NCBI GenBank assembly: GCA_017396365.1
Contig: JAFQMD010000028.1
Span: forward strand, 1-64,000
DNA: 64,000 nucleotides
From: Clostridia bacterium
Lineage (GTDB): Bacteria; Bacillota; Clostridia; Christensenellales; Borkfalkiaceae
Direction: 5' to 3'
The position numbers were made by a program, and so were the translations under genes. Position 1 is the stretch's first letter; the number at the start of each line of letters is the position of its first letter. The notes below the pieces were generated by a model. The model was not told the origin of the DNA. It did not search any database and saw only the letters and a list, made by a program, of their open reading frames with translations. This document shows positions 1 to 64,000 of this stretch, in pieces.

Positions 1-87
1 ACAAGTTTAGAAGAATACATAGCAATTGTTGAAGATTGGTTAGACTTTTACAATACTAAAAGATTAAAAAACAGGAAGAAAACTTAA
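1..87 (+). CDS. IS3-family transposase (OrfB), C-terminal fragment
   Basis: Frame 1 is open from the first base to a TAA at 85-87 and encodes 28 residues containing DWLDFYNTKRLK. This matches the conserved C-terminal end of the DDE integrase domain of IS3-family OrfB proteins, where a W.xFYNxxR-like motif follows the catalytic glutamate. The catalytic residues lie outside the window, so activity cannot be judged. The stop codon lies in the loop of the terminator hairpin at 71-98. Confidence 0.7.
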   Translation, partial: TSLEEYIAIVEDWLDFYNTKRLKNRKKT

Positions 88-111
88 TTCCTTCCTGTTT
101 GGCCTTTTTTT
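71..111 (+). terminator. Rho-independent terminator of the IS3 transposase
   Basis: Perfect 8-bp stem (71-78 with 91-98) with a 12-nt loop, followed by a T-rich run at 104-111. It overlaps the last codons and the stop of the transposase. Confidence 0.65.
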
Positions 112-160
112 ATCTGTGCACTTTTTGGGGTGCAGTTCAAACTGTCCAAGCCTTTTATTT

Positions 161-287
161 TTTTAAGCCTTATATACTTTGGTATACTGCGTTTCTGCTT
201 TAAAGTCTAAACTACGATGACCAAAAAGGTCTATCGTATCTTATCCTTTAAAGCGAGCCTTGTCTACCTCGCATCTAAGGCTTAAAA
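161..287. ncRNA. Unassigned multi-branched structured element
   Basis: The segment folds into nested stems: an 11-bp closing stem (161-171 with 277-287), a 5-bp hairpin (173-177/182-186, loop TTTG), a 9-bp stem (197-205/246-254) that encloses a 10-bp hairpin with one bulge (213-222/228-238, loop AAAAA), and a 5-bp hairpin (253-257/268-272). Such an arrangement is typical of a riboswitch or small structured RNA, but no conserved core of a known class was recognised on either strand. On the minus strand one frame from 288 to 163 is open except for a single TAA, so a decayed coding fragment is the main alternative. The strand is undecided. Confidence 0.35.
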
Positions 288-330
288 ATTTAATATTTAA
301 TGTTTGACCTAATAAAAACACATAAAAGAA

Positions 331-360
331 AAGACCGTTTTCGTTATTGAAAACGGTCTT
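331..360 (-). terminator. Hairpin terminator, probably the original one of the P-type ATPase gene
   Basis: Perfect 12-bp stem (331-342 with 349-360), 6-nt loop. A T-rich tract follows it on the minus strand only, so it terminates leftward transcription. The nearest leftward gene is the P-type ATPase ending at 1100, and the IS200 element sits between the two. Confidence 0.6.
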
Positions 361-429
361 TAAATTGTAGCCTTTAGCGAAAATTAACCACCACTTGAAG
401 TGGTGGTATAAAAATCTTTAGATAAAAGT

Positions 430-490
430 AATTCTCCTATGTTAAAATAGAGTGGGTTTGCCAACCACAAAATAAAAACATAGGAGAATT
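430..490 (+). promoter_or_regulatory. 5'UTR stem-loop sequestering the tnpA ribosome binding site
   Basis: A perfect 14-bp inverted repeat (430-443 with 477-490) puts the Shine-Dalgarno sequence TAGGAGA inside the 3' arm, just ahead of the tnpA ATG at 496. A smaller hairpin (452-468) sits in the loop. Translational repression by such a stem is established for IS200 of enterobacteria and keeps transposition very low. Confidence 0.75.
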
Positions 491-495
491 AGTTC

Positions 496-966
496 ATGAA
501 GAACACTAATAGTTTATCACATTCGAAGTGGGATTGCAAGTATCACATAGTGTTTGCTCCTAAATATAGGAGAAGAGAAATTTACGGTAAAATAAAAGCG
601 GATATAGGCAAGATTTTAAGAAAACTGTGTGAAGCGAAAAATGTAGAAATAATCGAAGGGAACGCTTGTCCAGATCATATACATTTGTATGTTAGTATTC
701 CGCCAAACGTAAATATAGCAGCGTTCATCGGGTATTTGAAAGGCAAAAGTTCATTGATGATTTTCGACCGACATGCAAATTTAAAGTATAAATATGGGAA
801 TAGACATTTTTGGTGTCGAGGGTATTACATAAGTACAGTCGGTCGAAATGAAAAGGTAATAGCAGAGTATGTAAAAAATCAAACACAAGAAGATATAGTG
901 TATGATCAAATGTCACTTAAGGAGTATATTGACCCGTTTACGGGAGACAAGAATACCAAGGCATAA
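496..966 (+). CDS. tnpA: IS200-family Y1 (HUH) transposase TnpA
   Basis: This 156-residue protein is a full-length Y1 transposase that catalyses single-strand transposition of IS200 elements. The HUH motif is His61-Ile-His63 in PDHIHLYVSIPP. The likely nucleophile is Tyr125 in AEYVKNQ, and the N-terminal SKWDCKYHIVFAPKYRR block is characteristic of the family. The start at 496 is placed by the AGGAGA binding site, which lies within the sequestering stem-loop. The frame is intact, so the copy may be active. A hairpin directly after the stop (970-991) probably ends the transcript. Confidence 0.92.
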   Translation: MKNTNSLSHSKWDCKYHIVFAPKYRRREIYGKIKADIGKILRKLCEAKNVEIIEGNACPDHIHLYVSIPPNVNIAAFIGYLKGKSSLMIFDRHANLKYKYGNRHFWCRGYYISTVGRNEKVIAEYVKNQTQEDIVYDQMSLKEYIDPFTGDKNTKA

Positions 967-969
967 AAA

Positions 970-991
970 GGCAGCCACTTCAGTGGCCGCC
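970..991 (+). terminator. Hairpin downstream of tnpA
   Basis: Ten-base arms (970-979 and 982-991) pair with one mismatch four bases after the tnpA stop. The T-tract is poor, so it may act as an element-end structure rather than a strong terminator. Confidence 0.45.
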
Positions 992-1099
992 TGAAAATTA
1001 TATGCGGTTGGCAAACTCATTCAGTACGTCTTAAGACGTTGCCAGTAACATGCCCTTGAAGGGCTGGAGCAAACCACCAGTTCAACTGGTGGTCATGAT

Positions 1100-3616
1100 T
1101 TAAATCTTATCGTCTTTTTTAACGAGTTTTGAATTGAAAAACTGTATTAGTTTTGTAAGCGCTTTTCCAAGCGTTAAGTCAAATTGAATTAAGCAAATCA
1201 AAACCACAGCGTACGGCCAAAGCGTAACTATATCCGTTTGAATATTAGGCAGTTTAAAAATGCTCATTCCAAAGAATAAAAGAAGAAGTATTGCGGCGGT
1301 TAAGAAAAATACTAAAAAGCCTCTGTAAAGGTTGTAAGGCTGACAAATTATGTGCATATACGAAAGACCGCCAAGCGTAAGCGCCGCAACCATAAAGGTG
1401 TTTTTCATCTCTGTTGGAAGTTCGGGAGTCGTAACGTGTTTTGCAAGCAGTTCGTAAACGAGAATATTTAAAATCAATATACATGCGCCCGGAATTGCGT
1501 GCGAGAATATGTATCCTACGAATTTTCCACTTACTTTGTTATGGTTAGATTCCATTGACAAAGCAAACGAGCCTATACCTATTACCATAAGTTCAAGCAT
1601 AGTCATCATTGAACTTGTAAACGGGAACAACTCTTTTCTTAAAATTGAAATAATAGCAAACGTCGTTGTAAACAGCGTTTTCATAAGGAAAAGAGCAGAC
1701 GACTTTTGAATATTGTTAATAACCCTTCTTCCTTCGCCAACGACGAGCGGAACTGAGTCAAAATTGTTGTCCATCAAAACTATGTGGGCAATGCTCTTAG
1801 TAGCGTCGCTACCTGCGGCAACGGTAATAGAGCAGTCGGCTTCTTTCATTGCTAAGATATCGTTTACGCCGTCACCAGTCATTGCAACGGTATGCCCAGC
1901 AGACTTCATTGACTGAATTAAAAGGGCTTTTTGCTCGGGGGAAACACGTCCGAAAACGTTGTATTTGTTAGCAATACTTCTAACTTCTTCGTCGCTCATT
2001 CCTTCCAAACTTACGTATTTGTCCGCGCCTTCAACGCCCGCTCTACGCGCAACTTCTGAAACTGTAAGCGGGTTATCTCCCGAAATTACCTTTACCGTAA
2101 CGTTATTTTGCTTAAACCAGTCAATGGTTTTAATTGCTTCTCGGCGAATATTGTCGCTTAAAGTGATAAGCGCAAAAGGTTTCATATCGCTTGGAATAGA
2201 GTCCTTATTGATTTCCTTATCCGAATGCGCCAAAATTAAAACTCTTTGACCGAGTGAAGTGTAGTTGTTAATTTGGTTTTGAAGAGACGTCGAAACGTTT
2301 TTCTTACCTAAAACGAATTCAGGCGCGCCGAGCGCAAACGTTCCTGCGTTTTTATTATTAAGTAAGAAACTTACTGCTGAATACTTTCTATCTGAAGAAA
2401 ACGGAATAGTTTTAGACGCAACCATTTTATTTTCAGATCCGAAATAAGTTCTGAGCGCTTGGGCAGTTTGGTTGTTGTCGTTAAGCGCGTATTGCATAGA
2501 CGCAATTACGTCGCTAATCGGTACTGGGAAATCGCCGTTAAATATTACACAGTTTGCAACTTTCATCTTGCCGTCGGTAATAGTTCCCGTTTTGTCAAGA
2601 CATAAAACGTCAACTCTTGCAAGCATTTCAAGTGAAAACATATCTTGAACTGAAGTATTTCTACTTGCAAGTCGTAAAACGCCGACTGCGAGCGCTAAGG
2701 TCGTTAAAAGGAACATTCCCGCAGGAATCATACCTATAATAACCGCAGCGGTCTTTGTAACAATCTCTCTAACGCCGTCGCCAGTCAACTTTCCATCTAT
2801 AACGAATTGAATACCTGCGTCGTTAACTGGGTTTCTAAATACGTTGTTATAGTTTGTGATAAACGTTCCTATACTTATAGGAATAATCAAGATACCGATT
2901 ATTTTGATTATCCAACGGAGCGTAGTCATTATTTCTGACTTCGGCTTTTTGAATTTCCTTGCTTTAGAAGAAAGTTTTTGAATATATCTCTCTTCGCCAA
3001 CCGAATCGGTTACGGCAAGAGCAGAACCGCTTACTACGAAACTTCCCGATAAAATCTTATCGCCTGCGTTTTTCTTAACGGGAACTGATTCGCCCGTAAG
3101 CATCGACTCGTTTACTTCAATAGTTCCGCTAAGCACAGTTCCGTCGATTGAAATTTGATTGCCTATTGAAAAACTTACTATATCGTCTAAAACGATATCT
3201 GTAACAGGCATATCAATTAGCTTTCCGCCACGGAGCACTTTTGCAGTAGGTTCGTTTAAAATCGACAGTTTTTCTATTGATTTTTTTGCCCTAATTTCTT
3301 GGAAAATACTAATCGAAAGGTTTGCCGCGTAAATTATAACGAAGAAATAATTTGCGCCGAACGGCTCGCCAACGACGATTAACGCTACTAAACATAATAG
3401 ACACAAGAAGTTGAAAAAGGTGAGCAAATTAGAGCAAATAATCTTTGCTACCGAACGAGATGAGTTGTTGCTTCTTGCGTTGATTTGATTTTGTGAAACT
3501 CTGGTTGCAACCTGATCGGCGGACAAGCCGTTTTGAGCGTCAGGGGTAAATCTTTGCTCGGGCGGTACTGGCACGGGAGCAGTCGTCTTTTTATTTTTTG
3601 AATTTTTGTTAAACAT
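1100..3616 (-). CDS. Cation-translocating P-type ATPase
   Basis: An 838-residue membrane pump that couples ATP hydrolysis to cation transport. All catalytic signatures are present: TGES in the actuator domain (174-177), the phosphorylation motif DKTGT with Asp341, a GAPE segment of the nucleotide domain (about 430), SGDNP (about 512) and GDGVND (581-586). The membrane helix before the phosphorylation domain carries IPAG (about 297-300), as in CtpE-like calcium or broad-specificity pumps and unlike the CPC of heavy-metal pumps. The ion cannot be fixed from sequence. There is no N-terminal metal-binding domain. The start lacks a clear Shine-Dalgarno sequence. IS200 has inserted just behind the stop. 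Confidence 0.9.
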   Translation of the reverse strand: MFNKNSKNKKTTAPVPVPPEQRFTPDAQNGLSADQVATRVSQNQINARSNNSSRSVAKIICSNLLTFFNFLCLLCLVALIVVGEPFGANYFFVIIYAANLSISIFQEIRAKKSIEKLSILNEPTAKVLRGGKLIDMPVTDIVLDDIVSFSIGNQISIDGTVLSGTIEVNESMLTGESVPVKKNAGDKILSGSFVVSGSALAVTDSVGEERYIQKLSSKARKFKKPKSEIMTTLRWIIKIIGILIIPISIGTFITNYNNVFRNPVNDAGIQFVIDGKLTGDGVREIVTKTAAVIIGMIPAGMFLLTTLALAVGVLRLASRNTSVQDMFSLEMLARVDVLCLDKTGTITDGKMKVANCVIFNGDFPVPISDVIASMQYALNDNNQTAQALRTYFGSENKMVASKTIPFSSDRKYSAVSFLLNNKNAGTFALGAPEFVLGKKNVSTSLQNQINNYTSLGQRVLILAHSDKEINKDSIPSDMKPFALITLSDNIRREAIKTIDWFKQNNVTVKVISGDNPLTVSEVARRAGVEGADKYVSLEGMSDEEVRSIANKYNVFGRVSPEQKALLIQSMKSAGHTVAMTGDGVNDILAMKEADCSITVAAGSDATKSIAHIVLMDNNFDSVPLVVGEGRRVINNIQKSSALFLMKTLFTTTFAIISILRKELFPFTSSMMTMLELMVIGIGSFALSMESNHNKVSGKFVGYIFSHAIPGACILILNILVYELLAKHVTTPELPTEMKNTFMVAALTLGGLSYMHIICQPYNLYRGFLVFFLTAAILLLLFFGMSIFKLPNIQTDIVTLWPYAVVLICLIQFDLTLGKALTKLIQFFNSKLVKKDDKI

Positions 3617-3695
3617 TTTAAGCGTTTAAACGAAAAAATATTCGTTTATTTTTCCTTGTAAGTTAATTGCAATGCTTTTTTGCATATACGAATTT

Positions 3696-3724
3696 ATTAT
3701 ATCACATATAAATAAAAAAAACAA
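3696..3724 (-). promoter_or_regulatory. Promoter of the P-type ATPase gene
   Basis: On the minus strand TTGTTT (3719-3724) and a perfect TATAAT (3696-3701) are separated by 17 bp. The predicted leader is about 75 nt. It contains a small inverted repeat (AAACGA/TCGTTT, 3631-3650) close to the start codon. Confidence 0.6.
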
Positions 3725-3772
3725 ACGATATAATTTAATTTTATAAAACAAACGCAATAAACTTATAATAAA

Positions 3773-3801
3773 TTGACAAAAAACGGCATATTTGCTAAAA
3801 T
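3773..3801 (+). promoter_or_regulatory. Promoter of the M29 aminopeptidase gene
   Basis: Perfect -35 TTGACA (3773-3778), 17-bp spacer, -10 TAAAAT (3796-3801). A short leader follows, with AAAGGAG ahead of the ATG at 3820. Confidence 0.75.
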
Positions 3802-3819
3802 CAAATAAAGGAGTATTTT

Positions 3820-5052
3820 ATGACAAAAAAACAATTAAATTTATATGCCGAATTGCTTGTAAAAATCGGCGTAAATCTTCAAAAAGGCGAGATGCTCGTC
3901 ATCTCTGCGCCGATTAGCGCTGTTGACCTTGTTAAAGCGACCGTAAAATGCGCTTATAAACACGGCGCGGAAAACGTTAACGTCTTGTGGAACGACGACG
4001 AAATTTCAAAACTCGGCTATAAATATCGCTCTAAAAAGAGTTTAGCCGAAGTTCCAGATTGGATTGTCGAGCAAAGAGAATATTTTATTGATAAAAAAAT
4101 TGTGTATTTGGGCATTTCTTCAAACGACCCCGAAGCCTTAAAGGGTATAAATCCCGAAAAGTTGGCAATATCAAGAAGAGCGTCGGGAAAAGCGCTTAAA
4201 AAATTCCACGATTATACTAGTTCAAACAAAATAAGATGGGCGCTCGGCGCGTATCCAAATAAGGCGTGGGCTAAAAAAATGTTTCCAAATCTCTCTCCAA
4301 AGCAAGCGATGGACAAACTTTGGGAATATATTATGAAATCGGTTAGACTTGACACGGAAAACCCTGTTTTAGAGTGGGAAAAACATCAAGAAAGAATATT
4401 AAATCGTTGTAAAATATTAAACGACGCTAAAATTGATTCGTTTACCTATAAAAATTCACTTGGAACTGAACTTACTGTCGGCATGCCTAAGGGATACATT
4501 TTCTGCGGTGGGGCGGAAAACGGCGCTTTAGACGGTATTGCTTTTACGGCAAATCTCCCAACCGAAGAAGTTTTTTCTTGTCCCGATAGAAATAGGGTAA
4601 ACGGCAAAGTTTATTCAAGTATGCCACTTTGTGTAAACAGCGCTATCGTAAACGACTTTGGTTTTGAGTTTAAAGACGGTAGAATTGTTGATTTTTGGGC
4701 AAAAGAAGGTTATGAAAACCTTAAAAATATCGTCGAAACTGACGACGGCTCGCACTATTTAGGCGAAATTGCGCTCGTAGGCTACAATTCGCCGATAAGA
4801 AATTTAAACACTTTATTTTATAAGACGCTTTTTGACGAAAATGCAAGTTGCCACTTTGCAATCGGCGCTTGCTATCCTACTTGCGTTGAAGGTGGTGGGG
4901 ATATGTCAACCGAAGAACTTTTACAAAAAGGACTTAACGACTCTCTCGAACACGTAGATTTTATGATAGGAACTGCCGATTTAACTATAACTGCAAAAAC
5001 CGTTGATGGAAACGAGTTGAAAGTTTTTGAAAACGGAGACTGGGTGTTTTAA
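3820..5052 (+). CDS. M29-family metallo-aminopeptidase (AmpS/AmpT type)
   Basis: This 410-residue cytoplasmic protein matches the thermophilic-aminopeptidase family M29, dimeric cobalt/zinc exopeptidases that trim N-terminal residues from peptides. The N-terminal half has the family's Rossmann-like fold. The C-terminal half carries the metal-site region, including GEIALVGYNSPI, FYKTLFDENASCHFAIGACY and the terminal HVDFMIGTADLTI block, which supply the Glu, His and Asp ligands. Length is normal for the family. It starts with a strong AAAGGAG site, and the next gene follows after 9 nt, so the two are probably co-transcribed. Confidence 0.9.
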   Translation: MTKKQLNLYAELLVKIGVNLQKGEMLVISAPISAVDLVKATVKCAYKHGAENVNVLWNDDEISKLGYKYRSKKSLAEVPDWIVEQREYFIDKKIVYLGISSNDPEALKGINPEKLAISRRASGKALKKFHDYTSSNKIRWALGAYPNKAWAKKMFPNLSPKQAMDKLWEYIMKSVRLDTENPVLEWEKHQERILNRCKILNDAKIDSFTYKNSLGTELTVGMPKGYIFCGGAENGALDGIAFTANLPTEEVFSCPDRNRVNGKVYSSMPLCVNSAIVNDFGFEFKDGRIVDFWAKEGYENLKNIVETDDGSHYLGEIALVGYNSPIRNLNTLFYKTLFDENASCHFAIGACYPTCVEGGGDMSTEELLQKGLNDSLEHVDFMIGTADLTITAKTVDGNELKVFENGDWVF

Positions 5053-5061
5053 GGAGTAAAA

Positions 5062-6711
5062 ATGGATAAGATTAGAGAAATATCATATAAAATTAACAAC
5101 TTAAATTCAGTTAAAGAGCCCGTTTTAAAGGCTTTTGAAGAAGATTTTTCTAACGTTAAAGGCGTTTTAGGCGTTAAATTTGACTTTGATAACTCAAAAA
5201 TCACCTACGCAATCGACGAGTGGACGAGTGATTACGACGTTTTGTGCAAACTCAACGAAATTTGCGGTGACAAAGGGCTTGATTTATCTTTTGATGACGA
5301 CGAGTCGGAAAATGAAGAAGAAATTGATAGTCAAGAAAAATCGGATGGCGACAAAACTCAAGAGATAGAAGAAACCGAAGAAGACTTATCAAAAATTCAA
5401 GAAGGCGACGAATTTGATGAAAAAGAAGAAAAAGTTAAGGGTAAGTTGAGTAAAGCCGATTTTATTGAAAAAGCAATAATTTTTGGACTTGCGCTTTTAG
5501 TAACTTTTGTTGGAATTTTTGTAAACGGCGCTATAAAGCCTTGGATTTTAATGATTGCCTTTACTTTGGCGTCTTATGAAACTTTATACGACGTAGTAGT
5601 AAAAATTGCAGTAAAAGAATACTTTTTAGACGAAGTTTTAACGTTTGCAGGCGCTCTATTGTTTATGTATTTAGGTTACACCGAACTTTCTGCAACGATA
5701 ATGATTTTATATAGCGGAATTTCGTTTATAAAAGTTTTATCAACTCACAATAACGCTTTAAAATTAGAGAAGTTAAAACTTGAAGAAGAAAGTTCAGAAG
5801 ACGAAAATCTTAAACAAGAACTTGCAAAAAAAATAGAGTATTTTGAAAGTAAGGATAAAATTTGCGATTTAAAAAGTTTAAAATTATATTCAAATAAATT
5901 AAAATTTAGCATTGCTTTTGTCGTTTTAGCAGTTTTAACCGTATTTGTTCCACCGCTTTTTTCAATCAAAACTTACTGGACAACGCTCAGCGACAAGTGG
6001 CTGTATCTCGGCGCGACCGTTTTAACTCTTTCGAGTTTAGGGGAATATTTTTTCAGTTGTTTCAGTTGCGCAAAATTTTCGCTTTTTACTGCAAATGAAA
6101 ACGGCGTTCAAATTAACGACTACGACAAGTTTATTTCTTTTGCTAAAATAAATAAGTTAAGTTTTGAAATCGACGGCGTTTTGTTAAATGAGGACGGCAA
6201 CGTAAAAAATGATTTAGACGGAGCGCTTAAAGAGTTAAAATACGACTTAAACGTAACTTCTGAAATACTTTCTTCACAAAAGTCGGATAAGGTTTCGCAA
6301 GTTAAAAAAGGCTACGAATTTAACGGCGCAATAGCAGGCGCGTCGGATAAATACAAGGTAGAGCACGTTGAAAAAACGGATTCAATTTACGTGTCAAACG
6401 GAGATTTAGATAAAGACGTTTTAAGTAAAACTAAAAAGGCGATTGCCTTTAATTCGTTAGGCGACGTAACTGTGTTAGACGGGCAAGTAAAGCGAGTTCC
6501 GTTTATCATAAAACTTTCAAAAAGAACAGATAAAATCTTAAATTTTAATAAGTTTTTCACTTTAATTTTCAAAGTCTTATTCATTTTAATTTCATTAGTT
6601 TTAACGATATTCACTTCGTTTAAATACGGCTACGTTTTATACGGCTTAGACGCGTTTATTAGAATTATAGTATTGCTAAACTCTGAAAGAAATTCTCAAG
6701 AAGTTGTATAA
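5062..6711 (+). CDS. Degenerate P1B-type ATPase-like membrane protein (pseudoenzyme)
   Basis: 549 residues, not a working ATPase. Residues 1-80 look like a ferredoxin-like heavy-metal-associated domain without its CxxC. Residues 80-130 are a very acidic linker. The rest follows the layout of a heavy-metal P-type ATPase: paired helices around 135-228, helices around 280-330, then a segment where CPC should be (SCFSC, 332-336), one where DKTGT should be (EIDGV, 369-373), one where GDGxND should be (NGDLDKD, 446-452), and the post-catalytic KLSKRTDKILNFNKF leading to two last helices. The actuator domain is replaced by a charged helix (230-275) and the nucleotide domain is drastically shortened. 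It may be a metal sensor or assembly partner. Homology is inferred by eye. Confidence 0.6.
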   Translation: MDKIREISYKINNLNSVKEPVLKAFEEDFSNVKGVLGVKFDFDNSKITYAIDEWTSDYDVLCKLNEICGDKGLDLSFDDDESENEEEIDSQEKSDGDKTQEIEETEEDLSKIQEGDEFDEKEEKVKGKLSKADFIEKAIIFGLALLVTFVGIFVNGAIKPWILMIAFTLASYETLYDVVVKIAVKEYFLDEVLTFAGALLFMYLGYTELSATIMILYSGISFIKVLSTHNNALKLEKLKLEEESSEDENLKQELAKKIEYFESKDKICDLKSLKLYSNKLKFSIAFVVLAVLTVFVPPLFSIKTYWTTLSDKWLYLGATVLTLSSLGEYFFSCFSCAKFSLFTANENGVQINDYDKFISFAKINKLSFEIDGVLLNEDGNVKNDLDGALKELKYDLNVTSEILSSQKSDKVSQVKKGYEFNGAIAGASDKYKVEHVEKTDSIYVSNGDLDKDVLSKTKKAIAFNSLGDVTVLDGQVKRVPFIIKLSKRTDKILNFNKFFTLIFKVLFILISLVLTIFTSFKYGYVLYGLDAFIRIIVLLNSERNSQEVV

Positions 6712-6726
6712 ATAGTAATTAGACTA

Positions 6727-6763
6727 AAAGGGGCGAACGCTTTTTTAAAGCGTTCGCCCCTTT
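6727..6763. terminator. Bidirectional terminator between convergent genes
   Basis: A 15-bp stem (6727-6741 with 6749-6763) with A and T tracts at its ends. It serves both the rightward membrane-protein gene and the leftward trmO. Confidence 0.85.
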
Positions 6764-6765
6764 AA

Positions 6766-7437
6766 TCATTTTATCAATTTTAAAATATTAGCCGTTTTAC
6801 CTGAAACCGTAAACCAAACTTCAAAATCGTCAAATTTCATTTTATAAATTCTATTTTCGTCATTTTGATAAGACGGGCGCGGATCGTCTTCTATGCAAGA
6901 AACGATTGCCGTTTTTATATCGTCGTCAATATTCTCAAAAATTTCGTCTTTAAAAGTTACGTCAAGCCTATGTTCAACGTTAGAGTATCCGACTTTTGCG
7001 TCGCTGTGCACGTCGGATAAAAGATATGGTTTTACGTCGTAGATAGGCGTTTCGTTTAAAATGTCAACGCCGTCAACAATCAAAACCGTACCAAACTCCG
7101 CAGTTTTTTCAACTTTTAAAAGTTTTACAGACGAAAGCCCCAAATTGTTAGGTCTAAAAGGCGAGCGACTTGCAAACACGCCGACTCGCTTATTTCCACC
7201 AAGTCTCGGTGGTCTAATCGTTGGAGAAAAACAATCTCTATGGTTTAGTGAAAAATCAAAAATAAGCCATAGGTGAGAGAATTCTTCAATACCGCGCAAT
7301 GCGTCGTCGTTTCTAAATTCAGGCTCAAAAACTATTTTACCTATTAGGTTTTTTCCACGTCCACTTTGTCTTGGTATTCCAAATTTTTCTTTGAAAGACG
7401 TATAAATCGTTGCAATTTTCTTTATTTCCATAGACAT
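6766..7437 (-). CDS. trmO: tRNA (N6-threonylcarbamoyladenosine-37) methyltransferase TrmO
   Basis: A 223-residue protein of the TsaA/YaeB (UPF0066) family, which transfers a methyl group from SAM to t6A37 of tRNAs decoding ACN codons. It shows the family blocks HLWLIFDFS, the SAM-binding stretch RPPRLGGNKRVGVFASRSP, SPFRPNNLGLS, and a C-terminal DPRPSY segment. The gene is monocistronic and convergent with the upstream membrane-protein gene. Two in-frame ATGs occur (7437 and 7431); the second lies 6 nt after a TATAAT on the minus strand, but no good -35 box is visible. I keep the longer form. Confidence 0.88.
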   Translation of the reverse strand: MSMEIKKIATIYTSFKEKFGIPRQSGRGKNLIGKIVFEPEFRNDDALRGIEEFSHLWLIFDFSLNHRDCFSPTIRPPRLGGNKRVGVFASRSPFRPNNLGLSSVKLLKVEKTAEFGTVLIVDGVDILNETPIYDVKPYLLSDVHSDAKVGYSNVEHRLDVTFKDEIFENIDDDIKTAIVSCIEDDPRPSYQNDENRIYKMKFDDFEVWFTVSGKTANILKLIK

Positions 7438-7494
7438 ATTATATATAAAATTAAGGTTAAAATCTACTGTTTTTGCCTAAATTTTTATTTTTGG

Positions 7495-7523
7495 GTTTAA
7501 CGATTTAAAAATTTGACATAATA
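7495..7523 (+). promoter_or_regulatory. Candidate sigma-G-type promoter of the spoVA block
   Basis: GTTTA (7495-7499) and CATAATA (7517-7523) are spaced by 17 bp. They fit the forespore sigma-G pattern GHATR-N17/18-CATWHTA with one mismatch in the -35. spoVA operons are known sigma-G targets. No sigma-A pair of comparable quality lies here. Confidence 0.45.
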
Positions 7524-7529
7524 AAATAT

Positions 7530-7628
7530 ATGAAACCTTACGAACCGTGGAAAACAATTTCAGATAAGCAAGACTGTATTTATAAAAAACCTAAGGAGCA
7601 AGTTAGAAATGAACGCAAAAAACAGTAA
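7530..7628 (+). CDS. Possible 32-residue leader peptide or microprotein ahead of spoVAC
   Basis: An ATG at 7530, only 6 nt after the candidate sigma-G -10 box, opens a 32-codon frame that ends at 7626-7628, 20 bases inside spoVAC. The peptide is very basic with a lysine-rich C-terminal half (begins MKPYEPWKTI) and one cysteine. The spoVAC ribosome binding site AAGGAG lies inside this frame, so its translation would be coupled to spoVAC. I recognise no family. It could also be an untranslated leader that is open by chance. Confidence 0.35.
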   Translation: MKPYEPWKTISDKQDCIYKKPKEQVRNERKKQ

Positions 7629-8064
7629 TCCTGCATACTTAGAATACGTTTCAAAAATTTCGCCTAAAACGAACGAAAAGAGAAGTCTTTTCAGAGCGTT
7701 TTGGGTTGGTGGAACTATATGTTTAACAGGTCAAGTAATTCGCTTTGCGTTAGAATTTTTCTTCGGGCTATACGGCGACGTTTTGGCGGGTACTACGTCG
7801 ATAATTTTAATAGGAATAGGCTCGTTTTTAACAGGGCTTGGAGTATACGATAGGATAGGCAAGTACGCAGGCGGTGGCTCTATCGTGCCCATTACCGGTT
7901 TTGCAAACTCCGTCGTATCGCCTGCTATGGATTTTAAAACTGAAGGCTATATTTACGGGCTTGCCGCAAAAATGTTTGTAATAGCAGGACCTATAATCGT
8001 ATTCGGCGTACTCGGTAGCGTTGGCGTTGGTGTAATATATTTTATCGTGGGGTTGTTTTTATAA
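7609..8064 (+). CDS. spoVAC: Stage V sporulation protein AC
   Basis: A 151-residue membrane protein of the SpoVAC/SpoVAEB family, part of the inner-membrane channel that moves dipicolinic acid into the developing spore and out at germination. An N-terminal cytoplasmic stretch (about 30 residues) precedes several hydrophobic helices and the conserved loop YAGGGSIVPITGFANSV. The ATG at 7609 has AAGGAG eleven bases upstream. spoVAD starts on the last base of its stop codon. SpoVAC alone behaves as a mechanosensitive channel in other spore formers. Confidence 0.95.
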   Translation: MNAKNSNPAYLEYVSKISPKTNEKRSLFRAFWVGGTICLTGQVIRFALEFFFGLYGDVLAGTTSIILIGIGSFLTGLGVYDRIGKYAGGGSIVPITGFANSVVSPAMDFKTEGYIYGLAAKMFVIAGPIIVFGVLGSVGVGVIYFIVGLFL

Positions 8065-9071
8065 TGAGTTTAACTATGTTTTTTAAAAATAAACCCGCCA
8101 TAATTGCAACTTCAACAATTTGTGGGCCAAAAGAAAGTCAAGGAAATTTGGCCAAGTATATAGAAACCAAACTATTAGACGATACGTTCGGTGAAAAAAC
8201 TTATGAAAAAGCCGAGTGTAAAATGCTTTCGTTCGTCATTGAGAAAGCAGTCGAAAATGCAAAACTTAACTTAAACGAAATCGACTGTTTAATTTCGGGC
8301 GATTTGTTAAATCAAATAATTTCTTCAAGTTTTAGCGCACGAAAATTAGACGTTCCGTATCTAGGCGTATATAACGCGTGTTCTACAATGAGCGAATCCT
8401 TACTTTTATCTGCGGTAATGGTTGACGGTGGATACGTTAAAAACGTAGCGTGCGCAACGGGTAGTCATTTTTCAACCGCGGAAAGACAATACCGCTATCC
8501 CCTTGAATTAGGCTCGGTAAGACCACCACAAGCGCAATGGACGGTAACGGGAGCAGGTTGCTCAATAGTTTCGTCAAAAGGCGGTCTTTTGCCAAGAATA
8601 ACGACTGCAACCGTTGGGAAAGTTACTGATTTTGGAGTAACGGACGCAAATAATATGGGCGCAGCAATGGCGCCTGCTGCTTTTAGAACGCTCGTTAATC
8701 ATTTTGAAGATACTAACAGAAATCCAGATTATTACGATTTGATTTTAACGGGGGATTTAGGAGCGCTTGGCAGTCGATTGCTTAAAAAACTCTGCGACGA
8801 TAAAGGTATAAATATTGACAAAAACCACGTTGATTGCGGTGAAATGATATATAACATTGACGAAAAAGAATATCAAGGTGGAAGTGGCGCAGGTTGTAGC
8901 GCAGTCGTATTTAATTCTTACGTGTATAAAAGGCTTTTAAAGCGTAAATTTAATAAAGTTTTATTCATTGCAACGGGGGCGCTACTTTCAACGCTATCGA
9001 CACAACAAGGGGAGACTATTCCATCGATAGCGCACGCGGTGAGCATTGAAAACGGGGTGAAAGATGATTGA
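8064..9071 (+). CDS. spoVAD: Stage V sporulation protein AD
   Basis: 335 residues of the SpoVAD family, a thiolase-fold protein that binds dipicolinic acid on the outer face of the spore inner membrane. Recognisable blocks are GVYNACSTMSESLL (equivalent to the thiolase active-site loop), the GSVRPPQAQWTVTGAG segment, and GGSGAGCSA near the C-terminus. Length is typical. It overlaps spoVAC by 1 nt and spoVAE by 8 nt, so the three are translationally coupled. No spoVAA, spoVAB or spoVAF is present, which is the usual reduced set in Clostridia. Confidence 0.95.
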   Translation: MSLTMFFKNKPAIIATSTICGPKESQGNLAKYIETKLLDDTFGEKTYEKAECKMLSFVIEKAVENAKLNLNEIDCLISGDLLNQIISSSFSARKLDVPYLGVYNACSTMSESLLLSAVMVDGGYVKNVACATGSHFSTAERQYRYPLELGSVRPPQAQWTVTGAGCSIVSSKGGLLPRITTATVGKVTDFGVTDANNMGAAMAPAAFRTLVNHFEDTNRNPDYYDLILTGDLGALGSRLLKKLCDDKGINIDKNHVDCGEMIYNIDEKEYQGGSGAGCSAVVFNSYVYKRLLKRKFNKVLFIATGALLSTLSTQQGETIPSIAHAVSIENGVKDD

Positions 9072-9435
9072 CGTATTATTGATGTTTTTAAAAGCGTTCG
9101 TAGTTGGCGGGGCAATATGTACGATTGCGCAACTACTCATAAATTATACTAAAATTACTTCGGGTAAAATATTAGTTTATTTTTTACTTGCCGGACTTTT
9201 TTTGCAAGCAATCGGAGTTTATAAATATATAGTTGAATTTGCAGGCGCAGGGGCAACAGTTCCTATTTGCGGATTTGGTTATTTACTCGCTGAAGGGGCT
9301 ATAAAAGGCGCGAAAGCGGGACTTTTCGGCGCTTTTACGGGTGGACTTGCATCAGCCTCGGCAGGTGTTACCGCAGCGATTGTTTTCGGTTATTTAAACG
9401 CATTAATTTTTAAAGCAAAATCTAAGAAAAATTAG
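9064..9435 (+). CDS. spoVAE: Stage V sporulation protein AE (SpoVAEb type)
   Basis: A 123-residue integral membrane protein homologous to SpoVAC, with the matching AGAGATVPICGFGYLLAEG loop and three or four hydrophobic helices. It is the third channel component for dipicolinate transport. The start follows a GGGGTGA site inside the end of spoVAD. It is the last gene of the three-gene spoVA set. yunB follows after 35 nt. Confidence 0.93.
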   Translation: MIDVLLMFLKAFVVGGAICTIAQLLINYTKITSGKILVYFLLAGLFLQAIGVYKYIVEFAGAGATVPICGFGYLLAEGAIKGAKAGLFGAFTGGLASASAGVTAAIVFGYLNALIFKAKSKKN

Positions 9436-9464
9436 TAAATTTTACAATAAAATCTTCATATATT
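9436..9464 (+). promoter_or_regulatory. Possible sigma-E-type promoter of yunB
   Basis: TAAATTT (9436-9442), 14-bp spacer, CATATATT (9457-9464), compared with sigma-E KMATATT and CATACANT. Seven of eight -10 positions fit, but only five of seven at -35. yunB is a sigma-E gene in Bacillus. The ATG comes 6 nt after this box. Confidence 0.35.
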
Positions 9465-9470
9465 GTTATT

Positions 9471-10115
9471 ATGAAGAAAAATAAGAAGAAAAAATTTTCA
9501 CTAAAATTATTATCGTTTATAATTTCAGTAATAATTCTTGCAACCTGCTTATATTTTTCATCAAATAGAATAATGGTTGATTTAGCCTTGGAAACGTTTT
9601 CTTCTGCAATTTCAAATACAAGTTACAACGCGATAGAAAAAATGGTAAAAAGCGGTTACCGTTATGAAGATTTAACTAAAATTTGCCTAGATAGTAACGG
9701 TCAAGTTACGATGATTATTACAAACAGTTTAAAGGTAAACGAAGTTTCTTCAAGCATTGCGACCGACACCTATAATTTTTTAAAAAAGAAAATAGAAAAA
9801 GGTGTAGAAGTTCCGCTTGGAGCGTTTACTGGGCTTAGGCTTTTTAGTGGGTTCGGGCCTAAAATAAAGATGCCGTTAATTAGCGTAGCGTCGGTAAAAT
9901 GCGATATATTATCCGAATTTAGAAGCGCTGGGATAAACCAAGTGCGACACGTATTATATCTTAATATTATTAGCGTTGTTTCACTCGTAACTAAAACTAC
10001 GACAAAAACTGTTTCTGACAAAATAAACGTGCTCGTTTACGACAACTTAATAGTAGGAAAAGTTCCAGAAGTGTTCATTACGAGTCAACTTTTGGGTTCT
10101 GGCGTTGAAAAATAA
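9471..10115 (+). CDS. yunB: Sporulation protein YunB
   Basis: 214 residues with one N-terminal membrane anchor (about 11-28) and an extracytoplasmic domain of the YunB family, a sigma-E regulon protein needed for full sporulation in Bacillus but of unknown biochemistry. Diagnostic stretches are MIITNSLKVNEVSS, EVPLGAFTGLRLFSGFGPKI and AGINQVRHVLYLNI. No Shine-Dalgarno sequence precedes the ATG. A terminator follows the stop. The clustering with spoVA supports a spore role. Confidence 0.88.
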   Translation: MKKNKKKKFSLKLLSFIISVIILATCLYFSSNRIMVDLALETFSSAISNTSYNAIEKMVKSGYRYEDLTKICLDSNGQVTMIITNSLKVNEVSSSIATDTYNFLKKKIEKGVEVPLGAFTGLRLFSGFGPKIKMPLISVASVKCDILSEFRSAGINQVRHVLYLNIISVVSLVTKTTTKTVSDKINVLVYDNLIVGKVPEVFITSQLLGSGVEK

Positions 10116-10119
10116 TAAA

Positions 10120-10144
10120 AACGGGAGATTTTCTTCCGTTTTTT
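10120..10144 (+). terminator. Terminator of the spoVA-yunB block
   Basis: A 9-bp stem with one G-T pair (10120-10128 with 10132-10140) followed by a T run. It abuts the promoter of the next gene. Confidence 0.7.
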
Positions 10145-10145
10145 C

Positions 10146-10174
10146 TTTTCAAAATCAATTATATTTGCTAAAAT
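10146..10174 (+). promoter_or_regulatory. Promoter of the U32 peptidase-mutS2 operon (leaderless geometry)
   Basis: TTTTCA (10146-10151), 17-bp spacer, TAAAAT (10169-10174). The ATG of the gene begins at 10181, six bases after the -10 box, so transcription should start at or within a base or two of the start codon. Confidence 0.55.
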
Positions 10175-10180
10175 ATAATT

Positions 10181-12337
10181 ATGATAGAATTATTAGCGCC
10201 TGTCGGGAGTCAAAAGAGTTTTTACTCTGCAATAAATAGCGGAGCAAACGCCGTTTATTTAGGGCTTAGCGATTTCTCGGCAAGAAAAAACGCCGAAAAT
10301 TTCAATTCGGACAATATTAACTATTTCGTTTCTTACGCTCACGCTTTAAACGTAAAGGTTTATCTTACCGTTAATACGATTATTAAAGACGACGAAATAA
10401 GCGATTTTTTAAAAACTGTAGCAACTGCTTATAGCGCAGGCGTTGACGCATTTATTTTGCAAGACGTTTTTTTTGCAAAAGTTTTAAAAGAAAAATTTAG
10501 CGATATAGTTTTACATCTTTCAACTCAAGGTGGAGTAAACGAAGTCGGTGGAGCAGAAATTGCTCTTAGAGAAGGCTTTTCGAGAGTTATTCTCGCAAGA
10601 GAAACACCTATTGAAGAAATTGAAAAGATAACTAAAATTATCGAGACGGAAGTTTTTGTTCACGGCGCTCTTTGCTCTTGTTTTTCTGGTCATTGCTATA
10701 TGAGTTCATTTATAGGTGGCAATAGCGGAAATAGAGGGCTTTGCAAACAACCTTGTCGAAAGGAATATCAATTAGAAAGTAGTAAAAATAGTGGCGAATA
10801 CGCTATTTCTCTTGCAGATTTATGCTTAGTTGACGATTTGAATAGGCTTATAAAGGCAGGGGTGAAAAGTTTTAAAATCGAAGGTAGAATGAGATCTCCC
10901 GAGTACGTGGGCGCTTCGGTCAAGTTATATAGAAACGCGTTGGACGGTAAGCCTTATTCGCTTGGTGAAGTCAAGCGAGCCTTTAACCGTGGCGATTATA
11001 CAAAAGGCTACGTTTTCGGCGTTGATAAGAATATAATCTCGGATAAAGTACAAAATCATTTGGGCGAAAAAGTCGGCGTCGTTACCAAAATAAAAGGGCA
11101 GTCACTTTTTACCGATAGAAAAAATCTTAAAGGCGACGCTTTTAAAATTATTTCAAACGGCAAAGAAGTTGCAAACGCAATTTGTGAAGAAAATGGAAAC
11201 GTTCTAAAATTCAAAGGTAACGCTAAAGTTGGCGACGAACTTAGAATAACCAAAGACGTTTCACTTTTAGACGCTAAAGCCGAACACAGAAAGAAAGTAA
11301 TTAAAGTTAACGTTTTTTTAGACGAGCAGTCTAAACTTTGTTTGGAAAGCGAAGGTATTTTAGTTAAGTCAAACGAGCCTATTGAAAAGGCTAAAAATTG
11401 CCCGACGGATAGAGCGGAAATAGTTGCAAATCTAAATAAAACCGACGTGTATCCATTTTTAGTTGAGTGCGAAATAAAAATTGAAAACGAATACTTTATT
11501 GCTAAAAAAGTTTTAAATAATTTGCGTTCGGAACTTTATAAAAAGGTGTTTTATAAAGACGTAAAACCTTTAAAAATCCCTGAACATATCATAAATAATA
11601 GAGTAAATTACGAAAGAAAGTATAACTGCGTTATTTTAACGGACGAATACGTTGAAACAACTCCTTTCGACGCTTTCGTTTTGCATCCTAACGACTACGA
11701 CGACTTACGTGGCGTCAATGCGATTTTAGATAAAGTCAACTGCGATAAGTTTTTATTCGTGCCGTCGTTTTTACCAAGCGAAAGTAAAAAGTCAGTTGAA
11801 AACTTGTTGCCGTTTTTCGACGGAGTGTATGCGGACGGACTATCTGGCATTGCCCTTAGTAAAAAATACGATAAAAAACTTATTTGTGGAGTTGGACTAA
11901 ATGCGTTTAATTCTATTGATATTCTTAGGCTCTACGAGATTTCCGACTGCGTAGTATCGTCCGTTGAACTTGCAACTTTTGAAAGAAATTCTTTGCCTAA
12001 AACGAATCTTTTTACTTTTGGAAGTATTCGCCTTATGGAATTTATATACTGTCCGTTTGGAAAAGAGTGTAAAAATTGTAAAAGGACGAACGATTTTTAC
12101 AGATTGACGGATAAACTCGGTCACTCTTTTAAATTAAGGCGTTATAAAATAGGAAAAACCTGCAAATTTGAACTTTATAACGAACAAATTTTACTTTCAA
12201 ACCGAGAGGAAATGCAATTTGTAAATTTAATCGGAGTTGACAAATCCCTATACGACGCATTTACTTTAGGAGACGTTGGTCAAATTAAAGCAAAAAGTCA
12301 AGTAACAATGGGAAACCTTAAAAGAGGAGTATTTTAA
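10181..12337 (+). CDS. U32-family peptidase / RlhA-like protein
   Basis: A 718-residue member of peptidase family U32, close in layout to YrrO/YdcP and to RlhA, which hydroxylates C2501 of 23S rRNA. The N-terminal TIM-barrel-like domain (1-330) carries the family signature EVFVHGALCSCFSGHCYMSS followed by GNSGNRGLCKQPCR with the conserved cysteines. A DUF3656-like insert (about 370-460) and a C-terminal barrel-like part with a Cys cluster (CPFGKECKNCKR) follow. Whether it is a protease or an RNA-modification factor cannot be decided here. It overlaps mutS2 by 1 nt. No Shine-Dalgarno sequence is seen. Confidence 0.85.
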   Translation: MIELLAPVGSQKSFYSAINSGANAVYLGLSDFSARKNAENFNSDNINYFVSYAHALNVKVYLTVNTIIKDDEISDFLKTVATAYSAGVDAFILQDVFFAKVLKEKFSDIVLHLSTQGGVNEVGGAEIALREGFSRVILARETPIEEIEKITKIIETEVFVHGALCSCFSGHCYMSSFIGGNSGNRGLCKQPCRKEYQLESSKNSGEYAISLADLCLVDDLNRLIKAGVKSFKIEGRMRSPEYVGASVKLYRNALDGKPYSLGEVKRAFNRGDYTKGYVFGVDKNIISDKVQNHLGEKVGVVTKIKGQSLFTDRKNLKGDAFKIISNGKEVANAICEENGNVLKFKGNAKVGDELRITKDVSLLDAKAEHRKKVIKVNVFLDEQSKLCLESEGILVKSNEPIEKAKNCPTDRAEIVANLNKTDVYPFLVECEIKIENEYFIAKKVLNNLRSELYKKVFYKDVKPLKIPEHIINNRVNYERKYNCVILTDEYVETTPFDAFVLHPNDYDDLRGVNAILDKVNCDKFLFVPSFLPSESKKSVENLLPFFDGVYADGLSGIALSKKYDKKLICGVGLNAFNSIDILRLYEISDCVVSSVELATFERNSLPKTNLFTFGSIRLMEFIYCPFGKECKNCKRTNDFYRLTDKLGHSFKLRRYKIGKTCKFELYNEQILLSNREEMQFVNLIGVDKSLYDAFTLGDVGQIKAKSQVTMGNLKRGVF

Positions 12338-14697
12338 TGATTACAGATAAATCGCTTAAAGCGCTTGAATTTGATAAAGTTGCTCTAAAATTAAGCGAAT
12401 ATTGCGTTTTGCGCAAAACTAAAGAGTTAGCGATAAACTTAAAGCCCGAAGAGAATTTTTTAGACGCTAAGCACTTGCAAGATAAAACGAGCGAGGCGTT
12501 TGAACTTTTATACACGGGTGGAGTTAGCGGTATTGAGTTTTTCGACGACGTAGAAGACGCTCCCGAAAGAGCAGAAAAGGGCTCGACTCTATCTATGGGC
12601 GAACTTTTAAGAATTTCAAGATTTTTAAAATCGAGTAGAATTTTAAGTTCTTCGATACTGTCGTCAACGATAGACGCTCCCATTTTAAAAGCGCAAGCGT
12701 CTGCAATTTTTATTGACGCTTATCTTGAAAACGAAATCCGCGCTAAAATAATTTCAGAAGATACGATGAGTGACAATGCGTCGGACAAGTTGTATTCTTT
12801 GCGAAAATTGATTAAACGGCTAAACGAACAAATTAAAGAGAAACTTTCGTCTTTTATTAGGGCTGGTAACAATAAATATTTGCAAGAAAACATAATTACG
12901 ATGCGTGGAGATAGGTACGTATTGCCTGTAAAAAGCGAATATCGTGGGCAAATTAGCGGTTTTATACACGACCAGTCGTCAACGGGCGCAACCGTGTTTA
13001 TCGAGCCTACCGCCGTTTTAGAACTTAACAACTCGCTAAAAACTGCAACTTTGGAAGAACAACTCGAAGTTGAGAGAATTTTGGCTGACTTATCGCAAAA
13101 AGTCGGCGTAATTTCAAAGCAATTAAAAGCAAACGAGCAAATCGCCGTTGATATTGATTTAACGTACGGCAAGGCTACCTACGCATACAAAACCAACGCA
13201 ATAAAGCCAAATTTTAACTCAAACGGAAGGATGAATATCGTAAGGGGAAGACATCCTTTAATTCACCCTAAAACCGTAGTTCCGGTAAGCGTTAAGTTTG
13301 GTTACGACTATAATTATTTACTTGTAACAGGTCCAAATACGGGCGGTAAAACCGTAACGCTTAAAATGGTTGGTCTTTTTTCCGTTATGGCAACGTGCGG
13401 AATGTTCGTTCAAGCCGAAATGGGCAGTGAAATTTCCTATTTTAAAAAGATTTTTTGCGACGTTGGGGACGAACAAAGCATAGAGCAAAGCCTATCCACC
13501 TTTTCTTCTCACATGAAAAATATAATTGACGTTACTAATAACGTTGACGGCGACTCACTCGTATTAATTGACGAAATAGGCGCGGGAACCGATCCGGACG
13601 AGGGTAGCGCTCTTGCAAGGGCAATTATTGAAAAATTGCTCGATAGGGGTAGTTACGGCATAATAACTACTCACTATTCTGCGCTTAAAGAATTTGCGTA
13701 TTCAGACCTACGTATTAAAAATGCAGGTATGGAATTTGACAGTCAAACTTTTGCTCCGCTTTACAAAATAAATATCGGCATGCCGGGTAGTTCTAACGCC
13801 ATAGAAATTTCAAAAAGGTTAGGTCTTGGCGACGAAATTGCCGAAAAAGCCTACTCATTTTTAAGCGGAAATAAAATTTCTTTCGAAAAAGTTTTAAAAG
13901 AGGCGGAAAAGTCAAGGCAAGAAGCCCTTGACTTAAAGACTAAACTTGAACTTATTAAGATTGAAGAAGATAAAAAACTTAAAGAAATCAACGACGAAAG
14001 GCAAAAACTTGAAGTTGAAAAAGAGAGATTTTATACTAAAGCAAAGGCTGAAAGTAGAAGAATCGTAAGTGAAAAATTACAAGAAGCCGACGATATTATT
14101 GAAGAAATTAAGGTTTTATTCGATAAAGAAGAATTGACGAGCGGAGACCTTATAAGAGCAAGGACTTTAAGAAATAAACTTGAAGATAAAAAGTACGATT
14201 TAGACGAAGTTGAAGAAAAAATCGTAAACTATTCGCTTGTCAACGCTAAAATTTTAAAAGTTGGCGACGAGGTATTTTATAAGCCGACTGAAAGCATTTG
14301 TAAAGTCAATTCAATAAACGAAAAGAAAGGCGAGTGCGAAATTTTTATGGGTACGGTAAGAATAAAAGCAAAACTTTCCGACCTTTTCTTCGTATCTAAA
14401 GCAAAGCAAACGCAAAAAACTACCGTTGCCGTAAAACGCGAGTCTTTCATAAGTCCGCTTATGGAAATCAACGTAATAGGTCTAACCGTTTTGGAGGCTA
14501 TTCCAGAAATTGAAAGTTTTATTGACCAAGCGATTGTAAATAATCTTGAAGAAGTTAAAATTATTCACGGTAAAGGGCTTAAAATTCTTAGCACCGCAAT
14601 TCACGACTTTTTAAGAAGAAATAAGCGTGTTGAAAGTTATCGTTTTGGAAAATACGGCGAAGGCGAGCGCGGAGTTACTTTTGTTAAACTTAAATAA
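12337..14697 (+). CDS. mutS2: Endonuclease MutS2
   Basis: 786 residues with the MutS2 architecture: a core and clamp domain lacking the mismatch-recognition domain, the ATPase with Walker A TGPNTGGKTVT, Walker B VLIDEIGAGTDP, a long charged coiled coil (about 510-620), a KOW-like segment, and a C-terminal Smr nuclease domain (about 705-786) with the IHGKGLKIL motif. MutS2 suppresses homologous recombination and, in Bacillus, rescues collided ribosomes. It starts on the last base of the upstream stop codon. Confidence 0.95.
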   Translation: MITDKSLKALEFDKVALKLSEYCVLRKTKELAINLKPEENFLDAKHLQDKTSEAFELLYTGGVSGIEFFDDVEDAPERAEKGSTLSMGELLRISRFLKSSRILSSSILSSTIDAPILKAQASAIFIDAYLENEIRAKIISEDTMSDNASDKLYSLRKLIKRLNEQIKEKLSSFIRAGNNKYLQENIITMRGDRYVLPVKSEYRGQISGFIHDQSSTGATVFIEPTAVLELNNSLKTATLEEQLEVERILADLSQKVGVISKQLKANEQIAVDIDLTYGKATYAYKTNAIKPNFNSNGRMNIVRGRHPLIHPKTVVPVSVKFGYDYNYLLVTGPNTGGKTVTLKMVGLFSVMATCGMFVQAEMGSEISYFKKIFCDVGDEQSIEQSLSTFSSHMKNIIDVTNNVDGDSLVLIDEIGAGTDPDEGSALARAIIEKLLDRGSYGIITTHYSALKEFAYSDLRIKNAGMEFDSQTFAPLYKINIGMPGSSNAIEISKRLGLGDEIAEKAYSFLSGNKISFEKVLKEAEKSRQEALDLKTKLELIKIEEDKKLKEINDERQKLEVEKERFYTKAKAESRRIVSEKLQEADDIIEEIKVLFDKEELTSGDLIRARTLRNKLEDKKYDLDEVEEKIVNYSLVNAKILKVGDEVFYKPTESICKVNSINEKKGECEIFMGTVRIKAKLSDLFFVSKAKQTQKTTVAVKRESFISPLMEINVIGLTVLEAIPEIESFIDQAIVNNLEEVKIIHGKGLKILSTAIHDFLRRNKRVESYRFGKYGEGERGVTFVKLK

Positions 14698-14726
14698 TTG
14701 ATTTATTTTAATTTAAGTGATATAAT
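14698..14726 (+). promoter_or_regulatory. Promoter directly after mutS2
   Basis: TTGATT (14698-14703), 17-bp spacer, perfect TATAAT (14721-14726). It drives the membrane protein-nifS-thiI operon and shows that an upstream in-frame TTG at 14698 is not the start codon. Confidence 0.75.
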
Positions 14727-14754
14727 ATGTACATTAACTATTTTGGAGATGCAA

Positions 14755-15294
14755 ATGAGAGAGGTTTTATACGAAGAATCTGCAAACCCTTCCAATTTAA
14801 AAATACAAAAAATTATATATATAGTCTATTCAATTTTTCTTTGGGCGCTAATTATTTCAAGCCTTTTCGTGTTTTTTGTCGAGTTTTTTATAACTGGATT
14901 TGATTTATTATTGCTTTTTTTAGTTCCGCCTGCAATTTTATTTTGGTTTATAAGAAGTAAAATTTATTATTGCGTTGACTTAATTTTCGTCAGCGGTTCT
15001 ACAAGGGTTATTAAGGTTGTCAATTATAAAAAGCGTAAAAAAATTATAATATTTGACTCAAAAGAAGTATTGCAAGTTGGAAAAATTACTAGCGCCTCTT
15101 TTGAAAAAGTTTGGAATACGCCAAATATTAAAAAGGTTTACGCAACTCCTAATAAATACTTAGAGCAAGGCTATTACGTCTATTTAAATCAAAACGGACA
15201 ACCTTACGTAGTAATTTTAGAATGTAAAGAAGATTACCTTTTGCATCTCGTTAGTTTTACGGGCAAACAGGTCGTTGAAAAGGATTATAAATGA
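14755..15294 (+). CDS. Uncharacterised two-helix membrane protein
   Basis: 179 residues, with two hydrophobic helices in the N-terminal third (about residues 20-75) and a soluble C-terminal domain of about 100 residues rich in beta-prone stretches (IFDSKEVLQVGK, YYVYLNQNGQPYVVIL). The layout resembles small Clostridia membrane proteins of the DUF6106 kind, but I cannot confirm the family. GGAG sits six bases before the ATG at 14755, which together with the promoter sets the start. It overlaps the cysteine desulfurase gene by 4 nt, so it is in the nifS-thiI operon. Confidence 0.7.
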   Translation: MREVLYEESANPSNLKIQKIIYIVYSIFLWALIISSLFVFFVEFFITGFDLLLLFLVPPAILFWFIRSKIYYCVDLIFVSGSTRVIKVVNYKKRKKIIIFDSKEVLQVGKITSASFEKVWNTPNIKKVYATPNKYLEQGYYVYLNQNGQPYVVILECKEDYLLHLVSFTGKQVVEKDYK

Positions 15295-16409
15295 TATATT
15301 TAGATAACGCGGCTACGACAAAGCCGCTTTTTAACGCGATTAAAGAATGTGAAAAATATTTAAACGACGAGTATTTTAACCCGTCGGCAAAATATAAGCA
15401 GGGTATCGAAACGAAAAAGGTTATTGAAAGAGCAAGAAAGGTGTTTTTGGACGATTTGTCCTCAAATTTCGACGTCGTTTTTACGTCTTGCGGAACGGAG
15501 GCTGATAACACTGCGATTTTTTCATTTGCAAAAAGGGGCAACGTGATTACGAGTTTGGGCGAACATTCTGCAGTTTACGAGTGTTTTAACCAACTTAAAA
15601 TAAAAGGCGTTGAAGTTAGGTTTGCAAAACTTTTACCAGACGGTAGAGTAGATAAAGAGCATTTACTTAGCCTTGTTGACGAGAAAACGACTTTTGTTTC
15701 AATCGTCCACGTAAACAACGAAACGGGCGGTATAAACGACATTTGCGACTTGGCAAACGCTATAAAAAGAAAAAATCCGTCCGTAATTTTTCACTCGGAC
15801 GGCGTTCAGGCGTTTGGAAAGTTGCCCTATAATTTAACTGACGATATTGATTTGTATTCGGTAAGCGCCCACAAAATAGGCGGACTTAAAGGTACGGGCG
15901 CTCTTATTAAAAAGAAAAAATTAACGCTTACGCCTTATCTTTTTGGCGGTGGACAAGAAAACGGACTTCGTAGTGGAACTGAAAACGTTTTCGGAATAAC
16001 AGTTTTTGCAAGCGCTTATAAACAAAAAAGAGATAAAATAACTGAAAATTTTAATTACGCTTTAAGTTTAAAAGAGTTGTTTTTAAAAAACTTAAATACT
16101 GAAATTATTAAAGTTATTTCAACCGAATTTTGTTCGCCGTACGTTTTAAGTCTTTCGGCTGAGGGGCTTAGGGGCGAGGTGATTCTTCATATGATGGAAG
16201 AATTCGGTGTAATAATCGGTACGGGGTCTGCGTGTTCGTCTAAAAATCCTCATAGTAGAATTTTAAAAGAATGCGGATTTGGCGCTAAAACTTTAGACGG
16301 CGCTTTAAGAATTAGTTTTTCTAATTTTACTACTAAAGACGACGTTTTGTTTGCAGTAGAAAAACTTAACGAGTGCGTAAAAAAACTTAAAGGAATAATG
16401 AGAAAATGA
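15291..16409 (+). CDS. Cysteine desulfurase (NifS/IscS-like)
   Basis: A 372-residue PLP enzyme that releases sulfur from cysteine as a protein persulfide. The PLP lysine is Lys195 in VSAHKIGG, and the cofactor region includes HVNNETG and HSDGVQAFGKLP. The persulfide cysteine is Cys315 in GTGSACSSK. It overlaps the next gene thiI by 4 nt, so its job is very likely to supply sulfur for 4-thiouridine in tRNA, as with the NifZ-ThiI pair of Bacillus. No Fe-S scaffold gene is adjacent. Confidence 0.93.
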   Translation: MIYLDNAATTKPLFNAIKECEKYLNDEYFNPSAKYKQGIETKKVIERARKVFLDDLSSNFDVVFTSCGTEADNTAIFSFAKRGNVITSLGEHSAVYECFNQLKIKGVEVRFAKLLPDGRVDKEHLLSLVDEKTTFVSIVHVNNETGGINDICDLANAIKRKNPSVIFHSDGVQAFGKLPYNLTDDIDLYSVSAHKIGGLKGTGALIKKKKLTLTPYLFGGGQENGLRSGTENVFGITVFASAYKQKRDKITENFNYALSLKELFLKNLNTEIIKVISTEFCSPYVLSLSAEGLRGEVILHMMEEFGVIIGTGSACSSKNPHSRILKECGFGAKTLDGALRISFSNFTTKDDVLFAVEKLNECVKKLKGIMRK

Positions 16410-17563
16410 AAAAAATAATTATCGTTAGAGTTTGCGAAATATTTTTAAAAGGTAAGAATAGATTTTATTTTGTAAATTTACTTGAAGAACATATAAAAAA
16501 GGCTTTGACTGGTTTTAAATTTAATTTGTCTAAACTGCAAATGAGATTTTTGGTTGAAGACTTTTTAGAAAGCGATTACCAAAAAATAGTCGAAAAACTT
16601 AAAAAAGTATGCGGAATTCATACGATTAGCCCAGCGGTAGTCGTTGATAGCGATTACCAAAAAATCAAAGAGTGCGTTATTCCTATGTGTGAAAATTTGT
16701 TCGGCACTTTTAAAATCGAAACGAATAGAGCGGATAAGAGTTTCCCTATTCCGTCCGTCGAACTCTCCCGTATGCTTGGTGGAGACGTTTTAAGCGTTTA
16801 CGGTAAAAATTTAACGGTTGACGTAAAAAAGCCTGAACACGTAGTCAAAATTGATATGAGAGAAAACGGAAAATCTCTTATTTATACTCAAGTAATAAAA
16901 TGCGTAGGCGGTATGCCGATAGGCTCGTCGGGACACGGCTTTTTGATGTTATCGGGCGGTATCGACAGTCCCGTTGCAGGTTATATGATTTGTAAAAGGG
17001 GGATGAAACTTTCGTCAGTTCATTTCCACAGTTATCCGTACACGGGGGAAGCCGCTAAAGAAAAAGTTGTTACTTTAGGCAAAATGATAAGCGAATACTC
17101 GGCTGGAATGACTCTTTACGTGGTTAAATTTACTAAAATTCAAGAGGCTATTCACGAAAGGTGCGCCGAAGACCTTATGATTACCATGATGCGTAGGTTT
17201 ATGATGAGAATTACCGAAAGGCTTGCATTAAAACACGGCGGACAAGCAATCATAACGGGTGAGAGTTTAGGTCAAGTTGCAAGTCAAACCGTTGAAAGTA
17301 TTACGTCTTCAAATTCAGTCGTTTCAATGCCTGTATTTAGACCACTCATTGCGTTTGATAAACTCGAAACTATCGAGATTGCAGAAAAAATAGGCACTTA
17401 TGAAACTTCGATTTTACCCTATGAAGATTGTTGCACGGTATTTCTTCCTAAATATCCCGCAATCAAACCTAAAATGGATAGAATATTAAAAGAAGAAGCA
17501 AGGCTTGACGTTGAAAGTCTAATTGAAGAAGCGCTTTCAGACGTTGAAATAATTCACCTTTAA
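16406..17563 (+). CDS. thiI: tRNA 4-thiouridine synthetase ThiI
   Basis: 385 residues with an N-terminal ferredoxin-like and THUMP region (1-165) for tRNA binding and a PP-loop adenylation domain with SGGIDSPVAGYM. It activates U8 of tRNA and receives sulfur from the upstream desulfurase. Like other Gram-positive ThiI proteins it lacks the C-terminal rhodanese domain of the enterobacterial enzyme, so sulfur must arrive directly. Its stop codon overlaps the stop of the convergent PBP gene. Confidence 0.95.
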   Translation: MKKIIIVRVCEIFLKGKNRFYFVNLLEEHIKKALTGFKFNLSKLQMRFLVEDFLESDYQKIVEKLKKVCGIHTISPAVVVDSDYQKIKECVIPMCENLFGTFKIETNRADKSFPIPSVELSRMLGGDVLSVYGKNLTVDVKKPEHVVKIDMRENGKSLIYTQVIKCVGGMPIGSSGHGFLMLSGGIDSPVAGYMICKRGMKLSSVHFHSYPYTGEAAKEKVVTLGKMISEYSAGMTLYVVKFTKIQEAIHERCAEDLMITMMRRFMMRITERLALKHGGQAIITGESLGQVASQTVESITSSNSVVSMPVFRPLIAFDKLETIEIAEKIGTYETSILPYEDCCTVFLPKYPAIKPKMDRILKEEARLDVESLIEEALSDVEIIHL

Positions 17564-19752
17564 TCTTCCCACCACTCAGTATCTAATATTTGCTTTTTAC
17601 CCTCCACTAAAACGGAGGGTAATTTTATTTTTTCACCGAAAACGTATTTTTCGTTATCTAAATAATAAGGTTGAGCAAAAAAAGTATATTCTCCGTCTTG
17701 CTCGGTTTTAACGGTCAAATTTCCGCCGTTTTTAGAGTCGAAAAGTTCATTATTATCGCTGTCGAATATTTTATAATTATACGCGTCGTCTATTTCAATA
17801 AAAATTGAAATATCCCTGCTTAAACAAGTGATTTTGTAATCTTTTATGAAAGGTATAATTTCTTTTTTTGGCAGTTCTTTTATAGGAAAATCACTTTTAA
17901 AATAGAATTTAACGCCGTCGCAATCTTTGCCTGCGTTTTTATAAATTACACAGTCGTTTTCGTAAGCGTTTTTATCTATTTCAATTTCTTTTACGGTACT
18001 TGGCGCGCTAAAAAATTTTGCGTCGCCGTTAGGGTATAGATATGAAAGAACGTCTTTTGCTATTGCCGTTGGATAGTTACCACCGCTTATTTGATTAGTA
18101 AAATAACTTTGGTCTGCGTTTCCAAGCCAAACGCTAATTATATAATCGGGAGTGTAAGCAATGCAATATGCGTCTAAATTACCGTTTTCATTTCCGTTAG
18201 TTCCCGTTTTAGCGCATACGGGAAAACTTAATGCAGACAGTTTAGACGCCGTTCCCGTTTTAGCGCAGTCTTTTAAAACGTCGTTTATTAAAAAAGCCGT
18301 ACTCGAACTAAAAACGCCGACTTTATTTGCTTTATAATTATAAATTGATTGTTGGTTTTTATTATTTATACAACTTATAAAACTACTTTTTATAAAATAT
18401 CCGTCGTTTAAAAACACGCTATACGCGTCGTTTAATTGTTTTAGGGTTATTCCGCCAGTTAAATTGCCAAGCGCAACAGAAGTGTCGTTATTAGTGTAGT
18501 CTATATCCATTTTTTTTGCGTAATATTTTACTTTTTCGCCACCCAAAGAATTATATATTTTAGCCGACGGAACGTTTAAACTTTTCATTAAGGCGTCTTT
18601 AGCGCTTACGTAGCCGTAATATTTTTCTTTATAATTTGACGGTGAATATCCGTCGAAGGACGTTTTTTCGTCTAATATTTTCGTTGCGGGGCAAATTAAA
18701 TTTTCTTCAAAAGCGGGCGCGTAAATTAAAAACGGTTTTACCGTTGATGCAGGTATTCTTTTTTGATTTACAATCGTAGAGTAGTAACCGACTATACTCG
18801 ACGTTTTATTCTCCGTAACTATAACCGAAAAATCGGTTTTTATATCGTAATTGCAAGACTTTTTAATTTCTAAACAGAGTTGCTCGTCAAGTTTTGTATA
18901 TATTTTATCGTCGCCTATTTCATACGGGTTTTCAAATTGTAAAATAGAGTTGGCTTGATTTAAAATCTCGTTATACAAGTTATTCTCGCAATCGTAATTT
19001 GTTTTATAATTTAAGATTATTTCTTGATTTTTGCAGTTTTCATATTGTGAAGTATCAACGTAGCCTTGGCGGTACATTTCGCTTATTATTAAGTTTTTTC
19101 TCTCGTTAGATTTTTCCTTGTTTTTATATGGATTATAAGTTGACGGCGCTTTTAAACACGCTATTAGCGTAGCCCCTTCTAAAAGAGTTAAGTCATTAGG
19201 TTCTTTATCGAAAAATCTCTTAGATGCAGAATATATGCCATACGAATTTTCACCAAAATAAACGGTGTTAAAATACTTTTCTAATATTTCGTCTTTTGAC
19301 AGTTTTTGTTCGAGAAGTAACGCAAGTTTTATTTCTTTTAACTTTCTGTTTAAAGTCTTTTCACCGCTTAAATACGTGTTTTTTACAAGTTGCTGGGTAA
19401 TAGTTGAAGCGCCTTGCTTTACGCTTTTTGAAAACAAATTTTCTTTTAAAGCGCGCAAAACGCTTTTCCCGTCAACGCCTTTATGCGAATAAAATCTCTT
19501 ATCTTCAATGGCAATTAGCGCGTTTTTAACGTGAGAAGGAATATCGTCTATCGTAACGTATGAAAAAACGCTTTCATTTTTTATTTCTACGCCGTTTTCG
19601 TAATAAATTTTAGGGTATGACGCATTTGCCTTTAACTTATTTTCGTCAAGCGTAACGTCTTTTGTAACAACGAAAAAATATGCGATAAGCGAAAAAGTTA
19701 ACGCTAAAGCGATAAGTAAAATAAAAGAGATAATTTTAACAGTCTTTTTCAT
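17560..19752 (-). CDS. Class A penicillin-binding protein (bifunctional peptidoglycan synthase)
   Basis: 730 residues: a short cytoplasmic tail and one membrane anchor (about 5-28), a GT51 glycosyltransferase domain with EDKRFYSHKGVD, QGASTITQQLVKN and GENSYGIYSASKRFF, and a transpeptidase domain with the serine motif STVKP, an SLN motif, and KTG in CAKTGTNG. A short beta-rich C-terminal extension follows (about 590-730). It polymerises and cross-links peptidoglycan. I use the ATG at 19752; an upstream in-frame TTG has no better ribosome binding site. The gene is divergent from miaB and its promoter is interleaved with that of miaB. Confidence 0.93.
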   Translation of the reverse strand: MKKTVKIISFILLIALALTFSLIAYFFVVTKDVTLDENKLKANASYPKIYYENGVEIKNESVFSYVTIDDIPSHVKNALIAIEDKRFYSHKGVDGKSVLRALKENLFSKSVKQGASTITQQLVKNTYLSGEKTLNRKLKEIKLALLLEQKLSKDEILEKYFNTVYFGENSYGIYSASKRFFDKEPNDLTLLEGATLIACLKAPSTYNPYKNKEKSNERKNLIISEMYRQGYVDTSQYENCKNQEIILNYKTNYDCENNLYNEILNQANSILQFENPYEIGDDKIYTKLDEQLCLEIKKSCNYDIKTDFSVIVTENKTSSIVGYYSTIVNQKRIPASTVKPFLIYAPAFEENLICPATKILDEKTSFDGYSPSNYKEKYYGYVSAKDALMKSLNVPSAKIYNSLGGEKVKYYAKKMDIDYTNNDTSVALGNLTGGITLKQLNDAYSVFLNDGYFIKSSFISCINNKNQQSIYNYKANKVGVFSSSTAFLINDVLKDCAKTGTASKLSALSFPVCAKTGTNGNENGNLDAYCIAYTPDYIISVWLGNADQSYFTNQISGGNYPTAIAKDVLSYLYPNGDAKFFSAPSTVKEIEIDKNAYENDCVIYKNAGKDCDGVKFYFKSDFPIKELPKKEIIPFIKDYKITCLSRDISIFIEIDDAYNYKIFDSDNNELFDSKNGGNLTVKTEQDGEYTFFAQPYYLDNEKYVFGEKIKLPSVLVEGKKQILDTEWWED
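17598..17633 (+). terminator. Probable thiI terminator inside the convergent PBP gene
   Basis: Perfect 8-bp stem (17598-17605 with 17614-17621) followed by a T-rich run (17624-17633) on the plus strand. It lies within the last coding part of the oppositely oriented PBP gene, so the hairpin is also coding sequence. Confidence 0.55.
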
Positions 19753-19805
19753 AGCACAATAAGTATGCAAAATATTATAAAATAATATTCATAACATTTA
19801 AACGC

Positions 19806-19834
19806 TTGAAATTTTTACTTGTTTTTAGTATAAT
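19806..19834 (+). promoter_or_regulatory. Promoter of miaB-mutS-mutL-miaA (leaderless geometry)
   Basis: TTGAAA (19806-19811), 17-bp spacer, perfect TATAAT (19829-19834). The ATG of miaB is at 19842, seven bases later, so the mRNA should begin at or next to the start codon. No Shine-Dalgarno sequence exists. An in-frame TTG at 19806 is part of the -35 box and is not a start. Confidence 0.7.
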
Positions 19835-19841
19835 ATTTTTT

Positions 19842-21170
19842 ATGAGTAAGAATTATATTATTTACACGTACGGCTGTCAAATGAACGTACACGAATCGGA
19901 AAAAATAGCAGGTATTTTAAGCGCTAAAGGTTACGCTTGTTGCGACGACGTTGAAAATGCAGACGTAATCGTTTATAATACGTGTTGCGTAAGAGAAAAC
20001 GCCGAACAACACGCGTTCGGAAATATCGGCATGATTAAAAAACTAAAAAAGGCTAAAAAAGATTTAATCGTTGCCGTTTGCGGATGTATGACTCAGCAAA
20101 AGGAATTTGCAGAGAAATTATCGTCCACTTTCCCGTACGTCGATATAGTAATCGGCACGTTTAACGTAGATAAATTCGGCGAACTTTTAGACAAAAAATT
20201 ATCTCAAAAGAAAAAAGTCGTAGAAGTTTTAGACTCTCCAAACCCCATTTGCGAGAGCATTATTCCGCTTAGGTCGAGTTTTCCTAACGCTTGGGTAAAC
20301 ATTATGTACGGATGCAACAATTTTTGCTCGTACTGTATCGTTCCTTACGTAAGGGGCAGGGAAAGAAGTAGAAAAGCCGAAGACGTTTTAAAAGAAGTTA
20401 AAGAACTGGTCGAAAACGGCTATAAAGAAATTACTCTTTTAGGTCAAAACGTAAACTCGTATGGTAAAGATTTAAGCGACGGCTCGAGTTTTGCTCATCT
20501 TATAGATGAAATTGCAAAGATAGAAGGCAAGTTTAGGCTTAGATTTATGTCTAATCACCCAAAAGACATTACCGAAGACGTAGTTAGAGCAATTGCGAAC
20601 AATCAACACGCATGTAAATCAATTCATTTGCCCGTTCAGTCAGGCAGTTCTAGAATTTTAGGGTTAATGAACAGAAAATACACGCGCGAGCAGTATTTAT
20701 CCGAAGTAGAAATGATAAGGAAAATTATTCCCGATTGCGCTATTACTACGGATATAATAGTAGGCTTTCCAACCGAAACCGAAGAAGATTTTTTAGAAAC
20801 CGTTTCTTTGGTTGAAACTGTTGGTTACGACGGCGCGTTTACTTTCGTATATTCGCCAAGGGAAGGGACTGTCGCGTCGAAGATGGACGACCAAGTTTCC
20901 CCCGACGTGAAAAAAGATAGAATTATGCGCCTTGTAGATATACAAAACGAGAGAAATAGGCAAGATTCTCTTAAGTACGTAGGTAAACAAGTTGAAATTT
21001 TAGTTGAAGATTACGACAAAAAGAAAAACGCATATATGGGTAGGGACGAAAGGGGCAGAATGGCTTACTTTGAATTTAGTCGAAACCTTGTAGGTAGATT
21101 CGTTACCGTTGAAATTACCAAAACCGGCGGTATGTCGCTTATCGGCAAAGTAGTAAAAGTAGAAGATTAA
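19842..21170 (+). CDS. miaB: tRNA-2-methylthio-N6-dimethylallyladenosine synthase MiaB
   Basis: 442 residues of a radical-SAM methylthiotransferase acting on i6A37 of tRNA. The N-terminal UPF0004 domain holds the auxiliary-cluster cysteines Cys12, Cys48 and Cys82. The radical-SAM Cx3Cx2C motif is in YGCNNFCSYCIVPY, and a TRAM domain (about 375-440) closes the protein. It makes the substrate chain complete with MiaA at the end of the same operon, 10 nt before mutS. The start at 19842 follows from the promoter position. Confidence 0.96.
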   Translation: MSKNYIIYTYGCQMNVHESEKIAGILSAKGYACCDDVENADVIVYNTCCVRENAEQHAFGNIGMIKKLKKAKKDLIVAVCGCMTQQKEFAEKLSSTFPYVDIVIGTFNVDKFGELLDKKLSQKKKVVEVLDSPNPICESIIPLRSSFPNAWVNIMYGCNNFCSYCIVPYVRGRERSRKAEDVLKEVKELVENGYKEITLLGQNVNSYGKDLSDGSSFAHLIDEIAKIEGKFRLRFMSNHPKDITEDVVRAIANNQHACKSIHLPVQSGSSRILGLMNRKYTREQYLSEVEMIRKIIPDCAITTDIIVGFPTETEEDFLETVSLVETVGYDGAFTFVYSPREGTVASKMDDQVSPDVKKDRIMRLVDIQNERNRQDSLKYVGKQVEILVEDYDKKKNAYMGRDERGRMAYFEFSRNLVGRFVTVEITKTGGMSLIGKVVKVED

Positions 21171-21180
21171 GAGGTTTATT

Positions 21181-23769
21181 ATGGCGTTATCACCAATGAT
21201 GGCACATTATTTACAAATAAAAGAGCAGTATCCCGACTGCGTAGTATTTTACCGTCTCGGCGATTTTTACGAGATGTTTTTTGAAGATGCCGAAAGAGTT
21301 TCTAAAATTCTTGATTTAACGTTGACAGGAAGAGACTGTGGGGACAAACAGCGCGCGCCTATGTGTGGCGTTCCGTATCACGCGGCGGACGCGTATATTG
21401 CAAAACTCGTTGAACACGGCGAAAAAGTTGCTATTTGCGAGCAACTCGAACTTCCCGTCAAGGGCAAAAAATTAGTAGATAGGGACGTCGTTAGGGTAAT
21501 TTCAGCAGGAACTTTAACAGAAGAATCTTTAATCGACTCTAACTCTAACAACTATATTTTGTCTGCATTTTACGACGGGGAAAAATGCGGTTTTTCTTGG
21601 TGCGACATAACGACTGGGCAATTTTACACGAGAAAATGCGTAAAAACAGACCTTATAGCCGAACTTTGCGACCACGTTGTGAGAATTGCTCCAGCAGAAA
21701 TTATTGCAAACGCAAAACTTGCTAATTTAGCAAAGGATTTTTCGATAGTAAAACACAACGTAGTGCCTGCGTTTACCCCTTACGGCGAACGCGATTTTGA
21801 AGTAAAAGTTGCAGAAAATTTATTAAAAGAGCAGTTTAAAGTTAAAAGTTTAGAGGCTTACGGAATTAGCGATAGCGCAGAACTTATTTCTTCTTCAGGT
21901 GGGCTTATTGCTTATCTTCGCGAAACCCAAAAACACGCGCTCGTCAACGTAAACGGTATTTCGATTGAAAATCCATCCGATTTTATGATGCTCGACTCGG
22001 TTGCTCTTCGCAACTTAGAACTTGTAAAAAATATGCGAGACGGAAAGCGTTACGGCACGCTTTTGTGGCTTTTAGATAAAACGAGTACTGCGATGGGAGC
22101 GAGAACTCTTTCGTCTTGGATTTCAACGCCACTTACCGACGTTGACAAGATAAATTATAGGCTTGACGGCGTTGACGAACTTTACAAAAACGCTTTGATA
22201 AGAGGTGGTATTTCAGACCACTTAAAGTCGATTAAAGATATAGAAAGGTTATCGGGTAAAATTTCAAACGGCAACGTAACGCCAAAAGATTGCTTTAATT
22301 TAGGCGTATCGCTTTCGGCTACTCCAAATATTAAAATGCTACTTTTAGGCGCAGGTTGTAAGATTTTAAACGACGTCAACGACAATATTTACGACTTTTC
22401 AGATATAGTTAAACTTTTAGAACAAGCCATTGTAAACGACGCGCCTACAACCACTAAAGACGGCGGTTACATAAGGAAAGGTTTTGACTCTGAACTCGAT
22501 AGACTTAGAACGATTACCCAAAGAGCAGACACATTGATTTTGGATATTCAAGCGCGAGAAAGAGAAGCGACTGGTATTAAAAATTTAAAAGTAAGTTATA
22601 ATAAGGTTTTTGGTTATTACATTGAAGTTACGAATTCATTTAAAGATTTAGTGCCGTATCACTACGTAAGAAAACAGACGTTGACAGGCGCTGAAAGATA
22701 CATAACTGACGAACTTAAAACTTTAGAAGAAGAAATTTTAACGAGCAGTGAAAAGGCTAAACAAATTGAACTTGCAATATTTAATAAAATTAAACAGGTT
22801 TTAATTGACAATATTAAGTCACTACAGAGAACTTCAAGGGCTATCGCTTGCTTAGACGTTTTAACTTCATTTGCAACCGTTGCAAAGAAAAACAACTACG
22901 TAAGACCTGAAATTACTTCAAACGACGAAAAACAAACTATGAATATCGTCGGCGGTAGGCATCCTGTTGTCGAAGCTGTTTCAAGTGATCCGTTTATTGC
23001 AAACGACACTTATTTAGACACCGAAGAAAACAGAATGATGATTATTACAGGTCCAAATATGGCAGGTAAAAGCACTTATATGCGCCAAAACGCTTTGATT
23101 GCAATAATGGCTCATATAGGTTCGTTCGTCCCTGCAAAATCTGCGCAAATTCCTATTATTGATAGAATTTTTACGAGAGTTGGCGCGAGCGACAATCTTA
23201 TATTTGACCAAAGCACGTTTATGGTTGAAATGACGGAAGTTGCGTCAATAATTTTAAACGCAACAAAAAACAGCCTTTTAATTTTAGACGAAGTAGGCAG
23301 AGGAACGAGCACTTTCGACGGGCTTAGCATTGCTTGGGCTGTAGTTGAATATTTAACTAACGTAGTTAAGGCAAAGACGTTATTTGCAACACATTACCAC
23401 GAACTTTCCGAACTTGAAGGCTCGATAGAAGGCGTAAACAACTATAAAATTACAGTAAAAGATATCGGTGGACACATTGCCTTTTTAAGAAAAATTATGA
23501 AAGGTAGCGCAAATAGAAGTTTTGGTATTGAAGTTGCGTCGCTTGCAGGCGTTCCGTCTAACATAACTCAAAGAGCAAAACAAATCTTAAAGAAACTTGA
23601 AAAGAACGACGTTACTAAAACTATGATTGACCAAGAATCGTTTGCATTTGAACAAGACGAGAATTTAAGTGAAGTGGAAGAAATACTTTTAGATACCGAT
23701 ATAAATTCAATTACTCCTATGCAGGCGCTCTCGCTTTTAGCAGATTTAAAAAATAAGGTGAACAAATAA
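21181..23769 (+). CDS. mutS: DNA mismatch repair protein MutS
   Basis: 862 residues, full-length MutS. The N-terminal mismatch-recognition domain has the conserved GDFYEMFFEDA with the Phe-x-Glu wedge. Connector, core, clamp and ATPase domains follow, with Walker A TGPNMAGKST and the LILDEVGRGTSTFDG segment. The C-terminal helix-turn-helix needed for dimerisation ends the protein. It starts 10 nt after miaB with a weak GAGG site and overlaps mutL by 1 nt. Confidence 0.97.
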   Translation: MALSPMMAHYLQIKEQYPDCVVFYRLGDFYEMFFEDAERVSKILDLTLTGRDCGDKQRAPMCGVPYHAADAYIAKLVEHGEKVAICEQLELPVKGKKLVDRDVVRVISAGTLTEESLIDSNSNNYILSAFYDGEKCGFSWCDITTGQFYTRKCVKTDLIAELCDHVVRIAPAEIIANAKLANLAKDFSIVKHNVVPAFTPYGERDFEVKVAENLLKEQFKVKSLEAYGISDSAELISSSGGLIAYLRETQKHALVNVNGISIENPSDFMMLDSVALRNLELVKNMRDGKRYGTLLWLLDKTSTAMGARTLSSWISTPLTDVDKINYRLDGVDELYKNALIRGGISDHLKSIKDIERLSGKISNGNVTPKDCFNLGVSLSATPNIKMLLLGAGCKILNDVNDNIYDFSDIVKLLEQAIVNDAPTTTKDGGYIRKGFDSELDRLRTITQRADTLILDIQAREREATGIKNLKVSYNKVFGYYIEVTNSFKDLVPYHYVRKQTLTGAERYITDELKTLEEEILTSSEKAKQIELAIFNKIKQVLIDNIKSLQRTSRAIACLDVLTSFATVAKKNNYVRPEITSNDEKQTMNIVGGRHPVVEAVSSDPFIANDTYLDTEENRMMIITGPNMAGKSTYMRQNALIAIMAHIGSFVPAKSAQIPIIDRIFTRVGASDNLIFDQSTFMVEMTEVASIILNATKNSLLILDEVGRGTSTFDGLSIAWAVVEYLTNVVKAKTLFATHYHELSELEGSIEGVNNYKITVKDIGGHIAFLRKIMKGSANRSFGIEVASLAGVPSNITQRAKQILKKLEKNDVTKTMIDQESFAFEQDENLSEVEEILLDTDINSITPMQALSLLADLKNKVNK

Positions 23770-25643
23770 TGAAGAGAATTAACGTTTTAGATAAAAGCGT
23801 ATATAACAGAATAGCCGCAGGCGAAGTAGTCGAACGCCCGTTTTCAGTCGTTAAAGAACTCGTCGAAAATTCAATCGACGCAGGCGCTGACGAAATTACG
23901 GTTACTATCGAAGACGGCGGTAAAAATCTTATAAGGGTTAGCGATAACGGTTCGGGCATACATAAAGACGACCTAAAAAAAGTCTTTTTGCCACATGCGA
24001 CGAGTAAAATATCCGAGGCAAAAGACCTTGATAAAATTATTACTTTAGGTTTTAGAGGCGAGGCGCTCGCTTCTATTTCTGCTATTTCAAAAACTTTGGT
24101 CTCTGCAAAAACTGAAGAGTCGGAAATAGGATACGAAATTTACTGCGAGGGTGGAGAAATAGGGGAAGTTGACGTTTCTCCTGTTGAAAAGGGAACTGTC
24201 GTTACAGTAAAAGACCTTTTTTATAATACTCCTGCAAGAGCAAAGTTTTTAAAACCGAGTAAAAACGAAGAAGCGGATATTACAAATATTTTGACAAGGC
24301 TAATGCTTGCAAACCCACAAATTGCGTTTAAGTACGTAGCAAACGGAAAAACAGTTTTGCAAACTTACGGCGGAGGTTTAGACGAGGCTATTATTGAAAT
24401 TTACGGCTACGAAACGATATCCGACTGTATTAAAATTGAAACTGAGAAAAACGGAATTTATATTAGCGGTTATATCGGGCACTATTATTTTACTAAGCCA
24501 AACAGAACTTACCAAACGGTTATTTTAAACGGCAGATACGTAGTTAATAATACCGTGTCTTCAGCAATTCACAACGCTTACTCAAACTATTTAATGAAAC
24601 GCAAATATCCTTTTTACGTTTTAAATATCGAAATGCTTGCCGAAACTGTTGACGTCAACGTTCATCCTAATAAAACCGACGTTAGATTTGTTGATAATCA
24701 AGTTGTTTACGGCACGTTATTTTCTGTTATTTCAAGCGTTTTAGACGGCGCACCGCAAGCCCTTGACATTGTAAAGAGCAACTCATATATTCCAGTTGAG
24801 CCAAGCAATAAACCTATCGTTAAAAAAACCGTAGTAAGCCCTGACGAACTTAAAACCGTTTCTTGCGAAAGACCGTTCGTTACTTCTTTTCCACAGGCTA
24901 AAAAACAAACTTTTACTTTTGCAGATATTGAAAAAGACATTTCAAAAACTGAAAATAGTGAAAAAAAGAGTTCAGTTGACGATATTTTTGCAGAAAATAA
25001 AAGGTATATTGAAGAATTAGAGGCGGAAAAGAACGCAGTAAAAGCGCAGCAAGAAGAACTTGATATCGACCTTGATTTTAAACTTATAGGTCAAGTTTTA
25101 TCAACGTATTTGATATTAGAAAAAGGTAGCGACGTGTATTTTATAGACCAACACGCCGCTCACGAAAGGTTGCTTTACGATAAGTTTATTGCCGAAATTA
25201 AAACGGGTAGCGTAGCAGATCAACCTATGATTATTCCCCATCTCGTTCATACGAACGAAAAAGAGAGTGAATTTTTACTTTCAAAGTTCCAAGATTTTAG
25301 GAATATGGGTATAGATATCGTAGAGTATGAAGACAACATTTTTGCAGTTTACGCCGTACCGCTTACGCTTTGGGATATTGATTTAAAGAAATTCTTTGAC
25401 GACGTTTTATCTGATATGAACGCTTTAAAATCAATAGAAATTTCCGATTTGCTTAGAGAAAAACTTTCGCAAAAGGCTTGTAAAGCAGCAATTAAAGCAG
25501 GTAAAGTTTTATCGGGAGACGAAATTGACATCCTTTTAAAAATGCTTAAAAACGACGTAACTCTCCGTTGTCCACACGGTAGGCCGATAACCGTAAAAAT
25601 CTCTCGTACGGAAATAGACAAATGGTTCAAAAGAATAGTTTAA
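23769..25643 (+). CDS. mutL: DNA mismatch repair protein MutL
   Basis: 624 residues. The N-terminal GHKL ATPase carries RIAAGEVVERPFSVVKELVE and the GFRGEAL loop. A linker (about 330-430) leads to the C-terminal dimerisation and endonuclease domain with the QHAAHERLLYD motif. The C-terminus has CPHGRPI, a metal-site motif of MutL proteins that nick DNA, as in organisms without MutH. The last 22 bases overlap miaA. Confidence 0.96.
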   Translation: MKRINVLDKSVYNRIAAGEVVERPFSVVKELVENSIDAGADEITVTIEDGGKNLIRVSDNGSGIHKDDLKKVFLPHATSKISEAKDLDKIITLGFRGEALASISAISKTLVSAKTEESEIGYEIYCEGGEIGEVDVSPVEKGTVVTVKDLFYNTPARAKFLKPSKNEEADITNILTRLMLANPQIAFKYVANGKTVLQTYGGGLDEAIIEIYGYETISDCIKIETEKNGIYISGYIGHYYFTKPNRTYQTVILNGRYVVNNTVSSAIHNAYSNYLMKRKYPFYVLNIEMLAETVDVNVHPNKTDVRFVDNQVVYGTLFSVISSVLDGAPQALDIVKSNSYIPVEPSNKPIVKKTVVSPDELKTVSCERPFVTSFPQAKKQTFTFADIEKDISKTENSEKKSSVDDIFAENKRYIEELEAEKNAVKAQQEELDIDLDFKLIGQVLSTYLILEKGSDVYFIDQHAAHERLLYDKFIAEIKTGSVADQPMIIPHLVHTNEKESEFLLSKFQDFRNMGIDIVEYEDNIFAVYAVPLTLWDIDLKKFFDDVLSDMNALKSIEISDLLREKLSQKACKAAIKAGKVLSGDEIDILLKMLKNDVTLRCPHGRPITVKISRTEIDKWFKRIV

Positions 25644-26551
25644 ACAAAATTTTAGTCGTTTGTGGACCTACGGGCTCGGGTAAATCGGCGCTTTCTGTCG
25701 AACTTGCCTTAAAATACGGTGGAGAAGTCGTTTCCGCCGATTCCGTAGCAATTTATAAAGGCCTAGACGTCGGCTCGGCAAAACCCGATAGTAAAGAAAA
25801 GAAAGGCGTTATTCACCACATGATTGACGTCGTTACTCCTTTTGACGATTTTTCAGTTTCAGATTACGAAAATATGGCGCTTAAAGCCGTTGAAGATATT
25901 TTATCACGCGGAAAACTCCCTATAATTTGCGGTGGAACTGGTTTTTATATAAATTCAATATTATATAAAATGAGTTACGGAAAAACAAAGGGCGACGAAA
26001 AAATAAGGCAAAAATATCAAGAGATGGCTCAAAATCTAGGTAACCGAGCAGTTTTTGAAGTTTTGAAAAATAAAGACCCTGAAACTGCGCAAATTTTACA
26101 CGAAAACGATTTAGTAAGAGTTATTCGCGCTTTAGAAATCGTCGAGAGTACGGGGGTAAAAAAATCGGATATTAAAGACGAAAAAACACCGCGTTACGAC
26201 TTTATTTCAATAATGACCGACATGCCGAGAGAAACCCTATACGATAGGATAAATAAAAGAGTTGATATAATGGTCGAAAAAGGCATTGAAAGTGAAGTAA
26301 AGAGCTTAATTGACAAGGGCGTTACTATTCAAAATCAATGTATGCAAGGAATAGGATACAAAGAAGTTTATGAAAGTATTACAAGAGGTGAACCTTTCCC
26401 GTACGAACTCGTTAAAATGAATTCGAGAAGATATGCAAAAAGGCAAATAACATTTTTTAAAAGAAACGAAAACCTTTATAAATACAATCCGTTACTTGAC
26501 GGCGAATTTGAAAAACTTTGCAAAATCATTGATAATTTCTTGAATTTTTAA
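25622..26551 (+). CDS. miaA: tRNA dimethylallyltransferase MiaA
   Basis: 309 residues that transfer a dimethylallyl group to A37 of tRNAs reading UNN codons. The P-loop GPTGSGKSAL, the SADSVAIYKGLDVGSAKP block and the GGTGFYI motif are intact. It ends the miaB-mutS-mutL-miaA operon. hfq, which often follows miaA in Bacillota, is absent here and replaced by a terminator. Confidence 0.96.
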   Translation: MVQKNSLNKILVVCGPTGSGKSALSVELALKYGGEVVSADSVAIYKGLDVGSAKPDSKEKKGVIHHMIDVVTPFDDFSVSDYENMALKAVEDILSRGKLPIICGGTGFYINSILYKMSYGKTKGDEKIRQKYQEMAQNLGNRAVFEVLKNKDPETAQILHENDLVRVIRALEIVESTGVKKSDIKDEKTPRYDFISIMTDMPRETLYDRINKRVDIMVEKGIESEVKSLIDKGVTIQNQCMQGIGYKEVYESITRGEPFPYELVKMNSRRYAKRQITFFKRNENLYKYNPLLDGEFEKLCKIIDNFLNF

Positions 26552-26560
26552 ACAAATTAC

Positions 26561-26593
26561 AAAAAGTCAAAGCGAAATTGCTTTGACTTTTTT
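26561..26593. terminator. Bidirectional terminator between miaA and the exonuclease gene
   Basis: A 13-bp stem (26561-26573 with 26580-26592) with A and T tracts on the two sides, lying between convergent genes. Confidence 0.85.
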
Positions 26594-26597
26594 CATT

Positions 26598-27602
26598 TTA
26601 AATTATAAGTTGCGTATAAAATTTTGTTAAAAACTTTTTATCGTCGTAACGCAAGTTTTCGGTATAATTTATATATTTACAAAACTCTTCTAAAGTGTAA
26701 ATTTTTAAACTGTCTTTTTTCTTTTGGTTAAGATGCGAAACTCTTTTATCAATACCTTCGTCGGAAACGTAAACGTTTACGATATCGGTATCGTGGTCGA
26801 AGTAGAGCCCTTTTTGCAAAGCCAAATCAATGAGTGTTCTTACAAAATTTACGTCCATCTTCTCAATTTTAAACGAAAAACAAAGGCGGTTTGCGTTACC
26901 TTTAGGTTTAACTAAATTTTTAATATGGTCGGATAAGACGAAAGACTGTATTCTCTTGCTGACTTTAAGCCCGTAAAGTTCTTCAATCATAGCGCCAGAG
27001 TAACAAACGTGATAGCCTTTTTTAGTATTTTTACCTTTATGTATTTTATATTTTTTTATAACTTTTTCAAAAGTGTATCCGTCGCTCTCTAAAAACTTTT
27101 TTAAGAGTAAAACCGAGCCAACCGCATCTTCGTCAGATCTATGCGCAACGTAATCAATTTGATATTTTGCATTTAAAGTTTTTAAACCAACCGACTTTTC
27201 GTCGGGATGGAGAAGTTGATAAACGAATTGAATATCGTAAAATTTATACTCAATTCTCGGTAAATTAAACTTATCGCATGCGTTATTTAAGTATTTTACG
27301 TCGTTTCCCATTGCAAAGCCTAAGACTATTCTATCTTTAAAAAGGTCAACGATTTTATCGTAAAGTTCACTAAATCTCGGCGCTTTTCTAAACTCATCAA
27401 CGGTATAAGCAAATGCAATACCAGTCTTTTGATAGTGTTTTTCGTCGCCGACTGAAAATCTTTTGGGTAGGGGATTAAAAAGTAAGTCTTTTTGTTCTAA
27501 AACGTTTAAATTTTCGTCGCAGATGGCATATCCTAAACTGCACAAACTGCCGTCGTTGTCACGCCCCGTGCAACTTTCAGTATCAATTACAAGATATTCC
27601 AT
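26598..27602 (-). CDS. DEDDh-type 3'-5' exonuclease (DnaQ/Pol III epsilon-like)
   Basis: 334 residues. The N-terminal 180 residues form an RNase T/DnaQ exonuclease domain with Asp and Glu in VIDTES, an intermediate Asp in MGNDVKYL and the final HRSDEDAV motif. The C-terminal half (about 200-334) is lysine-rich and unassigned. The substrate cannot be inferred. The ATG shares its A with the TGA of lexA, so it is translated together with lexA, which suggests a DNA-repair or damage-response role. Confidence 0.8.
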   Translation of the reverse strand: MEYLVIDTESCTGRDNDGSLCSLGYAICDENLNVLEQKDLLFNPLPKRFSVGDEKHYQKTGIAFAYTVDEFRKAPRFSELYDKIVDLFKDRIVLGFAMGNDVKYLNNACDKFNLPRIEYKFYDIQFVYQLLHPDEKSVGLKTLNAKYQIDYVAHRSDEDAVGSVLLLKKFLESDGYTFEKVIKKYKIHKGKNTKKGYHVCYSGAMIEELYGLKVSKRIQSFVLSDHIKNLVKPKGNANRLCFSFKIEKMDVNFVRTLIDLALQKGLYFDHDTDIVNVYVSDEGIDKRVSHLNQKKKDSLKIYTLEEFCKYINYTENLRYDDKKFLTKFYTQLII

Positions 27603-28198
27603 CAATATTTTCTAATAAGCCCAACTACAACGCCTAAAATAGTAACGTCAGGCAATATTATATCTTCCATAGTCTTATTTTCGGGATGCAAAACGATATG
27701 CCCGTCTTTTTTATAAAAACGCTTTACGGTTGCGCATTCGTCAAAGTACGCGATTGCAATTTCACCGTTGTTACAGTTTTCCTGTTTTTTAACGATAACT
27801 CTGTCCCCGTCGTAAATGCCCGCGTCAATCATACTTTCGCCTTTAACTCGGAGCATAAAAAGTTGTTTTTCATCGCCAAATTCGCTTGGGAGCGGGCAGT
27901 ATTCTTCAAGATTTTCATAGGCAAAAATAGGCGTACCTGCAGTAATCGTACCTATAAGCGGAACGCTAATCGACGGCGCTTTTTGAGGGGTTGTAACCAT
28001 AATAGCGCGCTTTTTATTGCCGTTTACCGTAATTGCTCCCATCTCTTCCAACTTTTTTAAATAAGTGTGGCAAGTAGCCGTCGATTTAATGCCGACAGCC
28101 GAGCAAATCTCTCTTACAGACGGTGGAAAACCGTTTTCAGATACGTAGTTTTGAGTAAACTCTAAAACTCTATTGATTTTTTCTTGAACTTTTCCCAT
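27602..28198 (-). CDS. lexA: SOS repressor LexA
   Basis: 198 residues. The N-terminal winged helix-turn-helix contains FPPSVREICSAVGIKS. The C-terminal S24 self-cleavage domain has the scissile Ala87-Gly88, the catalytic Ser122 in KGESM and Lys159 in ATVKRF. It represses DNA-damage genes until RecA filaments trigger its self-cleavage. A binding-site-like sequence lies in its promoter region (28286-28299). The ribosome binding site is AAAGGGA. Confidence 0.96.
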   Translation of the reverse strand: MGKVQEKINRVLEFTQNYVSENGFPPSVREICSAVGIKSTATCHTYLKKLEEMGAITVNGNKKRAIMVTTPQKAPSISVPLIGTITAGTPIFAYENLEEYCPLPSEFGDEKQLFMLRVKGESMIDAGIYDGDRVIVKKQENCNNGEIAIAYFDECATVKRFYKKDGHIVLHPENKTMEDIILPDVTILGVVVGLIRKY

Positions 28199-28285
28199 TT
28201 TTATCCCTTTTGCATTAGTTTTTTAAACGCTTTAGTAAAAAATTTTAATTTCCAAATTAATAATAACATATATTTTTATAAAAAT

Positions 28286-28299
28286 CAAACATTTGTTCA
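28286..28299. promoter_or_regulatory. Candidate LexA box
   Basis: CAAACATTTGTTCA fits the Gram-positive LexA half-sites GAAC-N4-GTTC with one mismatch (AAAC). Its place between lexA and the divergent Cys-rich gene suggests autoregulation and possible SOS control of the divergent gene, whose -35 box begins 10 bases to the right. Confidence 0.5.
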
Positions 28300-28309
28300 T
28301 ATTTTTTTG

Positions 28310-28338
28310 TTGATATATTAAAAAAATAGTAGTATAAT
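28310..28338 (+). promoter_or_regulatory. Promoter of the small Cys-rich protein gene
   Basis: TTGATA (28310-28315), 17-bp spacer, perfect TATAAT (28333-28338). A short leader with AAGGAG follows. Confidence 0.7.
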
Positions 28339-28361
28339 GTAATTATAATAAGGAGAAGTTT

Positions 28362-28508
28362 ATGAAAAAAGAAAAACAATGCGTTTTGCGTGACGGCCCT
28401 TGCACCGATTGTGGTGAGTGCGATATGTGCGATTTAAATCCGCTTAAAGTTTGCGACAACTGTGGTAAGTGCATAAATTTTGAGGACGTTGCGTCAATAA
28501 AAGTTGAA
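28362..28508 (+). CDS. Small cysteine-rich protein (48 residues)
   Basis: Eight cysteines lie in two clusters: Cys7, then 14/17/20/23 as CxxCxxCxxC, and 31/34/37 as CxxCxxC. This spacing points to zinc or Fe-S binding. AAGGAG precedes the ATG by 6 nt and a good promoter lies upstream, so expression is well supported despite the small size. The function is unknown. The position between lexA (divergent) and scpA could reflect a DNA-metabolism link, but that is inference. No terminator is evident before the scpA promoter. Confidence 0.75.
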
Positions 28509-28554
28509 TTAAAAACAAAAAACAAGTAATTTGGGCTAAATTTAATAAAAATCA

Positions 28555-28583
28555 TTGCAAATTTTGACTTTTTATTATATAAT
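28555..28583 (+). promoter_or_regulatory. Promoter of scpA-scpB
   Basis: TTGCAA (28555-28560), 17-bp spacer, perfect TATAAT (28578-28583). scpA starts at 28614 after a CGGAG site. Confidence 0.7.
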
Positions 28584-28613
28584 AATAAAAGTTAAAATAT
28601 TTCGGAGTTAGAT

Positions 28614-29477
28614 ATGGTTGAAGAAGAAATTTTAAAAACTGAAAACGAAGAAACTGTCGGCGTAGAAAACGAACAAAAATCTACGGTTGACTATTCGTCG
28701 ATTGCTCCGAATTTTGAATCGGTGGTTGACTATAACACGAGGCTTTCTAACTTTGAAGGTCCGTTAGACCTTTTACTGTTTTTAGTAAATAGGGCAAAAA
28801 TTGAAATTAGAGAAATTTTCGTTTCTCAAGTAACCGAGCAGTTCGTAGCCTACGTCGAAAATGCAGTTGACCTTGACATTGAAAAGGAAAGCGACTATTT
28901 AAATATGGCTGCAACGCTTTTGGAAATCAAGTCTAAGTCTTTACTTCCAGTCGTTACTTTTGACGAAGATTTCGATCAATACGACCCAGAGCAAGAACTT
29001 TATCAACAACTCGAAGAATATAAACTTATGAAAGAGGCGAGTGAGAAGTTAAAGGACATAGAAACTACTGCAAGGTTTTATAAAGAGCCTGACGACAAGG
29101 CAAACGACGTTAAAATTATCTATAAAGATTTCAATTTAGACGGGCTTATTAAGGCGTTTAGCGACCTTTTGCTTAGGTCGGACTTACAAAGAAGAATTAA
29201 AAGCGCTCAAAAGGAAATTCCTAAGGAAATTTTTACCGTTGCAGATAAAGTAAACCATATTAAAACAACCTTACTTGAAAAACAAACTTGTAACTTTTTA
29301 GATTTGTTTTCGGAAAGCGCGTCGCGCACCGAGATTATAACTACGTTTCAAGCAATGCTTGAACTTTTAAAAGTTCAGTATATTTTAGCCGTTCAAGACG
29401 GGGTTTACGGCGATATAACTATAACGCTTAGAGAAGATAGGAGTGAAGAAATTGGAGACCTTAGCGAGTATAATTGA
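28614..29477 (+). CDS. scpA: Segregation and condensation protein A
   Basis: 287 residues of the kleisin subunit of the Smc-ScpAB condensin. After an acidic N-terminal extension of about 45 residues, longer than in most ScpA proteins, comes the Smc-neck binding part with LSNFEGPLDLLLFLVNRAKIEI. A variable linker and the C-terminal winged helix follow. It overlaps scpB by 26 bases under the start chosen here. Confidence 0.94.
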   Translation: MVEEEILKTENEETVGVENEQKSTVDYSSIAPNFESVVDYNTRLSNFEGPLDLLLFLVNRAKIEIREIFVSQVTEQFVAYVENAVDLDIEKESDYLNMAATLLEIKSKSLLPVVTFDEDFDQYDPEQELYQQLEEYKLMKEASEKLKDIETTARFYKEPDDKANDVKIIYKDFNLDGLIKAFSDLLLRSDLQRRIKSAQKEIPKEIFTVADKVNHIKTTLLEKQTCNFLDLFSESASRTEIITTFQAMLELLKVQYILAVQDGVYGDITITLREDRSEEIGDLSEYN

Positions 29478-30153
29478 GTCAATTTTATTTATTTCGGGTA
29501 AAGAAGTTGCAGTAAAAGATATTTCTGAAAAACTCGGCATTACTAATAAAGAAGTTTTATCATCTGCAAAAAAACTTCAGTCAAAATACGGTGAAGACAG
29601 CGGTATTAACCTTTTAATTTTCAACAATAAATTGCAATTTTGCTCAAATCCTAAAAACGTTGAGAGCGTTGAGGCTGTTTTAAACCCGATAAAAGAGAGA
29701 GAACTTTCAAAGAGTATGCTTGAAGTTTCGGCTATCGTTGCATACAAACAACCTGTTACAAGGCTCGACATTGAAGAAATTAGGGGTTCAAATAGCGAAT
29801 ATGCAATTCAAATCCTTTTAAAACTCGGCGTAATTGAAGTAATAGGAAGAAAAGACGCAATCGGAAAACCAGTACTTTTTGGAACTACAGATAACTTTTT
29901 AAAGCGTTTTCAATTATCTTCATTAGACGAACTTCCCGATTACGACGAACTCATGGCAAAGATTAAGATAATTCACGCAGGCGACGACGATACTTACTTA
30001 TTTAGAAAAGACGAATACGACGAGTCAAACGATCCGTATTTACAAGATACCGAAAACGGTCTGCTTGGCGACTTTGACGAAGAATTAACCCCTGCAAGCG
30101 AAGAAGACTTACCAGACTTTTTACTTGGGGAAGACGTTGACGTAATCGCTTAA
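29452..30153 (+). CDS. scpB: Segregation and condensation protein B
   Basis: ScpB dimers bind the ScpA linker in the Smc complex. The protein has the family's two winged-helix domains (IIESILFISGKEV, SAIVAYKQPVTRLDIEEIRGS and the GRKDAIGKPVLFGTT block). An acidic tail of about 50 residues (DDDTYLF to the end) is unusually long. I choose TTG at 29452 because AGGAG (29439-29443) lies 8 nt before it; the upstream in-frame GTG at 29443 overlaps that site. This gives 233 residues. Confidence 0.92.
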   Translation: METLASIIESILFISGKEVAVKDISEKLGITNKEVLSSAKKLQSKYGEDSGINLLIFNNKLQFCSNPKNVESVEAVLNPIKERELSKSMLEVSAIVAYKQPVTRLDIEEIRGSNSEYAIQILLKLGVIEVIGRKDAIGKPVLFGTTDNFLKRFQLSSLDELPDYDELMAKIKIIHAGDDDTYLFRKDEYDESNDPYLQDTENGLLGDFDEELTPASEEDLPDFLLGEDVDVIA

Positions 30154-30168
30154 ATTTAATAGAAATTT

Positions 30169-30203
30169 GACCTGAAATGCAAAAAGCGTTTCAGGTCTTT
30201 TTT
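30169..30203 (+). terminator. Terminator of scpA-scpB
   Basis: A 12-base stem with one wobble (30169-30180 with 30186-30197) and a T run. The T run overlaps the -35 box of the next gene. Confidence 0.8.
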
Positions 30204-30231
30204 GTATAATCAAATTTTAGTTGCCTATACT
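30202..30231 (+). promoter_or_regulatory. Promoter of the DUF2953-gerW-dacF-rluB group (leaderless geometry)
   Basis: TTGTAT (30202-30207), 18-bp spacer, TATACT (30226-30231). The ATG at 30238 is six bases downstream. The in-frame TTG at 30202 is part of the -35 box. Confidence 0.5.
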
Positions 30232-30237
30232 GTGGCT

Positions 30238-30792
30238 ATGATTTTACTCTTAATATCAATAGTTGCAATTATATTTTTTATCCCGATTAAAATTAACCTA
30301 AAAGGTTTTATAAGTAGTAAAGATAAGAAGATATTTTTTGCAAGTAAAATTTATAGCGTAATTAGTTTACTAAGCGGATATATAGATTTTACTAACAACA
30401 GGCTTATAATGCGATTGAAAAATAAAAAGGCTAAAGCGCTAAAATATATTGATTTACTTCCAGACGAGGTAAAGACGAATTTTATCAAGTGTTTTAACGT
30501 GATAAATTTTCGTTCGGCTATATTATTAGGCGGAGAATTTAACGAATTAAAGGCGTTTTTATGTATATTTATAAACTCTTTAAACAAAACTGTTTATACG
30601 GCTCTAAAAAAACGTAAACCGTATTTAAATTATAAAAACGACGTGTTTTTACTCGAAGAAAACGAGCCGAGCGGAGTAGCGCTAATGATTGATGCGGTTA
30701 CAAATTTATTTTCTTTAACTAAATCGCTTATTAAAAAATTATACGGAGGAATTTATAATTATGTCAAAGGAAAAGTCAAACAACAAAATTAG
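30238..30792 (+). CDS. DUF2953-like membrane protein
   Basis: 184 residues with an N-terminal hydrophobic helix (about 1-20) and a basic soluble part. The family (DUF2953) is usually encoded just before gerW/ytfJ in spore formers, as here, which is the main support for the call along with the FIPIKINLKGFISSKDKKIFFASKIY start. The function is unknown. It overlaps gerW by 32 bases. The start at 30238 is set by the promoter; no Shine-Dalgarno sequence is present. Confidence 0.65.
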   Translation: MILLLISIVAIIFFIPIKINLKGFISSKDKKIFFASKIYSVISLLSGYIDFTNNRLIMRLKNKKAKALKYIDLLPDEVKTNFIKCFNVINFRSAILLGGEFNELKAFLCIFINSLNKTVYTALKKRKPYLNYKNDVFLLEENEPSGVALMIDAVTNLFSLTKSLIKKLYGGIYNYVKGKVKQQN

Positions 30793-31141
30793 AGAACTGA
30801 TGGCGTCAACAATGAAAGATTTAAACTCTTTAATCGACGTAAATACAGTAGTTGGAAAACCTTTTAAAACCGAAGACGGCAACACGGTAATTCCCGTTTC
30901 AAAGGTCACGTTAGGGTTTATGACGGGTGGTGGCGAATACGGCGAAGTTAAGCCTTTTAAAAAGGATAAAAGTATTCCGTTTGCAGGCGGTAGTGGCGCA
31001 GTCGTGTCATTAAAACCAAGTGGTTTTTTAGTCGATAACGGCAGTCAAGTTTCCGTTTTAAGCGTTTCAGACGACCTTTTTTCAAGGGTAATAGAAAGTT
31101 TTGACAATTTTATAAAAAGTTTTAAAAATGAAGATAAATAA
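30761..31141 (+). CDS. gerW: Spore protein GerW (YtfJ family)
   Basis: 126 residues. The core VGKPFKTEDGNTVIPVSKVTLGF and the glycine-rich stretch that follows (FMTGGGEYGEV, PFAGGSGAVVSLKP) are diagnostic of the GerW/YtfJ family, made in the forespore and required for proper germination in Bacillus. The start has a GGAGG site inside the upstream gene. It overlaps the following D,D-carboxypeptidase gene by 14 nt. Confidence 0.92.
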   Translation: MSKEKSNNKIRELMASTMKDLNSLIDVNTVVGKPFKTEDGNTVIPVSKVTLGFMTGGGEYGEVKPFKKDKSIPFAGGSGAVVSLKPSGFLVDNGSQVSVLSVSDDLFSRVIESFDNFIKSFKNEDK

Positions 31142-32174
31142 AGTAATTTTATTATGTTTTACGATTTTCATAATTTTGTTTTCACTTAATTTTAAGCAAA
31201 GAGCAAACGCAAGCGCAAACAGCGGAATAATCGTAATGGAAAAAACAAGCCAACGAATTTTATACGGCGAAAATTACAGCGCAAAATTACCTATGGCAAG
31301 CACAACTAAAATAGTTACGGCAATCACTTTTTTAGATAATTTTGACGTAAATAAAATTGTGGAAATTCCGAGTGATTTTAAAGGAGTAGAAGGCAGTAGC
31401 GTTTATCTAAAAGGCGGTGATAAATTTTCAGCGATTGACCTTTTATACGGGCTTATGTTGCGGTCGGGTAACGATTGCGCGGAAATTTTATCTTCGGCAT
31501 TTTGTAGTAGGCAAGAGTTTATTTGCTTAATGAATAAAACTGCAAAGCGTTGCGAGGCAAATAATACTCATTTTACAAATCCGCACGGACTTCACGACGA
31601 CGAGCATTATACCACCGCCGAAGATTTAGCAAAAATTACTTGCTACGCGCTTAAAAATCAAATCTTTAAAAAAATCGTTTCAACTAAAAAATATATTGCA
31701 ACCGAACTGTCTAAAAATGAAAATAGAGTATGGCTAAATAAAAACAAAATGCTAAATTCGTTTGACGGCGCAACGGGGGTTAAAACGGGTTATACCGTAA
31801 AAGCAGGTAGATGCTTAGTGTCGTCCGCTAAAAGAGACGGTATGGAAGTAATTTGCGTAGTCTTGAACGTTTACGACATGTTTGAAAGGTCTAAAATGCT
31901 TTTAGACAAGGCTTTTGACGAATATAAACTCGTAAAACTTTTTTCAAAAGATAAATTCGATTATAAAATTCCAGACGAAAACTTAAACTATTATAAACTG
32001 CGCGTTGAAAAAGATTTTTATTACCCTATTAGTAAAAACGATAAAATACAAGTAGAGTTAAACTTGCCAAAATACCTAAATAAGCAAAATATTTTAGGTG
32101 AAAAGGTTGGTGAAATTAAAATTTACACTCAAAAACAGTTGATTTTTTATCAAAATATCTATACACTTAAATAA
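31128..32174 (+). CDS. D-alanyl-D-alanine carboxypeptidase (S11, DacF-like)
   Basis: 348 residues with a signal peptide (about 1-28) and the S11 motifs: STTK (serine nucleophile in MASTTKIVTAI), SGN in RSGNDCAE, and KTG in VKTGYTVKAG. A C-terminal beta domain begins around residue 265. It trims stem peptides in peptidoglycan. Its place behind gerW suggests cortex maturation in sporulation, where DacF or DacB with SpmA and SpmB set cross-linking; spmA and spmB are not present here. Confidence 0.92.
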   Translation: MKINKVILLCFTIFIILFSLNFKQRANASANSGIIVMEKTSQRILYGENYSAKLPMASTTKIVTAITFLDNFDVNKIVEIPSDFKGVEGSSVYLKGGDKFSAIDLLYGLMLRSGNDCAEILSSAFCSRQEFICLMNKTAKRCEANNTHFTNPHGLHDDEHYTTAEDLAKITCYALKNQIFKKIVSTKKYIATELSKNENRVWLNKNKMLNSFDGATGVKTGYTVKAGRCLVSSAKRDGMEVICVVLNVYDMFERSKMLLDKAFDEYKLVKLFSKDKFDYKIPDENLNYYKLRVEKDFYYPISKNDKIQVELNLPKYLNKQNILGEKVGEIKIYTQKQLIFYQNIYTLK

Positions 32175-32201
32175 AGTATAATTTAATTAAAGTAGGTATT
32201 T

Positions 32202-32906
32202 ATGAGAATCAATAAGTTTCTTGCCGAGTGCGGTGTCGGTAGCAGAAGAGCGTGCGACAAAATCATTGAAGAAGGTCGAGTTAAAATAAATGGAAAAGTT
32301 TGTTCTTTAGGCGCTGAAGTAAACGAATTTAAAGATAGCGTAACCTTTGACGGTAAAAAACTTGGTAAAGTTAAAAAATACGATTATTACGTTATGAATA
32401 AGCCAAAGGGTTGCGTTTGCACGGTAAAAGACGACAAAGGCAGAAAGACTGTTATGGATTTTCTTCCACAATTATCTACGAGAGTTTATCCCGTAGGTAG
32501 GCTTGACTATGACTCAGAAGGTCTATTAATTTTTACAAACGACGGCGATTTGGCTAACCGACTTACACATCCAAGCAACGAAATTCCAAAGACTTATTTA
32601 GTAAGAATTGAAGGAACTATTGAAGAGAGTTTGTTAGCAAAACTCCGCTCGGGCGTTGTTATTGACGGCGTTAAGACAAAGAAATGTACGATAAAGGTTA
32701 TCGACCAGTTTAAAGATTTTACAAAAATGCACGTTACTATCACCGAAGGAAGAAACAGAGAAATTAGAAAAATGTTTGAATCCGTTGGCAAAAACGTTGA
32801 CTTTTTAAAGAGAATAAAAATAGGCGATTTAGCCCTTCGCGGTTTAGATAGAGGCGAGTGTAGAAAACTGTCGGCAGAAGAAGTTGAGTATCTTAAAAAT
32901 GTGTAA
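32202..32906 (+). CDS. rluB: Pseudouridine synthase RluB/RsuA family
   Basis: 234 residues: an S4 RNA-binding domain (about 1-55, RINKFLAECGVGSRRA) and a pseudouridine synthase domain with catalytic Asp in GRLDYDSEGLL and the GRNREIRKMFE end motif. It most likely isomerises a uridine near position 2605 of 23S rRNA. The last 8 bases overlap the next gene. Confidence 0.92.
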   Translation: MRINKFLAECGVGSRRACDKIIEEGRVKINGKVCSLGAEVNEFKDSVTFDGKKLGKVKKYDYYVMNKPKGCVCTVKDDKGRKTVMDFLPQLSTRVYPVGRLDYDSEGLLIFTNDGDLANRLTHPSNEIPKTYLVRIEGTIEESLLAKLRSGVVIDGVKTKKCTIKVIDQFKDFTKMHVTITEGRNREIRKMFESVGKNVDFLKRIKIGDLALRGLDRGECRKLSAEEVEYLKNV

Positions 32907-33570
32907 CTTAGTTATAGAATTTGAAAATGCGACTTATAGCCAGTTAAAAGACTGGTTAAAAAATGAATATTTAGTCAGTTTTAAAGAGTACGTCGATTTG
33001 TCGATACGCCAAAAAGACAAGTTAATTATCGAGCGTTTTGGCGAAGATTTCTTAGTCGGTAGAGAATTGTATTTCAAAACTAAAGAACAAATTGACACCG
33101 CTTTTGACGAGTTTTATCAAAGTCAAAGTTACAAAGACGCTCAAAATACCGTCGCTACGTTAAACGAAAAACTTTTAACTTGCTCGAATGCAGAAAAAGA
33201 ACTAGTTGAAGAAGATATAAAAAAGGCTCTTTCTAAAATAGAAACACTTAACGTTACCATTAAAAATCGCACGCAAAAGTTAAGGGAAGAACTTGAAATT
33301 TTGAAAGTTGTCGTTGAAAAAACTCAAGAAGAAAACAAAGATTTTTTTGATGACGTTGACAAAAAAATAGAGTCTTTAGTAATTGAAAAACTATCTGAAA
33401 TCGTAAACGACTACAATCAAGTCCTAAAAGGTTTAAGTTCAATTTACGACGTAGAGCCACAAAGAGAAAAAGAATATCCGTTCACAGAAGACGAATTGTT
33501 GTCAAACGACTTGCCAAAAGACTTAAAAAAGGGAGTTATTGACTTCGTTAAAAGAAAATTGCAAAATTAG
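32899..33570 (+). CDS. Uncharacterised coiled-coil protein
   Basis: 223 residues with no recognised family, no signal peptide and no membrane helix. Residues about 75-165 are a charged, heptad-like coiled coil, and the C-terminus is acidic then basic. The ATG at 32899 lies at the end of rluB; a TTG at 32884 is also in frame, but neither has a strong ribosome binding site. A terminator follows the stop, so this closes the scp-to-rluB region. Confidence 0.6.
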   Translation: MCNLVIEFENATYSQLKDWLKNEYLVSFKEYVDLSIRQKDKLIIERFGEDFLVGRELYFKTKEQIDTAFDEFYQSQSYKDAQNTVATLNEKLLTCSNAEKELVEEDIKKALSKIETLNVTIKNRTQKLREELEILKVVVEKTQEENKDFFDDVDKKIESLVIEKLSEIVNDYNQVLKGLSSIYDVEPQREKEYPFTEDELLSNDLPKDLKKGVIDFVKRKLQN

Positions 33571-33580
33571 TTAAAAAATT

Positions 33581-33607
33581 AAGGCTAACGTTTCCGTTAG
33601 CCTTTTT
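33581..33607. terminator. Terminator between convergent genes
   Basis: Perfect 10-bp stem (33581-33590 with 33595-33604), 4-nt loop, T run on the plus side and A/T-rich flank on the other. It separates the coiled-coil gene from gdhA. Confidence 0.85.
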
Positions 33608-33619
33608 CTATGCCTTATA

Positions 33620-34975
33620 TCAATAAATACCTTGAGCAATCATTGCGTCTGCAACCTTTTTAAAGCCTGCAAGATTTGCGCCTGCTACTAAATCGTAGCC
33701 AAGACCGTACTCGTTTAAAGCGTCAACGATTTGCTTATATATGCTTTGCATAATTCCTTTAAGTTTAGCGTCAACTTCTTCTTTCGTCCAAGAAAGTCTC
33801 TCGCTATTTTGAGTCATTTCAAGACCTGAAGTCGCTACGCCACCTGCGTTAACCGCTTTACTTGGGCAAACTGTAACTCCGCTTTTGTGAAGGAATTCCA
33901 TAGCCTCGAGAGTAGTTGGCATGTTAGATACTTCGTTTACTATTTTAATACCCATAGCAACGATCTTTTCAGCGTCTTTTAAAGTTATTTCATTTTGCGT
34001 TGCGCAAGGCATGCAAACGTCAACTTTTACGTTACCCCAAGGTTTTTCTCCCTCGTGATATTCAACGCCGAATTTATCCGCGTAATCTTTAATTTTGCCC
34101 GAGCCCGAACTTCTCATTTTCAAAAGATAATCTATCTTTTCACCGCAAACGCCGTCTTTATCGTAAATATATCCGTCAGGACCTGATAAAGTAACGACTT
34201 TTCCGCCAAGTTCGGCAATTTTAGTGCAAGCGCCCCAAGCGACGTTTCCAAAGCCCGAAAGAGCAAAAGTTTTTCCCTTGATTTCTTCGCCAAAATGCTT
34301 TAAAACCTGTTCTAAGAAATAAATCGCGCCAAAACCCGTTGCCTCTGGTCGAATTAAACTACCGCCGTAAGAAAGCCCTTTACCAGTCAAAACGCCGTTT
34401 TCGTAGTTGCCTTTAATTCTTTTATATTGACCGAAAAGATAACCGATTTCACGACCGCCAACACCGATATCGCCGGCAGGAACGTCCATATCCGCGCCTA
34501 TATGACGGTAGAGTTCAGTCATAAACGCTTGACAAAATCTCATAATTTCAACGTCGGTTTTGCCTATAGGATTAAAATCAGAACCGCCTTTACCTCCGCC
34601 CATAGGAAGAGAAGTAAGGCTGTTTTTAAAGGTTTGTTCAAAACCTAAAAACTTTAAGATACTTTGGTTTACAGAAGGGTGAAATCTAAGACCGCCCTTG
34701 TAAGGCCCGATAGCATTGTTAAATTGTATGCGATAACCTCTATTAACTTGGTAATTACCTTGCGCGTCTTCCCAAACGACTCTAAAGGTAATAATTCTAT
34801 CGGGTTCAACCATTCTTTCTAAAATGCTATATCTTCTATACAATTCCTCGTTCTTTTCAACGGCAGGAGCAAGCGAAAGCAAAACTTCCGTAACGGCTTG
34901 CACGAATTCAGGCTCGTTTGCATTTTTTAACTTTACTGATTCAATTACTTGATTGATATAAGAGTTGACTTTCAT
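33620..34975 (-). CDS. gdhA: Glutamate dehydrogenase (hexameric, probably NADP-type)
   Basis: 451 residues. Catalytic and substrate-site blocks are present: GPYKGGLRFHPSV, the lysine motif LPMGGGKGGSDFNP, PAGDIGVGGREIGYL, and the Rossmann dinucleotide segment FALSGFGNVAW. It interconverts 2-oxoglutarate plus ammonium and glutamate. The ATG at 34975 has GAGGT 6 nt upstream; a GTG at 34987 overlaps that site and is rejected. Cofactor type is inferred from overall similarity to the 450-residue anabolic class. Confidence 0.95.
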   Translation of the reverse strand: MKVNSYINQVIESVKLKNANEPEFVQAVTEVLLSLAPAVEKNEELYRRYSILERMVEPDRIITFRVVWEDAQGNYQVNRGYRIQFNNAIGPYKGGLRFHPSVNQSILKFLGFEQTFKNSLTSLPMGGGKGGSDFNPIGKTDVEIMRFCQAFMTELYRHIGADMDVPAGDIGVGGREIGYLFGQYKRIKGNYENGVLTGKGLSYGGSLIRPEATGFGAIYFLEQVLKHFGEEIKGKTFALSGFGNVAWGACTKIAELGGKVVTLSGPDGYIYDKDGVCGEKIDYLLKMRSSGSGKIKDYADKFGVEYHEGEKPWGNVKVDVCMPCATQNEITLKDAEKIVAMGIKIVNEVSNMPTTLEAMEFLHKSGVTVCPSKAVNAGGVATSGLEMTQNSERLSWTKEEVDAKLKGIMQSIYKQIVDALNEYGLGYDLVAGANLAGFKKVADAMIAQGIY

Positions 34976-34995
34976 TTTGTACCTCACTTTTTTCT

Positions 34996-35025
34996 ATTAT
35001 AGCACACAAGTTATAATTTTGTTAA
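34996..35025 (-). promoter_or_regulatory. Promoter of gdhA
   Basis: On the minus strand TTAACA (35020-35025), 18-bp spacer, perfect TATAAT (34996-35001). Confidence 0.6.
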
Positions 35026-35064
35026 TAAATTTTACCCTAATTTTTTGTGAAAATAAAAAAATAT

Positions 35065-35093
35065 TTGAAAAGTTAAAGATAATGTTGTATAAT
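35065..35093 (+). promoter_or_regulatory. Promoter of the S51 peptidase gene (leaderless geometry)
   Basis: TTGAAA (35065-35070), 17-bp spacer, perfect TATAAT (35088-35093). The ATG follows six bases later at 35100. Confidence 0.7.
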
Positions 35094-35099
35094 AAATTT

Positions 35100-35795
35100 A
35101 TGGATAAATATATAATTGCAATCGGCGGTGGTGAACTCCGCAGTAAAGAGACTTTAGAAATTGATAGAAAAATTGCCGAAATGGCAAAATTTAGGGCTGG
35201 CGAAAAAAGAGCCGTCGCTCTATTTATAGGTACGGCAAGTCACGATTCAATGCCTTATTACAATACGTTTCATAAGACTTATACGGGCGAACTCGGTTTG
35301 AAAACCGACTGCGTTTTAACCGTTTACGGCGAAATGAACTTTGAAAAAATCACTTCAAAATTTCAAAAAGCAGACGTGATTTACGTTGGCGGTGGCGACA
35401 CGATGTTTATGCTTAATAAATGGAAAGAAACGGGCGTGGATAAACTTATTTTAGACGCGTACGAACGCGGAGTTATAATAAGCGGTTTATCTGCGGGCGC
35501 GATTTGTTGGTTTGAAAAAATGTTCTCCGACTCGTATATTTTAAACGGCGAAAGCGACAGTTATTGTATTTTTAGCGGTTTGGGTGTATTAAAAGGTGGC
35601 GCGTGTCCGCATTATAACGAGAGAGAAAAAGACTTCTTACGTTATAATAGTCCCGTAAAAGACGGCGAGTGGATAGGCATAGACAACAACTGCGCGGCGG
35701 TGTATAAAAACGGTGAGTTTTTAGAAAAATTGACGTGTAACGGTAGCGAAAGATTAGTGTTTAACACGGTTAAAACCACGTTTGGAATTAAATAA
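35100..35795 (+). CDS. S51-family peptidase (peptidase E/cyanophycinase-like)
   Basis: 231 residues. The nucleophile elbow GLSAGAICWF and the early AIGGGEL loop, plus VIYVGGGDT, identify the class I glutamine amidotransferase-like S51 peptidase family, which includes aspartyl dipeptidase PepE and cyanophycinase. No signal peptide is seen, so it is cytoplasmic. The substrate is probably a dipeptide, but that is inference. In-frame upstream codons to 34965 contain the promoter and are not translated. The gene stands alone. Confidence 0.88.
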   Translation: MDKYIIAIGGGELRSKETLEIDRKIAEMAKFRAGEKRAVALFIGTASHDSMPYYNTFHKTYTGELGLKTDCVLTVYGEMNFEKITSKFQKADVIYVGGGDTMFMLNKWKETGVDKLILDAYERGVIISGLSAGAICWFEKMFSDSYILNGESDSYCIFSGLGVLKGGACPHYNEREKDFLRYNSPVKDGEWIGIDNNCAAVYKNGEFLEKLTCNGSERLVFNTVKTTFGIK

Positions 35796-35812
35796 CACTA
35801 ATTTTCACAAAT

Positions 35813-35841
35813 TTTTCACTGCCTTTTATTACTATTATAAT
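35813..35841 (+). promoter_or_regulatory. Promoter of the two-component operon
   Basis: TTTTCA (35813-35818), 17-bp spacer, perfect TATAAT (35836-35841). A leader with GGAGG leads to the ATG at 35879. Confidence 0.65.
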
Positions 35842-35878
35842 ATTGCTATATTAAAATGTATCAAGATTGGAGGTTACT

Positions 35879-36556
35879 ATGTACAAAGTTTTAATTGTTG
35901 ACGACGAAGCGAAAATCCGTGAAGTTATTGCTGAATACGCTGAATTTGAAGGTTTTGAGCCCGATCAGGCTGCCGACGGTATGGAGGCGGTTGCAAAATG
36001 CAAACAAAACGATTACGATATAGTTTTAATGGACGTAATGATGCCTAAACTCGACGGGTTTTCGGCTGTAAAAGAGATAAGAAAAGTAAAGGACGTCCCC
36101 GTAATTATGCTTTCGGCAAGGGGGGAAGAATACGACAAGTTGTTCGGCTTTGAAATAGGCGCGGACGATTACGTTGTAAAACCTTTCTCTCCAAAAGAAG
36201 TAATGGCGAGAATTAACGCGATTTTAAAGAGAAATTGCAATTCAAAAAATCAAAAAAATACAAATCAGTCCCTTAAATTTGACGGACTTGAAATTGATAT
36301 GCTCGGTAGAAACGTTTACGTTGACGGTCAAAAAGCCGAACTTACGCCAAAAGAATACGAACTTTTATTTTATATGGTAAACAACAAGGGCATAGCGCTT
36401 TCAAGAGAAAAACTTTTGTCTGACGTATGGGGCTACGATTTTTACGGCGACGACAGAACGGTTGACACGCACATAAAAATGCTTAGGAGCAATTTAAAAG
36501 ATTATAGAAAATTCATAATTACTTTAAGGGGTATGGGTTACAAATTCGAAACATGA
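35879..36556 (+). CDS. OmpR/PhoB-family response regulator
   Basis: 225 residues: a receiver domain (1-120) with Asp in VLMDVMMPKLDG, acidic pair in IVDDEAK and Lys in DYVVKPFSP, then a winged-helix DNA-binding domain (about 130-225, LTPKEYELLFYMVNN and RTVDTHIKMLR). It overlaps the sensor kinase gene by 4 nt. The start is fixed by the GGAGG site, which lies within the codons of an in-frame upstream TTG. Confidence 0.95.
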   Translation: MYKVLIVDDEAKIREVIAEYAEFEGFEPDQAADGMEAVAKCKQNDYDIVLMDVMMPKLDGFSAVKEIRKVKDVPVIMLSARGEEYDKLFGFEIGADDYVVKPFSPKEVMARINAILKRNCNSKNQKNTNQSLKFDGLEIDMLGRNVYVDGQKAELTPKEYELLFYMVNNKGIALSREKLLSDVWGYDFYGDDRTVDTHIKMLRSNLKDYRKFIITLRGMGYKFET

Positions 36557-37941
36557 AAAAATACGGTAGGCTAAAGTTTAATATGCTACTATATTTCCTG
36601 CTTTTCGCAAGTATTATCATTTGTTCGCTATGGGTATTCCAAATGGCGTTTTTTGAAGGGTTTTATCAAAACCAAAAATTCAAAACAATGATAAATTACA
36701 GCGAACAGTTTAAATCGACGAAAGTAGGAGATAGCAAGTTTACAGAATTAGAAAATCTTTGCGACGACATAGGCATTGACGTTTTCGTTATTTCTCACGA
36801 TAATTTAGTTTTTCCACAAAATAGACCTATTTCTGAAAACGACGGCGAACTTATTAAAAAAGCCTTAATTCAATGTGTAAAAAGCGGTTCAAATGAGTGT
36901 GTTACCGGTATTGAACCAAACGGTAGAGCGCTTGGAATTTTCTATTCTGCTATAAAAAATACCGACGGTAGTTATACGGTACTTACAAGTTCCCACGCAG
37001 AACTTAAAGAAACTATTTCAGTTATTAGATTTCAGTTTATCTATACTACGGTAATCGTAGTAATTATAGGCGTCGTTTTAGCGTGGTTTTTAGCAACGAG
37101 AACGACTAAGCCTATTGTAGAAATGTCTCAAACTGCTAAAAAATGGGCGGACGGTGACGAAAACGTTACCTTTAACGGTGGCAAACACTACGCCGAACTA
37201 AACGAACTTGCCGACACACTAAACTATGCAAAACAGTCCGTTTCAAAGGCTGGCATACTTCAAAGAGATTTACTTGCAAACGTATCGCACGACTTAAAAA
37301 CTCCGCTAACTATGATTAGAGCGTACGCCGAAATGATTAGAGACATATCGGGCGATAATAAGGTAAAAAGAGACAAACACACGAAGGTTATAATGGACGA
37401 GGCTGACAGACTTACCATGCTTGTAAACGATATCTTAAACTTATCAAAATTGCAAGCGTCGGTTGACTCTTTAGAGCCGAAAGAAGTAAACCTTTCTCTT
37501 TTAACCGAAAGGGTAATAGGACGATTTGCTCCTTACGTTGAAAATCAAGGATACACCATTGAAAATAACGTTGCTCCCGACCTATTGACGATAGTTGACG
37601 AGCAAAAAATCGAGCAGGTAATTTATAACCTTTTGGGCAATTCTATCAATTATACGGGAGACGACAAAACCGTAAAAGTGTATTTAACCGCCGAAAGCGA
37701 TAAAATAATTTTAGAAATAATCGACTCGGGTAAGGGTATTTCTAAAGAGAAAATCGAAACGATTTGGGAGCGTTACTACCGTTTTTCAGAGACAAACACG
37801 AGACCGGTTAAAGGAACGGGACTTGGTCTATCTATAGTAAAAACTATTTTAGAAGCGCACAATTTGCGCTTTGGAGTTAGAAGTAAAAAAGACTGCGGAA
37901 GTAATTTCTACGTCGAATTTAACAGGGTGAAAAATGAATAA
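36553..37941 (+). CDS. Sensor histidine kinase
   Basis: 462 residues: helix about 9-31, extracytoplasmic sensor domain of about 125 residues, second helix about 162-181, HAMP domain, then a DHp domain with His246 in NVSHDLKTPL and a HATPase domain with N box (QVIYNLLGNSINY), DSGKGI and GTGLGLSIV. The signal is unknown. It pairs with the upstream regulator and overlaps the following membrane-protein gene by 8 nt, which suggests that protein takes part in the same response. Confidence 0.95.
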   Translation: MKKYGRLKFNMLLYFLLFASIIICSLWVFQMAFFEGFYQNQKFKTMINYSEQFKSTKVGDSKFTELENLCDDIGIDVFVISHDNLVFPQNRPISENDGELIKKALIQCVKSGSNECVTGIEPNGRALGIFYSAIKNTDGSYTVLTSSHAELKETISVIRFQFIYTTVIVVIIGVVLAWFLATRTTKPIVEMSQTAKKWADGDENVTFNGGKHYAELNELADTLNYAKQSVSKAGILQRDLLANVSHDLKTPLTMIRAYAEMIRDISGDNKVKRDKHTKVIMDEADRLTMLVNDILNLSKLQASVDSLEPKEVNLSLLTERVIGRFAPYVENQGYTIENNVAPDLLTIVDEQKIEQVIYNLLGNSINYTGDDKTVKVYLTAESDKIILEIIDSGKGISKEKIETIWERYYRFSETNTRPVKGTGLGLSIVKTILEAHNLRFGVRSKKDCGSNFYVEFNRVKNE

Positions 37942-38974
37942 CGACTATTTACGAGTTAATTCTAAAGAAGACGAAAGCGAAATTGCAACGAGTGAATTTT
38001 CAAACAAAAAAGCCGTTGACGAAACCGAAGTTCCCAAGAAATTAACTTTAGCAACACTTTTAAATTTTAGCCGTTCCAAACAGTTTAAAGAGGAAATGCG
38101 AGCAGAAAATATGCCTAATATTCGCAATATTTCCTTTATTTTCTTCTTACACATATTCGTAGTCGTAGTATTGACGCTTATTTCGTTTTTAACAAACGAC
38201 GTAACCGTACTTATGTTTAACGTTGCGATTGCGTCGCTACTTGTACCAACGACTATGGTTATATTCTTCTACAATTTTAACAAGTCTAAAAACACAAGCA
38301 TTATCGAAGTTATAATGGGTATAGTTTTAGGACTTAGTTCTTTCGTTGGTCTTAACTTTCTAGACGTGTTTTTTAGCAAACTGATATCGTCTGTTTGGCT
38401 ATATGAAATTTTAAACGTAATAGTTAGAGATTTCGCGTTATTTATAATTGCAAATTTCTTTATTAAAATTGCTAAAAAAGACAGTTTGTTCGACGCAATG
38501 CTTTTAACCGTTTCGCTTTACGCAGGTTATATATTCGCAAATTCGCTCGACGTTTTAATTAACAGTTTATTTATTAACGTAGAACTTTCTAACGGGCAAA
38601 ACGTCATTTCAACGGGAGCGATAATTCTTGGTGAAGAAAGTTTTAAATACGTTATAACCGCTTTTATTAAAACGCTTTCAATCGACGTTTTATATATGTC
38701 TATTGTAACTTGCGCTTACGCCATAGTAAACGGTGGAGTTATAGGACTTAACGTATCGCCGATTAAAGACGAACGCTACAAAGAGTGGTCTTTTTATCTA
38801 TTATTTTTAATTACAATCGTTTTGCATTTGGGAGCAAAATTTCCATCGACGATTTGGGTGTTTAACCTAACTCTTAAAGTGATTAGTATAGTTTTTTCAA
38901 TTATTTTAGCGGTAATGATTTTAAATTACTACCTTTCAAAAATTCATCTGTCTAAAACTGACGATACAAAGTAA
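37934..38974 (+). CDS. PrsW-like polytopic membrane protein lacking protease residues
   Basis: 346 residues with an acidic and basic cytoplasmic head (1-65) and about eight hydrophobic helices. Spacing and character of the helices (VAIASLLVPTTMVIFFYNFNKS, the glycine-rich helix at about 125-145, and the amphipathic DAMLLTVSLYAGYIFANS) resemble the PrsW intramembrane protease family. The usual EExxK is replaced by RDFAL (165-169), and the usual FxxxEN by YIFANS (199-204). If the relation holds it is a pseudoprotease. The gene is coupled to the sensor kinase, so a role in signalling is plausible. Homology is uncertain. Confidence 0.45.
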   Translation: MNNDYLRVNSKEDESEIATSEFSNKKAVDETEVPKKLTLATLLNFSRSKQFKEEMRAENMPNIRNISFIFFLHIFVVVVLTLISFLTNDVTVLMFNVAIASLLVPTTMVIFFYNFNKSKNTSIIEVIMGIVLGLSSFVGLNFLDVFFSKLISSVWLYEILNVIVRDFALFIIANFFIKIAKKDSLFDAMLLTVSLYAGYIFANSLDVLINSLFINVELSNGQNVISTGAIILGEESFKYVITAFIKTLSIDVLYMSIVTCAYAIVNGGVIGLNVSPIKDERYKEWSFYLLFLITIVLHLGAKFPSTIWVFNLTLKVISIVFSIILAVMILNYYLSKIHLSKTDDTK

Positions 38975-38989
38975 ACAATATAAAAAATT

Positions 38990-39026
38990 AACCTTAGTTT
39001 TCATTTGAAGACTAAGGTTTTTCTTT
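38990..39026 (+). terminator. Terminator of the two-component operon
   Basis: A 9-bp stem (38990-38998 with 39011-39019) followed by TTTTTCTTTT. Confidence 0.75.
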
Positions 39027-39106
39027 TCCAAATTTTTATAAAATAACAAAAAATCTATATTTTTTCTACAAATTTATCGTGTTACAATATTTTAGCGAGG
39101 TGAAAC

Positions 39107-39424
39107 ATGGATATAACGTGTAAGGCTGAAAAAAGCAAAATCTACATATATTTCATTGGCGAACTCGACGAATATTCTTCGTCGGGCGTAAAATTTACGG
39201 TCGATAGCATTATCGACAAAACAGCGACGGGGCAAAGCGTTTTTTTTGATTTTTCTCAAACTACCTTTATGGACAGTACGGGCATTGGCGTATTGCTTGG
39301 GCGATATAAAAAACTAAAAAAATTAGGTATAAAAGGCTACGTTTATAACCCAAGTTTTCAAGTAGATAAAATTTTACAAATATCAGGCATTTACGACGTA
39401 ATGCCTAAATATAAAAGAGGTTAA
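39107..39424 (+). CDS. spoIIAA: Anti-sigma F factor antagonist SpoIIAA
   Basis: 105 residues of the STAS fold. Ser57 in FMDSTGIGVLLGR is the residue phosphorylated by SpoIIAB. Unphosphorylated SpoIIAA displaces sigma F from SpoIIAB in the forespore. It starts after a GAGGTG site and is followed within 1 nt by spoIIAB. A sigma-H promoter would be expected upstream, but I could not identify one with confidence. Confidence 0.96.
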   Translation: MDITCKAEKSKIYIYFIGELDEYSSSGVKFTVDSIIDKTATGQSVFFDFSQTTFMDSTGIGVLLGRYKKLKKLGIKGYVYNPSFQVDKILQISGIYDVMPKYKRG

Positions 39425-39425
39425 A

Positions 39426-39854
39426 ATGAAAAATAAAATGACCATTAAATTTGATTCCGTATCTCAAAACGAATGCTTTGCAAGAAACGTTATTGCATCT
39501 TTTATTTTACCGCTCAATCCAAGCGTAAGCGACCTATCCGACGTAAAAACTGCTGTAAGCGAAGCCGTAACTAATTCAATCGTTCACGGCTATCCGGACT
39601 GCGTTGGAGAAGTAACTATGACCGCAGAAATTTGCGATAGAGATTTACATATCATAATTACCGACAGCGGTATCGGAATTGACGACGTTGACAAAGCGTT
39701 AGAACCGTTTTTTACGACTAAGCCCGACGACGAGCGTTCGGGTATGGGTTTTACTATTATAAAAACCTTTATGGACGAAGTAAAAGTCGTTTCAAAAGTA
39801 AATAGCGGAACGAAAATTGAAATGATAAAGACGATATCAAAGCAAGCGGTATAA
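39426..39854 (+). CDS. spoIIAB: Anti-sigma F factor SpoIIAB (serine kinase)
   Basis: 142 residues of the GHKL kinase fold. The N box is EAVTNSIVHGY, the G1 box DSGIGI and the G2 box RSGMGF. It binds and inhibits sigma F and phosphorylates SpoIIAA. It lies between spoIIAA and sigF, with 9 nt to sigF, as in all endospore formers. Confidence 0.96.
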   Translation: MKNKMTIKFDSVSQNECFARNVIASFILPLNPSVSDLSDVKTAVSEAVTNSIVHGYPDCVGEVTMTAEICDRDLHIIITDSGIGIDDVDKALEPFFTTKPDDERSGMGFTIIKTFMDEVKVVSKVNSGTKIEMIKTISKQAV

Positions 39855-39863
39855 GGAGAATTT

Positions 39864-40586
39864 ATGCTCAGCGGAGAAGAAACCCTTTTCTACTTAAGAC
39901 GAGCAAAAGAAGGAGATAAAAACGCGTCTTCTCATCTACTTGAAAACAACGTTTTGCTTTTAAAAAGTATAATAAAACGGTTTAAAGGTAAGGGTGTAGA
40001 ATACGACGATTTATATCAACTTGCGTGTATCGGTTTTTTAAAAGCAATTAAAAACTTCGACGAGAGTTTTGGCGTTGTTTTTTCAACTTACGCAGTTCCT
40101 ATGATTATCGGCGAAATAAAGCGTTTTTTAAGAGACGACGGAATGATAAAAGTCTCTCGAATTATAAAAACTCAATCAATTACGATAAATAAATTTATTG
40201 ACGACTATAATAGAAAACACGGCGACACGCCCACTATTGAACAAATTTCAAAGGCTCTTTCAATCGACGAAGGGGACGTAGTAATAGCGCTTGACAGTTC
40301 AAAAATGCCGATTTCTCTTTCGGAAACCATTGACGATAAAAACGGTGAAAAAGGAGTTGAACTTGCCGAAAGAATACCGTCTGACGAGCGCGAAGAAGAT
40401 TTAGTTGATAAAATTCTGTTAAAAACTATGATTGAAAATTTACCTCAGAGAGAACGAAAAATTATAATTATGAGATATTATAGAGATAATACTCAAAGTG
40501 AAATTGCTAAGGAGTTAGGCGTATCTCAAGTTCAAGTTTCGCGTATTGAAAACAAGATTATAAGCAAATTAAAATCATTACTTTAA
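39864..40586 (+). CDS. sigF: RNA polymerase sigma factor F
   Basis: 240 residues. Region 2 has DLYQLACIGFLKAIKNFDESFGV and FSTYAVPMIIGEIKRFLRDDG. Region 4 ends with the helix-turn-helix TQSEIAKELGVSQVQVSRIE. It is the first forespore-specific sigma factor and should drive spoIVB and similar genes. It starts after AAGGAG and ends in a terminator. Confidence 0.97.
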   Translation: MLSGEETLFYLRRAKEGDKNASSHLLENNVLLLKSIIKRFKGKGVEYDDLYQLACIGFLKAIKNFDESFGVVFSTYAVPMIIGEIKRFLRDDGMIKVSRIIKTQSITINKFIDDYNRKHGDTPTIEQISKALSIDEGDVVIALDSSKMPISLSETIDDKNGEKGVELAERIPSDEREEDLVDKILLKTMIENLPQRERKIIIMRYYRDNTQSEIAKELGVSQVQVSRIENKIISKLKSLL

Positions 40587-40606
40587 AGCCCTTAAGGGCT
40601 TTTTTC
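40585..40606 (+). terminator. Terminator of spoIIAA-spoIIAB-sigF
   Basis: Palindrome AAAGCCC-TTAA-GGGCTTT overlapping the sigF stop, followed by a T run. Confidence 0.8.
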
Positions 40607-40621
40607 TATATTTGCTTTTAG

Positions 40622-40650
40622 TTGACTTTTTTATCATTATACTTTATTAT
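40622..40650 (+). promoter_or_regulatory. Promoter of trmB (leaderless geometry)
   Basis: TTGACT (40622-40627), 17-bp spacer, TATTAT (40645-40650). The first plausible ATG is at 40660, nine bases later. Confidence 0.55.
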
Positions 40651-40659
40651 ATAAGTATA

Positions 40660-41331
40660 ATGAGAATGCGTAGAAAAAGTAACCTGTTTGAAAGGTTAGA
40701 AAAATGCAACGACAGTTTGCTTTATATTGAAAACGAAGAATTTTTCACTAAAACTGAAGAGGAAAAATTCCATATTTTTGACCTACAAGAGATTTTTTCT
40801 AACGAAAATCCTTTGTGGCTTGAAATCGGGTGCGGTAAAGGGCAGTTTGCCTTGGAAACTGCAAAACTCAATCCAAACGTAAATTTAATTGCAGTTGAAA
40901 AAATAAGCAACGTAATTTTAACGGCTTGCGAAAGGGCTGAAATCGAAAAGCCTAAAAACTGCAAGTTTTTAAACTGCTCAGCGGAAAATCTTTGTTACTA
41001 TTTTAAAAATCAATCGGTAGAAAAGATTTTTTTGAACTTTTCTTGCCCATATCCTAAATATACTTATAGAAACAGGCGTCTTACTTATCACAGATTTTTA
41101 GAAGTTTATAAAAGACTTTTAACTAAAAATGGTGAAATTCATTTAAAAACCGATAACGCAGGTTTTTTCGAGTTTTCAATTCAATCACTTTCCGAATTCG
41201 GTTTTAAAATCAAAAACGTGAGTTTGGACTTACATAACTCCGACTTTTTAGGCAACGTTGAAACTGAATATGAAAAACTTTTCTCATCACAAGGCAAACC
41301 CATTTATAGACTGGAGGCTTACTTAAATTGA
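40660..41331 (+). CDS. trmB: tRNA (guanine-N7-)-methyltransferase TrmB
   Basis: 223 residues that methylate G46 in the tRNA variable loop. The SAM motif is WLEIGCGKGQFALE. The C-terminal block NRRLTYHRFLEVYKR and the HLKTDNAGFFEFS segment are typical. The family's conserved DPWPK is altered here to CPYPK, an unusual change at the tRNA-binding and catalytic loop. The start is ATG 40660 or 40666; upstream codons are promoter. The stop overlaps the TTG start of the next gene. Confidence 0.88.
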   Translation: MRMRRKSNLFERLEKCNDSLLYIENEEFFTKTEEEKFHIFDLQEIFSNENPLWLEIGCGKGQFALETAKLNPNVNLIAVEKISNVILTACERAEIEKPKNCKFLNCSAENLCYYFKNQSVEKIFLNFSCPYPKYTYRNRRLTYHRFLEVYKRLLTKNGEIHLKTDNAGFFEFSIQSLSEFGFKIKNVSLDLHNSDFLGNVETEYEKLFSSQGKPIYRLEAYLN

Positions 41332-43016
41332 ACGGAGTATTTTTTAACAAACTAAAAGAATCGCTCATATCGGTTCTTCCCATAACGTGTATAGTTATAG
41401 TCATAAATTTTTTGACCGTACCTATGAACACGCTTAGTTTGGTATCGTTTTTACTCGGTTCAGTTCTTTTAATTCTCGGTATGTGCCTTTACACGCTTGG
41501 CGTTGACACGGCAATGACTCCTATCGGTACGCATATCGGTTCTAACGTAACTAAATCAAAAAAGATTTGGTACATACTTTTAATAAGTTTTATTTTAGGC
41601 GTTATTATAACCATTGCCGAGCCGGACCTTGCAGTTTTAGAAGGGCAGTCGGGAATTAAAAATTTAACTCTTATTATTGCTCTTGGCATAGGCGTTTTTA
41701 TGCTAATTGCAATACTTAGAATATTTTTAAGAATAAAACTTAAATTTTTATTTTTAATTTTATACGGCGCTCTTTTCATAATCGTTATCTTTGCGCTTTT
41801 TATCAATAAAAATTCAATTCCTATTTCCTTTGACTCAGGCGGAGTTACTACAGGCCCTATAACCGTTCCGTTTATAATGGCTTTGAGTTCGGGTATCACA
41901 GGTATTTTGGGCGGTAGCGGACAGGAAGATAGCGAATTCGGCACGATAGGTATTTGTTCGGTCGGTCCGATTTTGATGGTGCTTTTAATTTCGGTGTTTA
42001 GCGGTACGACGCCGTCTGGCGAACACTACGACGTCACAAATTACACGTCGATAGGGCAAATGCTTAGCCACTATTTTACGTCTATACCTTTACAAATTCT
42101 AAACGTTTTAAAATCGTTTGCGCCTATCATTTTATTTTTCGTAATCTATCAAATTTTCGCATTAAAACTATCGCTTAGAGTTTTACTTAAAATTTGTTTC
42201 GGTTTGATATATTCGGTATTAGGTTTAACCCTATTTTTTACTGCGGTAAACGTCGGTTTTATGCAAACGGGCGCGTATATTGGAAACGCTCTTTCTACGG
42301 TAAATAAGTGGAGTATTATTCCAATAGGCATGCTTATCGGCTTATTTATTATATTTGCCGAACCGGCAGTTCACGTTCTTACAAAACAAGTTGAAGACCT
42401 TACCAACGGTGTTATAAAAAGAAAAACCATGCTTTTCACCTTGGCTGTTGCAATGTCTGTTGCAATCGGTCTTGCAATGCTTAGGGTAATCACAAAGATA
42501 AATTTATTATGGTTTATTATTCCGGGATACGTAGTAGCGCTTATTTTAATGTTCGTCGTACCCGAAGTCTTTACGGGTATTGCGTTTGACTCGGGCGGAG
42601 TAGCCTCAGGACCTATGACGGCGACTTTCTTGCTCCCGTTTACTGCAGGAGCGTCACTATTTTTAAACGGTGAGACAGGCGTAGAACAAACTTTTGGCGT
42701 AGTTGCGCTCGTTGCAATGACTCCGCTACTTGCAGTTCAAATTATAGGTTTAGTTTATAAAATTAAGATGAATAGCGAAAGGCGTCTTGCAAGCGGTTAT
42801 TTTGCAGATATGCTAGCCCATGAAGGCGAAATTATCGACCTTAGCGCCTTAAAAACCGGTAAAAACGTAAAATCTTACATAAAAGTAGGCTTGGAAGAGA
42901 AGATAAAAACTTTAAAAACTGAAATTGACGATTTAAAACACGAACTTGCTTTAAAGAGAGCAAAACTATCCCGCTATATGAAAAAAATGAGCAACTTTAA
43001 AAAGGAGGAAAAATAA
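41328..43016 (+). CDS. DUF1538 integral membrane protein
   Basis: 562 residues in two homologous halves, each with several helices and matching blocks: FDSGGVTTGPITVPFIMALSS in the first and FDSGGVASGPMTATFLLPFT in the second. Such internal duplication with a glycine- and serine-rich re-entrant-like motif suggests a transporter or channel, but the substrate is unknown. A charged C-terminal coiled coil (about 515-562) may contact partners. The TTG start at 41328 is supported by CTGGAGG. The two PII-like genes directly behind are commonly linked to this family and probably regulate it. Confidence 0.85.
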   Translation: MNGVFFNKLKESLISVLPITCIVIVINFLTVPMNTLSLVSFLLGSVLLILGMCLYTLGVDTAMTPIGTHIGSNVTKSKKIWYILLISFILGVIITIAEPDLAVLEGQSGIKNLTLIIALGIGVFMLIAILRIFLRIKLKFLFLILYGALFIIVIFALFINKNSIPISFDSGGVTTGPITVPFIMALSSGITGILGGSGQEDSEFGTIGICSVGPILMVLLISVFSGTTPSGEHYDVTNYTSIGQMLSHYFTSIPLQILNVLKSFAPIILFFVIYQIFALKLSLRVLLKICFGLIYSVLGLTLFFTAVNVGFMQTGAYIGNALSTVNKWSIIPIGMLIGLFIIFAEPAVHVLTKQVEDLTNGVIKRKTMLFTLAVAMSVAIGLAMLRVITKINLLWFIIPGYVVALILMFVVPEVFTGIAFDSGGVASGPMTATFLLPFTAGASLFLNGETGVEQTFGVVALVAMTPLLAVQIIGLVYKIKMNSERRLASGYFADMLAHEGEIIDLSALKTGKNVKSYIKVGLEEKIKTLKTEIDDLKHELALKRAKLSRYMKKMSNFKKEEK

Positions 43017-43369
43017 TGAATAAAAGCGTTTTAAAAGTAATGATTATTATAATCGATAGAAACAAAACTGAAAAATTACTTAGCAAATTAAATCGCTTAG
43101 GCATCAATTTTCCTCACGTTTTTAGAGCGGAAGGCACGGCAAAGTCCGACGTTTTAGAAGTTTTAGGTATAGGACATAGCGAAAAAAGTATCGTCTTTTT
43201 TACGACTACGAGCGATGACGTTTTAAAAATTAACGACCTACTAACGAGCGAGTTCGATCTACTTAAAAAAGGCAACGGAATTGCTTTTACTATTCCTATT
43301 AGTAGCGTAGGCGGTCCTGCAACCTTACAAATACTTAGCGGAATGAGTTTTTCAGGAGGAAAATCATGA
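43016..43369 (+). CDS. PII-like signalling protein 1
   Basis: 117 residues with the ferredoxin-like PII fold (KVMIIIIDRNKTEKLLSKLNRLGI at the start, GNGIAFTIPISSVGG near the end). PII proteins form trimers that bind nucleotides or other small ligands and control enzymes or transporters. The classical uridylylation tyrosine of the T-loop is not seen. It starts one base before the end of the DUF1538 gene with an AAGGAGG site. Confidence 0.8.
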   Translation: MNKSVLKVMIIIIDRNKTEKLLSKLNRLGINFPHVFRAEGTAKSDVLEVLGIGHSEKSIVFFTTTSDDVLKINDLLTSEFDLLKKGNGIAFTIPISSVGGPATLQILSGMSFSGGKS

Positions 43370-43692
43370 GAAAATTTGAACTAATCATAACGATTGTAAA
43401 TAAAGATTACGCAACTGCGCTTATGGATGCCGCTCGCGAAGTAGGCGCAAAGGGCGGTACGATTTTAAACGCAAGGGGAACGGGAGATCACAGCGTCGAA
43501 AAACTCTTTGGTCTTACTATTCAACAGGAAAAGGAAGTCGTTTTGATTTTGACGGAAATTAAGCATAAAGAGAATATTATGCAGTCAATTATCAAATCAG
43601 TAGGCTTAAACACCCCAGGACGCGGCATCTGTTTTAGTATGCCCGTTGAAGATTTTATAGGCACGAACTTTTCTACGTTTGACGAAAAATAA
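43366..43692 (+). CDS. PII-like signalling protein 2
   Basis: 108 residues, a second PII-fold protein, with EVGAKGGTILNARGTGD (T-loop region) and a terminal GRGICFSMPVEDFIG. It overlaps the preceding gene by 4 nt and has a strong AGGAGG site. Two different PII-like proteins behind one membrane protein suggest a hetero-trimer or two inputs. A terminator follows. Confidence 0.82.
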   Translation: MRKFELIITIVNKDYATALMDAAREVGAKGGTILNARGTGDHSVEKLFGLTIQQEKEVVLILTEIKHKENIMQSIIKSVGLNTPGRGICFSMPVEDFIGTNFSTFDEK

Positions 43693-43710
43693 TATAATTT
43701 GATTGTTTTT

Positions 43711-43738
43711 AAAACTCGACCGAAAGGTCGGGTTTTTT
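43711..43738 (+). terminator. Terminator of the trmB-DUF1538-PII operon
   Basis: An 11-bp stem with one G-T pair (43711-43721 with 43726-43736), GAAA tetraloop, T run. Confidence 0.85.
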
Positions 43739-43791
43739 TGTTCTAAAATTTTAAAATTGAAAATATTATATTGTATAGACAACGGACAAGT

Positions 43792-44640
43792 ATGCTTGAT
43801 TTTTTAGACTACAATTTAAAAAATAAAATAATTTCACTTTTTGCAAAAATTTTCGAAGTCCGTTTAAGGCAGGATAAGCCCGTTGCGGTAAAGGGTTTTG
43901 ACGGCGAAAAGGTAAGCGTAAAATATCTTTCATCTTCAACGACTAAAAACGACTTAGAAAAGATAATTTACTCGCTTTGTAACTATTCAGTTTACTCGGT
44001 TGAAGAAAGTCTTAAAAACGGCTTTATAACTTCTAACGACGGCGAAAGGGTAGGCGTTTGCGGTTCGTGCGTGTTAAGTTTAGATAACGTCGTAACTATT
44101 AAAGATTTTTCTTCGCTTTGCATAAGAATTCCTAACGACGTCAAAGGTTGTAGTAATTCGTATTTTAATTTGTTTTCGGGCATAAGAAGTTGTCTCGTCG
44201 TTGCAAAACCTTTTGAAGGTAAAACTACTTTTATAAGAGATTTAGGTCGAAATTATGCAAACGAGTACAACGTGTTGTTTATTGACGAAAGAGACGAATT
44301 GTCTGCAAGTGGTAAATTTAATTTAGGCAAAAACGCAGACGTTATAAGATACTCAACTAAAAAATTCGGTTTTTATAACGGCGTACGCTCCTACAATCCC
44401 GACGTTATCGTATGCGACGAAATTATGTCAAGCGACGATTTGCAAGCAGTGCAGTTTGCACTATTATCAGGTGTAAAAGTAATTGCATCAATACACTCTA
44501 ACAATATAAAAAACCTTTTAAAAAAGCAGTTTATATCTGCAATTTTTAAAAATAAACTATTTGACGATATAATAGTTTTAGACGCTTTTAAGCCAACGCT
44601 TTTAAAGGAGAGTCAATGGTTAAAATATTTATCTGCATAG
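43792..44640 (+). CDS. spoIIIAA: Stage III sporulation protein AA (ATPase)
   Basis: 282 residues related to secretion ATPases. It should power or assemble the SpoIIIA-SpoIIQ channel in the mother cell. The Walker A segment is AKPFEGKTTFIRD, where the usual first glycine is alanine. VLFIDERDE and PDVIVCDEI cover the remaining nucleotide site. I take ATG 43792; an in-frame TTG at 43771 lies upstream in sequence without a ribosome binding site. It is the first gene of the eight-gene operon and overlaps spoIIIAB by 25 bases. Confidence 0.93.
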   Translation: MLDFLDYNLKNKIISLFAKIFEVRLRQDKPVAVKGFDGEKVSVKYLSSSTTKNDLEKIIYSLCNYSVYSVEESLKNGFITSNDGERVGVCGSCVLSLDNVVTIKDFSSLCIRIPNDVKGCSNSYFNLFSGIRSCLVVAKPFEGKTTFIRDLGRNYANEYNVLFIDERDELSASGKFNLGKNADVIRYSTKKFGFYNGVRSYNPDVIVCDEIMSSDDLQAVQFALLSGVKVIASIHSNNIKNLLKKQFISAIFKNKLFDDIIVLDAFKPTLLKESQWLKYLSA

Positions 44641-45095
44641 CGGTTATAGTGTCGTCAACTTTAATAGGGAAATCTCTTACCGACAAGCACGCTAAAAAAC
44701 TGTCTTTTTTTTCTTTACTCAAAGATTTTAACTCAAGTTTAAAGCGAAACGTAAAGTTTAGAAGGCAAAATTTAATTGAACTACTTGACTTAAAGTCAAA
44801 TGACGAAGACTTTAATTGCTTTTTATCAAGTTACAAGTTAAAAGTCTTATCAAAAAGTGATGAAGAATGTTTTTATCCAAAATGGATAGATAACGACGAC
44901 AAGTATTTTTTGAAGTCTTATATTGAAGGCGTAGGAAAAAACGGAAGTCAGTCCGAACTCGATTTTATAAATTCTTACGAAGAAATTATTGATGAAAAAC
45001 TTTTAAAAATTAAAGAAGATAAAAGGAAATTTGCAAATCTTGGTCAAAAACTCGGCTTTATTTTCGGCGTAGGTTTAGTGGTTATAATAATATGA
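44616..45095 (+). CDS. spoIIIAB: Stage III sporulation protein AB
   Basis: 159 residues with an N-terminal membrane helix, a helical cytoplasmic body and a C-terminal helix (about 145-158). It resembles the type II secretion protein GspF in the SpoIIIA machine. AAAGGAG lies before the ATG, inside spoIIIAA. It overlaps spoIIIAC by 4 nt. The family assignment rests mainly on gene order, length and topology. Confidence 0.88.
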   Translation: MVKIFICIAVIVSSTLIGKSLTDKHAKKLSFFSLLKDFNSSLKRNVKFRRQNLIELLDLKSNDEDFNCFLSSYKLKVLSKSDEECFYPKWIDNDDKYFLKSYIEGVGKNGSQSELDFINSYEEIIDEKLLKIKEDKRKFANLGQKLGFIFGVGLVVIII

Positions 45096-45289
45096 ATATC
45101 GATATAATTTTTAAAATTGCGGCAATAGGTATTTTAATAACGGTTATATGTCAAATTCTTAAAAAATCGGATAGGGACGACATTGCAACGCTCGTAAGTT
45201 TAGCAGGGCTTATTATCGTTTTGACCTTTGTTATAAGTATGATTGCAGACCTTTTTGAGTCAATAAAAAATATATTTAATTTATATTAA
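45092..45289 (+). CDS. spoIIIAC: Stage III sporulation protein AC
   Basis: 65 residues with two membrane helices, the standard size and topology of SpoIIIAC (ATLVSLAGLIIVLTFVISMI in the second). It is a membrane part of the feeding-tube complex. It is directly followed by spoIIIAD with no intervening base. Confidence 0.92.
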   Translation: MNIDIIFKIAAIGILITVICQILKKSDRDDIATLVSLAGLIIVLTFVISMIADLFESIKNIFNLY

Positions 45290-45673
45290 ATGGATATTTA
45301 TAAAATTATCGTCGTTGGCATTATATGCGCAATAATAATCGTATATTTAAAAAGCGTAAATTCCGAATTCTGCATTCCCGTTTCAGTTTGCTCAGGCATT
45401 TTACTTTTAATAATGACGGCTTCATACGTTACGGATTTTATTACGATTTTCAGCGACGTAGCAAAATTGTCTAATATCAACGGTTCGGTTTTAAAAATTA
45501 TACTTAAAATCGTTGCAATTTCCTATTTGATAGAATTTTCTTCAACTTTAATTGAAGATTTCGGATTAAAAAGCATAGCGGACAAGGTTGTTTTTGCAGG
45601 CAAAATAGTAATTCTAACAATGTCCGCGCCTATAATTAAAAGTTTAATTGAAACTGTTATCGGTTTATTATGA
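45290..45673 (+). CDS. spoIIIAD: Stage III sporulation protein AD
   Basis: 127 residues with three or four helices, related to SpoIIIAC in its C-terminal half (KIVAISYLIEFSSTLIEDFG is a family-typical stretch). It belongs to the SpoIIIA membrane platform. It overlaps spoIIIAE by 4 nt. Confidence 0.92.
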   Translation: MDIYKIIVVGIICAIIIVYLKSVNSEFCIPVSVCSGILLLIMTASYVTDFITIFSDVAKLSNINGSVLKIILKIVAISYLIEFSSTLIEDFGLKSIADKVVFAGKIVILTMSAPIIKSLIETVIGLL

Positions 45674-46839
45674 GAAAAAAATTAGTATATTTTGTTCTCG
45701 TCTTATTGCTTTTTTCTTGTTTTTTACCTTTTGACGTCAAAGCAAAAGACGACGAGCAAAAAAATTTAGACGACTATATTTTAGAACTTATTGAAAGTTT
45801 AGATCTATCTGAATTTGAAAAGTATCTCAAAGAACTTCCAAACGAGTTAAGCGGAGACAAAAATTCAAAATCTCAACTTCTTTCAATGCTTAAAGGGGAG
45901 TCTGACGTAGATTTTTCAAGCGTATCAAATTATATACTATCACTATTTTTTAGCGGTTTAAAGGCAAAACTGCCTACTTTTATTTCGCTTTTTGCGCTTT
46001 TACTTATATGCGCAATAGTAAATTCAATAAAGCCTAACAAAATAGGCGACGGCGTTTACGAGATTGTGCATTTTGCAACGTTTTCGGTGGTAGTATGTAT
46101 AGTTGTGTCAGTTGCCTATTCGCTCGTTTCGTCAGCGCAAAATACCATTGAAAAAACGAGTAAAGCGGTTCAATCAATTTTTCCGATAATGCTAACTTTA
46201 ATGACCGTTACGGGAAATTCGTCGTCGGTTGCAGTATATAACCCTGCAATGCTTTTTATAACCGATTTCGTAGTAATAATAATAAATAAATTAGTATTTC
46301 CCGTAATACTTTCGATGCTTGCGATAAGCGTTATTTCAAACGTATGCAAAACCATAAAGTTAAACGGACTTTTAAACTTTTCTTCAAGTGGATTAAAATG
46401 GCTTATAGGACTGGTTGCAACTGTTTTTTCACTCTTTTTAACTGTAAAAGGATTAAATTCAGGGGTTTACGACGGCATATCGCTTAGGGCGCTTAAATAT
46501 ACGGTAAACAGTTCCGTTCCGCTCGTCGGCGGAATACTACGCGACGGTTTAGATTTAATTTTAGCGTCTGGCATACTCGTAAAAAACGCTTTGGGCTTTT
46601 TGGCAATATTTATAATTTTTGGGGTTATAATTCAACCAATTTTGGAAATCGTAAGCGTTACGCTTGCATTAAAACTAGTTTCTGCCGTGTTAGAGCCTTT
46701 AAACGACGCGAGAGTAGTTTCGTTTATAAATTCAGTAAGTTCGGTAGTAAACTTTATAATCGCATCTGTAATTATAGTGGCGCTTATGTACGTCGTTTTA
46801 ATAATATTAGCAATTTGTTCATCTCAAATGATTTTTTAA
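45670..46839 (+). CDS. spoIIIAE: Stage III sporulation protein AE
   Basis: 389 residues with a signal peptide (1-25), a short extracytoplasmic acidic region, and about seven membrane helices in the C-terminal two thirds. The blocks SVPLVGGILRDGLDLILASG and LEPLNDARVVSFINS are conserved in SpoIIIAE. It is a polytopic component of the SpoIIIA channel. spoIIIAF follows after 3 nt. Confidence 0.93.
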   Translation: MRKKLVYFVLVLLLFSCFLPFDVKAKDDEQKNLDDYILELIESLDLSEFEKYLKELPNELSGDKNSKSQLLSMLKGESDVDFSSVSNYILSLFFSGLKAKLPTFISLFALLLICAIVNSIKPNKIGDGVYEIVHFATFSVVVCIVVSVAYSLVSSAQNTIEKTSKAVQSIFPIMLTLMTVTGNSSSVAVYNPAMLFITDFVVIIINKLVFPVILSMLAISVISNVCKTIKLNGLLNFSSSGLKWLIGLVATVFSLFLTVKGLNSGVYDGISLRALKYTVNSSVPLVGGILRDGLDLILASGILVKNALGFLAIFIIFGVIIQPILEIVSVTLALKLVSAVLEPLNDARVVSFINSVSSVVNFIIASVIIVALMYVVLIILAICSSQMIF

Positions 46840-46842
46840 ATT

Positions 46843-47307
46843 ATGAAAGCATATCTTTTAACCGTAGTAATAACGTCGATAATCGTAGCGCTTGCCGAAA
46901 TGATTTTACCAAGCGGAAAACTAAAAATAGTTGTAAATACGGTGTTTTCTATAACCATACTTTTAGCCGTAGTTTCTTCTTTAAGCAACGTTGACGAAAC
47001 GGACTATCAAGCAGTATTTAACCAACAAACGCAAAACTTCAACGGCTTAAATTATATAAGCGAGCATTTTGACAAGCATGCCGAAAAATACTACAACTCG
47101 CTATATATTGACAAACTTAAAGAAAACGATTTAATTGCAGAGAGAATAGAAGTCGAAATTTGTAATTTACAAATTGTAAAAGTTAAAGTTTTTTTAAGTA
47201 ATTTAGTTATTCCAAGCGAAAACGAGCATATAAATATTAACGTGATTAAAAGTTACGTTTCAAACCTAATAAGTATTGATAAAGAAAAGGTTGAAATCTA
47301 TGTTTGA
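46843..47307 (+). CDS. spoIIIAF: Stage III sporulation protein AF
   Basis: 154 residues: two N-terminal helices (about 1-50, with LPSGKLKIVVNTVFS between and in the second) and a soluble ring-building domain with the RIEVEICNLQIVKVKVFL strand pattern shared with SpoIIIAG and AH. Typical in size. It overlaps spoIIIAG by 8 nt. Confidence 0.9.
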   Translation: MKAYLLTVVITSIIVALAEMILPSGKLKIVVNTVFSITILLAVVSSLSNVDETDYQAVFNQQTQNFNGLNYISEHFDKHAEKYYNSLYIDKLKENDLIAERIEVEICNLQIVKVKVFLSNLVIPSENEHININVIKSYVSNLISIDKEKVEIYV

Positions 47308-47776
47308 AAAATTTAAAAAGTTAAAATTAAAGAGAGAATACATAATAGTAATAATTTGTATAATTACAGTATTTATAATTGTTTTTTCGACTTTTTATGA
47401 CAATAATAACTCGCGAGATACAACGCAAAACGCTAACGATTACGTCGATATATTAGAACAAAAACTAAAGCGCAGTATAGAACAAATAGAAGGGGTAAAT
47501 AGCGCGACGGTAATTTTAAGCGTTGAAAGCGGAATTACGACGGTTATCGCAGAAGACGTTAAAAAGACAGAAGAAAACGGAAAGACAACTTACGCTTCGT
47601 CGCCTGTTTTAGTAGGTGGTGAGCCTATAATTTTGGGGGAGATTTATCCCGATATAACGGGTGTAGTCGTCGTTTGTAACTGCGAAGACAACTTTATCGT
47701 AAACTCTTACGTATTAGATTTATTAACGACCGTTTTGGATATTTCCTGCGATAAAATCAGGATATTAACACAATAA
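47300..47776 (+). CDS. spoIIIAG: Stage III sporulation protein AG
   Basis: 158 residues, one N-terminal helix (about 15-32) and a soluble ring-forming domain with YVDILEQKLKRSIEQIEGV and the GEIYPDITGVVVVCN block typical of SpoIIIAG, which forms a large ring in the intermembrane space. ATG 47300 is preferred over an earlier in-frame TTG because of AAAGG nine bases ahead. Confidence 0.93.
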   Translation: MFEKFKKLKLKREYIIVIICIITVFIIVFSTFYDNNNSRDTTQNANDYVDILEQKLKRSIEQIEGVNSATVILSVESGITTVIAEDVKKTEENGKTTYASSPVLVGGEPIILGEIYPDITGVVVVCNCEDNFIVNSYVLDLLTTVLDISCDKIRILTQ

Positions 47777-47799
47777 ATAATTTAAAGGAGACTTTAACT

Positions 47800-48276
47800 A
47801 TGTCAAAAAAGAAAAAAGTAATTATTTTATCTTGCATGATTGCCTTACTCGTAACTACGGCAGTGCTAAACTTCGTGCTTTCGTCAAGCGTTTCGCCAAG
47901 CGCTGAAGACGCAACGCCGACAGCAAACTACTTTACCGAAGTAAAAACGACGAGAAACACGTCGAGAAACAAGCAACTTGCTCAAATTGACGAGATTATC
48001 GAAACGAGTGAAGACGGTTCTGAAACAAAAGCGCAAGCCCTTGCTATGAAACTTAAACTTTCGGAAATTATCGAACACGAAAATCTTTTAGAAAATTTAA
48101 TTAAAGCAAAAGGCTACGAAGAAGTTGCCGTTACTATCGGCATGACGTCGGACAACGTTAGTATTATCGTTAAAGACGCCGATTTTAGCGAAGACGACGC
48201 AGTTATGATATATTCGCTTTGCGCCGACGAAATAAGCGTTACACCCGATAACGTTTATATCCAAGCAATTTCGTAA
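47800..48276 (+). CDS. spoIIIAH: Stage III sporulation protein AH
   Basis: 158 residues: a membrane anchor (about 7-27), a Ser/Thr-rich linker and a C-terminal YscJ/FliF-like domain (about 60-158). SpoIIIAH binds SpoIIQ across the intermembrane space and forms the mother-cell half of the channel. AAAGGAG precedes the start. It ends the operon; no clear hairpin follows before the next promoter. Confidence 0.92.
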   Translation: MSKKKKVIILSCMIALLVTTAVLNFVLSSSVSPSAEDATPTANYFTEVKTTRNTSRNKQLAQIDEIIETSEDGSETKAQALAMKLKLSEIIEHENLLENLIKAKGYEEVAVTIGMTSDNVSIIVKDADFSEDDAVMIYSLCADEISVTPDNVYIQAIS

Positions 48277-48282
48277 AAACAC

Positions 48283-48311
48283 TTTTCAAATTAAATATTA
48301 TGTGCTATAAT
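48283..48311 (+). promoter_or_regulatory. Promoter of the asp23 gene
   Basis: TTTTCA (48283-48288), 17-bp spacer, perfect TATAAT (48306-48311). A leader with GAGGTG leads to ATG 48342. Confidence 0.65.
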
Positions 48312-48341
48312 AATAGTATAAAGTAACATTTGAGGTGTGAA

Positions 48342-48698
48342 ATGACTGTTTATAAGCATAATACGGACGAATCTAAAGGTAAAATCGTTTATAACGTCGG
48401 CATAGTTAAAGGCATAGTACGTCTTGCAGTCGAAGACGTAGAAGGCGTTGCTATCCAAAACAAGAAAAAGTCGTCGAAAAAAAATTCCGACTGTATTAAA
48501 GTTGACGTTCAAAACGGCAATATTAACGTAGTCGTAAACGTTGACGTTTATTACGGTTTTAGTATTCCTGACGTTGCGTACAACATTCAAAGAAGCATAA
48601 AGCACAGCGTTGAATCTATGTCTAAATACAAGATTGCAAACGTTGACGTCAAGGTAAACGGTGTTATTTTCCCCGAAGAACATAATATAAACGACTGA
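48342..48698 (+). CDS. Asp23/Gls24 family envelope-stress protein
   Basis: 118 residues with the Asp23 core (GIVKGIVRLAVEDVEGV, VNVDVYYGFSIPDVAYNIQ, ANVDVKVNGVIF). Members attach near the membrane and are linked to envelope homeostasis. In Clostridia the gene sits between spoIIIAH and nusB, as here. The ATG at 48342 is chosen because GAGGTG lies in the codons of an in-frame upstream TTG. Confidence 0.92.
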   Translation: MTVYKHNTDESKGKIVYNVGIVKGIVRLAVEDVEGVAIQNKKKSSKKNSDCIKVDVQNGNINVVVNVDVYYGFSIPDVAYNIQRSIKHSVESMSKYKIANVDVKVNGVIFPEEHNIND

Positions 48699-48704
48699 TT
48701 TTCA

Positions 48705-48740
48705 GCGATAGCCCGATTTTAAGGGCTATCGCAGTTTATT
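48705..48740 (+). terminator. Hairpin between asp23 and nusB
   Basis: Perfect 10-bp stem (48705-48714 with 48723-48732), 8-nt loop, moderately T-rich tail. Possibly an attenuating terminator. Confidence 0.55.
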
Positions 48741-48776
48741 TTTCAAATTTTTAACGCATATACTTACGAGGTTTTT

Positions 48777-49178
48777 ATGAGAAGAGATGCAAGAGAAGCA
48801 GTTTATAAAATTCTTTTTTCCGAACTTTTTAACGACGAAAATAGTGAAGACTTTGACAATTTTATGTTTTCTGAACAAAATTTAATTGGCGAAGACGTAT
48901 CTTTTGCCAAACAACTTTTAAACAAAATAAGAGATAATAAAGAAGAAATCAATCAGATTATTTCAACCTTTGCAAAAGGCTACAACTTCGACCGCATTTA
49001 TTCAACGGACAAATGCGCTTTGACTTTGGCAATTTGCGAAATGAAATATTTTTCAGATATTCCAAACGTCGTTTCTATCGACGAAGCGCTTTATTTGGTT
49101 AGAAAATATTCAACTGAAGAAAGTCTTAATTTCGTAAACGGAATTTTAGCAGGTTATATAAAGAGCCTTGAGGTGTAA
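48777..49178 (+). CDS. nusB: Transcription antitermination factor NusB
   Basis: 133 residues, all-helical NusB fold, beginning RRDAREAVYKILFSELFN and ending with the VVSIDEALYLVRKYS and FVNGILAGYIK segments of the family. With NusE it binds boxA of rRNA operons. A CGAGG site precedes the ATG. folD-ispA starts 1 nt after the stop. Confidence 0.95.
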   Translation: MRRDAREAVYKILFSELFNDENSEDFDNFMFSEQNLIGEDVSFAKQLLNKIRDNKEEINQIISTFAKGYNFDRIYSTDKCALTLAICEMKYFSDIPNVVSIDEALYLVRKYSTEESLNFVNGILAGYIKSLEV

Positions 49179-49179
49179 T

Positions 49180-50886
49180 ATGCAAATTATCGACGGAAAA
49201 CTCGTATCAAAAACTATAAGAGAAGAGTTAAAATTAAAAATTGAAGAACAAAACCGTATCGGAAAGATCTTTAAACTTTCAGTAATTATCGTAGGAAACG
49301 ACCCTGCGTCTGAAATTTACGTAAACAATAAGGCAAAGGGTTGCGCTGAAGTCGGCATATTGTCCGAAACGGTAAAAATGCCTGAAACAACTACACAAGA
49401 AGAACTTGAAAAAGCAATTATGGACAGGGTAAACGACCGTAGCGTAACGGGTATTTTGGTTCAGTTACCACTCCCAAAACACTTGGATAGCAAATCGGCT
49501 TTAAAACTTATACCACCCGAAAAAGACGTTGACGGTTTTTCAGACGGAAACGTAGGTAAACTCACTCTTTTTTCAAACGACGCTTTGTTTTCGTGCACTC
49601 CTTTTGGCATGATTAAACTTTTAGAGCACTACGATATTCCACTTGCAGGCAAACACGCAGTCGTAGTTGGAAGAAGTAATATCGTTGGCAAACCTATGTC
49701 TTTAATGCTTTTAAAAAAGGACTGTACTGTTACCGTTTGCCACTCAAAAACCCCAAATCTTGCCGATTTTACGAAAAATGCTGACGTTTTAGTTTGCGCA
49801 GTCGGTAAAAAACATATCATAACTGCCGATATGGTAAAAGACGGCGTTGTCGTTTTAGACGCGGGCATAAATAGGGTTGACGGCAAAATCTACGGCGACG
49901 TTGATTTTGAAGAAGTTAGCAAAAAAGCAAGTTACATAACTCCCGTCCCAGGTGGCGTTGGACCTATGACTATTACTATGCTTTTATACAATACGTATCT
50001 TGCGGGTATGAACAATGACTACGCGGAATATAAAGTTAAATATAACCATTATCTCGACCTTTTCAATCAATATTGCGAAAAGGTCTTTTATAGCGATAAA
50101 GAAAACGACACCCTTTTTTCAGCAATGAAATACAGTCTTTTTGCAGGTGGAAAAAGAGTTCGTCCCGTTTTATGTATAGCCTTTGCGGACGTTTTGGGCG
50201 GTGATTTAAACCAAATTTTGCCCTTTGCTTTGGCAATCGAGTGCATACATACTTATTCGCTAATTCACGACGATTTACCAGCGTTAGACAACGACGTTTT
50301 AAGGCGTGGAAAACCTACTTGCCACGTTAAATATAGCGAGTCAACGGCCATTTTAGCAGGCGACGGTCTTTTAAACTTTGCTTTTGAACACGCTCTTAAA
50401 AACTGTAATGGCCAAAAAGACGTACAAGCGCTTTCGTACCTTGCAGAAAGTTCGGGCTATAAGGGAATGCTTTTAGGTCAGCAAACTGATATTGAAAGTG
50501 AAAAAGTTGATGGCAATGAAGATTTGCTATATAAAATTCACTATTTAAAAACTTGTAAGCTTTTAATAGCCCCACTCGTTATGTCGGCTATAAAGTATGG
50601 TAGCGAAAAAATTTCACTTTGCGAGCAGTTCGGCAATTTATTAGGCTTAATTTTTCAGTTTACCGACGACGTTTTAGACGTTTTAAGTAATGACGACGAG
50701 TTGGGAAAAACAGTTGGGAAAGACGATTCGAGCGGTAAATTTACGTCGATAAAATTGTTTGGTTTAGACGGCGCTCAAAATAGAATTTCATCTTTTTATA
50801 AAAGCGCGATAGAAATTGCAAATTCTCTTGATAAAACTGGATTTTTGCAATGTTTTTTAACCGAAATTACGGAAAGAACAAAATGA
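49180..50886 (+). CDS. folD-ispA: FolD-IspA fusion protein (methylene-THF dehydrogenase/cyclohydrolase + farnesyl diphosphate synthase)
   Basis: One uninterrupted 568-residue frame. Residues 1 to about 275 are a complete FolD: Tyr47 and catalytic Lys51 in YVNNKAKGC, GILVQLPLPKH, the NADP segment VVGRSNIVGKPM, and terminal TPVPGGVGPMT. Residues from about 277 are a complete short-chain prenyl synthase: GGKRVRPVL, first aspartate motif DDLPALD (364-370), GQQTDIE, second motif DDVLD (496-500). In Clostridia these are separate genes with xseA and xseB between them; both are missing here. An internal ATG at the junction (codon 277) has no good ribosome binding site, so a true fusion is expected. 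The start follows GAGGTG. Confidence 0.93.
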   Translation: MQIIDGKLVSKTIREELKLKIEEQNRIGKIFKLSVIIVGNDPASEIYVNNKAKGCAEVGILSETVKMPETTTQEELEKAIMDRVNDRSVTGILVQLPLPKHLDSKSALKLIPPEKDVDGFSDGNVGKLTLFSNDALFSCTPFGMIKLLEHYDIPLAGKHAVVVGRSNIVGKPMSLMLLKKDCTVTVCHSKTPNLADFTKNADVLVCAVGKKHIITADMVKDGVVVLDAGINRVDGKIYGDVDFEEVSKKASYITPVPGGVGPMTITMLLYNTYLAGMNNDYAEYKVKYNHYLDLFNQYCEKVFYSDKENDTLFSAMKYSLFAGGKRVRPVLCIAFADVLGGDLNQILPFALAIECIHTYSLIHDDLPALDNDVLRRGKPTCHVKYSESTAILAGDGLLNFAFEHALKNCNGQKDVQALSYLAESSGYKGMLLGQQTDIESEKVDGNEDLLYKIHYLKTCKLLIAPLVMSAIKYGSEKISLCEQFGNLLGLIFQFTDDVLDVLSNDDELGKTVGKDDSSGKFTSIKLFGLDGAQNRISSFYKSAIEIANSLDKTGFLQCFLTEITERTK

Positions 50887-51647
50887 GATTAGACGCATTT
50901 TTATTTAAAATAAAAAAGTTTGTTTCAAGAAACAAAGCGACTGAAGCGATTGAAAGGGGCGTCGTTTTTGTAAACGGCAAACAAATTTTAAAACCGTCTT
51001 TTTCAGTTGACGGAAACGAAGATATTAAATTAGACGAAAGTGAAAAATCGTTCGTTTCAAACGGCGGTTATAAACTTGAAAAAGCATTTGAAGATTTTAA
51101 ATTTTCAGCAAACGGATTGACTTTTATTGACGTCGGGGCAAGCACGGGAGGTTTCACAGACTGTCTATTAAAAAGGGGTGCGAGCAAGGTTTACGCATTA
51201 GACGTCGGCGAAAGTTTACTTTCAAACGAACTTAAAAGCAACCCAAAAGTAACCGTTATAGACAATTTTAACGCTAGAAATTTAACGGCGGAAATTATAG
51301 GCGAAAAGGTTGACGGGATTGTTTGCGACGTCAGTTTCATTTCGCTAACGTACGTTTTAAGTCAAATTTTTTACGCGCTTAAAGACGACGGTTTTGCAGT
51401 AGTTTTAATTAAGCCTCAATTTGAATGCGGTAAAAAACAACTGAATAAAAACGGTATAGTTACAGATAAAAAAGCAAGGGTTGAATGCGTAAAGAAGATA
51501 ATTGATTACTCATCAGCAATAGGTTTTTATCCGACTAAATTCACTTTTGCGCCTATAAAACCCGACAAAAACAAAGAATATCTCCTATTTTTATCAAAAT
51601 TAAACGCAGAAATTATAAAATTTTCAAATATTGAAAACTTAATATAA
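50883..51647 (+). CDS. tlyA: TlyA-family rRNA 2'-O-methyltransferase (hemolysin A-like)
   Basis: 254 residues: an S4 RNA-binding domain (1-60, RLDAFLFKIKKFVSRNKATEAI) and an FtsJ-like methyltransferase domain with the SAM motif FIDVGASTGGFTDCLL and catalytic-region DVSFISL and LIKPQFE. TlyA proteins 2'-O-methylate C1409 of 16S and, in some species, C1920 of 23S rRNA. It overlaps the fusion gene by 4 nt. dxs, usually between ispA and tlyA, is absent here. Confidence 0.93.
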   Translation: MRLDAFLFKIKKFVSRNKATEAIERGVVFVNGKQILKPSFSVDGNEDIKLDESEKSFVSNGGYKLEKAFEDFKFSANGLTFIDVGASTGGFTDCLLKRGASKVYALDVGESLLSNELKSNPKVTVIDNFNARNLTAEIIGEKVDGIVCDVSFISLTYVLSQIFYALKDDGFAVVLIKPQFECGKKQLNKNGIVTDKKARVECVKKIIDYSSAIGFYPTKFTFAPIKPDKNKEYLLFLSKLNAEIIKFSNIENLI

Positions 51648-51653
51648 TTTACG

Positions 51654-51682
51654 TTGCATAAATTTATAAAATATCGTATAAT
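51654..51682 (+). promoter_or_regulatory. Promoter of nadK-argR-recN (leaderless geometry)
   Basis: TTGCAT (51654-51659), 17-bp spacer, perfect TATAAT (51677-51682). nadK starts at 51690, seven bases later. The in-frame TTG at 51654 is the -35 box. Confidence 0.65.
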
Positions 51683-51689
51683 AAACATT

Positions 51690-52490
51690 ATGAAAATAGC
51701 AATAACGTATAACTTGAGAAAGACCGATGAAAGTTGCAGTTTAGTAATAAGCAAATTTAAAGGTCTTTTGGACAGTAAAAAAATTGAATATTTTAACCTT
51801 GAAAACGCTACGCATAAGCCTGATTTAATAGTTGTTTTCGGCGGGGACGGAACTATTTTAGCAACCGCTAAATACGCGACTGAAAATCAAATTCCTATTC
51901 TTGCAATCAACGTAGGTACGGTTGGATTTTTAAGTAGTTATGAAGAAAAAGATTTAGAATTAGCGCTAAACGCCATTTTAAGCAACGATCTACAACTAAC
52001 TGAAAAGACTGCGCTTAAAATTACTTCGTCAGACGGCGACGAATTTTTCGCTCTTAACGATGCGGTTATTGAAAGGCAAAAAAACAGCGAAGACGTTACC
52101 GTAGTTGCAAAACTAAATTTTGCAATCGACGCAAAAACGGTATATAAGTTGAGTTGCGACGGGCTTATAGTTTCAACTCCGACAGGTTCGACCGCTTATT
52201 CGCTTTCTGCCGGCGGTGTAATTCTAACGCCCGATTTAAAATCGTTTATCGCAACGCCGATTTGTTCGCACTCGCTCTATACTCGTCCTATCGTTTTTAA
52301 AGACGATAGCGTAGTTTCTATAAGCGTAATGAAAAACTCGTGCAGTTCAATTTTAAGCGTTGACGGACGACCTGTAAAAATATTAAAAAGCGGAGATACG
52401 GTAACCGTTTCTAAACATGAAAAAACTTTAAAAATCGCCGATTGTTGCGATAATTTCTTTAGTAGATTAGTAAAAAAACTCGGTAAATAA
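51690..52490 (+). CDS. nadK: NAD kinase
   Basis: 266 residues. The catalytic FGGDGTIL motif, the NVGTVGFLSSYE stretch and the CDGLIVSTPTGSTAYSLSAGG block are complete. It makes NADP from NAD and ATP. It stands between tlyA and argR as in other Bacillota. No Shine-Dalgarno sequence precedes the ATG, consistent with a leaderless transcript. argR starts 1 nt after the stop. Confidence 0.95.
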   Translation: MKIAITYNLRKTDESCSLVISKFKGLLDSKKIEYFNLENATHKPDLIVVFGGDGTILATAKYATENQIPILAINVGTVGFLSSYEEKDLELALNAILSNDLQLTEKTALKITSSDGDEFFALNDAVIERQKNSEDVTVVAKLNFAIDAKTVYKLSCDGLIVSTPTGSTAYSLSAGGVILTPDLKSFIATPICSHSLYTRPIVFKDDSVVSISVMKNSCSSILSVDGRPVKILKSGDTVTVSKHEKTLKIADCCDNFFSRLVKKLGK

Positions 52491-52491
52491 A

Positions 52492-52941
52492 ATGAATAAA
52501 CAAGCAAGACAAAATAAAATAATTGAAATAATAAATTCAAGAGAAATTGACACACAAGAAGAACTTGTATTAGCGCTTAACGAATTTAATTTAAACGTTA
52601 CCCAAGCCACAGTTTCAAGAGATATTAAAGAACTCAATTTAATTAAAGTTTCCGGCAAGGTTAAAAGGTTTAAATATGCGTGCGAAAAAAAAGTTTCTGA
52701 CTTTAACGACCTAAAACTGCTAAATTTATTTAAAAACTGCGTAGTCAAAATCGACGTTGCTCAAAATATCGTCGTTTTAAAAACGCTCGGTGGAAACGGC
52801 AACTCGGCAGGCGTTATGGTTGACAAATTAAATCTTGAAGAAATCGTGGGTAGCGTCGCAGGGGACGACACGGTAATTATCGTAACGAAAACAAACGACG
52901 ACGCTCTTTTCGTAAAAAATGAATTAGAGAAATTATTATAA
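52492..52941 (+). CDS. argR: Arginine repressor ArgR
   Basis: 149 residues with an N-terminal winged helix (QEELVLALNEFNLNVTQATVSRDIKEL) and a C-terminal hexamerisation and arginine-binding domain with GNGNSAGVMVDKL and GDDTVIIV. It represses arginine biosynthesis and activates catabolism. No arginine genes lie nearby; the linkage to recN is a conserved historical one. Confidence 0.94.
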   Translation: MNKQARQNKIIEIINSREIDTQEELVLALNEFNLNVTQATVSRDIKELNLIKVSGKVKRFKYACEKKVSDFNDLKLLNLFKNCVVKIDVAQNIVVLKTLGGNGNSAGVMVDKLNLEEIVGSVAGDDTVIIVTKTNDDALFVKNELEKLL

Positions 52942-54636
52942 ATGATAAAAAGACTTGAATTAAAAAATATAGCGCTTATAAATCACGCTATCATAGATTT
53001 TGAAAAGGGGTTAAACGTTTTATCCGGTGAAACGGGTTCGGGTAAATCGGTTATCGTTGACTCTATCAATTTCGTTCTTGGAGCAAAAGCGGACAAGTCT
53101 ATGATTAGACACGGCGAAAACGAGTGTTTTGCATCCGTTTTATTTGACGTATCTAACAATCAAACCGTTTATCAAATTTTGCAAGATTTAGGCTTAGAAG
53201 TTGAAGATGAAATTATTATAAGTAGAAAGTTTACGTCTGATTCAAAAAGTACGATAAGAGTTAACGGCTCGCCTTTTACGCTTGGAATGTTGCGTCAACT
53301 TACAAGTCTTTTAGTTGACGTTCACGGGCAAAGCGAACACTATTCGCTTATGAAAAAGAGCGAACAATTAAACGTTTTAGATAAATTTTCAGACAAAGAA
53401 CTTTTAACTCTTAAAAACGAGTTAAAAACAGTAATTAAGTCGCTTAAAGAGGTTGATTTGCAACTTGAAGATTTTGGTGGTAACGAATCTGAAAGGGCGA
53501 TAAGAGCCGATATTTTAAAATTTCAAATTGAAGAAATTGAATTAGCGGACGTTAAAGAAGGCGAAGAGGACTCTTTAATTTTACAAAAGAAAAAAATTCA
53601 AAGCGCTGAAAAAATCGTTGAGTCGCTTTCGGCTGTAAAGTCAGCGATTTCAAACGACGGTTGCGTTTTAGATATTTTAGGCGAAGGAATACGCCGTTTA
53701 GGTCAAATAGTTTCTCTTGATGATAGATACGAAGATTTATATCAAAGACTAAAAAGCGTAAGCGCGGAAATAACCGACGTTGGCGACAGCGCGGACGACT
53801 ATCTTTCGGAAATTGATTTTAACGAAAGTCAAGCCGACGAAATTGAAAACCGCCTTGATAAAATCAAAATGGTCAAGCGTAAATACGGAAATACCGTTGA
53901 AGAAATACAAGAGTTTTTATGCAAGATTAAAATCGAATACGAAAAACTTATCAATTTTGACGTCGAATACGAAAAATTATCTACTAAAAAGAGAGCGTTG
54001 CTTTTAGACCTTAAAAAAGTTTATGATAAAATTACGGCAGTTAGAAAAAAGAGCGCGAAAATTTTTGAGAGTAGAGTTTTACAACATTTAAAACAACTCG
54101 GTATGAAAGACGCGTCTTTTGAAGTTTGTTTTGAAAATGCCGAATTTGACGACAGTTCGTATTCTCAAAACGGCAACGACTTAATAGAATTTATGTTTTC
54201 GGCTAACCTTGGCGAACCTATAAAACCGCTTTCTAAAATTATAAGCGGTGGCGAAATGAGTAGGTTTATGCTTGCTCTTAAAGCAATAACTTGCGAATAT
54301 CAAGAAGTTTCGACTTATATTTTTGACGAAATTGACGTTGGTATTAGTGGAAATACGGCAATCACCGTTGCTGAAAAGTTTGCAGACCTTTCAAAAAAAG
54401 TTCAAGTTATAGCAATTTCTCATCTTCCACAAATTTGCGCGTTTTCCGACCAGTCTTACGCTATAATTAAAAGCGTTAACTTAGGAAAAACGGAGACTAA
54501 CGTAAACAAACTTTCCAAGCAAGAAAAAATATCCGAAATTGTAAGAATAATCGGTGGAGCAGGCAGTTTAGACGGGGCAATGCTTCACGCAAAAGAGATT
54601 ATAAAATACGCTGAAAATTATAAAAAGAATAATTGA
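52942..54636 (+). CDS. recN: DNA repair protein RecN
   Basis: 564 residues of SMC-like layout: Walker A GETGSGKSVIVDSINFVLG near the N-terminus, a long antiparallel coiled coil (about 150-370), signature ISGGEMSRFMLALK and Walker B TYIFDEIDVGISG. RecN acts early in double-strand break repair. It starts directly after the argR stop. A terminator follows. Confidence 0.95.
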   Translation: MIKRLELKNIALINHAIIDFEKGLNVLSGETGSGKSVIVDSINFVLGAKADKSMIRHGENECFASVLFDVSNNQTVYQILQDLGLEVEDEIIISRKFTSDSKSTIRVNGSPFTLGMLRQLTSLLVDVHGQSEHYSLMKKSEQLNVLDKFSDKELLTLKNELKTVIKSLKEVDLQLEDFGGNESERAIRADILKFQIEEIELADVKEGEEDSLILQKKKIQSAEKIVESLSAVKSAISNDGCVLDILGEGIRRLGQIVSLDDRYEDLYQRLKSVSAEITDVGDSADDYLSEIDFNESQADEIENRLDKIKMVKRKYGNTVEEIQEFLCKIKIEYEKLINFDVEYEKLSTKKRALLLDLKKVYDKITAVRKKSAKIFESRVLQHLKQLGMKDASFEVCFENAEFDDSSYSQNGNDLIEFMFSANLGEPIKPLSKIISGGEMSRFMLALKAITCEYQEVSTYIFDEIDVGISGNTAITVAEKFADLSKKVQVIAISHLPQICAFSDQSYAIIKSVNLGKTETNVNKLSKQEKISEIVRIIGGAGSLDGAMLHAKEIIKYAENYKKNN

Positions 54637-54640
54637 CGAT

Positions 54641-54686
54641 AAATGCGCTTTTAAAGTATTTTGCTTTTTAAGCGCATTTTCTTTTA
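54641..54686 (+). terminator. Terminator after recN
   Basis: Perfect 10-bp stem (54641-54650 with 54670-54679), 19-nt loop, T-rich tail. Confidence 0.7.
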
Positions 54687-54690
54687 TAGC

Positions 54691-54719
54691 GAATAATTTA
54701 TATTTCAATGCTCATACTC
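54691..54719 (+). promoter_or_regulatory. Candidate forespore (sigma-G/F) promoter of spoIVB
   Basis: GAATA (54691-54695), 17-bp spacer, CATACTC (54713-54719), fitting GHATR-N17-CATWHTA except for the last base. spoIVB is a sigma-F and sigma-G gene in Bacillus. Confidence 0.45.
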
Positions 54720-54748
54720 AAAACGGTAATGGGTGGAGGAATAATTAG

Positions 54749-55738
54749 TTGAAAAGAAAATTACTTATTTTAATTTACTGTCTAACTCTATTATTTGTGG
54801 TAAACGCGTTTACACCGTCAAATGCTTTTGCAAGTGAAAGCCTATATTTAGGCGGTATTCCGTCAGGCTTTGTTATAAAAACAAACGGCGCACTAGTAAT
54901 AGGTTTAAATGAAATCGTAACAAAAGACGGCGTTTTTTCGCCTGCAAAAGACGCCGATATCAAAATAGGTGATATAATTTCCAAAATAGGTAATAACGAA
55001 ATTTCAGATATGCAATCAATTTCAAAAATTTTAAAAAAATCAAATGGAAATCCGATTGAAATTTTAGTCGTAAGAGATGGCGAAAAAATAAAGAAATTTT
55101 TAACGCCAAAGCAAGATTTAGATGGAAATTATAAACTTGGCGTATTTATAAGAGACGATCTTCACGGGATAGGAACTATTACTTATTTTACAAAAGACGG
55201 AAATTTTGCTGCGTTAGGTCATCCTATATTAAATGATAAAGGCAATAAATTAGACGTAAAATGCGGAACTTCATTTTTGTGTTCGATAATAGGTATCGAG
55301 AAAGGCGAAAAAGGAAAGGCTGGCGAACTTAAAGGCATTTTTTTAGAAGATACAAAAATCGGTTGTATTTTGAAAAACACCGACACGGGCATTTACGGTA
55401 AAATTGATAAAAATTATAAATTTGATAATTATCCACTTTTGGAAACATCAAAAGCAATTATGGGCGACGCGCAAATTTTTACATGTATAGACGGCGCAAA
55501 TCCGATAGAGTATTCAATTAGCATTATTAAAATCGACGAAAGTAATAAAGATAATAAAAATTTTGTTATAAAAATTAAAGATAAAAGACTTTTATCGGTA
55601 ACGAACGGTATTTTGCAAGGAATGAGCGGTAGCCCAATAATTCAAAACGGTAAAATCGTTGGCGCAGTAACGCACGTTTTTATCAACGATCCAACGCGTG
55701 GTTTTGGAATTGCAATTGACAAAATGCTATACAATTAA
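54749..55738 (+). CDS. spoIVB: SpoIVB serine peptidase
   Basis: 329 residues: a signal or anchor segment (about 5-28), a PDZ domain (about 40-125, with AKDADIKIGDIISKIGN), and the S55 peptidase domain with His in ALGHPILND and nucleophile Ser in QGMSGSPIIQNG. Secreted from the forespore, it cleaves SpoIVFA and so triggers sigma-K activation in the mother cell. TTG at 54749 is the start, set by GGTGGAGG about 10 bases ahead. spo0A, often next, is not here; a spoIIM-like gene follows. Confidence 0.94.
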   Translation: MKRKLLILIYCLTLLFVVNAFTPSNAFASESLYLGGIPSGFVIKTNGALVIGLNEIVTKDGVFSPAKDADIKIGDIISKIGNNEISDMQSISKILKKSNGNPIEILVVRDGEKIKKFLTPKQDLDGNYKLGVFIRDDLHGIGTITYFTKDGNFAALGHPILNDKGNKLDVKCGTSFLCSIIGIEKGEKGKAGELKGIFLEDTKIGCILKNTDTGIYGKIDKNYKFDNYPLLETSKAIMGDAQIFTCIDGANPIEYSISIIKIDESNKDNKNFVIKIKDKRLLSVTNGILQGMSGSPIIQNGKIVGAVTHVFINDPTRGFGIAIDKMLYN

Positions 55739-55752
55739 CATTTTTTTAATTA

Positions 55753-55780
55753 AAATCTCATAGATTTTTCTATGGGGTTT
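55753..55780 (+). terminator. Hairpin between spoIVB and spoIIM
   Basis: An 11-bp stem with two G-T pairs (55753-55763 with 55770-55780) and a T-rich tail. The only Shine-Dalgarno-like sequence for spoIIM (TATGGGG) is in its 3' arm, so it could also damp spoIIM translation. Confidence 0.4.
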
Positions 55781-55784
55781 ATTT

Positions 55785-56375
55785 ATGCAAAATTTCATTT
55801 TAAAAATGGCTAAAATTATTAAAAGAAATTTAAAATTCGTTGTAATTTTTTCAATTATTTACCTTTTAGGAATAATTTTAGGCGTTATATTTTCAAATAA
55901 AAATCTTTGCAATAACGTACTACGACTAAACTTAAATAACTATTATTTTCTAATTTTTGACGTAAACGTAAGCGTTTTCACACCGTTTTTTAACTGTTTA
56001 TTAACAGGTTTTTTATTGACAATAGCCGTTTCTATATTTGGATTTACTTCAATAACTATATTTTTATTTTTAGTAATTATATTTTATCGTGGTTTAATTT
56101 TAGGCACGAGTTTAATTTTATTTTTCACTTTATCGTCGATAAGCGGTGTAATCGTTTTTTTAATTTTATCACTGCCAACAAATTTAATAATTACTGCGGG
56201 GCTAATACTTTGTAACGTTTTAAATTACGACAGCGTTACAATTTGCGATTTTAATTTAAAACTAAAGAAAGTGCTTTTACACGCCGTTATTAGTATTATT
56301 TTTACAATAATTGCATCTATTTATTTTGTTTTTTTATTGATTACCGTTATTCGTCCTATTAACCTACTTTTTTGA
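55785..56375 (+). CDS. spoIIM: Stage II sporulation protein M-like membrane protein
   Basis: 196 residues with about five hydrophobic helices (near 18-38, 60-85, 88-112, 115-140 and 165-190). The IIYLLGIILGVIFSN start and the RGLILGTSLILFFTLSSISG loop match SpoIIM, part of the DMP complex (SpoIID, SpoIIM, SpoIIP) that drives engulfment. The sequence is very hydrophobic and AT-rich, so the family call is less certain than for its neighbours. Gene context (spoIVB before, D,D-carboxypeptidase after) agrees. Confidence 0.75.
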   Translation: MQNFILKMAKIIKRNLKFVVIFSIIYLLGIILGVIFSNKNLCNNVLRLNLNNYYFLIFDVNVSVFTPFFNCLLTGFLLTIAVSIFGFTSITIFLFLVIIFYRGLILGTSLILFFTLSSISGVIVFLILSLPTNLIITAGLILCNVLNYDSVTICDFNLKLKKVLLHAVISIIFTIIASIYFVFLLITVIRPINLLF

Positions 56376-56418
56376 ATAAATTTATATTTCTTGCAAAAAA
56401 TATTTGTAAGGAGTATTT

Positions 56419-57573
56419 ATGAAAAAGTTATTGATTTTAATTTTAACTGTATTTACGGTATGTTTAACCACGAGTAGCGCGCTTTCAGTTTGCGCTAAAG
56501 AAAACTTTACAATCAATTCAAAATCGTCAATTTTGATTGACGCCGACACGCATTCAGTAATTTTCGCAAAAAACGAAAACCAAAGACTACCCATTGCAAG
56601 TATGACTAAAATTATGCTTTTAAATCTTTGTTTTGAAAACGTTGATAACGGAAATCTAAGCCTAAACGAAGAAATTACGATTAGCAAAAATGCAAGCGGT
56701 ATGGGTGGTTCGCAAGTTTTTCTTGAAGCGAATAAAAAATATTTAGCAAAAGACCTAATAAAGAGCATAATTATAGCCTCTGCAAACGACGCGTCAGTTG
56801 CTATGAGTGAAAGACTTTATCAAAGCGAAGCGAACTGCGTTGACGAAATGAACGCAAAATGTAGGCTTTGGGGACTTAAAGATACGCTCTTTTCTAACTG
56901 TACGGGACTACCTAAACCAACTCAATATTCGTCGGCAAACGACGTTGCCATTATGCTTTCAAAATTGATTAAACATAAAGAGTATTTTGAATATTCAAAA
57001 ATTTGGACTGACGAAATAGCCCACTCAGAAGGCAGGGTAACCTCGCTTACAAATACTAATAAACTCGTTAAATTTTACGACGGATGCGACGGTGGAAAAA
57101 CGGGTTATACGAGCGAATCGGGATTTTGTCTTGGCGCAACTGCAAAACGTGGCAATTTAAGGCTTATTTCGGTTGTAATCAACGCGAGCGATAGCAAATC
57201 GAGATTTGCCGATGTTTCTAATATGTTTAATTACGGTTTTGAGAACTATACGAGCAAATTAGTAGTTGACAGCAAAAAACCGCTAAATTTAGACGTTAAA
57301 ATTGAAAACGGCAAATATAAAACGGTTGAAATAATGCCAAAAGACGACGTTTATATCTTTTCAAAAAGAGATGAAAAAGCAAAAATAACTATTGATTTCA
57401 CCCCATATAAAGTTAAAGCGCCACTAAAAAAAGGCGACGAGGTTGGCGAACTTAAAATCTTTAAAGACGGCGTTGAATATAAAACGGTAAAAGCGTATAT
57501 AAACTGTGACGTTGATAGAAAAACGTATTTCGACTATATAAAAGACGTCGCGTCGTTTTGGACGATTTTCTAA
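56419..57573 (+). CDS. D-alanyl-D-alanine carboxypeptidase (S11, PBP5/DacB-like)
   Basis: 384 residues with a signal peptide (1-25). S11 motifs are SMTK in IASMTKIMLL, SAN in ASANDASVAM, and KTG in GGKTGYTSESG. A C-terminal PBP5-type beta domain (about 275-365) ends in a possible amphipathic anchor. It is the second carboxypeptidase of the window. Its neighbourhood with spoIIM and spoIVB suggests a spore-cortex role. AAGGAG precedes the start. Confidence 0.92.
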   Translation: MKKLLILILTVFTVCLTTSSALSVCAKENFTINSKSSILIDADTHSVIFAKNENQRLPIASMTKIMLLNLCFENVDNGNLSLNEEITISKNASGMGGSQVFLEANKKYLAKDLIKSIIIASANDASVAMSERLYQSEANCVDEMNAKCRLWGLKDTLFSNCTGLPKPTQYSSANDVAIMLSKLIKHKEYFEYSKIWTDEIAHSEGRVTSLTNTNKLVKFYDGCDGGKTGYTSESGFCLGATAKRGNLRLISVVINASDSKSRFADVSNMFNYGFENYTSKLVVDSKKPLNLDVKIENGKYKTVEIMPKDDVYIFSKRDEKAKITIDFTPYKVKAPLKKGDEVGELKIFKDGVEYKTVKAYINCDVDRKTYFDYIKDVASFWTIF

Positions 57574-57621
57574 AATTATAATAAAAGCACCCGTTTGTCT
57601 GGGTGCTTTTATTATAATTTT
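57572..57621. terminator. Long bidirectional terminator
   Basis: A perfect 21-bp inverted repeat (57572-57592 with 57601-57621) between convergent genes, overlapping the stop of each. It is the longest perfect hairpin in the window. Confidence 0.85.
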
Positions 57622-58859
57622 AGAAGTGACGAAAGTTTTGAAAGATGAATTTTTTTAATACACAAGTCAACTTCTACGTATTCGTCTTTGTATTCAACAG
57701 AGTAGTTTTCTATAAAATCCTTAACTTTGTAAAAATCGTTTATTTCACTAAAATCAAGTTTTAATTTACAATTTATAAACTCGTCTTTAAAGACGTTATA
57801 AATTGCGTCTTTTAACCCATCAAGCCCTATTTTACACTTTGCAGAAATAAATAAAGCGTCTTTGGGAAAATTTGTAAAATCGCTGATATTTTCGCATTTA
57901 TTGAAAACTTTTATGATAGGCGCATTTGCATTTAATTCTTTTAAAACACTCTCAGTAACGGCGTTTTGTTTATCCCAATCGCCAGTCGCGTCGCAAACGT
58001 TTAAAATTAAATCGGCGTTTTTAACGCTGTCTAACGTAGATTTAAAAGCATTGATTAACTTCGTTGGAATATCTTTAATAAACCCTACCGTATCGATTAA
58101 AAGCACGTCGAATTTTCCTACGCTAATTTTGCGATGTGTGGGATCTAAAGTAGCGAAGAGTTTATCTTCAGCCAAGACGTCGCTACCTGAAAGGGCGTTG
58201 AGTAGAGTAGATTTACCTGCGTTTGTATATCCTGCAAGCGCTACCGTTAAAGTATTAGTTCTTTCTCTACGTTTTACAGCCAAATTCCTTTTTCTCGTCA
58301 GTTCTTCAAGTTGAACTTTTAAATTCTTAATTCTGAGCCTTATATAACGCCTATCCGTTTCTAATTTCGTTTCGCCCGGACCTCGAGTGCCAATTCCACC
58401 GCCAAGCCTTGAAAGAGCCTTTCCTTGACCTTTTAGCCTTGATAAAATATATTCGTGCTGAGCAAGTTCAACTTGCAATTTACCCTCTTTCGTCCTTGCG
58501 TTTAAAGCAAAGATATCAAGTATTAGAGCAGTTCTATCAATAAATTTCATCCCGTCAAACAGGTCGGATAAATTTTGCGCTTGAGAAGGAGAAAGTTCGC
58601 CGTCAAAAATAATTAAGTTGGCTTTCTTTTCGCGCATATCAATAAGCATTTCTTCAATTTTACCAGAACCAAATATAGTTGCAGGGGATATTTCTCTTAA
58701 AACTTGAAAGGAGTATCCTACTACTTTTGCGCCTGCAGTTTTTACGAGTTCGTTCATTTCGGCAATGCGACTTTCAAGTTCTTCAATTTTACCATTAAAG
58801 ATAGGAAAAAGCAAATATGCCTTTTCATAAAAAGTATTAAAATCTTCGTTTTTATCCAT
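57612..58859 (-). CDS. hflX: GTPase HflX
   Basis: 415 residues: the HflX N-terminal domain with FDGELSPSQAQNL and the glycine-rich GGGIGTRGPGETKLE linker, then a G domain with Walker A GYTNAGKST, G3 DTVGF and G4 NKCE. HflX binds and splits stalled ribosomes. It follows the recombinase gene by 14 nt without a visible ribosome binding site, so it may depend on coupled translation. Confidence 0.95.
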   Translation of the reverse strand: MDKNEDFNTFYEKAYLLFPIFNGKIEELESRIAEMNELVKTAGAKVVGYSFQVLREISPATIFGSGKIEEMLIDMREKKANLIIFDGELSPSQAQNLSDLFDGMKFIDRTALILDIFALNARTKEGKLQVELAQHEYILSRLKGQGKALSRLGGGIGTRGPGETKLETDRRYIRLRIKNLKVQLEELTRKRNLAVKRRERTNTLTVALAGYTNAGKSTLLNALSGSDVLAEDKLFATLDPTHRKISVGKFDVLLIDTVGFIKDIPTKLINAFKSTLDSVKNADLILNVCDATGDWDKQNAVTESVLKELNANAPIIKVFNKCENISDFTNFPKDALFISAKCKIGLDGLKDAIYNVFKDEFINCKLKLDFSEINDFYKVKDFIENYSVEYKDEYVEVDLCIKKIHLSKLSSLLKL

Positions 58860-58873
58860 AATTTTAAATATTT

Positions 58874-59923
58874 TTATTCTTCGTTATTTTTTCTTAATTT
58901 TACAATTCCGGCAGATTCTCTTCTTGAATCTTGGCTAATTGCAGCGTAGTGTTTACGCGTGGTGTTTACGTCTTTATGACCTAAAAAATCGGCTACCGCA
59001 TATATATCTCCCGTTTGTCGATAAAGGTCCGTACCAAACGTACTGCGGAGTTTATGCGGTGTTATTTTTTTAAGTGGAGTAACTTCTTTAGTGTATTCTT
59101 TAACAAGTACTTGAACAGCGCGAGTGGAAATTCTCTGATTTTTCATTGATAAAAACATTGCCATTTCATTTTTAGGCACGTCTTTTAAGTCGTAACGATA
59201 ATCAAGCCACGCCTCCAAAGCGTCTCTAACTTCTTCGTTGAAGTAGAGTATAGTCCTATTTCCGCCTTTTCTCGTAACGACAAAACTCAAATTTGCAAAA
59301 TCAAAGTCGGTTACGTTTAAGCCAACTAATTCACTTATACGGATTCCCGTACCTAAAAATAAGGATAAAATAGCAAAATCTCTTACTTTTAATTTATTAT
59401 GATAGGTGTTTTTTCTACCTGAAAACGCCGTTTCACTCTCTGCGTAGTCGAGTAGTTTTTCAACCTCGTTTCCCTCGAGTCTAATAATTTCCTTTTCGTG
59501 AATTTTTGGGGTAGGGACTTTTGCTGCTACGTTAGACGTTATTAAATCTCTTGAAAAAAAGTAACGACACATAGCCCTAATCGTTGATAATTTCCTTGCT
59601 TTTCCACGTTCGTCACACGATAAACAGCGGTTTCCGTACTTATAACTCGATAAATAATTTAAAAATCTCTCAATATCAAAGGTTGTTAAAGAATTTAGAA
59701 TATCTATTTTCATATCCGAAATTTTAATTTTTTTAATTTTAGATAGATAATCAAAGAATATCCTTAAATCATAAACGTAGTTAAGACGGGTTAGCGAAGT
59801 AGTGTTGTTGCTTGTTCCATAAATAAAGTCCATGCAAAAAGTAGGGAGGTCGAGTAGTAATAACTCAATCTTCTCGTCAGTTTTTTGATTTCTCGTTGCG
59901 TAATAATTATTTTTGTCAATCAT
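58874..59923 (-). CDS. Tyrosine recombinase, XerC/XerD-like
   Basis: 349 residues: an N-terminal SAM-like core-binding domain (about 25-140) and a catalytic domain with the full set Arg (GTGIRISEL), Lys (TRKGGN), His-x-x-Arg (TPHKLRSTFG), His (LGHKD) and Tyr (KHYA). This is typical of chromosomal Xer proteins encoded next to hflX or lexA in Clostridia rather than phage integrases. Its N-terminal region is somewhat longer than XerC of Bacillus and has two extra cysteines (CLSCDER). The ATG at 59923 follows GAGGTG. Confidence 0.88.
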   Translation of the reverse strand: MIDKNNYYATRNQKTDEKIELLLLDLPTFCMDFIYGTSNNTTSLTRLNYVYDLRIFFDYLSKIKKIKISDMKIDILNSLTTFDIERFLNYLSSYKYGNRCLSCDERGKARKLSTIRAMCRYFFSRDLITSNVAAKVPTPKIHEKEIIRLEGNEVEKLLDYAESETAFSGRKNTYHNKLKVRDFAILSLFLGTGIRISELVGLNVTDFDFANLSFVVTRKGGNRTILYFNEEVRDALEAWLDYRYDLKDVPKNEMAMFLSMKNQRISTRAVQVLVKEYTKEVTPLKKITPHKLRSTFGTDLYRQTGDIYAVADFLGHKDVNTTRKHYAAISQDSRRESAGIVKLRKNNEE

Positions 59924-60046
59924 ACAACACCTCAAACGTATCTATCTAAATTTTACCATACTTATAAGTAAATGTATATTAAAAAAGCAAAATTTTTGTA
60001 AAGAGTATAATAAAATTTTAAAATGCGCAACACCCTGTCATTAACT

Positions 60047-60084
60047 TTATCATTGCGTAAAACACAAGTTTTACGCAATGATAA
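60047..60084. repeat. Perfect 17-bp inverted repeat in the xer-padR intergenic region
   Basis: Arms 60047-60063 and 60068-60084 are exact complements around a 4-nt centre ACAA. The T tract behind it is short, and no plus-strand gene ends here, so a simple terminator role is not obvious. It lies about 125 bp upstream of the divergent tyrosine recombinase start. The remaining part of the 343-bp gap (59924-60266) is AT-rich and shows only the padR promoter and operator. Confidence 0.6.
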
Positions 60085-60200
60085 GCCTTTTTAGGAGTGG
60101 TTTAGGGATTTTTTTAATTTAATAATTTCATTTGTTTTATTAGATTTTACAACGAATTTTAAATTTTTTTACAATTTTATTCTTTATTTTTTAACAAACA

Positions 60201-60229
60201 TTGACACCTTGCTTTATAAATGATATAAT
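60201..60229 (+). promoter_or_regulatory. Consensus promoter of the PadR-like gene
   Basis: Perfect TTGACA (60201-60206), 17-bp spacer, perfect TATAAT (60224-60229). The leader carries AAGGAG before ATG 60267. Confidence 0.85.
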
Positions 60230-60258
60230 ATTTATATAAAAAGCAAATTTTAGCAAGG
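60207..60258. promoter_or_regulatory. Nested inverted repeats over the padR promoter (candidate operator)
   Basis: Outer arms CCTTGCT (60207-60213) and AGCAAGG (60252-60258) are perfect complements. Inner arms TATAAAT (60215-60221) and ATTTATA (60230-60236) flank the -10 box. PadR proteins commonly bind dyad sites over their own promoter. Confidence 0.45.
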
Positions 60259-60266
60259 AGTTTAAA

Positions 60267-61883
60267 ATGGCTGACGTTATTAAAGGCGAAATGTTGCGTG
60301 GACAAATTGATACCGTAATTTTGCTTGCTTTACTTGAAGGCGATAAAGATTCTAACGATATCCGTACGGCTATTGAAGAAAAGTCTGACAATCAATATAG
60401 CATTAAGCAAGGCACGTTTTATAGCGCAATGCAACGCCTCGTAAAGCAAGGATATATAAAAGAATACCGTTCTAGCGCAATGGACGGTATTAGGCGTAAA
60501 TATTACAGTATTACACCAAAAGGCAATAAATTCCTTGACAAAAACCGTGAACAATGGACTGCCTCAAAGTCCTTAGTTGACAGTCTTTTTGAGACCGAAG
60601 AAGAAAAAACACCTGAAAAGCCTGTTCAGCAAGAAAAGCAAGAACCTTACGTTGACGAGTTTGACAGTTATAAAGCGTTTGTTGACGATAACGGCGAAGA
60701 CTTTAAGGTTGAAACGGCAGACGACGGATACTCTTATTTTGACGATATAGGCGCGGACGTTTTATCCGATCTTAACGCGGAACTTGAAAAGCAAGAGCAA
60801 TCACTCCCCCAAACGAAAAACGAAAAAACTGAAATAATTGACGATAAATCAAGCGATTTTGAAGAAAATTATGAAACAGTTTCAGACAAAAGTCAAGAAG
60901 AACTTTTTGCTTTTGATTTATATGGCGACGACTTAGTGAAAGAGGTTGAACCTGAAATTGATGAAAAAATAAGCGAAGAAATTCCAAGTGAAGAAAACGC
61001 ACCAAAAGCCTATGAGGAATTTTATCAAGACTTAGAAGAAGAACTCGAAGTCGTTGAAGAAAAACCCGCTATCAAAGAAAAGCAACAAGACGACGACTTG
61101 CTTATCGTAGAAGATTATTCGCCGACTAATAAAAACAAATATAAGCAAATTTTGAATAAAATTTTACCAAAAGAAGCGAATAATACTCAAACTGAAGACT
61201 CACCCGAAAAGACTGAAAAGCCCGTTTATTACAAAACGGAAACAGTTAATAACGAAGAAATTTACCAAGAAGATAAATCTTCTACAAAATTTGAAACTCA
61301 GCCCAAAACTGAAACCCAAACTGATAAGACGCACGAAAAGCCTGCAAGATATTCGCAACAAGACCCGTCTGACTTTTCCGATTTGTACGCAATGGCAAAT
61401 AGAGAGGGCTTTAAAATAAGAACGTCGTACAATACGAATAAATTTGTTGGTATCGAAATTCTTTTAAGCAAACTCGTAATGCACAGTTCGCTGGTATTTT
61501 TCATAATACTTGCGCTTGAATGTTTAATTTTAAACTTTGCGTTAGGCTCGATATTAAACTGGAAAATCGGAGTTAAACTTATCATTTTAGGTTGTTTAGC
61601 CGTATTTCCTATCGTAGCGCTTATCGCGTACCTTATCAATAAAAAACGTAGCGTGTATGAAATTGCCTCGTTTAAAGACGCTATGAGCGTTGCTCTTATA
61701 ATTACTTTCCAACTTGCAATTTTAATTTTATGCGTAGCGCTTTTCGTTTCAGTTGACTTTAACAATTTTAAAGAAGTAACGACGTTTATTTTGTTGCCGT
61801 TTATATTAGCAATAAATATTCCGCTTTATTTCATTTTAAAATATTCGCTTTTATCAACTGGAAAATATTTTACAAAAGAATAA
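60267..61883 (+). CDS. Membrane-anchored PadR-like transcriptional regulator
   Basis: 538 residues in three parts. Residues 1 to about 105 are a PadR winged helix (LRGQIDTVILLALLEGDKDSND, QGTFYSAMQRLVKQGYI, RRKYYSITPKG). Residues about 108-385 are a long, strongly acidic Glu/Lys/Gln-rich linker. Residues about 395-535 form four membrane helices. Most PadR proteins are soluble and about 110-180 residues long, so the linker and membrane domain are unusual. It could sense a membrane signal and act on DNA while anchored. A consensus promoter with dyad repeats suggests strong but self-controlled expression. Confidence 0.8.
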   Translation: MADVIKGEMLRGQIDTVILLALLEGDKDSNDIRTAIEEKSDNQYSIKQGTFYSAMQRLVKQGYIKEYRSSAMDGIRRKYYSITPKGNKFLDKNREQWTASKSLVDSLFETEEEKTPEKPVQQEKQEPYVDEFDSYKAFVDDNGEDFKVETADDGYSYFDDIGADVLSDLNAELEKQEQSLPQTKNEKTEIIDDKSSDFEENYETVSDKSQEELFAFDLYGDDLVKEVEPEIDEKISEEIPSEENAPKAYEEFYQDLEEELEVVEEKPAIKEKQQDDDLLIVEDYSPTNKNKYKQILNKILPKEANNTQTEDSPEKTEKPVYYKTETVNNEEIYQEDKSSTKFETQPKTETQTDKTHEKPARYSQQDPSDFSDLYAMANREGFKIRTSYNTNKFVGIEILLSKLVMHSSLVFFIILALECLILNFALGSILNWKIGVKLIILGCLAVFPIVALIAYLINKKRSVYEIASFKDAMSVALIITFQLAILILCVALFVSVDFNNFKEVTTFILLPFILAINIPLYFILKYSLLSTGKYFTKE

Positions 61884-61890
61884 AACAAAC

Positions 61891-61947
61891 GGCGCAGTTT
61901 AACTCGATTTCCAAAGCGGACAAATCTTGCTAAACTGCGCCTTATTT
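61891..61947. terminator. Bidirectional terminator between the PadR-like and AraC genes
   Basis: Perfect 11-bp stem (61891-61901 with 61931-61941) with a 29-nt loop and T-rich flank. Confidence 0.7.
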
Positions 61948-62766
61948 TTATAATTTTTTATTTTTTGGCGTCTTTCCGTAAATCTGTTTATAAGCCCTAT
62001 AAAAAGTTGCTTGACACTCAAAACCGCATTCTTTTGAAATTTCAGCAACTGAAACATTATCCTTTTTAAGTAAATATAATTGCTGGAATTTTTCTATTCT
62101 CTTTCGGTTTAAATATTTTCTAAAACTCTCCCCCATATATTTGTTGAATATTTGAGAACAATATTCTTTAGCGTAACCGAGTTTTGAGGCGATTTCTTTT
62201 ATCGTAATATTTTCTTGAAAATGGTCGTTAACAAATGCTAAAATACTAGAAATTGCAACGTCGCTTAAAACTTCGGATTTACTTACAACTCCGTAACCGT
62301 TTTTAAGCAGTTTAAAAAGTTGATTTGCTTTTAAAAAAGTATCGTAACACATTTCTTCGCTTTCAACTCGCGGTAAAGTATTATGCCATTTTTCTACAAA
62401 TTCAAAAATTTGCTTATTTTTAGCGTTATCGCCCATTATTCTTGGCAATCTTTTATCCGCAAATAAAGTTTTAAACGCATCAACGTACCAAACGCCTAAA
62501 ACCAAAAGATATCCGTCGATTTTATCGGGAGAAAAAACGTGAGGCTCTAAACTATCGATAAAAACAATTTGTCCCTGCTTAATTTCAAGGTTTTCACCGC
62601 CGATTTGTAAAGTAATTTGACCTTCTTTTAAAAACAGAAATTGCACGTTTTTATGAAAATGAACGTATTTGCCTATATTTTTATTTTCATCGTCAAAGCA
62701 ATTTGCTCCTACTTTAACAAAATAACAGTATTTTTCCGCATCTAAACGACGCTCGTAATAATTCAT
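61948..62766 (-). CDS. AraC-family transcriptional regulator
   Basis: 272 residues: an N-terminal cupin effector domain (about 25-110, FHKNVQFLFLKEGQITLQIG) and a C-terminal double helix-turn-helix (about 170-270, TIKEIASKLGYAKEYCSQIFNKYMG and SVAEISKECGFECQATFYRAYKQ). The ligand is unknown. It has its own consensus promoter and follows, in the same direction, two CobW-type GTPase genes separated by a terminator, so control of those genes is possible but unproven. Confidence 0.92.
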   Translation of the reverse strand: MNYYERRLDAEKYCYFVKVGANCFDDENKNIGKYVHFHKNVQFLFLKEGQITLQIGGENLEIKQGQIVFIDSLEPHVFSPDKIDGYLLVLGVWYVDAFKTLFADKRLPRIMGDNAKNKQIFEFVEKWHNTLPRVESEEMCYDTFLKANQLFKLLKNGYGVVSKSEVLSDVAISSILAFVNDHFQENITIKEIASKLGYAKEYCSQIFNKYMGESFRKYLNRKRIEKFQQLYLLKKDNVSVAEISKECGFECQATFYRAYKQIYGKTPKNKKL

Positions 62767-62804
62767 GCCCGTAACCTCTTTGCCATATTTTTACTGTCTT
62801 ATAA

Positions 62805-62833
62805 ATTATATATTTTATTTACTTTTTTGTCAA
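62805..62833 (-). promoter_or_regulatory. Promoter of the AraC-family gene
   Basis: On the minus strand perfect TTGACA (62828-62833), 17-bp spacer, perfect TATAAT (62805-62810). Confidence 0.8.
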
Positions 62834-62867
62834 TGAAATACAAGGTTAAATAATCTTTTAAAACAAC

Positions 62868-62897
62868 AAAAAAATGCCGTTTTTAACGGCATTTTTT
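62868..62897 (-). terminator. Terminator of the CobW/P47K GTPase operon
   Basis: A 13-bp stem (62868-62880 with 62885-62897) whose right arm includes the GTPase stop codon; T run on the minus strand. Confidence 0.8.
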
Positions 62898-63828
62898 AAA
62901 CTAAAGAAACAACTGGATTTTTAATTTCTTCAATCTTAGAAATTCTAAGAAGTTCAAAAATAATTTCAGGTTCAGAGTTTGGCGTTTCCTGCAAATAGTG
63001 AACGCGAGCCCTTATTTTAGCCCAGTCCTTATTATTGAGTTCAACCGGTGTTTTACAAGCGCACAAATGACCTATAAGTTGAATATCGTCAGCGCAACAA
63101 GTCATTGCAAGTCTTCCTGCAATAAAGGTCGTTGGCGGTAATTTTTTATTTTTAATTACCATACAGTTAAACTCAACGATTTTATTGTCATACCTTGACG
63201 GACTTTCAAAAGTATCGATATAAAAAATGCCAAAATCGTCGTCGCCGATTTTCATTTCTTCGCCGAGTTTATAAGGCAAATCTTCGACGAAACTAATCGG
63301 TCTTTCAGTCTCGTCAAGCATTAACAAATTAGCGTCTTTATTTATAAGTTTTAAATTGCGCTTAAATCCTGCAAATTCGCTATTGTTTTGACAGCGGTTC
63401 ATAATAACAATTCCAGACTCTTTAACCATATCGGTAAATTTTTGGCGCATGTTATTGAAATAATACTTAAAAGTCGTTCCGTCTATGATAGTAAATACTT
63501 GCTCAATAACCATATACGGCGGAAATTTTACTTTTGACCAGTCCCACATTGCGTTCATTTCAATAAAAACGGCGTGCGGTTTATTCTTTTTAATCAAATC
63601 GTTAACGTTTTGAACTGTCAATTCTTCTTCGCAAGAAAAATAGTGGAAACAAGCGTTGCATTTTGCAAGTTCTTTTTGGTCGTATTCTACTTCGCCGTCC
63701 TCAGTTGATAGAATTAAAACTTTACCGATATTGCCAAAATCGCCGTTTTTTAGCGACTCAATTATAAAAGTCGTCTTTCCGCTTTCTAAAATACCGTTAA
63801 TTATTACAACGGGAAAAGTTCTCGCCAT
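62896..63828 (-). CDS. CobW/P47K-type GTP-binding protein with a DUF1980-like tail
   Basis: 310 residues. The N-terminal G3E-GTPase domain has Walker A GILESGKTTFI, a cysteine-rich segment CNACFHYFSC near the usual CxCC metal motif, and VFIEMNAMWD. The C-terminal 100 residues, with FIAGRLAMTCCADDIQLIGHL, resemble the C-terminal domain of the TIGR03943/DUF1980 membrane-protein family rather than CobW_C. G3E GTPases insert or traffic metals, often zinc, cobalt or nickel. It starts 3 nt after a second GTPase-type gene. Domain relation of the tail is by eye. Confidence 0.7.
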   Translation of the reverse strand: MARTFPVVIINGILESGKTTFIIESLKNGDFGNIGKVLILSTEDGEVEYDQKELAKCNACFHYFSCEEELTVQNVNDLIKKNKPHAVFIEMNAMWDWSKVKFPPYMVIEQVFTIIDGTTFKYYFNNMRQKFTDMVKESGIVIMNRCQNNSEFAGFKRNLKLINKDANLLMLDETERPISFVEDLPYKLGEEMKIGDDDFGIFYIDTFESPSRYDNKIVEFNCMVIKNKKLPPTTFIAGRLAMTCCADDIQLIGHLCACKTPVELNNKDWAKIRARVHYLQETPNSEPEIIFELLRISKIEEIKNPVVSLV

Positions 63829-63831
63829 AAA

Positions 63832-64000
63832 TTACTCCTTAAAAAACAAACCGCGGATTTTTTCTTGGTTTAATTTTGCGCCTATAACGCAAAGTTTACC
63901 AGTATAATCGGGGTTGCCGAGACGAATTTCGTATTCGCCTGATACAAGGTCAAAATAATACCATTTTTCATTGTCTGTAGCCTTAACTATACCTTTTGCG
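63832..64000 (-). CDS. CobW C-terminal domain protein, partial
   Basis: The frame runs off the right edge of the window; 55 C-terminal residues are visible, ending in KEN-free LFFKE. They carry a typical CobW_C end: AKGIVKATDNEKWYYFDLV at the start, then GKLCVIGAKLNQEKIRGLF. The stop at 63832-63834 is 3 nt from the next gene, and its last codons AAGGAG double as that gene's ribosome binding site. The P-loop domain lies outside the window. Confidence 0.75.
   Translation of the reverse strand, partial: AKGIVKATDNEKWYYFDLVSGEYEIRLGNPDYTGKLCVIGAKLNQEKIRGLFFKE

Follow-up and report, generated by a model that had tools for sequence, protein, structure and literature searches.

The reading of the gene at positions 5,062 to 6,708 of the window (the whole stretch of 64,000 nucleotides analysed here) as encoding a protein that descends from a P1B-2 (ZntA/CadA-type) ATPase and has lost catalysis largely holds, as judged from sequence comparison. 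Taken together, descent from such an ATPase, loss of pumping and a retained use are probable. The pump may have become, in stages that a single genus still displays, a membrane receptor or regulator that works without ATP and uses the Lys-Asp pair of the pump's ion site and an HMA-fold domain, an interpretation that we put forward tentatively. A dead pump kept by selection in several genera points to a second job.

Reading frame and operon setting

The gene is real: an open reading frame of 549 amino acids on the forward strand, with its ATG at 5,062 and its stop codon ending at 6,711. It forms a two-gene unit with an M29 aminopeptidase gene, from which it is separated by a 9-base gap, and its AAGGAG ribosome site overlaps the aminopeptidase stop codon (Table 1). 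The M29 gene lies directly upstream at all ten loci of the window's genus (g1), in most of them with few bases between, and it is the firm operon partner there and not in other genera: it does not adjoin the dead forms of genera g8, g13 and g16, nor does it occur at the g17 loci that were read. The coupling to an aminopeptidase proposed by the sequence-only reading (made from this DNA without database searches) consequently applies to g1 and does not extend to these relatives. The constancy of the pair in g1 would suit a membrane anchor dedicated to the aminopeptidase, but with the M29 neighbour missing from the other genera such a function is improbable.

Table 1 Features of the operon, its surroundings and the encoded protein (window positions).
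Feature	Position	Strand	Basis
Pseudo-P1B-2-ATPase gene, 549 aa	5062..6711	+	TIGR01525 E 5.4e-6; family profile vs ZntA 4umv E 3e-47; homologues in 12/15 genomes of the genus
M29 aminopeptidase gene, opening the operon	3820..5052	+	PF02073 E 3e-153; immediately 5' of the pseudo-ATPase gene, 10/10 loci in the genus
Promoter-like site TTGACA-17-TAAAAT, extended -10, 5' of the M29 gene	3773..3801	+	Consensus match only
Strong terminator-like hairpin, 17 pairs, 3' of the pseudo-ATPase gene	6727..6763	+	Sequence
Divergent intact P-type ATPase, syntenic neighbour	1100..3616	-	Called Ca2+-type from its best solved match, LMCA1
HMA-fold domain at the N-terminus (residues 1-77), lacking CxxC; W(A/T)S(D/E)YDV conserved	5062..5292	+	AlphaFold pLDDT 88; Foldseek and VIA-align
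Acidic linker, residues 78-130, 25 D/E in 53	5293..5451	+	Sequence
Helices MA, MB, M1, M2	5452..5748	+	Hydropathy peaks 138-156, 162-180, 187-205, 209-227; aligned with ZntA
Charged helix in place of the deleted actuator (TGES) domain	5749..5910	+	Alignment with intact relatives
Helices M3-M4 with FVPPLF; CPC position SLG at 6034-6042	5911..6096	+	M3 hydropathy peak; M4 by alignment only
P-domain remnant: EIDGV 6166-6180, SNGDLD 6394-6411; N domain deleted	6097..6537	+	Alignment
Helices M5-M6: N(x)7K 6547-6573, D..(x)7N 6649-6681; equivalents of ZntA K693, D714	6547..6681	+	Alignment, hydropathy

On the 3' side of the operon, positions 7,609-10,115 carry spoVAC-, spoVAD- and spoVAE-like genes and another membrane-associated gene, a trmO gene lying between in the opposite orientation (all named by sequence resemblance, trmO alone being backed by a search). 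This gene order is shared by several genomes of the genus; in G012 a cas9 gene of 1377 aa lies between the pseudo-ATPase gene and the spoVAD-like gene (L046:3008-7138). An open reading frame resembling an IS200-type transposase, recognised by eye only, is found at the edge of the region (positions 496-966).

Descent from a P1B-2 pump and the parts lost and kept

No family was matched in the Pfam search with the window protein; alone, it matched TIGR01525 (heavy-metal P-type ATPase) over residues 466-543 (E-value in Table 1) and, weakly, PRK11033 (ZntA) over residues 285-376. The gap between the window protein and the TIGR01525 ATPases is bridged by two relatives from the same genus, L004 and L006, which match TIGR01525 at E about 1e-34 and the window protein at 1e-80 and 2e-42, respectively. 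The profile-profile comparison called for by the sequence-only reading bears out the P1B-ATPase descent claimed there: a two-sequence profile (window protein and its G002 relative) aligned with intact P1B-ATPases over residues 380-545 with an hhalign probability of 99.2%. For a profile built from dead forms only, the best solved relative was ZntA (4umv), and the alignment runs from the first to the last helices, P domain included. The M5 signature of P1B-2 ATPases, N(x)7K, is present (NKFFTLIFK, residues 496-504), and the counterpart of the M6 signature DxG(x)7N is DAF(x)7N, in which the spacing of Asp and Asn is the same and the Gly is replaced. The KLSKRTDKILNFN segment, noticed earlier as a retained post-catalytic part, matches the conserved segment that follows the P domain and reads AKRT...N(x)7K in relatives.

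The catalytic apparatus has been dismantled throughout. The A domain with TGES is deleted, no PF00122 match is found, and alignment with intact relatives confirms the charged helix described in its place, as well as the loss of the N domain, described as a stub, with its HP motif. The degenerate motifs read at the DKTGT and GDGxND positions, EIDGV and (S)NGDLD, do align there, and the phosphorylatable Asp is absent from its site. The third does not: the alignment is gapless from the Trp of the M3-M4 loop onward and places CPC on SLG (residues 325-327), which rules out SCFSC (residues 332-336), two turns further on, as a remnant of CPC. The position of the exit Glu (E202 of ZntA) is occupied by Leu. 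As far as the sequence can tell, a Post-Albers cycle would be impossible for this protein, and its anatomy excludes pumping.

Neither CPC nor TGES is kept in any of the 25 dead forms; HP is kept in five, DKTG in six and DKSG in two, these last eight all belonging to the window's genus. Within this genus a series can be followed from proteins that lack the A domain and retain DKTG and HP, through proteins with DKSG and without HP, to the window protein and L003, in which the N domain is gone too and no intact phosphorylation motif with its Asp is left. The order of loss in the lineage was: CPC, TGES and the A domain; then the N-domain motifs; last, the N domain and the phosphorylated Asp. The relatives that keep DKTG and HP with no A domain might suggest a split pump, in which a different gene would provide the A or the N domain. 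However, all four A-domain matches in the source genome (1.7 Mb, 91% complete) lie within complete ATPases, no stand-alone A domain is found in it, and an Asp that could be phosphorylated is missing from the site in the window protein; a split pump is close to refuted for this 91% complete genome, and is the least probable of the alternatives.

More was kept than the membrane scaffold to which the protein had been thought reduced. The helix layout is indeed retained as judged by alignment, but so are the P-domain remnant and an HMA-fold domain at residues 1-77, which had gone unnoticed together with the P1B-2 M5 Lys and M6 Asp. Structural matches of the HMA-fold domain (Foldseek, VIA-align) are the metal-binding domains of CsoZ, CopZ, ZntA and ATP7B, with VIA Z scores of 9.3 against the ZntA N-domain (1mwy) and 9.9 against CsoZ (6ff1); it contains no CxxC, and its beta1-alpha1 loop has no Cys. 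The linker that follows is acidic in the window protein and His-rich in the intact relatives of g8. Seven hydropathy peaks were found, M4 being placed by alignment only; going by the family, the chain should cross the membrane in eight helices, and the P remnant and the HMA-fold domain should lie in the cytosol. The full-length AlphaFold model (three sequences as input) reached a pLDDT of 41, and we therefore make no claim on the fold of the membrane and P parts.

In ZntA, K693 and D714 are the counterion and metal ligand (PMC8880997, PMC6305203). The M5 Lys of N(x)7K is kept in 20 of 24 dead forms, with an Arg in one more, and no other residue of M5 is as well conserved; its M6 Asp partner is kept in 11 of the 24, including the window protein. 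Most of the M5/M6 ion site is lost in the g16 dead forms.

Orthology by locus, distribution and selection

Homologues are present in 12 of the 15 genomes of the window's genus, and almost all relatives, from several genera, have an uninterrupted frame; among named public records, the nearest found to hold a homologue belong to a Clostridia MAG (roe deer cecum). In the sister genus g8 the pump is still complete: seven intact pumps share the N-terminal domain and helices and carry CPC, DKTGT and GDGxND; TGES is replaced by TGEV in one of them and present in the others. Each is preceded by an ArsR-family gene (HMM-confirmed for two, the rest by similarity), and six of the seven are divergent from a Ca2+-type ATPase of the same type as the window's neighbour, the seventh lying at a contig edge. 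Dead forms occupy this locus in g1 (10 loci, with the M29 gene in between), g16 (6) and one genome of g8 (G052); ArsR accompanies 7/7 intact pumps vs 0/17 dead forms. The dead forms are thus orthologous by locus to the ArsR-linked P1B-2 (Zn/Cd-type) pump still intact in g8.

This arrangement bears on a possible accessory subunit of the Ca2+-type ATPase, which adjoins the dead form in g1, g16 and g8. The same ATPase stands beside the intact pump too, which means that the adjacency is inherited; many genomes have a Ca2+-type ATPase without a dead form, and g13 and g17, which have the dead form and in which no such ATPase was found, argue against an obligate partnership. A subunit role is accordingly quite improbable.

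In the tree, the intact g8 pumps and the dead forms make one group against all other P1B-ATPases, and with the root on the CopA side the intact g8 side and the dead-form side are each well supported, on long branches. Given the length of these branches, catalysis may have been lost once or several times, and the rejection of an independent origin of the G052 dead form within g8 (AU test, p 0.0125) is unsafe. Across 396 genomes of the order, the matches listed for other families are nearly all confined to the membrane part of P1B-ATPases; among those listed, weak longer matches are few (G486, G106, G496, G526).

Of the 24 g1, g13, g16 and g17 genomes with a dead form, the source genome included, 18 encode two or more intact P1B-ATPases of full length that pass the cut-off, several of the remaining six being fragmentary; the source genome and most dead-form genomes carry a second intact pump of the P1B type, about 630 aa long. 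In the seven g8 genomes with the intact locus pump, only this pump and one more pass the cut-off. G052 (90% complete) has a dead form (L052:6553-8085), whereas none of its P1B-ATPases passing the family cut-off is intact. In a low-completeness assembly of genus g15 (L102, G028), a dead form lies behind the end of an M29 gene and shows an in-frame stop in one match. The gene after the dead form belongs to the same family in all three g13 genomes (L050:5514-6536, L049:4961-5989, L051:9168-10193), the L050 copy being an aldose 1-epimerase by Pfam.

The dN/dS values of the window gene were 0.17 (first half) and 0.37 (second half) against G003 and 0.27 against G002, with 0.19-0.20 for two other dead-form pairs and 0.03-0.08 for the neighbour genes in the G003 comparison, all rough since dS is near saturation in some pairs. 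The pseudo-ATPase gene is under purifying selection, weaker than that on its neighbours; values of 0.17-0.37 indicate that selection retains the gene, and hence that the protein is folded and has a use. A decaying, functionless gene heading for loss would account for the fast divergence, the stepwise erosion of the catalytic parts and the presence of a second intact P1B-ATPase, but this is hard to reconcile with dN/dS well below 1, with the intact frames in several genera and with the short gap between the operon genes at most loci of the genus, and we regard it as very unlikely. The new role suggested by the sequence-only reading gains support from this selection, while metal sensing or scaffolding, its examples, would still be conjecture.

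Proposed role and comparison with known systems

A non-pumping, cation-responsive membrane regulator appears the likeliest role, although we propose it with less than even confidence; it is favoured by the nature of the retained parts, namely the charges of the ion site, the P remnant and the HMA-fold domain. The packing of the helices would depend on a cation or on how the M5 Lys-M6 Asp pair is charged, and the P remnant and HMA-fold domain would hand this state to a partner protein. In the window's genus the candidate partner is the co-transcribed M29 aminopeptidase, a member of a metalloenzyme family; neighbours vary among genera, and no universal partner is visible. An extra P1B pump in the genome may plausibly have freed the locus pump for change. 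With no CxxC in the HMA-fold domain and CPC gone, binding of a soft metal would require other ligands. The loss of the Asp partner in over half of the dead forms, and of most of the site in g16, counts against a regulator, and a minor role would fit the weaker selection too.

The main rival, next in order after the regulator, is a passive cation path, in which the Lys-Asp pair would gate a channel or facilitator made up of helices without catalytic domains. The kept helix layout and P1B-2 M5 Lys, with the whole ATP machinery gone, are compatible with it; against it stand the loss of the CPC ligands and the exit Glu, and the closing of the metal site in ZntA by the Lys next to the Asp (PMC6305203, PMC8880997). 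We consider such a path unlikely.

Enzymes that have died and taken new roles are well known among kinases and proteases. Our searches found no published description of a bacterial P-type ATPase as a dead enzyme with a new role, within a partial coverage of the literature from which subscription journals were mostly missing; for dead, pseudo or inactive P-type ATPases they returned TMEM94 alone. This human protein likewise has a P-type-ATPase architecture reported to lack TGES and ATPase activity (PMC12134183), although its status is disputed, PMC13322241 reporting a Mg2+ ATPase function. It differs in being eukaryotic, with ten helices and the full set of three cytosolic domains.

In the present case, complete pumps of the ancestral type coexist with intermediates and with the stripped form in related genomes at one locus, which makes the order in which parts were lost, and what remains without pumping, directly testable. 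Compared to ZntA/CadA (PDB 4umv), the window protein has the same helix layout as far as alignment shows, the same HMA-fold N-terminus, M5 N(x)7K, M6 Asp/Asn spacing and P-domain order, but lacks CPC, TGES, DKTGT, GDGxND, HP, the A and N domains and CxxC. Its nearest intact relatives are the ArsR-linked P1B-ATPases of g8 (e.g. L055:7667-9925), its sister group in the tree, which share the locus and the WASDYDV-type N-terminal domain, and differ in their intact catalytic motifs, their His-rich rather than acidic linker and the ArsR gene upstream.
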